DNA of 64,000 nucleotides. Origin: Chrysomallon squamiferum. Lineage: Eukaryota; Mollusca; Gastropoda; Neomphalida; Peltospiridae. The notes beneath the pieces are model-generated. The model was given only the letters and a program-made list of their open reading frames with translations, ran no database searches and had not been told where the DNA came from. The translations under genes were made by a program, and so were the position numbers. Positions 1-64,000 of this stretch are shown here, piece after piece (position 1 is the first letter of the stretch; the number at the start of each line of letters is the position of its first letter). The stretch is taken from NCBI GenBank assembly GCA_012295275.1, contig CM022672.1, positions 45,568 to 109,567 on the forward strand, in the 5' to 3' direction.

Positions 1-568
1 CTAGTTTATACACAAATCCCGGTTAGTCAAAGAATCGTTTTCCCTGAGTGCACTCTGAGTGTGTGTGTTTGTGTGTACAGACACGGACATATACATATAC
101 ACATACATATACATATACTATTACTCAATGTGTGCAGAAAAGTAACACACAAATAAATAAATAAATAATAAAAAAGTAAATAATAATACCTGACACATTT
201 ATTTCTATATCTTTGTAATTCACTTGTTTACATTTTAAACACAAATTAAATACAAAAATAAACGAAGTGAAAATTCATAATAAAAAATACAAATTTATTT
301 ATCTGTTTTTCGTTTATTTATATCTCATGCATAAATAAATAAAGAGTTCCTAGTCTTAGTAAAAGAAAATGGATAAATAAATAAGTTCTTATTTTCATGT
401 CTAACAAACAGGATATACAGACATAATTTATCTACATATTATGTTTCATGTACAAAAAAAAAAAAAAAAATAAAAAAATAAAAAATGCATAAATAAATAA
501 GTAAATAAATAAATAAACAATAACAGTAATAACAATAATCAAGAAATGAGATGTTTAAATACATTATG

Positions 569-652
569 CACGTGTTTCACAGAAATGAGTCAGTTAGAAA
601 TCAAAAATTTCAAATCGAGTGTGAATGACGTCATTACTGTTGGCTGACGTCA
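569..652. promoter_or_regulatory. Repeated CRE/AP-1/E-box cluster (first of nine copies)
   Basis: Within 84 bp there is an E-box CACGTG (569-574), an AP-1 site TGAGTCA (586-592) and two perfect CRE palindromes TGACGTCA (626-633 and 645-652). The CREs are 19 bp apart from start to start, about two helical turns. The first CRE of each later copy starts at 2109, 3527, 4814, 6120, 7439, 8732, 10021 and 11322. The second always starts 19 bp later, and both cores are intact in all nine copies. These motifs are known binding sites for CREB/ATF, AP-1 and bHLH factors. Activity here is inference, because the flanks are equally well conserved by recent duplication. In the PHR units the cluster lies about 200 bp beyond the stop of one PHR exon and about 550-650 bp before the next copy on the minus strand. 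Confidence 0.5.
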
Positions 653-678
653 TCAAAAATACAAAACGTAAAACGACA

Positions 679-729
<51 letters not shown>

Positions 730-795
730 AGAAATAAACAAAAACAAACAAAGAAGTAAACAAAAACGAAATAAATAAAACAAATAAACAAATGA

Positions 796-983
796 ACCCC
801 AACCCCCCCAACCCCAACCCCCTAACCCTAACCCCCCCTAACCCTAACCCTAACCCTAACCCTAACCCTAACCCTAACCCTAACCCTAACCCTAACCCTA
901 ACCCTAACCCCAACCCCTACCGCAACCCCTACACCGACACCAACACCAACCCCAACCCTAACCATGACCCTAACCCTAACCCT
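796..983. repeat. Interstitial telomeric tract (CCCTAA)n, first type-1 unit
   Basis: About a dozen perfect CCCTAA hexamers occupy roughly 835-910. They are flanked by variant C-rich copies on both sides (CCCCAA, CCGCAA, ACACCG). TTAGGG is the usual metazoan telomere repeat. Unique sequence and further tandem units follow, so this is interstitial and not a chromosome end. Confidence 0.92.
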
Positions 984-1318
984 GGTATTTCTAAAAGGAC
1001 ATTTACTGAAAGTTTGAATTTCTACTGTGTCGTGTAAAAGCAACTCGATATGAACGGGTACTCAAAGGCTATGAAAACAAGCGAAGCGATAGCTTATATT
1101 ATTTATACTGGCCTGTACGATCTTCTTATAGTCATGACTTTCAGACAGTCTGGTGCGACAAAACATTCATTGAAGATATGGATAAACAGTTTAAATCTAC
1201 AGAAAACAAAATAATATTAAGATAATGAAAGAACAGTTGTATGTTGTTTCCAAAGGCTCGCTTTAGTTTTACATATGTTGTGTTAATGTGGGAAACACGA
1301 TATGTATTCTCATTGTAG

Positions 1319-1322
<4 letters not shown>

Positions 1323-1376
<54 letters not shown>
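1323..1376. repeat. (CA)n microsatellite, first type-1 unit
   Basis: An uninterrupted CA dinucleotide run. The matching position in the next unit, near 2763-2797, is shorter, so the tract varies in length between neighbouring units. Confidence 0.95.
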
Positions 1377-1377
<1 letters not shown>

Positions 1378-1929
1378 ATGGAAGGAATAATTATAGTGAG
1401 ATGTAATTATAAATACTGCTGTGTGTGGTGTATTAGGGGAGGTTTGTGATTTACAGGGTTTGTGACTTCCTGCTACCCCTAGTTTATACACAAATCCCGG
1501 TTAGTCAAAGAATCGTTTTCCCTGAGTGCACTCTGAGTGTGTGTGTTTGTGTGTACAGACACGGACATATACATATACACATACATATACATATACTATT
1601 ACTCAATGTGTGCAGAAAAGTAACACACAAATAAATAAGTAAATAACAAAAAGTAAATAATAATACCTGACACATTTATTTCTATATCTTTGTAATTCAC
1701 TTGTTTACATTTTAAACACAAATTAAATACAAAAATAAACGAAGTGAAAATTCATAATAAAAAATACAAATTTATTTATCTGTTTTTCGTTTATTTATAT
1801 CTCATGCATAAATAAATAAAGAGTTCCTAGTCTTAGTAAAAGAAAATGGATAAATAAATAAGTTCTTATTTTCATGTCTAACAAACAGGATATACAGACA
1901 TAATTTATCTACATATTATGTTTCATGTA

Positions 1930-1970
<41 letters not shown>

Positions 1971-2173
1971 CATAAATAAATAAGTAAATAAATAAATAAA
2001 CAATAACAGTAATAACAATAATCAAGAAATGAGATGTTTAAATACATTATGCACGTGTTTCACAGAAATGAGTCAGTTAGAAATCAAAAATTTCAAATCG
2101 AGTGTGAATGACGTCATTACTGTTGGCTGACGTCATCAAAAATACAAAACGTAAAACGACATAAATAAATAAA

Positions 2174-2210
<37 letters not shown>

Positions 2211-2278
2211 ACAAACAAACAAAGAAGTAAACAAAGAACGAAATAAACAAATAAACAAATGAACCAAACCCCAAATAA

Positions 2279-2425
2279 ATAACCCTAAAAAAAACCCTAA
2301 CCCTAACCCTAACCCTAACCCTAACCCTAACCCTAACCCTAACCCTAACCCCAACCCCTACCGCAACCCCTACACCGACACCAACACCAACCCCAACCCT
2401 AACCATGACCCTAACCCTAACCCTG
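2279..2425. repeat. Interstitial telomeric tract (CCCTAA)n, second type-1 unit
   Basis: Eleven or so CCCTAA hexamers followed by the same degenerate C-rich tail as the first unit. The leading edge differs (AACCCTAAAAAAAACCC), so the tract boundary is not fixed between copies. Confidence 0.9.
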
Positions 2426-2760
2426 GTATTTCTAAAAGGACATTTACTGAAAGTTTGAATTTCTACTGTGTCGTGTAAAAGCAACTCGATATGAACGGGT
2501 ACTCAAAGGCTATGAAAACAAGCGAAGCGATAGCTTATATTATTTATACTGGCCTGTACGATCTTCTTATAGTCATGATTTTCAGACAGTCTGGTGCGAC
2601 AAAACATTCATTGAAGATATCGATAAACAGTTTAAATCTACAGAAAACAAAATAATATTAAGATAATGAAAGAACAGTTGTATGTTGTTTCCAAAGGCTC
2701 GTTTTAGTTTTACATATGTTGTGTTAATGTGGGAAACACGATATGTATTCTCATTGTAGT

Positions 2761-2798
<38 letters not shown>

Positions 2799-3748
2799 AT
2801 GGAAGGAATAATTATAGTGAGATGTAATTATAAATACTGCTGTGTGTGGTGTATCAGGGGAGGTTTGTGATTTACAGTGTTTGTGACTTCCTGCTACCCT
2901 AGTTTATACACAAATCCCGGTTAGTCAAAGAATCGTTTTCCCTGAGTGCACTCTGAGTGTGTGTGTTTGTGTGTACAGACACGGACATATACATATACAC
3001 ATACATATACATATACTATTACTCAATGTGTGCAGAAAAGTAACACACAAATAAATAAGTAAATAACAAAAAGTAAATAATAATACCTGACACATTTATT
3101 TCTATATCTTTGTAATTCACTTGTTTACATTTTAAACACAAATTAAATACAAAAATAAACGAAGTGAAAATTCATAATAAAAAATACAAATTTATTTATC
3201 TGTTTTTCGTTTATTTATATCTCATGCATAAATAAATAAACAAAGAGTTCCTAGTCTTAGTAAAAGAAAATGGATAAATAAATAAGTTCTTATTTTCATG
3301 TCTAACAAACAGGATATACAGACATAATTTATCTACATATTATGTTTCATGTACAAAAATAAAATAAAAAAATAAAAAATAAAAAATGCAGAAATAAATA
3401 AGTAAATAAATAAATAAACAATAACAGTAATAACAATAATCAAGAAATGAGATGTTTAAATACATTATGCACGTGTTTCACAGAAATGAGTCAGTTAGAA
3501 ATCAAAAATTTCAAATCGAGTGTGAATGACGTCATTACTGTTGGCTGACGTCATCAGAAATACAAAACGTAAATCGACATAAATAAATAAATAAATAAAT
3601 AAATAAAGAAACAAACAAACAAAGAAGTAAACAAAGAACGAAATAAACAAATAAACAAATGAACAAAATAAATAAATAAATAAAAAAACAAATGAAAATA
3701 TGAGCCCAGTAATAACTAAACCTGACAGTATTTGAACGATGGTCTTTT

Positions 3749-4096
3749 TTACACCCAAAATTCCAAAGCAGGTATTTGTCCGTTTGTCACATCTGTACTA
3801 AGTTTCCTCTTACTGAATTTAGATTTGTGTGAGTAAGAAAATCTACAAACAAAAGAGTCTACAACAATTTCTGATTCTCCTTTACCTCCACGCCATGTGT
3901 CTCCCTCAGTGTTAACAAACAAGCTGTACTCAGTGTCTTTAGTAATCTTCAGTGGACGTCTGAACACGACGTGAAACACGCCAGACACGTGTTCATATCT
4001 CTGTGTCAGTCTAGACCCGTCCAGTATTTCGTCCGTTCTTGTGTAGGTGACGAAGGCGCTGACGTCGTAGTTTCGAGGGTCATGTTGACCGTACAA
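3749..4096 (-). pseudogene. PHR-domain exon, copy 1 (edge copy)
   Basis: The frame reads a PHR (PAM/Highwire/RPM-1) domain, from LLYGQHDP through YEHVSGVFHVVFRRPLKI and YSLFVNTEGDTWRGGKGE to a C-terminus TNGQIPALEFWV and stop. In known proteins such as BTBD and MYCBP2 relatives, PHR is a beta-sandwich protein-interaction domain. The frame continues upstream through VDDAITFSF at about 4130, but this edge copy lacks the CACAG acceptor-like site of the inner copies because two bases are missing near 4188. No BTB or other partner domain is near. The copy is most likely a duplicated gene fragment. Expression cannot be judged. Confidence 0.6.
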
Positions 4097-4305
4097 CAGA
4101 AATCCGCGAAGTAAAGCGTTTTTGTTGAAAGAGAAAGTAATGGCATCATCTACTTGACCAGAAAATTACAAATATCCATGTTCACCAAATGTGTATTGTA
4201 ATCTATGGTTTAGGCTTCTCCGCAGTACTCATCTTTGAGTTGAAAGGTGAAAGATCTTCATCATTGCTCACCCAGTGTTTGAAAATCTTGTTTTCTTCTG
4301 TGTCT

Positions 4306-4337
4306 AACCCTAACCCTAACCCTAACGCTAAACCCTC
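4306..4337. repeat. Short telomeric tract at the end of PHR unit 1
   Basis: Three CCCTAA repeats, a CGCTAA variant and a terminal AACCCTC. Equivalent tracts close each PHR unit near 5615, 6926, 8229, 9525, 10816 and 12107, with two to four hexamers and the same CGCTAA variant. On the minus strand the tract directly precedes the open frame that leads into the PHR domain. Confidence 0.85.
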
Positions 4338-4630
4338 AATAACAAAAAGTAAATAATAATACCTGACACATTTATTTCTATATCTTTGTAATTCACCTGT
4401 TTACATTTTAAACACAAATTAAATACAAAAATAAACGAAGTGAAAATTCATAATAAAAAATACAAATTTATTTATCTGTTTTTCGTTTATTTATATCTCA
4501 TGCATAAATAAATAAACAAAGAGTTCCTAGTCTTAGTAAAAGAAAATGGATAAATAAATAAGTTCTTATTTTCATGTCTAACAAACAGGATATACAGACA
4601 TAATTTATCTACATATTATGTTTCATGTAG

Positions 4631-4668
<38 letters not shown>

Positions 4669-4866
4669 AAAAATGCATAAATAAATAAGTAAATAAATAA
4701 ATAAACAATAACAGTAATAACAATAATCAAGAAATGAGATGTTTAAATACATTATGCACGTGTTTCACAGAAATGAGTCAGTTAGAAATCAAAAATTTCA
4801 AATCGAGTGTGAATGACGTCATTACTGTTGGCTGACGTCATCAGAAATACAAAACGTAAAACGACA

Positions 4867-4905
<39 letters not shown>

Positions 4906-5056
4906 ACAAATAAACAAAAAACAAAGAAAGAAACAAAAACAAAGAACGAAATAAACAAATAAACAAATGAACAAAATAAATAAATAAATAAAAAAACAAA
5001 TGAAAATATGAGCCCAGTAATAACTAAACCTGACAGTATTTGAACGATGGTCTTTT

Positions 5057-5479
5057 TTACACCCAAAATACCAAAGCAGGTATTTGTCCGTTTGTCACAT
5101 CTGTACTAAGTTTCCTCTTACTGAATTTAGATTTGTGTGAGTAAGAAAATCTACAAACAAAAGAGTCTACAACAATTTCTGATTCTCCTTTACCTCCACG
5201 CCATGTGTCTCCCTCAGTGTTAACAAACAAGCTGTACTCAGTGTCTTTAGTAATCTTCAGTGGACGTCTGAACACGACGTGAAACACGCCAGACACGTGT
5301 TCATATCTCTGTGTCAGTCTAGACCCGTCCAGTATTTCGTCCGTTCTTGTGTAGGTGACGAAGGCGCTGACGTCGTAGTTTTGTGGGTCATGTTGACCGT
5401 ACAACAGAAATCCGCGAAGTAAAGCGTTTTTGTTGAAAGAGAAAGTAATGGCATCATCTACTTGACCAGAACATGACAA
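5057..5479 (-). pseudogene. PHR-domain exon, copy 2
   Basis: About 140 residues form a full PHR domain: a VDDAITFSF strand near the N-terminus, the LRGFLLYG core and the conserved end TNGQIPALVFWV before the stop. No ATG fits the domain start. The frame extends back to RFGEHGY just after an acceptor-like CACAG near 5502, so this looks like an internal or terminal exon. Beyond that, the same frame meets a TAG. An AATAAA-rich tract follows the stop. It is either a dead exon copy or the last exon of an unseen gene. Confidence 0.6.
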
Positions 5480-5934
5480 ATATCCATGTTCACCAAATCT
5501 GTGTATTGTAATCTATGTTTTAGGTTTCTCAGCAGTTCTCATCTTTGAGTTGAAAGGTGAAAGATCTTCATCATTGCTCACCCAGTGTTGAAAATCTTGT
5601 TTTCTTCTGTGTCTAACCCTAACCCTAACCCTAACGCTAAACCCTCAATAACAAAAAGTAAATAATAATACCTGACACATTTATTTCTATATCTTTGTAA
5701 TTCACCTGTTTACATTTTAAACACAAATTAAATACAAAAATAAACGAAGTGAAAATTCATAATAAAAAATACAAATTTATTTATCTGTTTTTCGTTTATT
5801 TATATCTCATGCATAAATAAATAAACAAAGAGTTCCTAGTCTTAGTAAAAGAAAATGGATAAATAAATAAGTTCTTATTTTCATGTCTAACAAACAGGAT
5901 ATACAGACATAATTTATCTACATATTATGTTTCA

Positions 5935-5974
<40 letters not shown>

Positions 5975-6172
5975 AAAAATGCATAAATAAATAAGTAAAT
6001 AAATAAATAAACAATAACAGTAATAACAATAATCAAGAAATGAGATGTTTAAATACATTATGCACGTGTTTCACAGAAATGAGTCAGTTAGAAATCAAAA
6101 ATTTCAAATCGAGTGTGAATGACGTCATTACTGTTGGCTGACGTCATCAGAAATACAAAACGTAAAACGACA

Positions 6173-6219
<47 letters not shown>

Positions 6220-6364
6220 AAAAAAAACAAACAAACAAAGAAGTAAACAAAGAACGAAATAAACAAATAAACAAATGAACAAAATAAATAAATAAATAAA
6301 AAAACAAATGAAAATATGAGCCCAGTAATAACTAAACCTGACAGTATTTGAACGATGGTCTTTT

Positions 6365-6769
6365 TTACACCCAAAATACCAAAGCAGGTATTTGTCCGTT
6401 TGTCACATCTGTACTAAGTTTCCTCTTACTGAATTTAGATTTGTGTGAGTAAGAAAATCTACAAACAAAAGAGTCTACAACAATTTCTGATTCTCCTTTA
6501 CCTCCACGCCATGTGTCTCCCTCAGTGTTAACAAACAAGCTGTACTCAGTGTCTTTAGTAATCTTCAGTGGACGTCTGAACACGACGTGAAACACGCCAG
6601 ACACGTGTTCATATCTCTGTGTCAGTCTAGACCCGTCCAGTATTTTGTCCGTTCTTGTGTAGGTGACGAAGGCGCTGACGTCGTAGTTTTGTGGGTCATG
6701 TTGACCGCACAACAGAAATCCGCGAAGTAAAGCGTTTTTTTGTCTTGAAAGAGAAAGTAATGGCATCAT
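6365..6769 (-). pseudogene. PHR-domain exon, copy 3, frameshifted
   Basis: Same domain as its neighbours from KNALLRGFLL to the stop. Four extra bases near 6730 break the frame in the first beta strand: plus strand GCGTTTTTTTGTCTTGAAAG, 20 bases, against 16 in other copies. The inserted stretch combines the two alternative versions seen elsewhere (TTTTTGTTG in copies 1, 2 and 4; TTTGTCTTG in copies 5-7). This suggests a crossover or conversion point within the array, although an assembly blend is possible. Confidence 0.6.
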
Positions 6770-7253
6770 CTACTTGACCAGAACATGACAAATATCCATG
6801 TTCACCAAATCTGTGTATTGTAATCTATGTTTTAGGTTTCTCAGCAGTTCTCATCTTTGAGTTGAAAGGTGAAAGATCTTCATCATTGCTCACCCAGTGT
6901 TTGAAAATCTTGTTTTCTTCTGTCCCTAACCCTAACCCTAACCCTAACGCTAAACCCTCAATAACAAAAAGTAAATAATAATACCTGACACATTTATTTC
7001 TATATCTTTGTAATTCACCTGTTTACATTTTAAACACAAATTAAATACAAAAATAAACGAAGTGAAAATTCATAATAAAAAATACAAATTTATTTATCTG
7101 TTTTTCGTTTATTTATATCTCATGCATAAATAAATAAACAAAGAGTTCCTAGTCTTAGTAAAAGAAAATGGATAAATAAATAAGTTCTTATTTTCATGTC
7201 TAACAAACAGGAGGATATACAGACATAATTTATCTACATATTATGTTTTCATG

Positions 7254-7301
<48 letters not shown>

Positions 7302-7491
7302 AATAAATAAATAATAAATAAATAAATAAACAATAACAGTAATAACAATAATCAAGAAATGAGATGTTTAAATACATTATGCACGTGTTTCACAGAAATG
7401 AGTCAGTTAGAAATCAAAAATTTCAAATCGAGTGTGAATGACGTCATTACTGTTGGCTGACGTCATCAGAAATACAAAACGTAAAACGACA

Positions 7492-7526
<35 letters not shown>

Positions 7527-7669
7527 AAAAAAAACAAAAACAAAAAAAAACAAAGAAAACGAAATAAACAAATAAACAAATGAACAAAATAAATAAATAA
7601 ATAAAAAAACAAATGAAAATATGAGCCCAGTAATAACTAAACCTGACAGTATTTGAACGATGGTCTTTT

Positions 7670-8092
7670 TTACACCCAAAATACCAAAGCAGGTATTTGT
7701 CCGTTTGTCACATCTGTACTAAGTTTCCTCTTACTGAATTTAGATTTGTGTGAGTAAGAAAATCTACAAACAAAAGAGTCTACAACAATTTCTGATTCTC
7801 CTTTACCTCCACGCCATGTGTCTCCCTCAGTGTTAACAAACAAGCTGTACTCAGTGTCTTTAGTAATCTTCAGTGGACGTCTGAACACGACGTGAAACAC
7901 GCCAGACACGTGTTCATATCTCTGTGTCAGTCTAGACCCGTCCAGTATTTTGTCCGTTCTTGTGTAGGTGACGAAGGCGCTGACGTCGTAGTTTCGTGGG
8001 TCATGTTGACCGTACAACAGAAATCCGCGAAGTAAAGCGTTTTTGTTGAAAGAGAAAGTAATGGCATCATCTACTTGACCAGAACATGACAA
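7670..8092 (-). pseudogene. PHR-domain exon, copy 4
   Basis: Complete PHR frame with the NKN variant at the first strand and HDPRNY instead of HDPQNY. An extra T in the plus-strand run near 8130 shifts the upstream frame relative to copies 2 and 3. The domain itself is intact, including the TNGQIPALVFWV end. Confidence 0.6.
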
Positions 8093-8546
8093 ATATCCAT
8101 GTTCACCAAATCTGTGTATTGTAATCTATGTTTTTAGGTTTCTCAGCAGTTCTCATCTTTGAGTTGAAAGGTGAAAGATCTTCATCATTGCTCACCCAGT
8201 GTTTGAAAATCTTGTTTTCTTCTGTGTCTAACCCTAACCCTAACGCTAAACCCTCAATAACAAAAAGTAAATAATAATACCTGACACATTTATTTCTATA
8301 TCTTTGTAATTCACCTGTTTACATTTTAAACACAAATTAAATACAAAAATAAACGAAGTGAAAATTCATAATAAAAAATACAAATTTATTTATCTGTTTT
8401 TCGTTTATTTATATCTCATGCATAAATAAATAAACAAAGAGTTCCTAGTCTTAGTAAAAGAAAATGGATAAATAAATAAGTTCTTATTTTCATGTCTAAC
8501 AAACAGGATATACAGACATAATTTATCTACATATTATGTTTCATTT

Positions 8547-8586
<40 letters not shown>

Positions 8587-8795
8587 AAAAATGCATAAAT
8601 AAATAAGTAAATAAATAAATAAACAATAACAGTAATAACAATAATCAAGAAATGAGATGTTTAAATACATTATGCACGTGTTTCACAGAAATGAGTCAGT
8701 TAGAAATCAAAAATTTCAAATCGAGTGTGAATGACGTCATTACTGTTGGCTGACGTCATCAGAAATACAAAACGTAAAACGACATAAATAAAAAA

Positions 8796-8826
<31 letters not shown>

Positions 8827-8965
8827 AAAAAAAAAACAAAGAAGTAAACAAAGAACGAAATAAACAAATAAACAAATGAACAAAATAAATAAATAAATAA
8901 AAAAACAAATGAAAATATGAGCCCAGTAATAACTAAACCTGACAGTATTTGAACGATGGTCTTTT

Positions 8966-9388
8966 TTACACCCAAAATTCCAAAGCAGGTATTTGTCCGT
9001 TTGTCACATCTGTACTAAGTTTCCTCTTACTGAATTTAGATTTGTGTGAGTAAGAAAATCTACAAACAAAAGAGTCTACAACAATTTCTGATTCTCCTTT
9101 ACCTCCACGCCATGTGTCTCCCTCAGTGTTAACAAACAAGCTGTACTCAGTGTCTTTAGTAATCTTCAGTGGACGTCTGAACACGACGTGAAACACGCCA
9201 GACACGTGTTCATATCTCTGTGTCAGTCTAGACCCGTCCAGTATTTTGTCCGTTCTTGTGTAGGTGACGAAGGCGCTGATGTCGTAGTTTTGTGGGTCAT
9301 GTTGACCGCACAACAGAAATGCGCGAAGTAAAGCGTTTGTCTTGAAAGAGAAAGTAATGGCATCATCTACTTGACCAGAACATGACAA
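8966..9388 (-). pseudogene. PHR-domain exon, copy 5
   Basis: Complete PHR frame with several private changes: RAFLLCG instead of RGFLLYG, YDISAF instead of YDVSAF, and PALEFWV at the end, shared only with copy 1. It uses the KTN version of the first strand, like copies 6 and 7. Confidence 0.6.
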
Positions 9389-9841
9389 ATATCCATGTTC
9401 ACCAAATCTGTGTATTGTAATCTATGTTTTAGGTTTCTCAGCAGTTCTCATCTTTGAGTTGAAAGGTGAAAGATCTTCATCATTGCTCACCCAGTGTTTG
9501 AAAATCTTGTTTTCTTCTGTGTCTAACCCTAACCCTAACCCTAACGCTAAACCCTCAATAACAAAAAGTAAATAATAATACCTGACACATTTATTTCTAT
9601 ATCTTTGTAATTCACCTGTTTACATTTTAAACACAAATTAAATACAAAAATAAACGAAGTGAAAATTCATAATAAAAAATACAAATTTATTTATCTGTTT
9701 TTCGTTTATTTATATCTCATGCATAAATAAATAAACAAAGAGTTCCTAGTCTTAGTAAAAGAAAATGGATAAATAAATAAGTTCTTATTTTCATGTCTAA
9801 CAAACAGGATATACAGACATAATTTATCTACATATTATGTT

Positions 9842-9875
<34 letters not shown>

Positions 9876-10073
9876 AAAAATGCATAAATAAATAAGTAAA
9901 TAAATAAATAAACAATAACAGTAATAACAATAATCAAGAAATGAGATGTTTAAATACATTATGCACGTGTTTCACAGAAATGAGTCAGTTAGAAATCAAA
10001 AATTTCAAATCGAGTGTGAATGACGTCATTACTGTTGGCTGACGTCATCAGAAATACAAAACGTAAAACGACA

Positions 10074-10112
<39 letters not shown>

Positions 10113-10256
10113 AAAAAAAAAAACAAACAAAGAAGTAAACAAAGAACGAAATAAACAAATAAACAAATGAACAAAATAAATAAATAAATAAAAAAACAAA
10201 TGAAAATATGAGCCCAGTAATAACTAAACCTGACAGTATTTGAACGATGGTCTTTT

Positions 10257-10679
10257 TTACACCCAAAATACCAAAGCAGGTATTTGTCCGTTTGTCACAT
10301 CTGTACTAAGTTTCCTCTTACTGAATTTAGATTTGTGTGAGTAAGAAAATCTACAAACAAAAGAGTCTACAACAATTTCTGATTCTCCTTTACCTCCACG
10401 CCATGTGTCTCCCTCAGTGTTAACAAACAAGCTGTACTCAGTGTCTTTAGTAATCTTCAGTGGACGTCTGAACACGACGTGAAACACGCCAGACACGTGT
10501 TCATATCTCTGTGTCAGTCTAGACCCGTCCAGTATTTTGTCCGTTCTTGTGTAGGTGACGAAGGCGCTGACGTCGTAGTTTTGTGGGTCATGTTGACCGT
10601 ACAACAGAAATCCGCGAAGTAAAGCGTTTGTCTTGAAAGAGAAAGTAATGGCATCATCTACTTGACCAGAACATGACAA
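10257..10679 (-). pseudogene. PHR-domain exon, copy 6
   Basis: Complete PHR frame with KTN at the first strand, HDPQNYDVSAF and TDKILDG. The upstream CACAG acceptor-like site is present near 10703. There is no disabling change inside the domain. Upstream, the same frame is closed by TAG, as in copy 2. Confidence 0.6.
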
Positions 10680-11139
10680 ATATCCATGTTCACCAAATCT
10701 GTGTATTGTAATCTATGTTTTAGGTTTCTCAGCAGTTCTCATCTTTGAGTTGAAAGGTGAAAGATCTTCATCATTGCTCACCCAGTGTTTGAAAATCTTG
10801 TTTTCTTCTGTGTCTAACCCTAACCCTAACCCTAACGCTAAACCCTCAATAACAAAAAGTAAATAATAATACCTGACACATTTATTTCTATATCTTTGTA
10901 ATTCACCTGTTTACATTTTAAACACAAATTAAATACAAAAATAAACGAAGTGAAAATTCATAATAAAAAATACAAATTTATTTATCTGTTTTTCGTTTAT
11001 TTATATCTCATGCATAAATAAATAAACAAAGAGTTCCTAGTCTTAGTAAAAGAAAATGGATAAATAAATAAGTTCTTATTTTCATGTCTAACAAACAGGA
11101 TATACAGACATAATTTATCTACATATTATGTTTCATGTA

Positions 11140-11183
<44 letters not shown>

Positions 11184-11374
11184 AATAAATAAATAAGTAA
11201 ATAAATAAATAAACAATAACAGTAATAACAATAATCAAGAAATGAGATGTTTAAATACATTATGCACGTGTTTCACAGAAATGAGTCAGTTAGAAATAAA
11301 AAATTTCAAATCGAGTGTGAATGACGTCATTACTGTTGGCTGACGTCATCAGAAATACAAAACGTAAAACGACA

Positions 11375-11409
<35 letters not shown>

Positions 11410-11548
11410 AAAACAAAAAAAAAGAAGTAAACAAAGAACGAAATAAACAAATAAACAAATGAACAAAATAAATAAATAAATAAAAAAACAAATGAAAATA
11501 TGAGCCCAGTAATAACTAAACCTGACAGTATTTGAACGATGGTCTTTT

Positions 11549-11971
11549 TTACACCCAAAATACCAAAGCAGGTATTTGTCCGTTTGTCACATCTGTACTA
11601 AGTTTCCTCTTACTGAATTTAGATTTGTGTGAGTAAGAAAATCTACAAACAAAAGAGTCTACAACAATTTCTGATTCTCCTTTACCTCCACGCCATGTGT
11701 CTCCCTCAGTGTTAACAAACAAGCTGTACTCAGTGTCTTTAGTAATCTTCAGTGGACGTCTGAACACGACGTGAAACACGCCAGACACGTGTTCATATCT
11801 CTGTGTCAGTCTAGACCCGTCCAGTATTTCGTCCGTTCTTGTGTAGGTGACGAAGGCGCTGACGTCGTAGTTTTGTGGGTCATTTTGACCGTACAACAGA
11901 AATCCGCGAAGTAAAGCGTTTGTCTTGAAAGAGAAAGTAATGGCATCATCTACTTGACCAGAAAATGACAA
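11549..11971 (-). pseudogene. PHR-domain exon, copy 7 (edge copy)
   Basis: Complete PHR frame with MSFSG for MSCSG and QNDPQNY for QHDPQNY. Like copy 1 it lacks the CACAG acceptor-like bases, and its upstream flank (GGCTTCTCCGCAGTACTC on plus) matches copy 1 better than the inner copies. The two outermost copies therefore share ancestral-looking states that the inner copies have lost. Confidence 0.6.
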
Positions 11972-12692
11972 ATATCCATGTTCACCAAATGTGTATTGTA
12001 ATCTATGTTTTAGGCTTCTCCGCAGTACTCATCTTTGAGTTGAAAGGTGAAAGATCTTCATCATTGCTCACCCAGTGTTTGAAAATCTTGTTTTCTTCTG
12101 TGTCTAACCCTAACCCTAACCCTAACGCTAAACCCTCAATAACAAAAAGTAAATAATAATACCTGACACATTTATTTCTATATCTTTGTAATTCACTTGT
12201 TTACATTTTAAACACAAATTAAATACAAAAATAAACGAAGTGAAAATTCATAATAAAAAATATCTTTGTAATTCACCTATTTCGACGAGTGCAAAACGTG
12301 GGGCCGTCGGGGTGCCGCAAAAACGCCCAACATTTACCAAAGGTGGAACAACTCGTTTCCGACAAATTTTGGAAACGTGCAAAAATTTTGAAAAACATGT
12401 TTTTGAAAATTTGCTCGATTTTTTCAAACGCATTTAAGTGCCGCCGCCGCCGCCCAAGGGGAACAACTCGTTTCCGACACGTGCACAAAAAACGCACATA
12501 TTTTTGAAAATTTGCTCGTTTTTTTTTCAAACGCATTTTCTAAAGGTGCAGCACCTTTGGAAAATGTTGGAAACGATTTTGCCACACTCGCCCCGACGGC
12601 GCGCACCTTTTGCACACGTTGAAATATTTTTCCCGACAGGACGGAATAGTGCCACACGGATTTTCAACTTTTGAAAATCGAATTTTTTCAAG

Positions 12693-12709
12693 TTTCGTTG
12701 AAAATGCTA
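12693..12709 (+). other. CENP-B-box-like motif in the satellite unit (example)
   Basis: TTTCGTTGAAAATGCTA matches 13 of 17 positions of the mammalian CENP-B box YTTCGTTGGAARCGGGA. The TTCG half is perfect and the CGGG half is not. A second partial match, GTTGGAAACG at 12566-12575, lies upstream in the same unit. The TTTCGTTGAAAATGC form recurs in nearly every unit of both arrays. Function is unproven, because most invertebrates lack a clear CENP-B. Confidence 0.4.
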
Positions 12710-15700
12710 GGGGTACCTTATTCAAAGTGCAATAACTTTTTCTGTGCACGTGGGAAAAATCGGGCGCACATACCCAAAAGTGGGGCAAGGGTTGCCCTAC
12801 ACGGGTGAAAAGTGCCGCACGCCGCACCCAAGGGGAACAACTCGTTTCCGACACGTGCACAAAAAACGCACATGTTTTTGAAAATTTGCTCGTTTTTTTT
12901 TCAAACGCATTTTCTAAAGGTGCAGCACCTTTGGAAAATGTTGGAAACCATTTTGCCACACTCGCCCCGACGGCGCGCACCTTTTGCACACGTTGAAATA
13001 TTTTTCCCGACAGGACGGAATAGTGCCACACGGATTTTCAACTTTTGAAAATCGAATTTTTTCAAGTTTCGTTGAAAATGCTAGGGGTACCTTATTCAAA
13101 GTGCAATAACTTTTTTTGTGTGCGTGGGAAAATCGGGGGCGCACATACCAAAAAAGTGGGGCAAGGGTTGCCCTACACGGGTGAAAAAAGTGCCGCCGCC
13201 GCCAAAGGGGAACAACTCGTTTCCGACACGTGCACAAAAACGCACATGTTTTTGAAAATTTGCTCGTTTTTTTTTTTTTCAAACGCATTTTCTAAAAGGT
13301 GCAGCACCTTTGGAAAATGTTGAAACCATTTTCATTTTGCCCACCTCGCCCCGACGGCGCGCACCTTTTGCACACGTTGAAATATTTTTCCCGACAGGAC
13401 GGAATAGTGCCACACGGATTTTCAACTTTTGAAAATCGAATTTTTTCAAGTTTCGTTGAAAATGCTAGGGGTACCTTATTCAAAGTGCAATAACTTTTTC
13501 TGTGCGCGTGGGAAAAATCGGGCGCACATACCCAAAAGTGGGGCAAGGGTTGCCCTACACGGGTGAAAAGTGCCGCACGCCGCACCCAAGGGGAACAACT
13601 CGTTTCCGACACGTGCACAAAAAACGCACATATTTTTGAAAATTTGCTCGTTTTTTTTTCAAACGCATTTTCTAAAGGTGCAGCACCTTTGGAAAATGTT
13701 TGGCTCATTTTTTGCCCACCTCGCCCCGACGGCGCGCACCTTTTGCACACGTTGAAATTTTTTTTCCCGACAGGACGGAATAGTGCCACACGGATTTTCA
13801 ACTTTTTTGAAAATCGAATTTTTCAAGTTTCGTTGAAAATGCTAGGGGGGTACCTTATTCAAAGTGCAATAACTTTTTCTGTGCACGTGGGAAAAATAGG
13901 GCGCACATACCCAAAAGTGGGGCAAGGGTTGCCCTACACGGGTGAAAAAAGTGCCGCCGCCGCACCCAAAGGGGAACAACTCGTTTCCGACACGTGCAAA
14001 AAACGCACATGTTTTTGAAAATTTGCTCGTTTTTTTTTCAAACGCATTTTCTAAAGGTGCAGCACCTTTGGAAAATGTTGGAAACCATTTTGCCACACTC
14101 GCCCCGACGGCGCGCACCTTTTGCACACGTTGAAATATTTTTCCCGACAGGACGGAATAGTGCCACACGGATTTTCAACTTTTGAAAATCGAATTTTTTC
14201 AAGTTTCGTTGAAAATGCTAGGGGTACCTTATTCAAAGTGCAATAACTTTTTCTGTGCGCGTGGGAAAAATAGGGGGGCACATATACCAAAAAGTGGGGC
14301 AAGGGTTGCCCTACACGGGTGAAAAGTGCCGCACGCCGCACCCAAGGGGAACAACTCGTTTCCGACACGTGCACAAAAAACGCACATGTTTTTGAAAATT
14401 TGCTCGTTTTTTTTTTCAAACGCATTTTCTAAAGGTGCAGCACCTTTGGAAAATGTTGGCTCATTTTGCCCACTCGCCCCGACGGCGCGCACCTTTTGCA
14501 CACGTTGAAATATTTTTCCCGACAGGACGGAATAGTGCCACACGGATTTTCAACTTTTGAAAATCGAATTTTTTCAAGTTTCGTTGAAAATGCTAGGGGT
14601 ACCTTATTCAAAGTGCAATAACTTTTTCTGTGCACGTGGGAAAAATAGGGCGCACATACCCAAAAGTGGGGCAAGGGTTGCCCTACACGGGTGAAAAGTG
14701 CCGCACGCCGCACCCAAGGGGAACAACTCGTTTCCGACACGTGCAAAAAAAACGCACATGTTTTTGAAAATTTGCTCGTTTTTTTTTCAAACGCATTTTC
14801 TAAAGGTGCAGCACCTTTGGAAAATGTTGGAAACCATTTTGCCACACTCGCCCCGACGGCGCGCACCTTTTGCACACGTTGAAATATTTTTCCCGACAGG
14901 ACGGAATAGTGCCACACGGATTTTCAACTTTTGAAAATCGAATTTTTTCAAGTTTCGTTGAAAATGCTAGGGGTACCTTATTCAAAGTGCAATTTTTTTT
15001 TTCTGTGTGCGTGGAAAAAAATCGGGGCACGCACATAAAAAAAAGTGGGGCAAGGGGTTGCCCACGGGTGAAAAAAGTGCCGCACGCCGCCAAAGGGGAA
15101 CAACTCGTTTCCGACACGTGCACAAAAAACGCACATATTTTTGAAAATTTGCTCGTTTTTTTTTCAAACGCATTTTCTAAAGGTGCAGCACCTTTGGAAA
15201 ATGTTGGAAACGATTTTGCCACACTCGCCCCGACGGCGCGCACCTTTTGCACACGTTGAAATATTTTTCCCGACAGGACGGAATAGTGCCACACGGATTT
15301 TCAACTTTTGAAAATCGAATTTTTTCAAGTTTCGTTGAAAATGCTAGGGGTACCTTATTCAAAGTGCAATAACTTTTTCTGTGCGCGTGGGAAAAATAGG
15401 GCGCACATACCCAAAAGTGGGGCAAGGGTTGCCCTACACGGGTGAAAAGTGCCGCACGCCGCACCCAAGGGGAACAACTCGTTTCCGACACGTGCACAAA
15501 AAACGCACATGTTTTTGAAAATTTGCTCGTTTTTTTTTCAAACGCATTTTCTAAAGGTGCAGCACCTTTGGAAAATGTTGGAAACCATTTTGCCACACTC
15601 GCCCCGACGGCGCGCACCTTTTGCACACGTTGAAATATTTTTCCCGACAGGACGGAATAGTGCCACACGGATTTTCAACTTTTGAAAATCGAATTTTTTC

Positions 15701-18700
15701 AAGTTTCGTTGAAAATGCTAGGGGTACCTTATTCAAAGTGCAATAACTTTTTCTGTGCACGTGGGAAAAATAGGGCGCACATACCCAAAAGTGGGGCAAG
15801 GGTTGCCCTACACGGGTGAAAAGTGCCGCACGCCGCACCCAAGGGGAACAACTCGTTTCCGACACGTGCACAAAAAACGCACATGTTTTTGAAAATTTGC
15901 TCGTTTTTTTTTCAAACGCATTTTCTAAAGGTGCAGCACCTTTGGAAAATGTTGGAAACCATTTTGCCACACTCGCCCCGACGGCGCGCACCTTTTGCAC
16001 ACGTTGAAATATTTTTCCCGACAGGACGGAATAGTGCCACACGGATTTTCAACTTTTGAAAATCATTTTTTTTTTTCAAGTTTCGTTGAAAATGCTAGGG
16101 GTACCTTATTCAAAGTGCAATAACTTTTTCTGTGCGCGTGGGAAAAATCGGGCGCACATAAAAAAAAAGTGGGGCAAGGGTTGCCCTACACGGGTGAAAA
16201 GTGCCGCACGCCGCACCCAAGGGGAACAACTCGTTTCCGACACGTGCACAAAAAACGCACATGTTTTTGAAAATTTGCTCGTTTTTTTTTCAAACGCATT
16301 TTCTAAAGGTGCAGCACCTTTGGAAAATGTTGGAGGCTCATTTTGCCACCTCGCCCCTCGCCCCGACGGCGCGCACCTTTTGCACGTTGAAATATTTTTC
16401 CCGACAGGACGGACGGAATAGTGCCACACACGGATTTTCAACTTTTGAAAATCGAATTTTTCAAGTTTCGTTGAAAATGCTAGGGGTACCTTATTCAAAG
16501 TGCAATTTTTTTTTCTGTGCGTGGGAAAAAGGGGCGCACATACCCAAAAAAAGTGGGGCAAGGGTTGCCCTACACGGGTGAAAAAAGTGCCGCACGCCGC
16601 ACCAAAGGGGAACAACTCGTTTCCGACACGTGCAAAAAACGCACAGTTTTTGAAAAAATTTGCTCTTTTTTTTTTCAAACGCATTTTCTAAAGGTGCAGC
16701 ACCTTTGGAAAATGTTGGAGGCTCATTTTTTTGCCACCTCGCCCCGACGGCGCGCACCTTTTGCACACGTTGAAATATTTTTCCCGACAGGACGGAATAG
16801 TGCCACACGGATTTTCAACTTTTTTTTGAAAATTTTTTTTTTTCAAGTTTCGTTGAAAATGCTAGGGGTACCTTATTCAAAGTGCAATAACTTTTTTCTG
16901 TGTGCGTGGGAAAAATCGGGCGCACATACCAAAAAAAAGTGGGGCAAGGGTGCCCCCTACACGGTGAAAAAAGTGCCGCACGCCGCACGCAAAGGGGAAC
17001 AACTCGTTTCCGACACGTGTGCAAAAAAACGCACATGTTTTTGAAAATTTGCTTTTTTTTTTTCAAACGCATTTTCTAAAGGTGCAGCACCTTTGGAAAA
17101 TGTTGGAAACATTTTGCCACCTCGCCCCGACGGCGCGCACCTTTTGCACACACGTTGAAATATTTTTTCCCGACAGGACGGAATAGTGCCCACGGATTTT
17201 CAACTTTTGAAAATCATTTTTTTTTCAAGTTTCGTTGAAAATGCTAGGGGTACCTTATTCAAAGTGCAATAACTTTTTTTTCTGTGCGTGGGAAAAATCG
17301 GGCGGCGCATAAAAAAAAAGTGGGGCAAGGGTTGCCCTACACGGGTGAAAAGTGCCGCCGCCGCCGCAAAGGGGAACAACTCGTTTCCGACACGTGCACA
17401 AAAAACGCACATGTTTTTGAAAATTTGCTCGTTTTTTTTTCAAACGCATTTTCTAAAGGTGCAGCACCTTTGGAAAATGTTGGAAACCATTTTGCCACAC
17501 TCGCCCCGACGGCGCGCACCTTTTGCACACGTTGAAATATTTTTCCCGACAGGACGGAATAGTGCCACACGGATTTTCAACTTTTGAAAATCGAATTTTT
17601 TCAAGTTTCGTTGAAAATGCTAGGGGTACCTTATTCAAAGTGCAATAACTTTTTCTGTGCGCGTGGGAAAAATAGGGCGCACATACCCAAAAGTGGGGCA
17701 AGGGTTGCCCTACACGGGTGAAAAGTGCCGCACGCCGCACCGAAGGGGAACAACTCGTTTCCGACACGTGCACAAAAAACGCACATGTTTTTGAAAATTT
17801 GCTCGTTTTTTTTTCAAACGCATTTTCTAAAGGTGCAGCACCTTTGGAAAATGTTGGGCTCATTTTGCCACCTCGCCCCGACGGCGCGCACCTTTTGCAC
17901 ACGTTGAAATATTTTTTTTTCCCGACAGGACGGAATAGTGCCACACGGATTTTCAACTTTTGAAAATCGAATTTTTTCAAGTTTCGTTGAAAATGCTAGG
18001 GGTACCTTATTCAAAGTGCAATAACTTTTTCTGTGCACGTGGGAAAAATCGGGCGCACATACCCAAAAGTGGGGCAAGGGTTGCCCTACACGGGTGAAAA
18101 GTGCCGCACGCCGCACCCAAGGGGAACAACTCGTTTCCGACACGTGCAAAAAAACGCACATGTTTTTGAAAAAATTTGCTTTTTTTTTTTTCAAACGCAT
18201 TTTCTAAAGGTGCAGCACCTTTGGAAAATGTTGAGGCTCATTTTGCCACACTCGCCCCGACGGCGCGCACCTTTTTGCACACGTTGAAATATTTTTTCCC
18301 GACAGGACGGAATAGTGCCACACGGATTTTCAACTTTTGAAAATCGAATTTTTTCAAGTTTCGTTGAAAATGCTAGGGGTACCTTATTCAAAGTGCAATA
18401 ACTTTTTCTGTGCGCGTGGGAAAAATCGGGCGCACATACCCAAAAGTGGGGCAAGGGTTGCCCTACACGGGTGAAAAGTGCCGCACGCCGCACCCAAGGG
18501 GAACAACTCGTTTCCGACACGTGCACAAAAAACGCACATGTTTTTGAAAATTTGCTCGTTTTTTTTTCAAACGCATTTTCTAAAGGTGCAGCACCTTTGG
18601 AAAATGTTGGAAACCATTTTGCCACACTCGCCCCGACGGCGCGCACCTTTTGCACACGTTGAAATATTTTTCCCGACAGGACGGAATAGTGCCACACGGA

Positions 18701-19839
18701 TTTTCAACTTTTGAAAATCGAATTTTTTCAAGTTTCGTTGAAAATGCTAGGGGTACCTTATTCAAAGTGCAATAACTTTTTCTGTGCGCGTGGGAAAAAT
18801 AGGGCGCATACCAAAAAAAGTGGGGCAAGGGTTGCCCTACACGGGTGAAAAGTGCCGCACGCCGCACCCAAGGGGAACAACTCGTTTCCGACACGTGCAC
18901 AAAAAACGCACATGTTTTTGAAAATTTGCTCGTTTTTTTTTCAAACGCATTTTCTAAAGGTGCAGCACCTTTGGAAAATGTTGGAAACCATTTTGCCACA
19001 CTCGCCCCGACGGCGCGCACCTTTTGCACACGTTGAAATATTTTTCCCGACAGGACGGAATAGTGCCACACGGATTTTCAACTTTTGAAAATCGAATTTT
19101 TTCAAGTTTCGTTGAAAATGCTAGGGGTACCTTATTCAAAGTGCAACTTTTTTTTCTGTGCGAAAAAAAAAGGGGGGGCGCACATACCCAAAAGTGGGGC
19201 AAGGGGTTGCCCTACACGGGTGAAAAGTGCCGCCGCGCCGCCGCAAAGGGGAACAACTCGTTTCCGACACGTGCAAAAAAAAAACGCACATGTTTTTGAA
19301 AATTTGCTCGTTTTTTTTTTCAAACGCATTTTCTAAAGGTGCAGCACCTTTGGAAAATGTTGAAGGAAATTTTTGCCACACTCGCCCCGACGGCGCGCAC
19401 CTTTTTGCACGTTGAAATATTTTTCCCGACAGGACGGAATAGTGCCACACGGATTTTCAACTTTTTTGAAAATCGAATTTTTTTCAAGTTTCGTTGAAAA
19501 TAGGGGGTACCTTATTCAAAGTGCAATTTTTTTTGTGCTGTGCGGGAAAAAAAGGGGCACATACCCAAAAGTGGGGCAAGGGTGCCCCCTACACGGGTGA
19601 AAAAAGTGCCGCCGCCGCCGCGCCGGAACAACTCGTTTCCGACACGTGCACAAAAAACGCACATGTTTTTGAAAATTTGCTCGTTTTTTTCAAACGCATT
19701 TTCTAAAAAGGTGCAGCACCTTTGGAAAATGTTGGAAAAATTTTGCCACCTCGCCCCGACGCGCGCACCTTTTGCACACGTTGAAATATTTTTCCCGACA
19801 GGACGGAATAGTGTGCCACGGATTTTCACTTTTTGAAAA

Positions 19840-20140
19840 TCGGATTTTTTTTTTTTTCGAAAATGCTAGGGGTACCTTTTTTCAATAACTTTTTTTTCGT
19901 TGAAAATGCTAAAAAGTGGGGCAAGGGTTGCCTTATTCAAAGTGTGCAATAACTTTTTTCTGTGCGCATTTTTGGGAAAAATAAAGGGGCAGCACCTAAA
20001 AAAGTGGGGCTCGGGAACAACGGACGAAAAGTTTTTCCGGAACAACTCGTTTCAAACACGTGCAAAAACGCATGCAAACATGTTTTTTGAAAAAAATTTG
20101 CTCGACACGTTTTTTTTTGAAAATTTGCTCGCATTTTCTA
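19840..20140 (+). repeat. Scrambled satellite segment inside array 1
   Basis: Normal unit order is lost. Pieces of the GGGGTACC, TTTCGTTGAAAATGC, GTGGGGCAAGGG and CAACTCGTTTC landmarks appear out of order and partly duplicated, with long T runs. Regular units resume near 20130. This is either a real rearrangement or a consensus error in a hard-to-polish array. Confidence 0.7.
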
Positions 20141-23100
20141 AAGGTGCAGCACCTTTGGAAAATGTTGGAAACTCATTTTGCCACACTCGCCCCGACGGCG
20201 CGCACCTTTTGCACGTTGAAATATTTTTTCCCGACAGGACGGAATAGTGCCACACGGATTTTCAACTTTTGAAAATCGAATTTTTTTCAAGTTTCGTTGA
20301 AAATGCTAGGGGTACCTTATTCAAAGTGCAATTTTTTTTTTTCTGTGTGCGTGGGGGGGGGCGCACATACCCAAAAGTGGGGCAAGGGTTGCCCTACGGG
20401 AAAAAAGCCGCCGCCGCCGCGCAAGGGGAACAACTCGTTTCCGACACGTGCAAAAAAACGCACATTTTTTTGAAAATTTGCTCGTTTTTTTTTTTTCAAA
20501 CGCATTTTCTAAAGGTGCAGCACCTTTGGAAAATGTTGAGGCTCATTTTGCCACCTCGCCCCGACGGCGCGCACCTTTTGCACACGTTGAAATATTTTTT
20601 CCCGACAGGACGGAATAGTGCCACACGGATTTTCAACTTTTGAAAATCGAATTTTTCAAGTTTTCGTTGAAAATGCTAGGGGTACCTTATTCAAAGTGCA
20701 ATTTTCTGTTTTTTCTGTGCGCGTGGAAAAAAATGGGGCGCATACCCAAAAAGTGGGGCAAGGGTTGCCCTACACGGAAAAAAGTGCCGCCGCCGCGCAA
20801 AGGGGAACAACTCGTTTCCGACACGTGCACAAAAACGCACATATTTTTTTGAAAATTTGCTCGTTTTTTTTTCAAACGCATTAAAAAAGGTGCAGCACCT
20901 TTGGAAAATGTTGGAATTTCTCATTTTGCCACACTCGCCCCGACGGCGCGCACCTTTTTGCACGTTGAAATTTTTTTTCCCGACAGGACGGAATAGTGCC
21001 ACACGGATTTTCAACTTTTGAAAATCATTTTTTCAAGTTTTCGTTGAAAATGCTAGGGGTACCTTATTCAAAGTGCAATAACTTTTTTCTGTGCGTGGGA
21101 AAAATGGGGGCGCATATACCCCCAAAAGTGGGGCAAAGGGTTGCCCTACACGGGTGAAAGTGCCGCGCCGCGCCGCCGCACGCAAGGGGAACAACTCGTT
21201 TCCGACACGTGCACAAAAAACGCACATGTTTTTGAAAATTTGCTTTTTTTTTTTTCAAACGCATTTTCTAAAGGTGCAGCACCTTTGGAAAATGTTGGAA
21301 ACTCATTTTGCCACACTCGCCCCGACGCGCGCACCTTTTGCACACGTTGAAATATTTTTCCCGACAGGACGGAATAGTGCCACACGGATTTTCAACTTTT
21401 GAAAATCGAATTTTTTCAAGTTTCGTTGAAAATGCTAGGGGTACCTTATTCAAAGTGCAATAACTTTTTCTGTGCGGAAAAAAAAAGGGGGCGCACATAC
21501 CCAAAAGTGGGGCAAGGGTTGCCCTACACGGGTGAAAAGTGCCGCACGCCGCACCCAAGGGGAACAACTCGTTTCCGACACGTGCACAAAAAACGCACAT
21601 GTTTTTGAAAATTTGCTCTTTTTTTTTTCAAACGCATTTTCTAAAGGTGCAGCACCTTTGGAAAATGTTGGAAACCATTTTGCCACACTCGCCCCGACGG
21701 CGCGCACCTTTTGCACACGTTGAAATATTTTTCCCGACAGGACGGAATAGTGCCACACGGATTTTCAACTTTTGAAAATCGAATTTTTCAAGTTTCGTTG
21801 AAAATGCTAGGGGTACCTTATTCAAAGTGCAATAACTTTTTCTGTGCGTGGGAAAAATCGGGCGCACATACCCAAAAGTGGGGCAAGGGTTGCCCTACAC
21901 GGGTGAAAAGTGCCGCGCCGCCGCACCCAAGGGGAACAACTCGTTTCCGACACGTGCACAAAAAACGCACATGTTTTTGAAAATTTGCTCGTTTTTTTTC
22001 AAACGCATTTTCTAAAGGTGCAGCACCTTTGGAAAATGTTGAAAAAAATTTTGCCACCTCGCCCCGACGCGCACCTTTTCGCCGCGCACCTTTTTTTGCA
22101 CGTTGAAATATTTTTCCCGACAGGACGGAATAGTGCCACACGGATTTTCAACTTTTGAAAATCGAATTTTTTCAAGTTTCGTTGAAAATGCTAGGGGTAC
22201 CTTATTCAAAGTGCAATAACTTTTTCTGTGCACGTGGGAAAAATAGGGCGCACATACCCAAAAGTGGGGCAAGGGTTGCCCTACACGGGTGAAAAGTGCC
22301 GCACGCCGCACCCAAGGGGAACAACTCGTTTCCGTTTCGTGCAAAAACGTGCACAAAAACGCTCGTTTTTTTTGAAAATTTGCTCTTTTTTTTTCAAACG
22401 CATTTTCTAAAAGGTGCAGCACCTTTGGAAAATGTTGAAAACTCGTTTTTTTTTTTTTGCGCCCCACCGACGCGCCCGACGGCGCGCACCTTTTGCACAC
22501 GTTGAAATATTTTTCCCGACAGGACGGAATAGTGCCACACGGATTTTCAACTTTTGAAAATCGAATTTTTTCAAGTTTCGTTGAAAATGCTAGGGGTACC
22601 TTATTCAAAGTGCAATAATTTCTTTTTCTGTGCGCGTGGGAACAGGGGCGCAGGGTTGCCAAAAAAGTGGGGCAAGGGTTGCCCTACACGGGTGAAAAAG
22701 TGCCGCCGCCGCCGCCAAGGGGAACAACTCGTTTCCGACACGTGCACAAAAAACGCACATGTTTTTGAAAATTTGCTCGTTTTTTTTTCAAACGCATTTT
22801 CTAAAGGTGCAGCACCTTTGGAAAATGTTGGAAACCATTTTGCCACACTCGCCCCGACGGCGCGCACCTTTTGCACACGTTGAAATATTTTTCCCGACAG
22901 GACGGAATAGTGCCACACGGATTTTCAACTTTTGAAAATCGAATTTTTCAAGTTTCGTTGAAAATGCTAGGGGTACCTTATTCAAAGTGCAATAACTTTT
23001 TTTCTGTGCACGTGGGAAAAATAGGGCGCACATACCCAAAAGTGGGGCAAGGTTGCCCCCTACACGGGAAAAAAGTGCCGCGCCGCCGCACCCAAAGGGG

Positions 23101-26100
23101 AACAACTCGTTTCCGACACGTGCACAAAAAACGCACATGTTTTTGAAAATTTGCTCGTTTTTTTTTCAAACGCATTTTCTAAAGGTGCAGCACCTTTGGA
23201 AAATGTTGGAAACCATTTTGCCACACTCGCCCCGACGGCGCGCACCTTTTGCACACGTTGAAATATTTTTCCCGACAGGACGGAATAGTGCCACACGGAT
23301 TTTCAACTTTTGAAAATCGAATTTTTTCAAGTTTCGTTGAAAATGCTAGGGGTACCTTATTCAAAGTGCAATAACTTTTTCTGTGTGCGAAAAAAAAAAA
23401 TCGGGGGCGCAAATAAAAAAAAGTGGGGCAAGGGTTGCCCTACACGGGTGAAAAGTGCCGCACGCCGCCAAAGGGGAACAACTCGTTTCCGACACGTGCA
23501 CAAAAAAAACGCACATTTTTTGAAAATTTGCGTTTTTTTTTCAAACGCATTTTCTAAAGGTGCAGCACCTTTGGAAAATGTTGGAGCTCTCATTTTGCCA
23601 CCTCGCCCCGACGCGCGCGCACCACGTTGAAATATTTTTTCCCGACAGGACGGAACAGGACGGAATAGTGCCACATTTTCAACTTTTTTGAATTTTTTTT
23701 TTTTCAAGTTTCGTTGAAAATGCTAGGGGTACCTTATTCAAAGTGCAATTTTTTTTTCTGTGTGCGTGGGAAAAATGGGGGGGGCGCACATACCCAAAAA
23801 GTGGGGCAAGGGTTGCCCTACACGGGTGAAAAGTGCCGCACGCCGCACCCAAGGGGAACAACTCGTTTCCGACACGTGCACAAAAAACGCACATATTTTT
23901 GAAAATTTGCTCTTTTTTTTTTCAAACGCATTTTCTAAAGGTGCAGCACCTTTGGAAAATGTTGGAAACCATTTTGCCACACTCGCCCCGACGGCGCGCA
24001 CCTTTTGCACACGTTGAAATATTTTTCCCGACAGGACGGAATAGTGCCACACGGATTTTCAACTTTTGAAAATCGAATTTTTCAAGTTTCGTTGAAAATG
24101 CTAGGGGTACCTTATTCAAAGTGCAATAACTTTTTCTGTGCGCGTGGGAAAAATGGGAAAAATCGGGCGCACATAAAAAAAGTGGGGCAAGGGTTGCCCT
24201 ACACGGGTGAAAAGTGCCGCCGCCGCCGCACCAAAGGGGAACAACTCGTTTCCGACGTGTGCAAAAAAACGCACATGTTTTTTTGAAAATTTGCTCGTTT
24301 TTTTTTTTCAAACATTTTTTAAAGGTGCAGCACCTTTGGAAAATGTTGGAAACTCATTTTGCCACACCTCGCCCCGACGGCGCGCACCTTTTTTGCACGT
24401 TGAAATATTTTTTTTCCCGACAGGACGGAATAGTGCCACACGGATTTTCAACTTTTGAAAATCGAATTTTTTCAAGTTTCGTTGAAAATGCTAGGGGTAC
24501 CTTATTCAAAGTGCAATAACTTTTTCTGTGCGCGTGGGAAAAATCGGGCGCACATACCAAAAAAAAGTGGGGCAAGGGGTTGCCCTACGGGTGAAAAGTG
24601 CCGCACGCCGCGCCAAGGGGAACAACTCGTTTCCGACACGTGCACAAAAACGCACATGTTTTTGAAAATTTGCTCGTTTTTTTTTTTTTTCAAACGCATT
24701 TTTCTAAAGGTGCAGCACCTTTGGAAAATGTTGGAAACTGCCACGCTCCTCGCCCCGACGGCGCGCACCTTTTGCACACGTTGAAATATTTTTCCCGACA
24801 GGACGGAATAGTGCCACACGGATTTTCAACTTTTGAAAATCGAATTTTTTCAAGTTTCGTTGAAAATGCTAGGGGTACCTTATTCAAAGTGCAATAACTT
24901 TTTCTGTGCGCGTGGGAAAAATCGGGCGCACATACCCAAAAGTGGGGCAAGGGTTGCCCTACACGGGTGAAAAGTGCCGCACGCCGCGCAAGGGGAACAA
25001 CTCGTTTCCGACACGTGCAAAAAAACGCACATATTTTTGAAAATTTGCTTCTTTTTTTTTTCAAACGCATTTTCTAAAGGTGCAGCACCTTTGGAAAATG
25101 TTGGAAACCATTTTGCCACCAACTCGCCCCGACGGCGCGCACCTTTTGCGCACGTTGAAATATTTTTCCCGACAGGACGGAATAGTGCCACACGGATTTT
25201 CAACTTTTGAAAATCGAATTTTTTCAAGTTTCGTTGAAAATGCTAGGGGTACCTTATTCAAAGTGCAATATTTTTTTTTCTGTGCGTGGGAAAATGGGGG
25301 GGCGCACATACCAAAAAAAGTGGGGCAAGGGTTGCCCTACACGGGTGAAAAAAGTGCCGCACGCCGCGCAAAGGGAACAACTCGTTTCCGACACGTGCAC
25401 AAAAAACGCACATGTTTTTGAAAATTTGCTCGTTTTTTTTTTCAAACGCATTTTCTAAAGGTGCAGCACCTTTGGAAAATGTTGGAAACCATTTTGCCAC
25501 ACTCGCCCCGACGGCGCGCACCTTTTGCACACGTTGAAATATTTTTCCCGACAGGACGGAATAGTGCCACACGGATTTTCAACTTTTGAAAATCGAATTT
25601 TTTCAAGTTTCGTTGAAAATGCTAGGGGTACCTTATTCAAAGTGTCAATAACTTTTTTTTCTGTGCGTGGGAAAATAGGGGGGCGCACATACAAAAAAAA
25701 GTGGGGCAAGGGTTGCCCTACACGGGTGAAAAGTGCCGCCGCCACCGCAAAGGGGAACAACTCGTTTCCGACACGTGCACAAAAAACGCACATTTTTTTT
25801 GAAAAATTTGCTCGTTTTTTTCAAAACGCATTTTTTTCTAAAAGGTGCAGCACCTTTGGAAAATGTTGGAAACTCATTTTGCCACCTCGCCCCGACGGCG
25901 CGCACCGCACCACACGTTGAAATATTTTTCCCGACAGGACGGAATAGTGCCACACGGATTTTCAACTTTTGAAAATCGAATTTTTTCAAGTTTCGTTGAA
26001 AATGCTAGGGGTACCTTATTCAAAGTGCAATAACTTTTTTTCTGTGCGTGGGAAAATCGGGGGCGCACATAAAAAAAGTGGGGCAAGGGTTGCCCTACAC

Positions 26101-28175
26101 GGGTGAAAAAAAGTGCCGCACGCCGCACCCAAAGGGGAACAACTCGTTTCCGACACGTGCACAAAAAACGCACATATTTTTGAAAATTTGCTCGTTTTTT
26201 TTTCAAACGCATTTTCTAAAGGTGCAGCACCTTTGGAAAATGTTGGAAACCATTTTGCCACACTCGCCCCGACGGCGCGCACCTTTTTGCACGTTGAAAT
26301 ATTTTTTTTCCCGACAGGACGGAATAGTGCCACACGGATTTTCAACTTTTGAAAATCGAATTTTTTCAAGTTTCGTTGAAAATGCTAGGGGTACCTTATT
26401 CAAAGTGCAATAACTTTTTTTCTGTGCGTGGGAAAAAGGGGGCGCACATAAAAAAAAGTGGGGCAAGGGTTGCCCTACACGGGTGAAAAGTGCCGCACGC
26501 CGCACCCAAGGGGAACAACTCGTTTCCGACACGTGCACAAAAAACGCACATGTTTTTGAAAATTTGCTCGTTTTTTTCAAACGCATTTTCTAAAGGTGCA
26601 GCACCTTTGGAAAATGTTGGAAGGCTCATTTTGCCACACTCGCCCCGACGGCGCGCACTTTTTTGCACACGTTGAAATATTTTTTTTCCCGACAGGACGG
26701 AATAGTGCCACACGGATTTTCAACTTTTGAAAATCGAATTTTTTCAAGTTTCGTTGAAAATGCTAGGGGTACCTTATTCAAAGTGCAATAACTTTTTCTG
26801 TGTGCGTGGGGGAAAATAGGGGCGGGGCGCACATACCCAAAAGTGGGGCAAGGGTTGCCCTACACGGGTGAAAAGTGCCGCCGCCGCCGCCAAAGGGGAA
26901 CAACTCGTTTCCGACACGTGCAAAAAAACGCACATTTTTTTTGAAAATTTGCTCGTTTTTTTCAAACGCATTTTTTAAAGGTGCAGCACCTTTGGAAAAT
27001 GTTGGAAACCATTTTGCCACACTCGCCCCGACGGCGCGCACCTTTTGCACACGTTGAAATATTTTTCCCGACAGGACGGAATAGTGCCACACGGATTTTC
27101 AACTTTTGAAAATCAGATTTTTCAAGTTTCGTTGAAAATGCTGCTAGGGTACCTTATTCAAAGTGCAATACTTTTTTTTCTGTGCGCGTGGGAAAAATAG
27201 GGCGCACATACCCAAAAGTGGGGCAAGGGTTGCCCTACACGGGTGAAAAGTGCCGCACGCCGCACCCAAGGGGAACAACTCGTTTCCGACACGTGCACAA
27301 AAAACGCACATGTTTTTGAAAATTTGCTCGTTTTTTTTTCAAACGCATTTTCTAAAGGTGCAGCACCTTTGGAAAATGTTGGAAACCATTTTGCCACACT
27401 CGCCCCGACGGCGCGCACCTTTTGCACACGTTGAAATATTTTTCCCGACAGGACGGAATAGTGCCACACGGATTTTCAACTTTTGAAAATCAGATTTTTT
27501 TCAAGTTTCGTTGAAAATGCTAGGGGTACCTTATTCAAAGTGCAACTTTTTTTTCTGTGCGTGGGAAAAATCGGGCGCACATACCCAAAAGTGGGGCAAG
27601 GGTTGCCCTACACGGGTGAAAAGTGCCGCACGCCGCACCCAAGGGGAACAACTCGTTTCCGACACGTGCACAAAAAACGCACATGTTTTTGAAAATTTGC
27701 TCGTTTTTTTTTCAAACGCATTTTCTAAAGGTGCAGCACCTTTGGAAAATGTTGGAAACCATTTTGCCACACTCGCCCCGACGGCGCGCACCTTTTGCAC
27801 ACGTTGAAATATTTTTCCCGACAGGACGGAATAGTGCCACACGGATTTTCAACTTTTGAAAATCGAATTTTTTCAAGTTTCGTTGAAAATGCTAGGGGTA
27901 CCTTATTCAAAGTGCAATAACTTTTTCTGTGCACGTGGGAAAAATAGGGCGCACATACCCAAAAGTGGGGCAAGGGTTGCCCTACACGGGTGAAAAGTGC
28001 CGCACGCCGCACCCAAGGGGAACAACTCGTTTCCGACACGTGCACAAAAAACGCACATGTTTTTGAAAATTTGCTCGTTTTTTTTTCAAACGCATTTTCT
28101 AAAGGTGCAGCACCTTTGGAAAATGTTGGAAACCATTTTGCCACACTCGCCCCGGAAACGGCGCGCACCTTTTAA

Positions 28176-28375
28176 NNNNNNNNNNNNNNNNNNNNNNNNN
28201 NNNNNNNNNNNNNNNNNNNNNNNNNNNNNNNNNNNNNNNNNNNNNNNNNNNNNNNNNNNNNNNNNNNNNNNNNNNNNNNNNNNNNNNNNNNNNNNNNNNN
28301 NNNNNNNNNNNNNNNNNNNNNNNNNNNNNNNNNNNNNNNNNNNNNNNNNNNNNNNNNNNNNNNNNNNNNNNNNNN
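28176..28375. other. Assembly gap (200 N)
   Basis: Exactly 200 unknown bases, a placeholder length and not a measured distance. Satellite flanks both sides, but its orientation and subfamily change across the gap. Confidence 0.99.
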
Positions 28376-31300
28376 GTGGCAAAAGCGTTTCCAACATTTG
28401 CCAATGGTGCTGCACCTTTTGAAAATGCGTTTGAAAAAAAAACGAGCAAATTTTCAAAAATATGTGCGTTTTTTGTGCACGTGTCGGAAACGAGTTGTTC
28501 CCCTTGGGTGGGGCGTGCGGCACTTTTCACCCGTGTAGGGCAACCCTTGCCCCACTTTTGGGTATGTGCGCCCGATTTTTCCCACGTGCACAGAAAAAGT
28601 TATTGCACTTTGAAAAAGGTACCCCTAGCATTTTCAACGAAACTTGAAAAAATTCGATTTTCAAAAGTTGAAAATCCGTGTGGCACTATTCCGTGCGGTC
28701 GGGAAAAATATTTCAACGTGTGCAAAAGGTGCGCGCCGTCGGGGCGAGTGTGGCAAAAGCGTTTCCAACATTTGCCAATGGTGCTGCACCTTTTGAAAAT
28801 GCGTTTGAAAAAAAAACGAGCAAATTTTCAAAAATATGTGCGTTTTTTGTGCACGTGTCGGAAACGAGTTGTTCCCCTTGGGTGGGGCGTGCGGCACTTT
28901 TCACCCGTGTAGGGCAACCCTTGCCCCACTTTTGGGTATGTGCGCCCGATTTTTCCCACGTGCACAGAAAAAGTTATTGCACTTTGAAAAAAAGGTACCC
29001 CTAGCATTTTCAACGAAACTTGAAAAAATTCGATTTTCAAAAGTTGAAAATCCGTGTGGCACTATTCCGTGCGGTCGGGAAAAATATTTCAACGTGTGCA
29101 AAAGGTGCGCGCCGTCGGGGCGAGTGTGGCAAAAGCGTTTCCAACATTTGCCAATGGTGCTGCACCTTTTGAAAATGCGTTTGAAAAAAAAAACGAGCAA
29201 ATTTTCAAAAATATGTGCGTTTTTTGTGCACGTGTCGGAAACGAGTTGTTCCCCTTGGGTGGGGCGTGCGGCACTTTTCACCCGTGTAGGGCAACCCTTG
29301 CCCCACTTTTGGGTATGTGCGCCCGATTTTTCCCACGTGCACAGAAAAAGTTATTGCACTTTGAAAAAGGTACCCCTAGCATTTTCAACGAAACTTGAAA
29401 AAATTCGATTTTCAAAAGTTGAAAATCCGTGTGGCACTATTCCGTGCGGTCGGGAAAAATATTTCAACGTGTGCAAAAGGTGCGCGCCGTCGGGGCGAGT
29501 GTGGCAAAAGCGTTTCCAACATTTGCCAATGGTGCTGCACCTTTTGAAAATGCGTTTGAAAAAAAACGAGCAAATTTTCAAAAATATGTGCGTTTTTTGT
29601 GCACGTGTCGGAAACGAGTTGTTCCCCTTGGGTGGGGCGTGCGGCACTTTTCACCCGTGTAGGGCAACCCTTGCCCCACTTTTGGGTATGTGCGCCCGAT
29701 TTTTCCCACGTGCACAGAAAAAGTTATTGCACTTTGAAAAAGGTACCCCTAGCATTTTCAACGAAACTTGAAAAAATTCGATTTTCAAAAGTTGAAAATC
29801 CGTGTGGCACTATTCCGTGCGGTCGGGAAAAATATTTCAACGTGTGCAAAAGGTGCGCGCCGTCGGGGCGAGTGTGGCAAAAGCGTTTCCAACATTTGCC
29901 AATGGTGCTGCACCTTTTGAAAATGCGTTTGAAAAAAAAAACGAGCAAATTTTCAAAAATATGTGCGTTTTTTGTGCACGTGTCGGAAACGAGTTGTTCC
30001 CCTTGGGTGGGGCGTGCGGCACTTTTCACCCGTGTAGGGCAACCCTTGCCCCACTTTTGGGTATGTGCGCCCGATTTTTCCCACGTGCACAGAAAAAGTT
30101 ATTGCACTTTGAAAAAGGTACCCCTAGCATTTTCAACGAAACTTGAAAAAATTCGATTTTCAAAAGTTGAAAATCCGTGTGGCACTATTCCGTGCGGTCG
30201 GGAAAAATATTTCAACGTGTGCAAAAGGTGCGCGCCGTCGGGGCGAGTGTGGCAAAAGCGTTTCCAACATTTGCCAATGGTGCTGCACCTTTTGAAAATG
30301 CGTTTAAAAAAAAAACGAGCAAATTTTCAAAAATATGTGCGTTTTTTGTGCACGTGTCGGAAACGAGTTGTTCCCCTTGGGTGGGGCGTGCGGCACTTTT
30401 CACCCGTGTAGGGCAACCCTTGCCCCACTTTTGGGTATATGCGCCCGATTTTTCCCACGTGCACAGAAAAAGTTATTGCACTTTGAAAAAGGTACCCCTA
30501 GCATTTTCAACGAAACTTGAAAAAATTCGATTTTCAAAAGTTGAAAATCCGTGTGGCACTATTCCGTGCGGTCGGGAAAAATATTTCAACGTGTGCAAAA
30601 GGTGCGCGCCGTCGGGGCGAGTGTGGCAAAAGCGTTTCCAACATTTGCCAATGGTGCTGCACCTTTTGAAAATGCGTTTGAAAAAAAAAACGAGCAAATT
30701 TTCAAAAATATGTGCGTTTTTTGTGCACGTGTCGGAAACGAGTTGTTCCCCTTGGGTGGGGCGTGCGGCACTTTTCACCCGTGTAGGGCAACCCCTTGCC
30801 CCCCACTTTTGGGTATGTGCGCCCGATTTTTCCCACGTGCACAGAAAAAGTTATTGCACTTTGAAAAAGGTACCCCTAGCATTTTCAACGAAACTTGAAA
30901 AAATTCGATTTTTCAAAAGTTGAAAATCCGTGTGGCACTATTCCGTGCGGTCGGGAAAAATATTTCAACGTGTGCAAAAGGTGCGCGCCGTCGGGGCGAG
31001 TGTGGCAAAAGCGTTTCCAACATTTGCCAATGGTGCTGCACCTTTTGAAAATGCGTTTGAAAAAAACGAGCAAATTTTCAAAAATATGTGCGTTTTTTGT
31101 GCACGTGTCGGAAACGAGTTGTTCCCCTTGGGTGGGGCGTGCGGCACTTTTCACCCGTGTAGGGCAACCCTTGCCCCACTTTTGGGTATGTGCGCCCGAT
31201 TTTTCCCACGTGCACAGAAAAAGTTATTGCACTTTGAAAAAGGTACCCCTAGCATTTTCAACGAAACTTGAAAAAATTCGATTTTCAAAAGTTGAAAATC

Positions 31301-33714
31301 CGTGTGGCACTATTCCGTGCGGTCGGGAAAAATATTTCAACGTGTGCAAAAGGTGCGCGCCGTCGGGGCGAGTGTGGCAAAAGCGTTTCCAACATTTGCC
31401 AATGGTGCTGCACCTTTTGAAAATGCGTTTGAAAAAAAAACGAGCAAATTTTCAAAAATATGTGCGTTTTTTGTGCACGTGTCGGAAACGAGTTGTTCCC
31501 CTTGGGTGGGGCGTGCGGCACTTTTCACCCGTGTAGGGCAACCCTTGCCCCACTTTTGGGTATGTGCGCCCGATTTTTCCCACGTGCACAGAAAAAGTTA
31601 TTGCACTTTGAAAAAGGTACCCCTAGCATTTTCAACGAAACTTGAAAAAATTCGATTTTCAAAAGTTGAAAATCCGTGTGGCACTATTCCGTGCGGTCGG
31701 GAAAAATATTTCAACGTGTGCAAAAGGTGCGCGCCGTCGGGGCGAGTGTGGCAAAAGCGTTTCCAACATTTGCCAATGGTGCTGCACCTTTTGAAAATGC
31801 GTTTGAAAAAAAAAACGAGCAAATTTTCAAAAATATGTGTTTTTTTGTGCACGTGTCGGAAACGAGTTGTTCCCCTTGGGTGGGGCGTGCGGCACTTTTC
31901 ACCCGTGTAGGGCAACCCTTGCCCCACTTTTGGGTATGTGCGCCCGATTTTCCCACGTGCACAGAAAAAGTTATTGCACTTTTGAAAAAAGGTACCCCTA
32001 GCATTTTCAACGAAACTTGAAAAAATTCGATTTTCAAAAGTTGAAAATCCGTGTGGCACTATTCCGTGCGGTCGGGAAAAATATTTCAACGTGTGCAAAA
32101 GGTGCGCGCCGTCGGGGCGAGTGTGGCAAAAGCGTTTCCAACATTTGCCAATGGTGCTGCACCTTTTGAAAATGCGTTTGAAAAAAAAACGAGCAAATTT
32201 TCAAAAATATGTGCGTTTTTTGTGCACGTGTCGGAAACGAGTTGTTCCCCTTGGGTGGGGCGTGCGGCACTTTTCACCCGTGTAGGGCAACCCTTGCCCC
32301 ACTTTTGGGTATGTGCGCCCGATTTTTCCCGTGCACAGAAAAAGTTATTGCACTTTGAAAAAGGTACCCCTAGCATTTTCAACGAAACTTGAAAAAATTC
32401 GATTTTCAAAAGTTGAAAATCCGTGTGGCACTATTCCGTGCGGTCGGGAAAAATATTTCAACGTGTGCAAAAGGTGCGCGCCGTCGGGGCGAGTGTGGCA
32501 AAAGCGTTTCCAACATTTGCCAATGGTGCTGCACCTTTGAAAATGCGTTTGAAAAAAAAAACGAGCAAATTTTCAAAAATATGTGCGTTTTTTGTGCACG
32601 TGTCGGAAACGAGTTGTTCCCCTTGGGTGGGGCGTGCGGCACTTTTCACCCGTGTAGGGCAACCCTTGCCCCACTTTTGGGTATGTGCGCCCGATTTTTC
32701 CCACGTGCACAGAAAAAGTTATTGCACTTTGAAAAAGGAACCCCTAGCATTTTCAACGAAACTTGAAAAATTCGATTTTCAAAAGTTGAAAATCCGTGTG
32801 GCACTATTCCGTGCGGTCGGGAAAAATATTTCAACGTGTGCAAAAGGTGCGCGCCGTCGGGGCGAGTGTGGCAAAAGCGTTTCCAACATTTGCCAATGGT
32901 GCTGCACCTTTTGAAAATGCGTTTGAAAAAAAACGAGCAAATTTTCAAAAATATGTGCGTTTTTTGTGCACGTGTCGGAAACGAGTTGTTCCCCTTGGGT
33001 GGGGCGTGCGGCACTTTTCACCCGTGTAGGGCAACCCTTGCCCCACTTTTGGGTATGTGCGCCCGATTTTTCCCACGTGCACAGAAAAAGTTATTGCACT
33101 TTGAAAAAGGTACCCCTAGCATTTTCAACGAAACTTGAAAAAATTCGATTTTCAAAAGTTGAAAATCCGTGTGGCACTATTCCGTGCGGTCGGGAAAAAT
33201 ATTTCAACGTGTGCAAAAGGTGCGCGCCGTCGGGGCGAGTGTGGCAAAAGCGTTTCCAACATTTGCCAATGGTGCTGCACCTTTTGAAAATGCGTTTGAA
33301 AAAAAACGAGCAAATTTTCAAAAATATGTGCGTTTTTTGTGCACGTGTCGGAAACGAGTTGTTCCCCTTGGGTGGGGGTGGGGCGTGCGGCACGCCCGAT
33401 TTTTCACCCGTGTGAAAAGGGGCAACCCTTGCCCCACTATTCCGTGCGGTCGGGAAAAATATTTTTTGGTATGTGGCAAAAGCGCCCGATTTTTCCCACG
33501 CCCCACTTTTGGGTATGTGCGCCCGATTTTTCCCACGTGCACAGAAAAAGTTATTGCACTTTGAAAAGGTACCCCTAGCATTTTCAACGAAATTTGAAAA
33601 ATTCGATTTTCAAAAGTTGAAAATCCGTGTGGCACTATTCCGTGCGGTCGGGAAAAATATTTCAACGTGTGCAAAAGGTGCGCGCCGTCGGGGCGAGTGT
33701 GGGAAAAACGTTTT
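28376..33714 (-). repeat. 374 bp satellite, array 2 (about 14 units, inverted, second subfamily)
   Basis: The same satellite in reverse complement, period 373-376 bp, much more uniform than array 1. Diagnostic differences (satellite sense): GACCGCACGGAATAG instead of GACAGGACGGAATAG, GCAGCACCATTGGC instead of GCAGCACCTTTGG, CGCCCCACCC instead of CGCCGCACCC, and GGTACCTTTTTC instead of GGTACCTTATTC. The last units at 33370-33530 are rearranged, and the array ends at a junction with the dispersed GT/core-repeat element. Confidence 0.95.
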
Positions 33715-34310
33715 TAAATAATTGAATTTTGTTTATTTTAGAGTTGTGTATCCATTCATTACCAGAGATTTTTTTTGTGTAAGAGTGTGTATGTGTGTGT
33801 CAGTTTGTGTGTGTCTCTGTGTATATATATACTAAGCAAAGAAAAAATCATATCGATTAGACTTATCTCAGTTTAGTGATATGTGTTCAGACTCATAGAT
33901 TAGAGTTAGGTCCCTTACTTGAGATATACTCACTAAGCAAGGAAAAAAATTACTTTGATTAGACTTATCTCCGTTCAATGATATGTCTTCACAATCATAG
34001 ATCAGTGTTATATCCCTAACGTGAGATGTAGTCACTAAGCTTCCGTACGTTAATTATCCGACAAATGGAACCTGCGAAAACGCCGAGTTTCGATCGTTTT
34101 AATGACTCAACGTGATTCTTTATTTGTTTACTTATTTAGTTATGCTGTCCTGTCTACTTTGCTTATTGGTGTTATAATTTAAAAAAATCAGTAAATTAAA
34201 TAATTTATTGTGTCATTTGATAGAATCGTTTCTTTAATATCAGAATTTATTTTTTATTTTTGTATTTTATTAATATTCTCAAGTTTATTTGTTTTCAAAT
34301 TCTCTGGCAA
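33715..34310 (+). mobile_element. Dispersed GT/core-repeat element, copy E1
   Basis: Order: a 5' block beginning ATTGAATTTTGTTTATTTTAG, a short TG-rich tract, two ~100 bp core repeats (CTAAGCAAAG...GATTAGACTTATCTC...GTGAGATG), then a 3' block (TTATCCGACAAATGGAACC ... CTGGCAATTTTTAATTAATTG). There is no coding sequence. The microsatellite-plus-core layout resembles non-autonomous Helitron-like (Helentron or pearl-type) elements of molluscs, but I cannot define the ends, so the class is a guess. It directly abuts satellite array 2. Confidence 0.5.
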
Positions 34311-35020
34311 TTTTTAATTAATTGAATTTTATTTATTTTAGAATTGTATATGCATTAAGTACTTTAGGTTTTTGTCTGTGTAGGATTCTGTGTGTGTGTG
34401 TGTGTGTGTGTGTTTGTGTGTGTATGTGTTACTGTGTGTATACTAAGCAAAGAAAAAATCAGATCAATTAGACTTATCTCCTTTTAGTGATATGTGCTCA
34501 CAAACAGATTATAGTTAGGTCCCTTACGTGAGATGTACTCACTAAGCAAAGTAAAAATTATATCGATTAGACTATCTCCCTTCAATGATATGTATTCACA
34601 AACATAGACTAGAGTTACGTCCCTTACGTGAGATGTAGTCACTAAGCAAAGAAAAAATTATACCGGTTAGACTTATCTCCCTTTAGTGAGATGTGTTCAC
34701 AAACATAGATTAGAGTTATATCCCTTACGTACGATGTAGTCACTAAGCTTACGTACGCTAATTATCCTACAAATGGAACCTCCGAAAACGCCGAGTTTCG
34801 ATCGTTTTAATGATTCAACGGGGTTCTTTATTTGTTTACTTATTTAGTTATTCTTTCCTGTCTATTTTGCTTATTGTTTTTATAGTAAAAAAATTCAGTA
34901 AATAAAATAATTTATTGTGTCGTTTGATAGAATCGGTTTTATAATATGAGAATGTATTATTTCTTTTTGTATTTTATTAATATTCTCAAGTTTATTTGTT
35001 TTCAAATTCTCTGGCAATTT
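34311..35020 (+). mobile_element. Dispersed GT/core-repeat element, copy E2
   Basis: Full copy in tandem with E1: 5' block with GAATTGTATATGCATTAAGTA, a (GT)n tract near 34390-34430, three ~100 bp core repeats (34440-34745) and the same 3' block with CCGAAAACGCCGAGTTTCGA. The number of core repeats varies between copies (two or three), which accounts for the length differences. Confidence 0.55.
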
Positions 35021-35290
35021 TTATTTAATTAAATTTTTGTTTCTTTTAGAATTGTATATGCATTAAGTACCAGAGGTTTTTCTGTGTGTAAGATTGTGTA
35101 AGTGTGTGTCTGTGTGTGTGTGCTAAGCAAAGAAAAATCAGATCGATTAGACTTATCTCCTTTTAGTGATATGTGCTCACAAACAGATTAGAGTTAGGTC
35201 CCTTACGTGAGATGTACTCACTAAGCAAAGTAAAAACTATATCGATTAGCCTTATGTCCCTTCAGTGATTTATGTCCACAAACATATTTC
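35021..35290 (+). mobile_element. Dispersed GT/core-repeat element, copy E3 (3' truncated)
   Basis: 5' block, a short GT tract and just under two core repeats, ending near 35285. The 3' block is missing and unrelated AT-rich sequence follows. Confidence 0.5.
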
Positions 35291-35451
35291 GTGTTTTTTC
35301 ATCTTGGACTGAATGTTTTTTGATTTGATAATATTATTTTGAAAATATTTTTTTTAAATTCATAAGCATTGCTATAATCTGGTTAATGTGAGATGGTGTC
35401 TGTGGATTACCTTTATTCATATAATGTATTATTTTATATAACTTATATTAG

Positions 35452-35488
<37 letters not shown>

Positions 35489-36387
35489 ATAAATAATGGA
35501 AATGAAATTGTGTTTATATGTATGGTTGTATCGTTTAATACATGCACTTAAAAAACTATTGTTGACAAAAACACTTTCATAGTTCTTTTGTGAAGCTTCA
35601 AAATCTGTATTATTTGAATGCACTGGAATGTTTTCATTATAAGGCAATAGCTACAATTTGAGGTTTGCCCCAAAAATGATAGGCACACTTCTCATTCAAA
35701 AATTAAACCAGTGAGAGGTAAGTGATACATCTTCTTTTCAACAGTGTTTGGTAACAACAAATTGAGAAATAACATTTATAACAGTAATCTACATTTCACT
35801 ATTGTTACTTATTTTATTATTATTAATTTTTTTTTTTTTTTTTTGCTGTGCAGTTTTATTTTTTCTATATAAATAAAATGCAATCTTATGCGTTAAATAT
35901 GAACACAGTAAAACTCCAAGAAATAAGAAGCTTTTGAGGTGAAAATTAAATGAAATTCAAAGGTGAAATAAAATAACCCAGATGAAAAAAACAAAAACAA
36001 AAACAGAAGAAAGGCAATGTGATAATATTATGGCTGATAATTTAGAGATATATAGAAATATGCATTAATAATAAAAGAGTAAATGGAATGTAACAGTATG
36101 AATTTATCAACATGCAATGTAAAAAGAAATGTTTATATAATAATAAATACATGAGTTTATCACACACGCACACACACACATATACACACACACAGACACA
36201 CAGAGAAAATGTATTTAGAGTGTGTTGAGAAAAGCTTTAAGAGACTAGAATATATATGATACTATAAGTGAAATTACAAATTAATAAATAAACAACACAC
36301 ACACATTTATGTAGAGCAGTATAATCAAAAAGCTAAATGAAATAACAGGAAAATATATCTAACAGATGTTAGTTTGGCAATTTTATT
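35291..36387. other. AT-rich intergenic sequence
   Basis: No gene seen. It holds a poly(T) run at 35455-35487, a second T run near 35829-35844, and CA-rich patches at 36160-36200. Confidence 0.7.
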
Positions 36388-37003
36388 ATTTACGGTCTAA
36401 GGGGAATAACTCTATTTTAGGCCAAACCGCCTGATAGGAATATTGAATGCACGCACAAAACAATTAAAAAATAATAATAAAGCAATCAAACAGATAACTA
36501 AATAAATAAATAAATAAATAAATAACCTAGCATATTTAAAAAAAAAAACAATACAAAACAATAAAAGAAGGGTAAAAATTATAGGAAATGAAAACAAGGA
36601 AAAGAATGTACCTTTACGGTCTAAAGGGAATAACCCAACTGAAAGCATAATTTGGGACTAATTTATAGAATTGTCAGAGGTTGTTATTCAGTTTTTGTTT
36701 TGATTTTAAAAACTGAACATAATTGTATTTAACCCTTTATTTTGTAATTTATTTATTTTGCATAACTTCTTTTATTTTATTTTTTTATTTTCTTTAAACC
36801 TACATAATTTAAAATAATCTTATTTATTTTTGATGGCTTAACTTTGTTTGATATTTAGATTTTAAATATTTATAACTATATATAATCTAAATAATTCAGC
36901 TGGAACTGTTTAAAACAACATAAACAACAACAAAAAACATTTGGGTCGTAACTCATGTAATGACACCTTATTTGGAAACACTGTTACAGTTATCTCCCTT
37001 ATA

Positions 37004-37065
<62 letters not shown>

Positions 37066-37400
37066 GACAACAGCAGTATTTGCTGCATAGTAATAGTTGT
37101 CACAAAAGTTGCAATATTGTTGGCAGAAATAGTAGAAGATGGTGTCTGTAATTGTATTTTTCGTTTCCAGTATTTCCGTAATGTAATATTATTTACTTTT
37201 TATAAGAAGAAAAGAAAATACAGAAATCGTTTATTTAATCATTATATATAAACAGATAGATATGCATGTAAATAAACAATTAAAAAAGACAAAAGAGAAA
37301 GATTGATAACTTTACCCATTTTACTGCAGGCATTAGCAAAACGCTTCTTCTACTTATCTCAGTTTCCTTTAAATAGAGTTATCCCCCTTAGACCGTAAAT
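36388..37400. mobile_element. Candidate inverted-repeat element (TTACGGTCTAAGGGG ends)
   Basis: TTTACGGTCTAAGGGGAATA at 36390 reappears as its reverse complement ending at about 37400 (TATCCCCCTTAGACCGTAAA), together with the adjoining ACTCTATTT. The arms match over about 28 bp. A third copy in the same orientation as the first lies at about 36614. The inside is AT-rich with (TAAA)n and (ATT)n tracts and no transposase frame. It could be a nested or degraded MITE. No clear target duplication was found. Confidence 0.4.
37003..37064. repeat. (ATT)n microsatellite
   Basis: About 20 uninterrupted ATT trinucleotides within the candidate inverted-repeat element. Confidence 0.95.
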
Positions 37401-38153
37401 TTAACATTTACAGCAGATAAAATTATCACACTTACTGTTGTTATTATTATTATTATTATCAGTGGACTTCTTCATTTTTTCACCAGTTCTGTTGTTCATG
37501 TATTATTTTCATTTACACATTTTATTTATTCAGCCAGTTAGATTCCGCAATAAAACAAAATAAAATATAAAGATATTGTTCCATAACAGATTGAAACGTA
37601 CATTTATTTCGTTACAGAGACTTTGAGGAAACTAACTGGTAATGAAACATTTCAGGGAGCCTTGTTAAATCAGGTTAAAGTTTGTCACTTCAAACACAGC
37701 AGCATATCGAAAAGAACGGAATTAATGTTCGATCAGTTTCAAAGAAAAGAGATAAAGCAAATTATTGCTAAAAGTCTTTAGCTTTTACAGCCGCTCTAAC
37801 TTTATAAAATAACCGTGTGTTAGTAACGACTTCTTTCTCCAGTTCAGCGTTGACGTGGGACACTGGGGGAGAGCACGAGCATTGTAACTGAAAGCAGACC
37901 TGTCACTCCATTCTCCTCATATCGACTTTTCCCTGTCTAATGTGTTTTAAACTGGCAGTTGCAACAACCAAATAAAATTCAGTGTTTAGTAATTATTTCT
38001 GGCGACTTTAGTGCATCTCCCGAAATAGAAAAAAGTGAAGAAATCGTTTCCACTTTTGCTGTTTTCAGAAACCAAGGGAAAAAAAAGAAGAAGAAGAAGA
38101 AAAAAATTACCAAACACACACACATACACACACACATACACACACACAAACAC
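37401..38153. other. Sequence upstream of the HYKK pseudogene
   Basis: AT-rich, becoming more balanced after 37800, with no coding homology. A GAA/AAG tract and a CA/TACACA microsatellite at 38085-38153 sit immediately before the probable HYKK start codon. Confidence 0.6.
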
Positions 38154-40302
38154 ATGACTGACTGTGAAAGCAGACAAGACGACGTGAACAACAGTTCTCC
38201 TAACATTGTCATACAGAACCCTGGTGAAGACGTGAAACCAGAGGTTCCAGATAAAGAGTTGAAGCGACTGGTAAAACGATTATACGGCCTCAACGTGACC
38301 AAGTTTTCGCCTCTCAACAGCTACGACGACGTTAACTTCTACATCCAGGTTGACGAGAACAACTATTCGAACCCGTATCTGAGAAGTGTTGACAAGAGTT
38401 ATTTTCTCAAAGTGTTTAACAGCATGGATTCACAACGACCAGATTTGACAAGTTGGTGTCGTGATGGGGAAAAACTAACCAGAGAAAACAAGTTGGTTTT
38501 TAACGCGAATAACATCACCAATGATTTCATTTGATTTGTATAAAAATTTCTGGCATATCAGAGAGTGTTTTCTTTGTGTGTGAATGTGTGTATGTGTGTT
38601 CGCACCAAAGTCTATAATTCATACCCTTTACTTTCGATTGTTTAACATAGAGTTTTCCAGTTAATGATTAATTTTGTTTTAATATTTTTTATTTTTTTTT
38701 TCAATTTATAGGTTCAGCATACTTATATGGAACACATGAATAAAAATGGTATACGAGTCCAGTGCCCAACACAGAACGTTCAAGATGAATTTTGGCTAGT
38801 TGAAAATATACCCCAGACGATACAGGTTCTTTTACATTTAATAACTTTATATACGTAGCTAAAGCATGGATACGCAAAATGTAATCTTTGAAAAATGTTT
38901 GTTAAAAACACTTTTATTCAAAACTTTTCTCACTGTTATTATGGTAATACCGTGTCAACTGAGAAACGTATTTTGACAAATGGTATATCGTAACTTTTAT
39001 CAGTAACCTGAGGTTCAGAATTAAAGCATAAGAGTTTTTAATATCCAGTCAAAACTTCTGTGATGCTTGTTTCAACTTTTAATTTATCTGTTAACTTGCT
39101 GACTGACTCAAATTAAACAAAGATTTGAAACAAAATAATTAAATATACTTAGTGATTATTTATATTTTAATGTTTGTACATAGTTTTCAAATTTTTTATT
39201 TTTTTTTTTTTTTTTTTCACATGCATCTGCAAACATTGGGAATGAATAAAATGGATAAATTTCTTTCATGACAAAATTTTCAGGTGAATCTTTCAGTAGT
39301 CACTGGGTTGAAATTCGTACTTTCGTTCCTGGTATTGTCATAGCTAAGGTGCCATACACACCAGATCTGCTGATGAAGACGGGGGCTTTCATAGGTCGCT
39401 TGCGATTGGCTAGTCAGGTAAGCGATAACCAATCGTAACAGCTATTTTATTTTTAAAACGTACTTGACACATATGATAGAGATGTCGTACCAAAATACAG
39501 CCAGCTACCTATGGGCAAGTGAGAATTTCAATATCATCCCCAACCGGAAAAAGACAATCCCCCCACCCCCACCCCAAAAAAAACAAACAGCAAAAGCAAA
39601 CGAATTATATATATATATATAAAATAAAATAAAAATACGTGCACTCAAATATTAATCTAATATAATTTAAATGGACAACTTAAGCTAAGCGAATACTGAT
39701 AAGTCTGAATTATGTTAACTTCTTATTAATTATCTACATTATTTCGCAGAAACATATATTGCTTTTCGGATACTTGCACTAGTTCTAGTGCTTCAGTATA
39801 TTAATATCTCAAAGAACATCAATTAAAGTTAAAATAAAGGTATTTTAACTAATGGTAATGAGCAGTTATTCTTATTATTTCAAAAGGCTGTGTTCATGGT
39901 GATACGAATGAGCAGAACATTTTAGCAGATAAATGAAGATACCTCTTAAGTCGACAATCAGTATTCCATCAACGGCATCCTCGACTACACCGATGTCAGC
40001 GAGAGTTACCTCATTATCGACCTGGCTATCTGCATTGACGCCGATGAAAATCTCCGATTGGACGTTGGAAGTCACTTGCTGCGTGGGTATAAGAACCACG
40101 TGACTGTCTCGCGTGCAGAATTGGATGTTCTTCCGATCATGGTGGCAGCTCGACTGTGCCAGTCTTTGGTGCTTGGACTTCACGCAAATTACGTGAATCC
40201 AGAAAACACCTATGTTCTGACCAGGCCTTCTCACTACTTCGTACATTTTGGGATGCCAAAGATTCCTTGTTCACAGAATGGGAACGTCTTGTCCTCAGCT
40301 AA
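38154..40302 (+). pseudogene. hykk: Hydroxylysine kinase (HYKK/AGPHD1-like) pseudogene
   Basis: In animals HYKK phosphorylates 5-hydroxylysine using GTP and belongs to the aminoglycoside phosphotransferase fold. Recognisable pieces: 38154 onward, N-lobe (LVKRLYGLNVTKFSPL, then SYDDVNFYI and YFLKVFNS); 38712-38825 (VQHTYMEHMNKNG, flanked by AG and GT); about 39286-39418 (WVEIRTFVPGIVIAKV, donor GTAAGC); and 39887-40302, catalytic loop HGDTNEQNIL, then NGILDYTDV, RLCQSLVLGLHANYVNPEN and finally FWDAKDSLFTEW. Defects: no in-phase donor for the first junction, a phase mismatch at the second, no exon found for the ~60 residues before the catalytic loop, a frameshift after NILADK, an in-frame TAA before VDNQYSINGIL, another frameshift near 40240, and the expected DFG-like motif reads DYT. 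The start at 38154 is chosen because the frame upstream is microsatellite translation. Some defects could be sequencing errors, but together they indicate decay. Confidence 0.75.
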
Positions 40303-40504
40303 GACTGAATTCTTTCAGCCTTTATGCGTGTATGTTCATTTCATTTCGGTTTGTATTTGATAGTTGTACCCTATACTTTCTTATGACAACATACAGCATA
40401 TATACTCAAACATCACACATCTGTTCACATATTAATTGCAATAGGCCAAAAGCATAATATTTAACTCACTTACATCAACGTTTATTAAGGTCATTATAAA
40501 TTTT
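40303..40504. other. Short intergenic spacer after HYKK
   Basis: No gene or repeat recognised between the end of the HYKK pseudogene and the next dispersed element copy. Confidence 0.5.
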
Positions 40505-40594
40505 AAACTTTTCTGGCAATTTTTAATTAATTGTATTTGGTTTCTTTTAGAATTGCATATGCATTCAGTACCAGACTTTTTTCTGTCTGTCTCT

Positions 40595-40647
<53 letters not shown>

Positions 40648-41096
40648 AAAGTAAAAATAATATGGATTAGTCTTATCTCCCTTTAGTGATATGTGCTCAC
40701 AAACATAGATTAGACTTAGGTCCCTTACGTGAGATGTAATCACTAAGCAAAGTAAAAATTATATCGAATAGACTTATCTCCCTTTAGTGACATCTGTTCA
40801 CAAAAATAGATTAAAGTTAAGTCCCTTACGAGAGATTACTCACTAAGCTTACGTACACTAATTATCCGAAAACGCCGAGTTTCGATCGTTTTAATGACTC
40901 AGCGTGTTTCTTTATATGTCTACTTATTTAGTTATTCTTTCCTGTCTGCTCTCCTTATTCTTGTTATAATAAAAAAAATCAGTAAATAAAATAATTTATT
41001 GTGTCATTTCATAGAATCGTTTTTTTAATATCAGAATTTATTATTTCTTTTTGTATTTTATTAATATTCTGAAATTTATTTGTGTTTAAATTTTCT
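40505..41096 (+). mobile_element. Dispersed GT/core-repeat element, copy E4
   Basis: Full copy: 5' block with GAATTGCATATGCATTCAG, a long (GT)n tract at 40600-40645, two core repeats (40650-40855) and the 3' block with CCGAAAACGCCGAGTTTCGA, ending in the CTGGCAATTTTTAATTAAT join. Same orientation as E1-E3, so the HYKK pseudogene lies between members of one repeat family. Confidence 0.55.
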
Positions 41097-41172
41097 GGCA
41101 ATTTTTAATTAATTTAATATTGTTTCATTTAGAATTGTATATGCATTCAGCACCAGAGATTTTTCTCTGTGT
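41097..41172 (+). mobile_element. Dispersed GT/core-repeat element, copy E5 (5' block only)
   Basis: Only the 5' block is present (TTAGAATTGTATATGCATTC ... TTTTTCTCTGTGTAAG). It stops exactly where GT and core repeats would begin and is replaced by decayed 374 bp satellite. Confidence 0.5.
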
Positions 41173-41889
41173 AAGTGCCACGCGGCTTTTCGATTTTTGA
41201 AAACCTAATATTTAGAAGACGGGATAAAAATGCGAGGAGTACCTTTTTCAAAGTGGAATAACTTTTTCTCCGCACGAGGCAAAAATGGGGCGCACCTACC
41301 CAAAAGTGGAGGCAAAGGCTGCCCCACACGGGTGAAAAGTGCCGCACGCCCCACCCAAGGGGAACAACTCGTTTCCGACACCTGCAAATATTTTGAAAAT
41401 TTTCTCGTGGTTTTTTTCACACGCATTTTCAAAATGTGCCGCACTTTTAGTAAATGTTGGAAACGTTTTTGCCACACTCGCCCCGACGGCGCGAACCTTT
41501 TGCACACGTTGAAATATTTTTCCCGACCCACGGGTTTTCAATTTTTGAAAACCATATATTTTCAAGACGCGATTGAAATGCGAGGGTTACCTTATTCAAA
41601 GTGGAATAACTTTTTCTCCACACCTGGCAAAAACGGGGCGCACCTAGCCAAAAGTGGGGCAATGGTTGCCCGACACGGTTGAAAAGTGCCGCACGCCGCA
41701 CCCAAGGGAAACAGCTCGTTTCCGCTACGTGCAAAAAAAACGCTCATATTTTGAAAATTTGCTCGTTTTTTTTTGTTTTTTCACACGCATTTAAATAATG
41801 TGCCGCACCTTTTGTGAATGTTGGAAACGCTTTTTCCACACTCGCCCCTACGGCGCGCTCCTTTTGCACACATTGGAATATTTTTCCAG
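41173..41889 (+). repeat. Decayed 374 bp satellite, two units
   Basis: Two diverged units in array-1 orientation keep most landmarks: GTGCCACGCGG, GGTGAAAAGTGCCGCACGCC, GGGGAACAACTCGTTTCCG, GTTGGAAACG, CGCCCCGACGGCGCG. The first unit carries array-2 states (TACCTTTTTC, CGCCCCACCC) and the second carries array-1 states (TACCTTATTC, CGCCGCACCC). Divergence is far above that within either array. Confidence 0.88.
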
Positions 41890-42255
41890 ATCCTAACTAA
41901 CCCTAACCCTAGTCTTAACCATAACCATAAAAACCGTGCTAACCCTAAGCGTAACTCTGACCCTAACCCTTTAACCGTATCCCTAACTCTATTACTAATC
42001 CCAACCCTAACCCTAACCTGACCCTAATACTAACCCTAACCCTAATCCCTAACCCTATCCATTCTAACCCTAACCCAAACCCTATCCATACTAATCCTAA
42101 CCATACTAACGCTAACCCCTATCCCTAACCCTAACCCTAAATACTTTAAATAAACCTAATCCTAATACTAACCCTAATCCAAAATTCTAACCCGTAACCC
42201 TAATAAGTTTAAATAAACCTAACCTTAATACTAACCCTAACCCTCACCATTATCA
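41890..42255. repeat. Degenerate interstitial telomeric tract
   Basis: Dozens of CCCTAA-like hexamers with many substitutions (CCATAA, CCTAAT, CCGTAA), directly abutting the decayed satellite. It is the oldest-looking telomeric block in the window. Confidence 0.88.
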
Positions 42256-43873
42256 CCTCAATTTTTTGTAAATAAGAGAAGTGTATGTATAAGTGACAAA
42301 TGTTGAATAAAAAAATAAATAAAAGATAATGTAAGGAAATAAATTGGTTTTGTAAAGAGTTCAGGGTTTCTCAAGTTTTTCATGGAAAGAAGTCTGCAGC
42401 TTAGAAATTATTTTAACGCCTTTGGCTCGAGTTATAACCAGTATCGTCTCCTACTTCAGTATGGTACATATCGTAAAAGTACTACGTTTTCTATGATTCC
42501 ATACTTTAATTCAATGGACATCATGCACTTCTTCTTCTAAGCACTGTCCTTTGCATTCACATTCTTAGGATCTATGGAAATTTGGCAACCTACTGCACAA
42601 AACACGAACATAACACAACAGAGATGCTTCCACGCGGGATGCTGGACAGATGTCGTGTTGTAAGCAATACAGGCTTAACTTACAAAAAGCCCTTGAAAGA
42701 AAACTACTTGAATGAACAGACACTAATGTTGTCCCTTAAATTAGAGCATCATTGTGTTTCTTAACTTCATCTCATTTATGTAGGTTCACAGATTTTTAAT
42801 TTACTGCTAATTTTTAATCATTTTTGAACAAATAAAATACGGATTTAAAAACAAACTGCAAAAACATACAAATATTCCAACATGTTTAAAAAGCTGCAGT
42901 TTGCTAAACATTTATACAAAACATCAGGATGTTAGTGCAACAAATACAGACAATTCCAATTAGAAAATATTTGGAACAAAGTTCTTTTTATCTTTTTCCA
43001 GGACATGTCAACAGCGGCATGATGTGTGAAACCTTGAGACACACGATCACTCATTCAGGGAGTGTCAACTGTCTGTGCATACAGAAAGGATAGACTTTAC
43101 CCGCCAGAGATAAGTAATTTTAACTTTTATTATTTTGTGCATATTTTCTTGTTTGTATTTTCTTACTAGTTTTGGTAGTTTTAATCTGTCTGTTCTCTAC
43201 AGTTTTACAGAAGTATCACCTTATTCATTTAAATCATTTCTGGTTGCTTTCAGAACAGAACTGTACATCCCATATATATCTGACAAATTTAGAGTAATGA
43301 AATATCCATTCTTTAACACCAAAATTTTGCTTCTAATTTAATGCATAAACAATGTCTGGTTTCAAATCCATAATTATAGAAACTGTATATGATAAAATAA
43401 ACACAAAAAGATTTGTTATTTTCATCCATTCTATAAATCTTTATTACACATCATCATACTGAGTGAAATGTCTTAGTCTTGTTTAAAAATTAAAGTGTCA
43501 GTCCTGTTTTCACTAATCCATGAACTAGTCTGCAGTATGTCATTAAACAAAATAACAATTTAGTAAACATTTTAATTTATAAAGTAGAAATCTGAGTAAA
43601 ATTGAACATTTCTGCATGTTACGAATGTCTGCTTTACATATGTACATTTCATAATTCTGTAATTAGCTGTTTAGAAAATCTAAAACAAAAACTGGATTGA
43701 CAACTTGTACACAATAACAATTATTTTACAAATCACATACAGTCTGGTATTCTGGCACTCAGATTCATATTTTCTGTATTTAAAATTTATAATAGAGGGA
43801 TATTTCTGTGACTTTTAATACAGAAGATGATGTGGATATGCAAAAATGTGAGTTTTAAAACAATTGTCACCAA
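42256..43873. other. Intergenic sequence with unassigned exon-like patches
   Basis: A T-rich tract with AG at about 42570 and another at about 43010 precede short open frames (LWKFGNLLHKTRT; GHVNSGMMCETLRHTITHSG). Neither continues far and I do not recognise a family. The rest is AT-rich and featureless. Confidence 0.4.
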
Positions 43874-43879
43874 TTTATT
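43874..43879 (-). terminator. Poly(A) signal for prohibitin
   Basis: AATAAA on the minus strand, about 127 bp beyond the prohibitin stop codon. A second AATAAA-like site lies further on, near 43439. Confidence 0.6.
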
Positions 43880-44005
43880 CCAAGCATTCCAACACTATAT
43901 TTCTTTTAAATTAATTTTAAAATGTTAGCAACATTATAGTTATGTCATTAAGGTTACAAAATTATGTTCAGCTACAACAATCCACACAAAGTCAGATATC
44001 TTTAG

Positions 44006-47000
44006 TTACTGGGGCAGCGACAGAAGTGTCTGCTGACCTTTTGGCAGATACACAATGTTGCGGGAACGTGATAACTGGTAGGCAATGTCCTCTGCAGCTT
44101 CAATCTTCCTCAACTCAACAAGTCCCTCCCCTGTTGCAGCAAACGCCTTTGCCAAGAGAATAGCAGCTGTTGAGTCTCCCTCAGCCATAGTGATTGCAGC
44201 TATCTTCTGCTGCTCAGCCTGAAAAACAAACCACGTACAAATCTCACAACCATGCTGCATTTTGTGACAGATTAGTTTGTTACAAATATCACAAATCAAA
44301 AAAGAACCAAAAGAAATATACAGGGTGTCCCAGAAGTCACGCACCATGAAGATTTTTATTTAGATACATATGAATAAAAATTTTAATAATAATAATCATA
44401 ACAAATGCTCAAATTGCTTGCCCTCTGCATTGATACATACTTCAATTCTGTTTATAAAACTGTTTTTTACTCTGTTGAGGGTTTCGCTACTAATTTATGT
44501 GTATCTAAATAAAAATCTTCATGGTGCGTGACTTCTGGGACACCTTGTATATACAGTTTACTATGAAAGAATGAAATTAAATTTTATACAAACTATGACT
44601 TACTTTTTCAACAACAAATCTTGCTCTTTCTGCATCCTGCTGTGCCACCTGTTTCAACTCTACTGCCTCTGTGAATTCACGACCAAATGTCAAGTGGGTC
44701 TGAAACAAACAATCAGTTACATGTTTTAATAAGACTAACTGAATGTGTGACAGTAACAGAATGAATGTGCAACAAGCATGTTGATTATATGGCATTAAAG
44801 AACTCTTACCAGTGAAATGTCATCAAGGATGAGACCAAAGTTGATAGCTCGTTCTGTAAGAGCTTCATTGACTTTTTGTGAGACAAGTTCTCTCTGAGTG
44901 ATTAACTCACTAGCATCAAACTGAGCCTGCAACACATGAAATGTAACACACCACCATGAATTATAACATATGTAACACATCCCCATGAAATGTAACATCT
45001 GTAACACATCACCATGAAATGTGACATGTAACACATCCCAATGAAATGTAACATCTGTAACATATTACCATGAAATGTAACATCAATAACGTATCTCCAT
45101 GAAATATAACAGATGCAACATAATGCTGTGAAGTAAAACATTTGTTACACATTGCTGTCAAAAACTTAACTATAAGAATACTTCCCCATCAGCAAATCTA
45201 ACCTGGCTATGAGACATTTGGTCAAAGCTGAGGGGGAAACCATTAGGAATTCAAGCCCTAAAAAATATAGTGTGTCGCATACCTGTATAAATTAAATAAT
45301 GTGCCTGTCATAAAGCAAATGTACCTGTCACCAAATATTAAATATTGAATAAAATAATAATAATAATAAAATTAGTACTTTCAAAAACGTTTTGCTATTA
45401 ATAAGAATAACTCATTACATAACAGATATAAGTCATTTCATCAGTTTAATGTGCATATTTTAATCAAATATATTTGAAGACCTCTAAAGAGGATAATATA
45501 ACAAAAAGCACCAAAAGCTTTATGTAACTCTTTACAATATGTAACAACAACCAAATAAACCAGTAACTAGACACTGATAACTGTTGAAAATGTAAGAGCA
45601 GGAATTTCTAGCCAAAATTATAATACTTACCACCACAGCTTTTAGGACCTCGTTAGTGATTGATGGTAATACACGGTCATCATAATCCTGGCCAAGATTT
45701 GTGTAAATCTGAGGCAGTTTGTCTGCCATTGGTCGAAAGAGAATTCTCAAAGTAATGTTCACATTCTGAAGATCTGTAAAGCAAAAACATTAGTATTACA
45801 AGATCACAATAAAATAAAAATATAAATACTCTCAATATTGGGATTTTAGATGTGTGAGAAAAAACAAAATACAAAAATTCAAAGGTCAGTTGTGATCTTT
45901 GAGAAAAATACTTGATGTTCAGACACTTTCATGTTTAACACAAACTAACCTTTACTTCCAGTTACAGATGGGACGTTTCTTGGTCGAGAGCGAATATCAA
46001 AGATAATAGGCCGTTGTACCCAAGGTATCAGAAAATGAGTTCCCTCCCCTGTCACAGTGTCCTGCACACCACGAAATCTGTCAAATATGACAGCTCGGTG
46101 CCCTCCATCAACTACAAAGTGAAAAAAATGTTTATTTAAACTAATTACTAGCTATAATAATGATCTGCTTTAAATTTTTTAAATCTGAATCTGAATTATA
46201 TTTTGTCTTCAAATACCAAACAAATAACAATGCAGAGAAGCATTCAATTGGGTATGGGTAGAAACCCAGATCTGGATTGTCTAGACTATTCTATTCATAC
46301 TTCTTGTTTTTTACAGTACAGTTAATGGTTACTTGAGAAATTTTCACTTAGTCCTGATTCTATCACAAGTCACAGAGACATTGTGATTAATCAAGCATAA
46401 GTGAACATTTACTAGATATGTGACAAAAGATGAGAGTGCACTGCTGCAGAAAGTCACCTAATTGTTGTCACATTTTTGCTTACCTTAAAGAGAGTTCCCT
46501 CAATCAGATAACTGTTTCATCATTCTTTTTAAACATTTTCAAAAACAAATACTATGACATAACATACATATTCAGCTTTATCAATGTTTTAATTTTTTAA
46601 CGTTTTTTATAAGCAAAGAATCAACAGACAAATTTACTGTTTCAGAATGATCACTGCATGTCCAAAGTAAGCTTAATCAAGACTTTAAATCATATACAAA
46701 TTACAAAATATTATGCATTTATCTTATAGTCTGCCAAATTTCATAGAAATATTTATGGTACTAGGTATTTAATTTTGTTAATGTGTGGTATTCTCAACAA
46801 ACAATGCAAATGAAAACAAGATGATTACAGCTGATGTCTTATAAGTTTGATGTTTCGTTTACATTAATATATGAAGGACCCGACAAATTATCAGTTTAAA
46901 AAAATTAGCTTTTGTATATTGGTTTAATTTCTAAGAAGTTTTTGTGAATTAGATAATTAAGACATAAGATATATTTTACTCTTTGAGCAGTATAGTATGA

Positions 47001-47680
47001 TTAATTAATTAAAATTCCTGAGTATTAACAACTTGCATAAAAATATTGTACAACTTTACTGCTCATACAAACTTTAATTCTGATATATACTACATGTATA
47101 CTGGATTAAATCTATATGAGACATTTATCTTGCAAAATTACAGAAATTAATGTTTGTCCGTAGATTATGAAGGAAAAATACCCTCATATTGTAGTCTCTT
47201 AAAAATTCTAAATTTGTTTTCATATAAGTGCTATGAAGGAGATCTTGGTTCATTTTAACATGATTTTATTATTATTATTATTATTATTATTATAAATACA
47301 AAAAAAAAAAAAAATGTTCGTCACATACCTATATAACAGTATTAACTAATGAAAACAATAAAATAAAAATATAATAAATAAAATGAACAGCACCCCTATG
47401 TGACGATATGTTACCTATGGTAACAGATATCACTCATAAATTACAAAATCATAATGAATCAAAAATAATTACAATGCAACAAAATGACCTGCACGTCTAC
47501 AGGCGTCTATACCGTATATGCTTCAGACTAGTCTACAGCATACATTAGTAACATTGTATAATAATAACTGTCACAGAAACACAATAACGCACCATTGTAG
47601 AGAGCTGTTTGGATAACACCACCTGTAACTGCTAAGCCTAAGCCAATTTTTCCAAGGGTATTTAGAACGTTTTGTGCCAT
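44006..47680 (-). CDS. phb: Prohibitin-1
   Basis: Prohibitin-1 forms ring complexes with prohibitin-2 in the inner mitochondrial membrane and supports protease control and cristae. Six coding exons, minus strand: 47593-47680, 45950-46111, 45631-45773, 44810-44926, 44604-44699 and 44006-44218. All have GT-AG borders and matching phases, totalling 819 bp, 272 aa, the human length. The start is [18 protein letters not shown], whose hydrophobic residues ~8-28 fit the membrane anchor. The SPFH domain follows ([38 protein letters not shown]), then the alpha-helical coiled-coil part ([31 protein letters not shown]) and the conserved end YQLSRSRNI...LLSLPQ. Intron 1 (46112-47592) is the longest. It faces La head to head. 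No defects seen. Confidence 0.97.
44321..44547. mobile_element. Mariner-type MITE in prohibitin intron 5
   Basis: A 227 bp element with inverted arms of about 50 bp (CAGGGTGTCCCAGAAGTCAC ... GTGACTTCTGGGACACCTTG), flanked by TA on both sides as expected for Tc1/mariner. Between the arms, the minus strand still reads [17 protein letters not shown] and then a stop, which looks like the C-terminal end of a mariner-like transposase. It is therefore an internal-deletion derivative of an autonomous element, now non-autonomous. Confidence 0.8.
44935..45130. repeat. ~29 bp minisatellite in prohibitin intron 3
   Basis: About six to seven diverged copies of a 27-30 bp unit, CACCATGAAATGTAACATCT plus GTAACACAT, begin next to the acceptor of exon 4. 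Reading frames through it are not coding. Confidence 0.8.
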
Positions 47681-47999
47681 TTTGTGCTGAAATTAGTCCT
47701 TAAAAAAAATGTGATGAAAGAAGCATGTGTAAAGGAAACCGGAAACGAATGAAGGTCATTAATTTGTTTTACATTACAAATTCTGGAATTATAAATAAAA
47801 CGGAAATTACATAAATATTAATACATGTACTAAATTAAAAAACAATTTAAAAAGACAACAACAAAACAACATAATATAAAAGATAGATAGATAGTGTACA
47901 GCTCGGATATTACTTTAAGTCTGTTCACAGTTACTGAGTTAGGATATATTTATTAAGTAGTTTTCTTTCAAGGTCTTATTGTAAGATATGACTGTATTG

Positions 48000-48064
<65 letters not shown>

Positions 48065-48936
48065 TATGTGTGTGTGTGTGTGTGAAATCAGCAATTATAA
48101 TTCTGTCCACATTTACAAAAAATTACGTAGTTCTAATTCTGTCTGCTTCGGTTTTGTCATTGCATCGTCATTTTCAGTGTAATCTTAACTACTACTACTT
48201 CTGTAATAATAATGATAATAATTAGAATCTTATGACTAAGTTATGTTGCGTTTCGTTTAGCTGTGTCGTTTACTTTTATATTTAATGCAGGAAATTGCAA
48301 GCTACTGCGCAAGCGTACGTTGATGATGTGAAAACGTGGTCAAGTTGTGAAATTAACTGCTATCAGTTTTGCACATGCTGCAGCATACCGTGTGTGTAAA
48401 ATTTACGTTTGCTAATTCGTATTAATTTAATCTTAGGGTATATGCCGTGTTTGCTTACACTCCTCTTTATTTATACTAATTTTTATATGGTTAAATTGTA
48501 ACAGCGAAAAGTGTATTTTCTTTTTCTTTTGAATTTAAAGACAATACACATATACTGATATAGTGATATACAGTTGAATACTGAATACTCATGATTATAC
48601 TGAGTACACAACACTGTACTGTGAGCACTGGGTATAGATTATTGAATTTATAATTTATAAAGTGTAGGGTCTAGTATCACTGTATCAGTTGTAATTTCCC
48701 GATAAATCATGTTTAAGATTAGCATTCCAATTTTTATGTGCTATGATATCTGGTTATTGTGATATTTAATTTTATATTCCATTTCCATGACAAAATCATT
48801 AAAATCTATAAAATTGTAAATCAGATAAATTTCTAGAAATTGAATCTGAAAGTTCATAAGATACTGTATACTTAGTATATATAATACTATTTATTTTGTT
48901 TTACTTGCAGGTAAATTTGTCTTCAGACTTCAGAAG
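47681..48936. promoter_or_regulatory. Divergent prohibitin/La intergenic region
   Basis: About 1.25 kb separates the two start codons, so both promoters should lie here. La has an intron in its 5' UTR: TTACTTGCAG ends at 48910, leaving 26 UTR bases before ATG 48937. Its first, non-coding exon must therefore be upstream, perhaps in the less AT-rich stretch near 48290-48400. A (TA)n run and a short (GT)n tract occupy 48003-48085. No TATA box or initiator can be assigned with confidence. Confidence 0.5.
48003..48085. repeat. (TA)n and (GT)n microsatellites
   Basis: About 30 TA dinucleotides, then ATCG and about nine GT dinucleotides, in the spacer between prohibitin and La. Confidence 0.95.
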
Positions 48937-51900
48937 ATGGACAGCATAAATGGAATTGAAAAATGTAAACGGCCAGATTCTGGCACAGACTTGAAAACAG
49001 CTGAGAAATCTGCTTCAGGTGAAACTTGCAACACCAAAGAGGAGAATAAAGATACACATGAAAAAGTAGAAGACAATGTGAAAACTGAACATGTAAAACT
49101 GGAAAATGTTTTCGTACCTCCAGAACTGTGTCGCAAGATAGTCAGACAATTAGAGGTTTGTATAATAACCAAAAAATAACTTTGAAAAAGATAATTAAGT
49201 TTATATATCTTTATCATGAATAAATATGTCTCATAAATTTAAAAAAAAAAAAATTGTGCAGAAGTACCATTAAATGTATGTAATTTGAGACTTGTTAAAC
49301 AGATTGTTATTAATGCCCAGTTCTGACATCCATGTAAAAAAATTAAATTGTTTAATTTGAATGTACAAATATGAAAATTTAGAAAAAGATGTACAAATTT
49401 ATATGTGAATTTGTTATCCAGCATTCACATTTTAAAATGCAAAATATATTTAAAGACTCTTTCCAGTTTAATTAATATCTTGTTATTACATATTTTTTCA
49501 TTACTTTTCTAGTACTACTTTGGTGATGTTAACCTACCACGAGACAAATTTCTTCAAGATAAAATCAGAGAAGATGAAGGCTGTATCCTTAATTGTATAA
49601 CATGTTACATTAAACCAGTCAGTCTACAGTCATATTTTAGATTTGTAACAGTATTAAATAAAACAGTTATGATTTGTGGCAACATATCCATTAGCTATTA
49701 AAATATAAACAATACACTCAGTATGTTTTTTTATAGGAGTATTATGACAGATAATGAAAATAATGTTCAGAGGAAAATTAATATTTTAACCGGTACATAA
49801 AAAGTCTTTATTTTTCTTAATGGTACAGGGATAAAAATCGAAACATTACTAACTTTCAACAGGTTAAAAAAGATGTGTGAACATTTTTCGTGGATTTCAT
49901 TTGCTGTTAAGAATTCTAAATCAGAAATACTAGAGGTTTGTGCATTTTATTATATATTTTTTTCAATGTTATTTAAAACTGTAGGTACCAGTTATTATTA
50001 AACTTTTGTTACACTGCATGAACATTTTTTCTGACAACCTTTTTCTTTTTTAAATAAACTGTAAAATAGATCCAAATAATGAATTATTATTTATTACTTT
50101 TTAAATATGAATTGTCATCAAACAAGACTTTATTTCGTAGATCAGTGAATGTTTGACAAAGGTGAGACGTTCACCAAGTAAACCGATACCAGAAAACACA
50201 AAAGAAAGAAGAACAGATATCGGCAGCCGCACAGTCTACGTGGTTTGTACTGCATTTTAGTTGTCAGTGTCACAATGTATAGTTATATAAAATAATATTG
50301 TTGTTTGTCTGTGTCACTTACAATGTATAGTTACATGAAGCAATACTGCTGTTTGTCAGTGTCAGTGTTTAGTTATATAAAGTAATATTGCTCTTTGTGT
50401 CAGTCACATTGTATAGTTATATAAAATAATATTGCTGTTTGTGTCAGTGTCACATTGTATAGTTTTATAAAATAATATTGCTCTTTGTGTCAGTTACACT
50501 GTATAATTAAAGTAACATTACTGTTCAGTGTCAGGAAATATGATTACATAAAATAATATTGGCCTACATTTGAAGAATATATTCTGACACATTTTTTTGT
50601 AGAAAGGTTTCCCCCTGGATTGTGAACTGGATGAAATAGAAGCATTTTTCCAAGCATATGGATCCATAGATTCAGTGTCTATGAGACGCATGCCAAAAGA
50701 CAAGACATTCAAGGTAATAATTTTTATAAGAAATGGTGTAATTAAAAAAACCAAGTACTGTCGACAGTGATTACTACATTATTTTGTTTATTAGTGTTTG
50801 GTTGATGCATGTGTATTTGTTTATATTCAGGGTTCAGTGTTTGTGATATTTTCATCAAAAAATGACACAGAGAAATTTCTCAAGCTTGACGGACTTAAAT
50901 ATAAAGATTCTGATGAATGTGAGCTGAAGAAGATGCTAAAGTAAGGTTAACTAAGAGTGATTTTAAGTAGAATGTGTATGAGGATCATGGTCTCTTTTTA
51001 TTTTTTTTTTTTTATTAGCTATGATAAAAATGCAAAATGGTATGATATTCTCACTACATTTATAAATGTGTATAAGGGCAACATTATTTGGAAACCTAGC
51101 ACTGTGTGGTCACTTGTGGGTTAACATGGCTTGTTTTAGCCAGACTGTATAATTTCCAAGGAGAGCTACTCAATTTTTTGTTTCATTTCGTCTCTTGCAT
51201 TTAGGAATGTGAGTGCATCAGTGTCATGATTGGCTTGTTTGTTTACAGGCTGTATTGTCTTCCAATTATTTTCAATTTTTTTTAAGAGAGGATTATTTTG
51301 CAATGAAACAGCGAGAAAAAATGGAGTTGAAAAACAAGGAAGATTCAAAAACAGACAAGTAAGAATTTGTTTTTCATCAAGTAGTATTGAGACCAGTCAT
51401 TCAATATATGTAACAGCTTTTATCAGTATAAAACCTTGAATATTGACACACAAGTAAAAATATTTGTCATGGGATTGATTCTTTTGATAGCACTATTATT
51501 CGTATTGTCATCACATTGAGACACTAGTTTGTATATTTAATACTGTATTACAATTTGAAATATTCTCTGCATTGACAATTATATGGAGATTATATATTTT
51601 GAAAAGTTTGTATTTTTTAATTTTATACCTTTTATAATTGGAAGATGAAATAAATGACTTTTTTTTTAAGTTATGTCAAACTTAAACTTAGCTGACCAAT
51701 AATTGCTATAATTCTGACTGAATCTGAATGTGTGACTTAAAGTATTGTACCTCAGAGCCCTATTTAGTAGTTTCCTTGAAATTCAAAGAGGGAGTTGTTT
51801 AGGGCATGCAGAATGTTTATGGTTTACCGACCATGTTTTAAGTCCATTCATTCTTTAAAAAAAAAATTCTTTTTTTTTTCAGTGACGATAAATTACAAGA

Positions 51901-53830
51901 AGAGAAACAGGTAACACATTTGTTTGAATACTGAGTACATTTGTTGTGAAATACCTGACAGTTGTATAATATGTATACAAAGTTTTGAATTAAGAGGACA
52001 TGATTTCTGTCAACAGGGGTACAAGTACAACAACAAAATGCACAAATGTGTTGTCAGGATCATATGGCATGTCTTGCAACAGTGAGGATCAAAAGTCAGC
52101 AGTATTGTCTCCAGTTGAAATGATTGTTATAGCAGACTGAAGAGATCTGCTTGTTATCACTAAATTAAATTATGCAAGCACTGATTTTGATATTGGGCTA
52201 AATGACAAGCTTCATAAACAAGACTACATATATCTGAAAAATATATAGCTCTGCAGTGTCTGCTCCAGAATTCTTCATGTAAACAAGCTGTCAGTTGAGC
52301 TTGGTCAGTTACTCAATTCATTTTTAGTGTTTAACCCTTTGAATGCTGTACTGGTTCCACTATGACCCTAAGCAGTTAAACTAAATTAAGTATACGTACA
52401 TCAGAAGGCTAATTGAAGTTTCTTGTGTGTCTTGTGATTGCAACATTAATTATTAGCTATTAAAAGCATTGTTAAGATTTAATAGAGCCATGCTTGTAAA
52501 TGACTGTTTCAGAAACTGATGAGTCGAATTACAAAAGGAGCCATTCTTCATCTTGAAGGTCTTCCTAACGACACCACACGTGAAGACATCAAAAATTTCT
52601 TTTCTGATTTTTGTCAAGTAGCTTGGGTTGACTTTGATAAGGGAGACAAGAAGGTAATTAAAATACATATATTTAGCACATCTGTGTTGTTTATTTGCAG
52701 ATTTCATATTTGTTCTTCAATCATTAACTGATGCATTAATTGTAGGCTCGGTTACGCTTTGATGAAGAGAATGGTGCCAAATTAGCTGTTGAAAAGGCTC
52801 AAGAGGCTAACGATGGTAAAATAGAGATTAACAATGCAGAGTTGGTTCCTCGTGTTCTTGAAGGCAAGTACGTTTATAAGTAGCTGTTTGTATATTGATA
52901 TTTTGCACATACATACACGTATATGGTTACTGTACAAACTTTAGTAATTTAGAATGTTTTAGATACATTTGGTTTGTGTAAATACTTTGGAATACTAAAA
53001 TGTTTGCAGCTCTTTAAAGACATGGTAAACAGTGAACTGCATTAATTGTTGTAACAGCAGTGATCATTATTCAGGTGAAACCACCAGTCTGGATTTGGAA
53101 TCCTTTTAAGAACAACACTTGTTTGATATGTAGCAGATTACTGATATTGTCTATAGATTTTCTATGTTCTAATATTTTGTATGAGTGCAAAGTTTGTAAT
53201 ATTACTAGTAGTTTATTTATAGTTTATGTGAACTTTAACAGCGTCTGGATAGTATATATAGTTTATCTATGATTATATTGAACAGAAAAGAGTTTAATTG
53301 ATGAAGTTTTGTTTCAGGTGATGAAGAGCTTGAACACTGGCAAAACATTTTTAGCAAAAAAAATCAAGGTAGAAACAAAAAACGAACACAACCATATAAC
53401 AAGGGCAAAAGGAAATTTAAACAGGTGAATTTTAAATTGCAGTATGATTAACGACAATTAAACTTGAATTCCCAGGATTGTCAGACTTAGAATAATATAT
53501 GTTTAAACTACTTGTGTTAACTGAAATCAGTCAGTAGTATATATTTTAAATGTTCTAATCTGAAAGCATTTGAGGCATAATACCAGCTGAAAGTAGAAGC
53601 AATGAAACAAAAAAAAATAGTAAACATGATGATTTTGTAACATATAATCTGTGGTGTAACAACTTTGTTTCTGTTTTTTAGGGAGGTCATGGCAAGAAGT
53701 TCCACAGAGGTGAGTAAATGTGCTAATAGGTGTTTCATACAAGTTTTATTTATCTTAGAAATGATTTTTAATGCTGTTTTATTTTATTTCAGATGGTGAA
53801 CCCCAAGAGAAACAATCAAAGAAAGACTGA
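48937..53830 (+). CDS. ssb: La ribonucleoprotein (SSB)
   Basis: La binds the 3' UUU-OH end of nascent RNA polymerase III transcripts and protects and chaperones them. Thirteen coding exons: 48937-49155, 49513-49582, 49829-49935, 50141-50242, 50603-50713, 50831-50940, 51287-51358, 51883-51910, 52513-52653, 52746-52863, 53318-53424, 53682-53709 and 53793-53830. Phases agree throughout, 1251 bp, 416 aa (human 408). La motif at residues ~60-150 with QLEYYFGDVNLPRDKF. RNA-end-binding residues equivalent to human Gln20, Tyr23, Tyr24, Asp33 and Phe35 are present (Q71, Y74, Y75, D84, F86). RRM1 ~162-240 (RTVYVKGFPLDCELDEIEAF, GSVFVIFSS). Atypical RRM2 ~278-360 (ILHLEGLPND...VAWVDFDKGDKKARLRF...RVLEG). 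The tail is basic and ends EKQSKKD. The N-terminal extension before the La motif is about 50 residues longer than in human. Intron 10 uses a GC donor. Confidence 0.96.
50262..50570. repeat. ~45 bp minisatellite in La intron 4
   Basis: Six to seven imperfect copies of a 42-48 bp unit (TGTATAGTTATATAAAATAA, then TATTGCTGTTTGTGTCAGTG) fill most of the intron before exon 5. Confidence 0.8.
52864..52865 (+). other. GC splice donor in La intron 10
   Basis: Exon 10 ends CTTGAAG and the intron starts GCAAGTA. Only this junction keeps the frame (VLEG|DEELEHW). The nearby GT at 52869 would bring TGA in at once. AG|GCAAGT is the classic context of GC-AG introns. Confidence 0.85.
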
Positions 53831-53963
53831 CAGTTTTTTACATTGTTCCATGGATTCATTCACAACTAATCATCATGTTACACTGCATTTTGTAAACATT
53901 TTACCACTTCATTTTGTAAATATCTTTATGTATGATGTTTTATAAACAAATATTTTACTACTC

Positions 53964-53969
53964 AATAAA
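53964..53969 (+). terminator. Poly(A) signal for La
   Basis: AATAAA 134 bp after the La stop codon, in an AT-rich 3' UTR. Confidence 0.7.
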
Positions 53970-54790
53970 TTTAGATTATTTTATCAGAAAATTTCCTTTT
54001 TACTGAGTTTTACTAAATAAATTTATTTTATTAAGAATACAGAGATAAAACAAATTTCAACATGAAAGATATTATTTATGCTGTTTCCTGGGGTTATTAT
54101 TATTTTAATTCTGTGTACATTAGTTTATTTTGTTAATTATACACATGCACCTAATTTATGGTGTGTTTTGGAGGGAGTAATAAAATAGATCATTACATTG
54201 GTGATGCAGTTATTAGATACACATTGCAGAAAACATACTGCAAAGAATCTCCCACTAAATATTTACTTATAATTTAAACCACATTAGAAATATTAAACAT
54301 TTATTTTTGACATTGTTTTCTAGTGTTTATTATTTATGGGTTGAAATTTTGATAAAATATTACAGAAAATTAAAAATAAACATAATCAGTAATTTTTATG
54401 AATATGATAGTACGTATATGAAAGCTTTCTATCAAAAATTTGCAGGTAGGCATTTTGTTTCTAATAGCCGTCCACCTTGGTTTGAACTGAATGTGTTATA
54501 TACACTGACTGTGTTAGTCATTAATTAAGTGAATTATGAAACTGATCACAATCCTTTCAGTAGAACAGTTACAACACAAAACTAATGCACTTCATAGTTT
54601 ATTTTAAATATTCAAAGGCTTAATAAACATTCACTGTTGTAATGATTAACAAACAATTTAATGGCATTAGTTGTCACAAATTTCAGTGTTTTCGTGTTTT
54701 CACATATATTAAGGTGTACCACAAGAATCATCTTTTCACATAACTGGAAACAATGTATCAGAGTTGGGACTCCCAACACAAAAATGCACA
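53970..54790. other. Intergenic spacer between La and the zinc-finger gene (tail to tail)
   Basis: AT-rich, with no coding homology. The two genes converge here. Short open frames such as 54307-54528 show no family resemblance. Confidence 0.6.
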
Positions 54791-54900
54791 TTTATTTCTT
54801 ACAGTATTTCTCAATTCATATCTGTTCAATTAAGCATCATTTGTGTGAGACAGGCAGAGTCGCTGGTAACCGTTTTCTTGTGTTGAATTTGTCATTTAAA

Positions 54901-55138
54901 TCATTTGTGTGCTGTTGGATTCGTCACTGTGACTACCATTTTCTTGTGTATCTTCACGTGCTGGTTGAGTGCGTCACGTCGGGTGCATTTCTTGCCACAG
55001 AGCTGACATGTGAAACGTAGAAGACGCTGATGTACACATCGAACATGTCTCAGAAGGGTACATCGCTGAGTGAACACTGTTTGGCAAACGCGACATGTGT
55101 GACCATTTAGTTGAGATGGTATGTTCATTTCAGCAGAT
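54901..55138 (-). CDS. Alternative last exon A: two C2H2 zinc fingers
   Basis: The acceptor TTTTATTTTCAG ends at 55139, and the exon opens with one base (A) completing a split codon. It reads SAEMNIPSQLNG, then finger 1 (CRVCQTVFTQRC...H...H) and finger 2 (CQLCGKKCTRRDALNQH...H), each with CX2C and H-X3/4-H, a short tail and a stop at 54901. AATAAA on the minus strand lies at 54791-54796, 105 bp past the stop. The shared phase with exons B and C indicates splicing to the common exon at 62535-62581. Paired fingers on swappable last exons are typical of BTB-zinc-finger regulators such as lola, where they set DNA-binding specificity. The BTB part is not in this window. Confidence 0.8.
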
Positions 55139-57113
55139 CTGAAAATAAAATAATATTTAACAGTTATAACCAATTTTTTTTATTTTGCACTAAAGTTGTC
55201 AACCAGCAGCCACTTGTATTTCAGAAACAGTAATTCAAATGCAATCTGAAGATCATTAATTTTGATTTATGGATTTATTTCTAAAGATATATAAACCCCA
55301 CAATTCAAAAATGACATATTCATCACTAGTTACCTATACAGTATTTGGTTAAATTAGAAATGAAATCGGAATGTTTCTCCTAAATTATTTCCAGTTAAGA
55401 CTAATTATTTTCACGTATTTCCCACCAAAAAATTGCAGTGTGTTCTCAAGTTGTGCTAATTGTAAAATGTAACATGTCTGTCATGTATGTATTTTCTAAT
55501 CTGAAAGTATTTGCACAACTGGAGGTGTATAAAAAAAAATGCTGAGCAATGAAATTGTTTGGAAATGTCTAACAAACTTTGATCCAGAAAGCCTTCTCCC
55601 CTCCCTCACCCAAGGACAGGGAGAATGGAAAAACTGCAGGTTAAATTAGTTGCTTTAATTAAAAACCTTTATCACTGATTTGACTAATTTAGAAATATGA
55701 CATTAGAATAAAAAGATCTGAAAAAAAGAATCTGTTTTTGGAGTAGTTATTACCAGAAAAACAAACCATTAATAAAAAGTAAACTGACACTTAGGAGGAG
55801 TGGTGGGGTTTTTTAACATACAGTGTTAGTGCTTAATTATTTGTTTGTTTACCAAATGGATATTTTTTTTTTTTTTTGTAAGACCAATTCATTCTACTTT
55901 TTTATTTTTAATACTGAATTAAACTACATACATTAGTTTACCAAGAAAAGCTGTAAAAAGAAACAACAAACTAAATAAATAATAATCTAAAAAAAATAAC
56001 TGATTCTATTTCTTTAAATCATAACAACTTCTATACATCTCCAACTGCTTATTATTTATTCAGTGATTTTGTTCTGGAGAAAACAGCTATTTCAAAATTC
56101 AGTAAATTGGATTTAGTTAATGTATTAATCTGCCTGAAGGAGGGTATTAGTGGTTGCTTAATAATATTGTCAGATTAAATACAGAGTTGACAGTCTTAAA
56201 AATTTTACTGTTTGTTACTGCTGAAGTTAAAAATTACTAACAATCAAATTTTAAATATTTTTATGTTCTTTTAAATTGTTAAGTTTAAGTTGACACTTTT
56301 GAAATTAAGAGCATACAATCACAGTTTTACTACTAATAATACATAAATATATGGAATAATAATAAAAATGTGTAAACATTTGACTACATGTTGTTTATAT
56401 GTCTGCATGGTTAGATGGATATAGGTATGTGTTTGCATGTTGTGTACTTGCTTTAGGTAATCTGTATACGTATGATACAGGTTGACAATCCCTTTCCAGA
56501 ATTCCAAAATCCAAAACTTTCTGATCATCAGAAATAGTATTATGTTACGGTTTTGAGACTGTTTTGGATACACAATTTTATTCAACAAATTATTTAAAAA
56601 TTATATAAAAAAAATAACCCACTAATGTATAAATTGTACTATAAATGAAACCTGTATTCCAAAATCAAAAATACTTCAAGTCCCAAGTGGTTCAGATAAA
56701 GGATACTCGGCCAGTGTATGCAACTACATATGTTCTATATTATTAAGTATGTGGATCTGTGACAAAAGCTCACTCTGAAACACTTCTAATTGCTCTTCAA
56801 AAAGGATGTTCTTTAACTTAGTATCTTGTTACTATGATCTTATGAATCTATTAATGACAAAGGTATTACTAGTAGAAGACACCACAACTGATGGGCACAT
56901 AAAAGCAGAACACTTAGTGGGGAAAAAACTTAAATATTTATTTGCCCATCAAGTGAATGGTTTTTAACATCATATGCCATGACACCAGTAACAGTAGTCA
57001 CAAACTACTGCCATGTATCATAATACCAGAAACTCTGGTGACAAACTATTGTTGTATGCTGACATTTTTACAGTTACAAGTTTGTTGTTGAGAAGCTTAC
57101 CAATGTATTGAGA
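55139..57113. other. Spacer between zinc-finger exons A and B
   Basis: AT-rich non-coding sequence holding the Tigger-like MITE and the 3' UTR of exon B. No further finger exon was found on either strand. Confidence 0.6.
56478..56716. mobile_element. Tigger/pogo-like MITE
   Basis: It starts CAGGTTGACAATCCCTTTCC and ends with the reverse complement of GGCCGAGTATCCTTTATC, followed by TTTTTGATTTTGGAAT-type sequence. These resemble the termini of Tigger-family DNA transposons. TA lies at both edges (56476-56477 and 56717-56718). It is about 240 bp with no transposase. The arms are diverged, so the family call is tentative. Confidence 0.45.
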
Positions 57114-57333
57114 TTATTGTCTTTTCACATGACGCTTTAGATGTTGACGGAAATAGTCTTTTCTACTAAATGTTCCATTGCAAACAGTGCATCTCAATCG
57201 AACAGAACCAAAATGGAAGTTCTGATTGTGTCGTGTCAAAGCTGATTTATACGTGAATCGTTTGTTACATTGTTGACACCACAGCTTGTCTGATCTGGGC
57301 TGTTTGATACCACCTCCACAATGCTGTGGCTTT
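57114..57333 (-). CDS. Alternative last exon B: two C2H2 zinc fingers
   Basis: The acceptor TTTTTGATTTCAG ends at 57334, with the same one-base entry (A) as exons A and C. It reads KPQHCGGGIKQPRSDKL, then finger 1 (CQQCNKRFTYKSALTRH...H), finger 2 (CTVCNGTFSRKDYFRQHLKRH), a basic end and a stop at 57114. AATAAA on the minus strand lies at 56937-56942, about 170 bp on. The finger spacing (SVRLR between fingers) matches exon A in position but not in sequence, as expected for old duplicated, diverged exons. Confidence 0.8.
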
Positions 57334-58027
57334 CTGAAATCAAAAACCAAAAATAAAGAGAAAACCATGTCTTATCTATGTATCAGAACTGAAATATATT
57401 ATCCACTAAATTTTACCCATCTAGGTTGTTTTATCTAAAGCAAAATAAAACCAAAATTGAATTGCCAGAAAAATGTGTATTATCTTATAAAATATCACCT
57501 TGTAACATAAATATAAACTTGTGACATAATCATGTTCAACTTGTTTTATCTAGTAAAATATCACCAGTCAATTTATTATTATCTAGTTAAATGTTACCTC
57601 TCAAATTTGAATTGCCAAGTAAAATAATCCAATCAAAATAGTATGCAAAATATTAACACTTGACTATGTTATCTTTCAGTGGTTAAATATCACTGGCATA
57701 TTTAATATTATTTATGTGGCACAGTGTCATGTATTATTGTGCAGTGTTCAGAGATTTGTAAACCTTTAATATTTTGCTTTTAGTAATTTGGTTGCAAAAA
57801 ACAAAACAAAATAAAATGTTTAATTTACCCAGCACAACAATCAGTATCTGGTGAAGGACATTAATTGAAAAAGCAGCCCTTCCACTACAAACTGTTTCAA
57901 AAACTGTGTACTACAGCCTTTATTACACGTGTACCAGTAAGGAAATAGTTGTTAAAATAGTTGTTACATCATCTGTTTCTTTAATAGAATATACAAGTTT
58001 GGAATTTCATTACTGAAAAATCTGTTG

Positions 58028-58238
58028 TTACTTAATTCTGTGAGATTTAGAATGTCGATTTAGGTTGTCTTTCCGGTTGAATTTTGCACCACAAATGTTA
58101 CAAAAAAAAGAAGAGCCTCCATGGTGGACACACTGAATATGACGAATGAGAACATGGCGGTAATGAAATCCTTTGTTGCACATGTCACATGTGTAGACTG
58201 GAGAGTTGTCAACTTGGCTACACAATCTTTGCACACTT
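58028..58238 (-). CDS. Alternative last exon C: two C2H2 zinc fingers
   Basis: The acceptor TCTTTGCTTACAG ends at 58239, again entering with a single A. It reads SVQRLCSQVDNSPVY, then finger 1 (CDMCNKGFHYRHVLIRH...H), the linker HHGGSSFF, finger 2 (CNICGAKFNRKDNLNRHSKSH), RIK and a stop at 58028. AATAAA on the minus strand lies at 57919-57924, about 105 bp on. The ATG at 58232-58234 is a frame accident; the exon starts at the acceptor. Confidence 0.8.
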
Positions 58239-61200
58239 CTGTAAGCAAAGAGAAACCACTTTTAGCAGCTAGACTGTGTTTGATACATATAATAGACACA
58301 ATTCTTTTTATTATCTTAGAATTTTATAAACGTGTCAAGGATTATTTATGTACTGTTATTTTTGTAAATTAAAAACCTTAAGCTAATGTATGCAAAAATT
58401 AACGATAAATTCAAACAATTTGTTCAGTAATATTTTAGCATTTTGAAAGATTCAATGTATTATATTTAAAATTTCAGTAATTACAAGCGAACTTTGTGGA
58501 ATTTTGATATCACTTAGAAGTAATGTATGTAACCGTTTCATTTTAGAAAAGATTAATCAGTGACTGGCAAAATGTCACAGAAAAATTACTTGTTAAAATG
58601 TGTTTTAATGCATATTCTCCACCTTTCTCTGTTATTAAACAAATCTTTAGTATGGAAGCTATTCATACCAGTAATCTGCTACCAGGGCTTTTATATTCCA
58701 AACATATAACTGCACAACAAAGTTTTAGTGCAAATATATCATAAGAGCAAATGTGCTCTACTTGTGTGTAAAACATTACAACTATGTTCTCATAACCACA
58801 TGTATATATAGGAAAGTAATTTAAATAAATAGTTATTGTGCAATAAACAGAGTAATGCCAGGTGCATCAACATTCTTGACTGACTGAGGGATTTTACACT
58901 ACTGTCAAAGGAGGCAGGGGAAAGAATACAGCAGTGGAGATGACACACTAGTGTAACTCATAAGAACTAGAATTTGACATGTTTATCAAATACAAGTCAG
59001 TGTGATGCTGGCATCATTTTAACTGGATGCTTTACATACATGGACTGCTCTAGATGAACAACTATTACCAATGTGGTTTCAAATCTGTTATATTTTTCAA
59101 GATATTACTGAATCTCAAATGACCTCCCTAGAGATGAATTTGTCAAGACGAGCATGTTAACAATGCTGATCAGCAAACAGTCTTGGGCTATATATTGCAT
59201 CAGTGGTAATTCACAAGTCACATACACATAACAACAGTGGTAAAGATGATGTCACCTGTACAACCAGTACCTCAAAGGCTATGGAAAAGATTAGCAAGAT
59301 GGTCTTTGTACTGTGCAAGCTGCAGGCCCCGGCATGTTGAAAATGTTTGCAGAGCTTGTCTTCAGCTTAAGGAATATAAGGCTGTGACGTTTTCATAAAC
59401 TGAGTTGGATTCTGTAAATTGCAAAAACTTCATGGTACAAACTGATTTCAGTGTATGTGTAAATATATAACCTGACTTAATGTACGGATGTAAATATACA
59501 AAATCTTGATTGTGTTATTTGTCAATATACAATCAGACTTTAGCACATGAGTGATACTTGTTTGTTTTTACAGACGAATGTATGGTTATTATATCAAACT
59601 GTTTTCACTGACAAATGTATGGTTACTCTAACTTTTCACAGACAAATGTATGGTTACAATTAATTTTACAATTAAGATCACAGACTGTATAAACTATTGT
59701 TTAGTTCTCATGCAACATGCAGAACCGTTCTTGTGTAACCCATTTTCCATTGAGCAAATGTTATTGTGTTAAATGTTATTTTGCTCATCTTTGGAAATAA
59801 AATGCAATCACTATGTCAGCAACATCCTTTCCTGCTCAGTTTGCTGCACTGATACTTGCACAATACTTGTCAGTGGTGCATAGCTTATCCCAGTAAAACC
59901 AACAATGAATCCTGACCTTGTCAACTTAGAAGCTGTAATTTCGGGAGTAGCTTTCTTACAGTTTTCTTGTTTTGTGCAATAAATGAGACTAAAATGTTTT
60001 AGTAAAAGTTAGTCGTAATTACACTGTACTATCATATATACAGATGATTCCATTATTACAGATAATGAAAAAGCTCCATTTAGGTTAACCAATTTATGCA
60101 ACTGTACTGCATAATCACTTAATCAGTTAATGACTAAAAAAACAACCAAACTACTACAATGTTGATCATTTAACAGTGTTGTCTTGGATTTCATATTACT
60201 ATTATTAAAAACATCAAAACATTTTTAAAAAATAAATAAAATGTTTGCCATCAAGTAGATATTTCTTCCTCTATTTCTTTACTCTTGATGATATTATAGA
60301 CAATGGAATTTTAGTACAAAAACTACATTTTCATATAGTGGGCTCTTTCATAAATATGCCGAGTAATCTTTTAAATGAGGTACATCAAAGAAAAGATGGC
60401 AACATTGAGGAAAAGCATCTGTAAGTCTTAGAACAACATTAAAACTGTGGAAACTATGAATGATGATTGTGTATAATGTATAATTATGACATCTGATAAT
60501 TCAATTAGTACATGAAATTTCTACTTTGAACTACTACAACTGTTAAGTATGATCAACAAACAAGTATATTTTGTTGTTGTTCAGTATCAAAATGATCTTT
60601 GAAAAATAAAAGTGTTATGTCCTTCAACAAGTTATGTTAGGATTAATGGTATTTTTCTGTACCAAGACCATGCGAGGGCATAAAAATAAACATTACTGTT
60701 TAGAATTAATACCATCCTAGACTGCAAGTGTTTTAGTACTGGTAGTTGCAGAGAGCCAAATTACTATGTTTGTGTTGATAATGCAGTTTTTAAAGTTTTT
60801 TTAGATACATGCATTTCCTATTGCAAATTGTTTTAAATGCAAGATGTTATTATCATTTATGGACTTATGAAAAATAATTGTTGACTTTGTGTTAATTTTT
60901 TGAGTGGATTTCTTTTTTCAATAATGAATAAATACTTCATTATTAATAAGATAGAACATCTAAACCTTCTTGTGAATCATTTTCAGCAAAGGAAGCCTCC
61001 ATTCAGGCTTCATCATGAGATCATGATGATCAAATGACCAGTTTAAGTAAATCAGAGCCTTCGAATTCAATGGAAATGCATTGTAAGTACTTATTCTGAA
61101 GTTATTCTCGATTTTTCTGCTCTGAAATACCACAGAATAAAGGCCATAATTATAGAGGCATGTACTTTGCTAGGTATCACACCTGCAGGTATTACGAAAC

Positions 61201-62534
61201 AAAGTGGCAAAAATCACGGGATGGTTGGTAAAAACAACTTTTAATGTACAAAAATGGCATTTTGATGTTAAATGCACTACATGTTAAAAGTAGATGTATC
61301 AAAGAGTTATTAACTGCCAATAATATTTGATTACTCCAAAGCAACCAAAAATTGGTACTTTTAGGACCACATTTTAGGCAAAAGCTACACACTGAAAACT
61401 GGTTACTGTCAGTTAATGCTTTTCACATGTTCTTCATGTTAACTGAAAACATGTAGAAATAATGCAATTCAAAACAAAATAAAAACCTATACATTCAAAA
61501 CACAAAGAAATATATTCAAAATATAAACAAATATATTCAAAACAAAAAACAAAAAAATACAAATACATATTGAAAATAAAATAAAACATATATATATATA
61601 TGTTCAGAATACAAATAAATGTATTGTAAATAAGTGTATCTGAAAAAATAATAAATTTACTCATGGTCAAGTGTCATGGATTCACTTTATGTAACTAACT
61701 TAATTTTCTGTGACAAACGCAATTTCTCAACTCCATGGAGTTGTTTTACAAGAGCTGGTAATTGGTAATTCGGAAGAAAAGGAAAAAGCCAAAACAAGAA
61801 CCAAAAGTGGTATCATTCAGTCAGGCAAGGAACCAATGTTTTTGAAAAGTATAGTAAGCCACTTTCTGTTTGATAGGATGTAATGTGTAATTAACCTGTG
61901 TCAGTAACATTTCATATACATACAATTTAAATTCTTTAATCTGCCCTGCATGCAGATTCTTATTTTATTTTGGTTCCCCATATGACCTTACTCGTAACTC
62001 TCATTATCACTAGACAAAGTTATTTGAATATATGTAATATATGTTTTACTGACTGTATTATTATCACATCTGTATAATAAATAATTAACTTGTATCTTCA
62101 CTTGTGTTGTTTATTTCTTTAATGGATAAATAGAATTATTGATTTATATAGATTGCTGTCAATTTATTTTTTTAAGTTCCTTGTTAGGTGGCCATTTAAG
62201 CACCCTTTTAACCTAGACTGAGTCTTAATGAAACATCCAACATATTTTATGGTGTGGTACCCATGACATCTTGTAACTATGCATTCCGTGACTTGAATGT
62301 ATTGTATTTGTTGTTGTTGTAATTTGAATTTCAGTGTACAAGAGATAATCAGCCTCTGTGGAGAAACTGTCATTTGTAATCTGTAGGAACAAATGGTTAC
62401 ATGCTAGTGTATATTTACTTACAAACAAAAGATAACACTGAGTACCTAATGGCAGAATAAAAGAAGTAAAGATGTGATTATAAGAAATATTACCTAAAAA
62501 TGACTAAAACAGATTTAGTTAAATAATTACTTAC
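58239..62534. other. 4.3 kb intron of the zinc-finger gene
   Basis: I searched by eye for more paired CX2C...HX3-4H frames after an acceptor and found none. A small threefold repeat around GACAAATGTATGGTTA sits at 59570-59660. A plus-strand frame near 61740-61860 (ELVIGNSEEKEKAKTRTKSG) is open but unassigned. Confidence 0.5.
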
Positions 62535-62581
62535 TCACTACTCCACTGATCAGGTATCTGTTTCATTTCTAACAAAGACTT
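62535..62581 (-). CDS. Common upstream exon of the zinc-finger gene
   Basis: A 47 bp exon between TTTCTTTGCAG and the strong donor GTAAGT. It reads KSLLEMKQIPDQWSS and ends with GA, which the leading A of each zinc-finger exon completes to Glu. Entry is phase 0. Phase logic is the main support. No homology to a known linker is claimed. Exons for the N-terminal domain must lie beyond 64000. Confidence 0.6.
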
Positions 62582-62745
62582 CTGCAAAGAAAGCAAATGA
62601 GCACAATATTTAATATTCTGCATTACATATATACAAATTCACAAATGAAAATGTAATTATTTTCCTTAAGTATATAACAATTCAACCTATACATGTTTAC
62701 ATCTACCTAAAAAATGATATGGACATTGTAGGAAATTCAGTGTAA

Positions 62746-63272
62746 CTGTTGTTTGACATTTTGTAAATTGTAGAACACATTATAAATGGTGTTTCTTATT
62801 ATGTAGATTGTAGAACACACAATGTAACTGCTGTTTCATTCTATGTTGATCGTAGAATACACATTGTAACTGGTATTTTATATTATGTAGATTGTAGAAC
62901 ACAAAATGTAACTGGTGTTTCATAGTATGTAGATTGTAGAACATACAACATAACTGGTGTTTTATATTACATAGGTTGATGAACACAATATAACTGGTGT
63001 TTCATACGTAGATTGCAGAATGCTAAATGTAACTGGTATTTTATATTATGTAGATTGTGGAACACAAAATGTAACTCATATTTTATATTATACAGATTGT
63101 AGAACACAAAATGTAACTATTGTTTCATATCATATAGATTGTAGAACACAAAATGTAACTGGTGTTTTATATTATACAGATTGTAGGATGTTAAATGTAA
63201 CTGGTGTTTCATTTTAGGTGGATTTTACAATGTAACTGATGTTTCTTATTATACAGATTACACAATGTAACT
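62746..63272. repeat. 42 bp minisatellite in the zinc-finger gene intron
   Basis: About 12 copies of a 42 bp unit (TTATGTAGATTGTAGAACAC, then AAAATGTAACTGGTGTTTCA). Two versions of one segment, TGTTTCA and TATTTTA/TGTTTTA, tend to alternate. The unit length is a multiple of three, so long frames run through it without meaning. Confidence 0.9.
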
Positions 63273-64000
63273 GAGAGTGGGGCTCAAAACAATTTACAAT
63301 AACAGTATATTAAAAACACATAGACAAAAACAATGGATAATGAATTAAACTAATAATACTTAAAGAGTTCACATATAGTATATGGGTGGTGAATGCAAAT
63401 GGAAAAGTTGAATTATACTTTGATTGATTTAAGAACTGACTTTTAAAAAGATGTTTTTGAAACCCTGTTTGAATGTGGACTTTATGAAGCAAATGTCAAA
63501 TGAAAATTGTTATTTATCATGGATGCAGTATGTTTTGAATGAAGTTTCAAACAAAACAAGCTAAATTTTTCCTACATTTATGCCATCATCTGTTCCAATA
63601 ATTATTTCAAAGGCATTGCCACATACTATTAAATAAACAAATATAAAAGAGGCTATTTTTACCTAAAATACAACAGTTGAGAAACTAAAGTCATGTGACC
63701 ATAGATTTTTCACTTTTTCATGCATCAGAAGTAAACTGCTGAAAATGTTCACATATTTTGTGCCGAAGGACTCGTCTGTACAGTTTATAACTAACATTTT
63801 GCCCAGAAGTGATGTCTGTAAATAAGCTTCATGATTTATTAACCAGAAATTTATTTACAGAAATATTTCATCAAAGTTTGTTACTGCTTTTGGGAAGAAA
63901 AGACATTTGTATTTAATACACAAATGAGGCTATGATTCAGAGGTTTTGTCTAGTCAATATTTTTAAGTTTAGCCATGAGTTTAAATAGTAGTGCTGAAGA
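63273..64000. other. Non-coding sequence at the window end
   Basis: AT-rich, probably intron of the zinc-finger gene. No exon or repeat recognised. Confidence 0.5.

Follow-up and report, generated by a model that had tools for sequence, protein, structure and literature searches.

TALT1 of C. elegans (CB4856, DL226) is a gene-bearing unit of 1464 bp, composed of a promoter and a first exon, that stands in five or six tandem copies with telomere-like tracts of one orientation at a chromosome end, and in telomerase-deleted survivors an internal donor has spread to other ends (PMC9066243 and excerpts of PMC4595603). In mouse embryonic stem cells, mTALT is a non-telomeric unit of about 7.4 kb with telomeric borders in one direction, arranged head to tail in telomerase-deficient cell lines (excerpts of PMC7889907). 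Telomeric tracts are also well known from repaired breaks and as parts of subtelomeric repeats (excerpts of PMC6410037 and PMC5615363).

The array described here lies in a 64-kb window, the whole stretch of DNA that was analysed, of Chrysomallon squamiferum. It shares with TALT1 a gene-bearing unit of similar length and tandem copies with same-orientation tracts, and with mTALT the non-telomeric unit, the one-direction telomeric borders and the head-to-tail order. In contrast to TALT1 it carries the 3' end of a gene, and in contrast to mTALT it comes from a germ-line assembly. It also departs from short interstitial telomeric sequences and subtelomeric repeats, as a tract stands at every join of an array derived from a gene, with two breakpoints at one locus. 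No such array derived from a PHR gene was described in the titles and abstracts listed by searches of open-licence papers. The repeated element is probably the 3' end of a single gene of the BTB-BACK-PHR family, set in tandem, with telomeric repeats linking each copy head to tail to the next.

Layout of the array and its 3' flank

Seven units, termed type B, follow one another in tandem, with starts at 3068, 4344, 5653, 6966, 8262, 9563 and 10854 and a spacing of 1276-1313 bp, which bears out the seven tandem copies of a unit of about 1.3 kb given in a preliminary description of this DNA. The units are 98.6-99.8% identical over 1128 unique-sequence columns, and each comprises about 557 nt of last coding stretch, a stop codon, about 640 nt of 3' flank and a TTAGGG tract of about 30 nt. 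To their left stand two type A units, which hold a later stretch of the same 3' flank, overlapping that of type B, and are closed by longer telomeric tracts of 132-178 nt (Table 1). The limits first assigned to the array, 3749..11971, were too narrow on the left, where the same flank recurs in two further units and an incomplete one across positions 1-3067. The stretch at 2425-2763 matches other places in the genome, many of them near PHR genes.

Table 1. Positions of array features within the window
Feature	Position	Strand	Remarks
Type A unit, 3' flank part	171..799	-	
Telomeric tract, end of type A unit	806..983	-	178 nt
Type A unit, 3' flank	984..2290	-	From telomeric end to (ATAA)n region; contains a stretch like 2425-2763
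Telomeric tract, end of type A unit	2293..2424	-	132 nt
Downstream continuation of copy 1 flank	2425..3067	-	2797-3067 collinear with relatives
Seven tandem type B units	3068..12143	-	BTB-BACK-PHR gene coding end, 3' flank and short telomeric tract; collinear with relatives
3' flank of copy 1	3068..3744	-	AT-rich; CRE pair at 3527 and 3546; native to gene family; equivalents after each copy
Copy 1 coding remnant (linker and PHR)	3745..4301	-	Shared TAG, extra in-frame TAA, 2-nt deletion at domain start
Telomeric tract, end of type B unit	4304..4336	-	Equivalents at 5613-5645, 6924-6958, about 8228-8248
Copy 2 coding remnant	5053..5610	-	Shared TAG, 1-nt linker deletion, PHR frame open (151 aa)
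Copy 3 coding remnant	6361..6923	-	Shared TAG, PHR frame split by 4-nt insertion
Copy 4 coding remnant	7666..8225	-	Shared TAG, 1-nt linker insertion, PHR frame open (151 aa)
Copy 5 coding remnant	8962..9520	-	Shared TAG, PHR frame open (151 aa)
Copy 6 coding remnant	10253..10811	-	Shared TAG, PHR frame open (151 aa)
Copy 7 coding remnant	11545..12101	-	Shared TAG, 2-nt deletion at domain start
Further equivalent type B telomeric tracts	9523-9555, 10814-10846, 12104-12136		
Truncated flank piece, right array end	12144..12262	-	374-bp satellite next

The 64-kb window contains 18 occurrences of the motif TGACGTCA (CRE), a pair for each of nine common segments; none of 100 shuffles reached this count (mean 0.68). 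Among 19 relatives, which comprise the best-scoring ones and a few picked for other contigs rather than a random sample, and from all counts of which the distant relative L033 is excluded, 13 carry the CRE pair at an identical 19-nt spacing and 16 carry at least one site. The type A flank is collinear with relatives. A CRE cluster had been described as part of each unit; the pair is indeed present in every one, but it belongs to the 3' flank of the family and not to a foreign repeat. A foreign satellite with a captured PHR exon is ruled out, because the AT-rich part belongs to the gene itself, as its 3' flank. The earlier picture of a gene fragment captured by a subtelomere-like repeat came near the truth in inverted form, the repeat being the gene's own 3' end together with a telomeric tract. 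Judged by its sequence, the type B unit is that 3' end plus a small tract, and only the tract (about 30 nt per unit) is foreign.

A 71-aa frame in the type A units was considered as a second captured gene. Searches of Pfam and of PDB sequences gave it no usable match, and it is not taken as a gene, its model having a mean pLDDT of 61.6 and no fold match at E <= 0.001; its DNA matches places of which many lie near PHR genes.

Coding remnants and the BTB-BACK-PHR family

A profile search places the PHR domain PF08005 on the minus strand of all seven copies, with scores of 45.9-67.7 bits (E 2e-18 to 1e-11) against a curated cut-off of 23.6 bits, confirming the domain identity first proposed. The full 151-aa frame (profile 2-150), which lacks a methionine, is kept in copies 2, 4, 5 and 6, that is, in four of seven and not in the six initially counted. 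Profile coverage is 13-150 in copy 1, 25-150 in copy 3 and 11-150 in copy 7, which misses the same 2 nt as copy 1. A TAG in the linker is common to all seven, at a position that reads CAG in 18 of the 19 relatives and CAT in one. The predicted structure of a PHR copy (mean pLDDT 50.3) returned no fold match at E <= 0.001 and was not used either way; the top structure rows for this model were mannosidases, with no PHR structures among them. A large protein collection yielded no match at E <= 0.001, which excludes little given its size and length limits, and Rfam, plasmids and viral contigs yielded no match.

BTB-BACK-PHR-type proteins numbered four to seven per metazoan genome as of 2005 (excerpts of PMC1257465), and BTBD6-like expansions are large in vent snails, with 56 and 35 copies (excerpts of PMC7736800). 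Elsewhere in this genome, PHR matches number at least 59, with open frames of at least 340 aa. The search for kin of the parent gene, for which the absence of a PHR hit or of an intact parent gene had been named as contrary outcomes, thus found PHR hits and relatives with open frames. The whole unit aligns in one piece with four of the 19 relatives (L020, L021, L028 and L030), starting about 510-560 nt ahead of the stop and ending 615-656 nt beyond it (79-80%), and with the others in several pieces or in part. In one example, L014, a single frame holds PHR, BACK and the end of BTB, of which 41 residues are present; this likens the relatives to the BTBD1/2/3/6 type, from which this genome differs in the number of matches, set against the four to seven in the excerpts of PMC1257465, and the array in that its copies are fragments. 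The linker compared with vertebrate BTBD6 is weak alone (70 of 1000 shuffles equally good), and a gapped test was no better than chance; its homology is settled solely because relatives in the same genome show the linker.

The array copies consist of linker and PHR only and share the TAG, in place of the three domains and intact frame of a working BTB-BACK-PHR gene. The PHR part had been described as a stand-alone exon, which it is not, as the relatives' frame continues upstream through linker and BACK, where all seven copies have the TAG. An expressed multi-exon array, in which PHR exons are spliced to an upstream exon to give a variable PHR protein, was also proposed, with splicing from acceptor to acceptor. 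The full domain frame in four of seven copies speaks for it, as does, in the flank of one copy, a donor-like site that agrees with the consensus at 8 of 9 letters. This reading is nevertheless highly improbable. In the one copy judged by general splice rules, pyrimidines make up 40% of the 20 nt that precede the AGs directly at the domain start, against a mean of 47% for 56 AGs of the unit, and the single pyrimidine-rich AG nearby (75%) is followed in the domain frame by the shared TAG. The methionine is absent, the pattern of change is neutral, and linker, BACK and PHR form one continuous frame in relatives, so a splice site at the domain start is unexpected. The coding part looks like a pseudogene fragment, and the copies look dead, unlike working genes. 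No protein product is expected from the array, whose effects, if any, would concern recombination, chromatin or non-coding transcription. For annotation this is a warning, as four of the seven would be accepted as exons bearing the domain, yet all are pseudogene pieces.

Differences between copies, telomeric tracts and proposed origin

Between copies there are 13 nonsynonymous and 3 synonymous changes (16 coding changes, counted without two gapped codons) against a neutral expectation of 21-28% synonymous, a variation that, on these counts, fits absent selection or constraint. Coding divergence equal to that of the flanks had been raised at the outset; the two are unequal, with higher values in the linker and the N half of PHR and low, flank-like values in the C half. 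Fifteen of 20 substitutions fall within 271 of the 1128 columns, a clustering that the telomere-mediated model leaves unexplained. Alleles are common to the end units while the inner units differ, and 24 of 45 informative site pairs are incompatible, so the copies exchange segments. An assembly artefact, with copies collapsed or falsely expanded, would be in keeping with a window that opens inside the repeat immediately after 10,000 N and with N runs in some fetched stretches. It is very unlikely in view of copy-specific substitutions, indels and poly-A lengths in order, the ordered two unit types and the alleles common to the end units.

Each unit bears its own telomeric tract, as initially noted, with (CTAACC)n at each join. 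Telomeric dimers in the window number 41 in one orientation and 0 in the opposite one; a non-telomeric unit is bordered by tracts of a single orientation, and unit and tract recur in tandem in both unit types. Variant letters in the tracts are common to each unit type, and the tracts were therefore copied along with the unit. Genome-wide, (CCCTAA)6 has 386 overlapping matches, and among the 100 listed all lie on C1-C5 and every one is internal. As internal tracts are common in this genome, a tract alone is no proof of a chromosome end. The window starts 45.6 kb from the beginning of a 35.8-Mb contig, with at least 27.9 kb of non-telomeric sequence and N stretches to its left, and no telomeric array was present in the 13 contig ends sampled, where telomeres are missing from the assembly.

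Among the 40 of 540 candidates that were scored, the sole place outside the array with more than 90% identity along the flank is a gene relic on C14, which has neither telomeric arrays nor the PHR exon. At 95% this nearest relative is not identical, in contrast to the TALT1 donor, and no spread to other sites was seen in those 40, the only other match above 90% being a 90-bp fragment.

Under the favoured reading of a gene end repeated through telomeric repeats, breaks downstream of the gene may have been capped or patched with telomeric repeats. The tracts could then have supplied homology through which break-induced replication, unequal exchange or rolling-circle copying duplicated the gene end, and later exchange would have held the inner copies almost identical. 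Such copying would parallel, by analogy, the proposal made for TALT arrays. Roll-and-spread copying is reportedly known from K. lactis.

An ordinary tandem repeat, in which a gene-end fragment with a chance interstitial telomeric insertion spread by unequal crossing-over and the tract had no role in copying, is rather unlikely. The frequency of internal telomeric tracts in the genome suits it, and homogenised inner copies with older edge alleles fit unequal exchange. Against it, two unit types with different breakpoints at the same locus each end in a same-orientation tract, which is not predicted by a single chance insertion, and two adjacent telomeric hexamers occur in the vicinity of none of the 20 relatives fetched.

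Whether the gene-end repeat is in addition a natural TALT-type structure, in which the broken end of one member of a large and rapidly evolving BTB-BACK-PHR family was telomere-capped and amplified via telomeric repeats in the germ line, is put forward tentatively, as a possibility that lies outside the published nematode and mouse cases. Counting against a strictly terminal origin of this kind are the telomeric tracts common inside the genome and the fact that the only full-length flank match above 90% that was found is the telomere-free C14 relic. If true, repeated end repair in this lineage would have left its record in the array together with the numerous internal telomeric tracts. If the mechanism holds, TALT-like arrays would arise in natural genomes beyond the published ones, and telomeric DNA would offer a route from the tail of a gene to a repeat family.

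Structure of the array and its joins

At the level of sequence, the anatomy of the array is clear. Seven tandem type B units (gene end, 3' flank and short telomeric tract) of 1276-1313 bp each carry a PHR domain (PF08005) on the minus strand, scoring 45.9 to 67.7 bits in the profile search (cut-off 23.6 bits) and confirming the seven copies of the preliminary description. The top PDB sequence match of the array PHR is BTBD2 (E 1.6e-7). Unit-to-unit identity reaches 98.6-99.8% across 1128 columns of unique sequence. The full 151-aa frame is present in four of the seven copies, fewer than the six first claimed, with damage in copies 1, 3 and 7. At each join between units sits a stretch of telomeric repeat, roughly 25-35 nt long, the sole non-gene part of the unit. 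The type A tracts, in the left neighbours, measure 178 and 132 nt and are located at a different breakpoint.

Coordinates of features in the window and of the closest relative
Feature	Position	Strand or orientation	Basis or description
Two type A units and a partial one	1-3067		flank common with type B
Substitution cluster	3745-4301, with equivalents in other units		
374-bp satellite	12436-33384	+ to about 28.2 kb, inverted from about 28.4 kb	
Older 374-bp satellite copies	41337-41890		adjoin the degenerate telomeric repeats
Degenerate telomeric repeats	41939-42205		
Presumed prohibitin-like exons	44006-44935	minus	translations; name assumed
Inverted repeat, which we take to resemble a small DNA transposon	44316-44552		60 nt, 95% complementary, arms 117 nt apart, TATA-like ends
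Gene relic (L055)	G000:C14:345556-346177		3' flank 95% like that of the array

The repeat unit as a gene end

A six-frame search of the same assembly (404.6 Mb, 22 contigs; best 150 of 177 candidates scored) gave at least 151 matches, which fall in the array and at numerous sites elsewhere (up to 77% identity). Among the matches listed, at least 59 outside the array lie in stop-free open frames of at least 340 aa, each at 56% identity or more; the search for a parent gene that had been proposed finds PHR relatives with long open frames. The BTB-BACK-PHR family is large, and the relatives fetched (L014-L032) lie on contigs C4, C5, C8 and C10-C14. Twenty places were retrieved, 19 being relatives at 68-74% (tblastn) and one distant at 35%. 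Four of the 19 (L020, L021, L028, L030) align with the unit in a single piece at 79-80%. In L021, L028 and L030 the alignment starts about 554-560 nt ahead of the stop and reaches 615-641 nt past it; in L020 it covers 509 nt ahead of the stop and 656 nt past it. For the remaining 15 relatives the alignment is partial or broken into several pieces. The unit is the end of a gene, and its collinearity with relatives beyond the stop codon, telomeric tract apart, argues against a gene fragment captured by a repeat, as originally suggested.

Paired TGACGTCA palindromes with the same 19-nt spacing occur within 260 nt past the stop in 13 of the 19 relatives, with at least one site past the stop codon in 16; the pair lies at about +92 to +178 downstream of the PHR genes. 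These sites belong to the 3' flank of the gene family. Each unit does bring its telomeric tract, as described, but the CRE pair is part of the gene's own flank, kept in relatives.

Upstream of PHR, the open frame runs 32 codons to a TAG common to all seven copies, with small indels in this stretch or between it and PHR in copies 1, 2, 4 and 7. Comparison of this linker with vertebrate BTBD6 gave weak support, 70 of 1000 shuffles being equally good. Unlike that test, relatives in the same genome settle the linker as part of the gene frame, since it is coding in all three whose translation was inspected. Its DNA is alignable throughout in all nine aligned to the array, and PHR, BACK and the end of BTB share one frame in the relative scanned. 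At the position of the array TAG, 18 of 19 relatives have CAG and one has CAT.

Both unit types are read as overlapping portions of a single gene end, with telomeric repeats closing each. Three observations support this: the two types have the flank in common, the 1505 bp from window position 4301 to 2797 run collinear with relatives despite gaps, and many matches to 2425-2763 lie near PHR. The latter segment is likely to be a portion of that gene end. It gave short matches at most in the 20 fetched places and 39 other rows in the genome at 75-87% identity; of these, 11 follow a listed PHR match at a distance of 1-3 kb, in the same relative orientation as in the window, and at least two precede one in the opposite orientation.

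A DNA search of the genome with the flank (best 40 of 540 candidates scored) recovers the array as nine full matches and one partial. Outside it, one place on contig C14 reaches 95%, the rest remaining at or below 86% save a 90-bp piece at 92%. The C14 match (93% over 957 columns) reaches back from a point about 0.9 kb past the stop codon to the codon itself, where it ends; no PHR exon was found at this place, and no telomeric array in the 7 kb inspected there. About 300 bp separate the end of the match from the 374-bp satellite. The place is a gene relic, a sister of the source locus rather than a clear donor.

Coding capacity and variation

The array copies show no sign of protein. The 151-aa frame lacks a methionine, and in the copy inspected the AGs at the domain start follow poor pyrimidine tracts, while the one nearby pyrimidine-rich AG leads into the shared TAG in the domain frame; these features disfavor an expressed array splicing from acceptor to acceptor. 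The 16 ungapped codons that vary (two gapped codons left out) show 13 nonsynonymous changes, including one stop, and three synonymous ones, against a chance expectation of 21-28% synonymous (3.4-4.4 of 16). The counts are small, and weak constraint is possible.

The linker and the N half of PHR, 271 of the 1128 columns compared, hold 15 of the 20 substitutions seen between units (P 1.7e-6). Incompatibility at 24 of 45 informative site pairs indicates that copies exchange segments. The cluster may stem from two founder haplotypes or from exchange with other sequences. Across the family (18 genes, 153 pairs, uncorrected), pN/pS is 1.13 in PHR versus 0.65 in the BTB end and BACK, with PHR subregions spanning 0.57 to 2.77; the high PHR value may reflect diversifying selection on the recognition domain.

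Chromosomal setting and probable telomeric copying

The window (C8:45568-109567) has its left edge 45.6 kb inside contig C8, which is 35.8 Mb long. To its left, 10,000 N directly adjoin and 5,200 more lie farther out, with no two adjacent telomeric hexamers in the readable sequence there. Telomeric dimers in the window number 41 versus 0, all oriented as at a left chromosome end. The 374-bp satellite truncates the array on its right side and continues with short breaks. Of the 44 contig ends, 13 were sampled over 800 bp each; this satellite fills four of them, and a telomeric array was found at none of the 13. Farther right, no Pfam match above cut-off was found for 44009-44359, within the presumed prohibitin-like exons.

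The telomeric tracts of each unit type have variant letters in common, showing that tracts were copied together with units. Two breakpoints in one locus, each telomere-closed, fit a mechanism in which breaks would be capped or patched with telomeric repeat, followed by copying of the gene end through telomeric homology; such telomere-mediated copying is likely but inferred. In C. elegans TALT1, a telomere-repair array, telomere-like tracts of one orientation flank a 1464-bp gene part (PMC4595603), and five or six such copies follow in tandem (PMC9066243). The array matches this layout, as it does that of mTALT in mouse cells (PMC7889907). A terminal TALT-type origin is a minority reading; what counts against it is that the genome contains 386 overlapping (CCCTAA)6 matches, of which all 100 listed are internal, on C1-C5. 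These contigs hold many internal telomeric clusters with irregular spacing and one orientation (e.g. C5:3462929-3473358, C4:11243430-11256812). The structure is real and unusual, TALT-like in layout, and is best classed as a pseudogene-fragment tandem array with telomeric joins.
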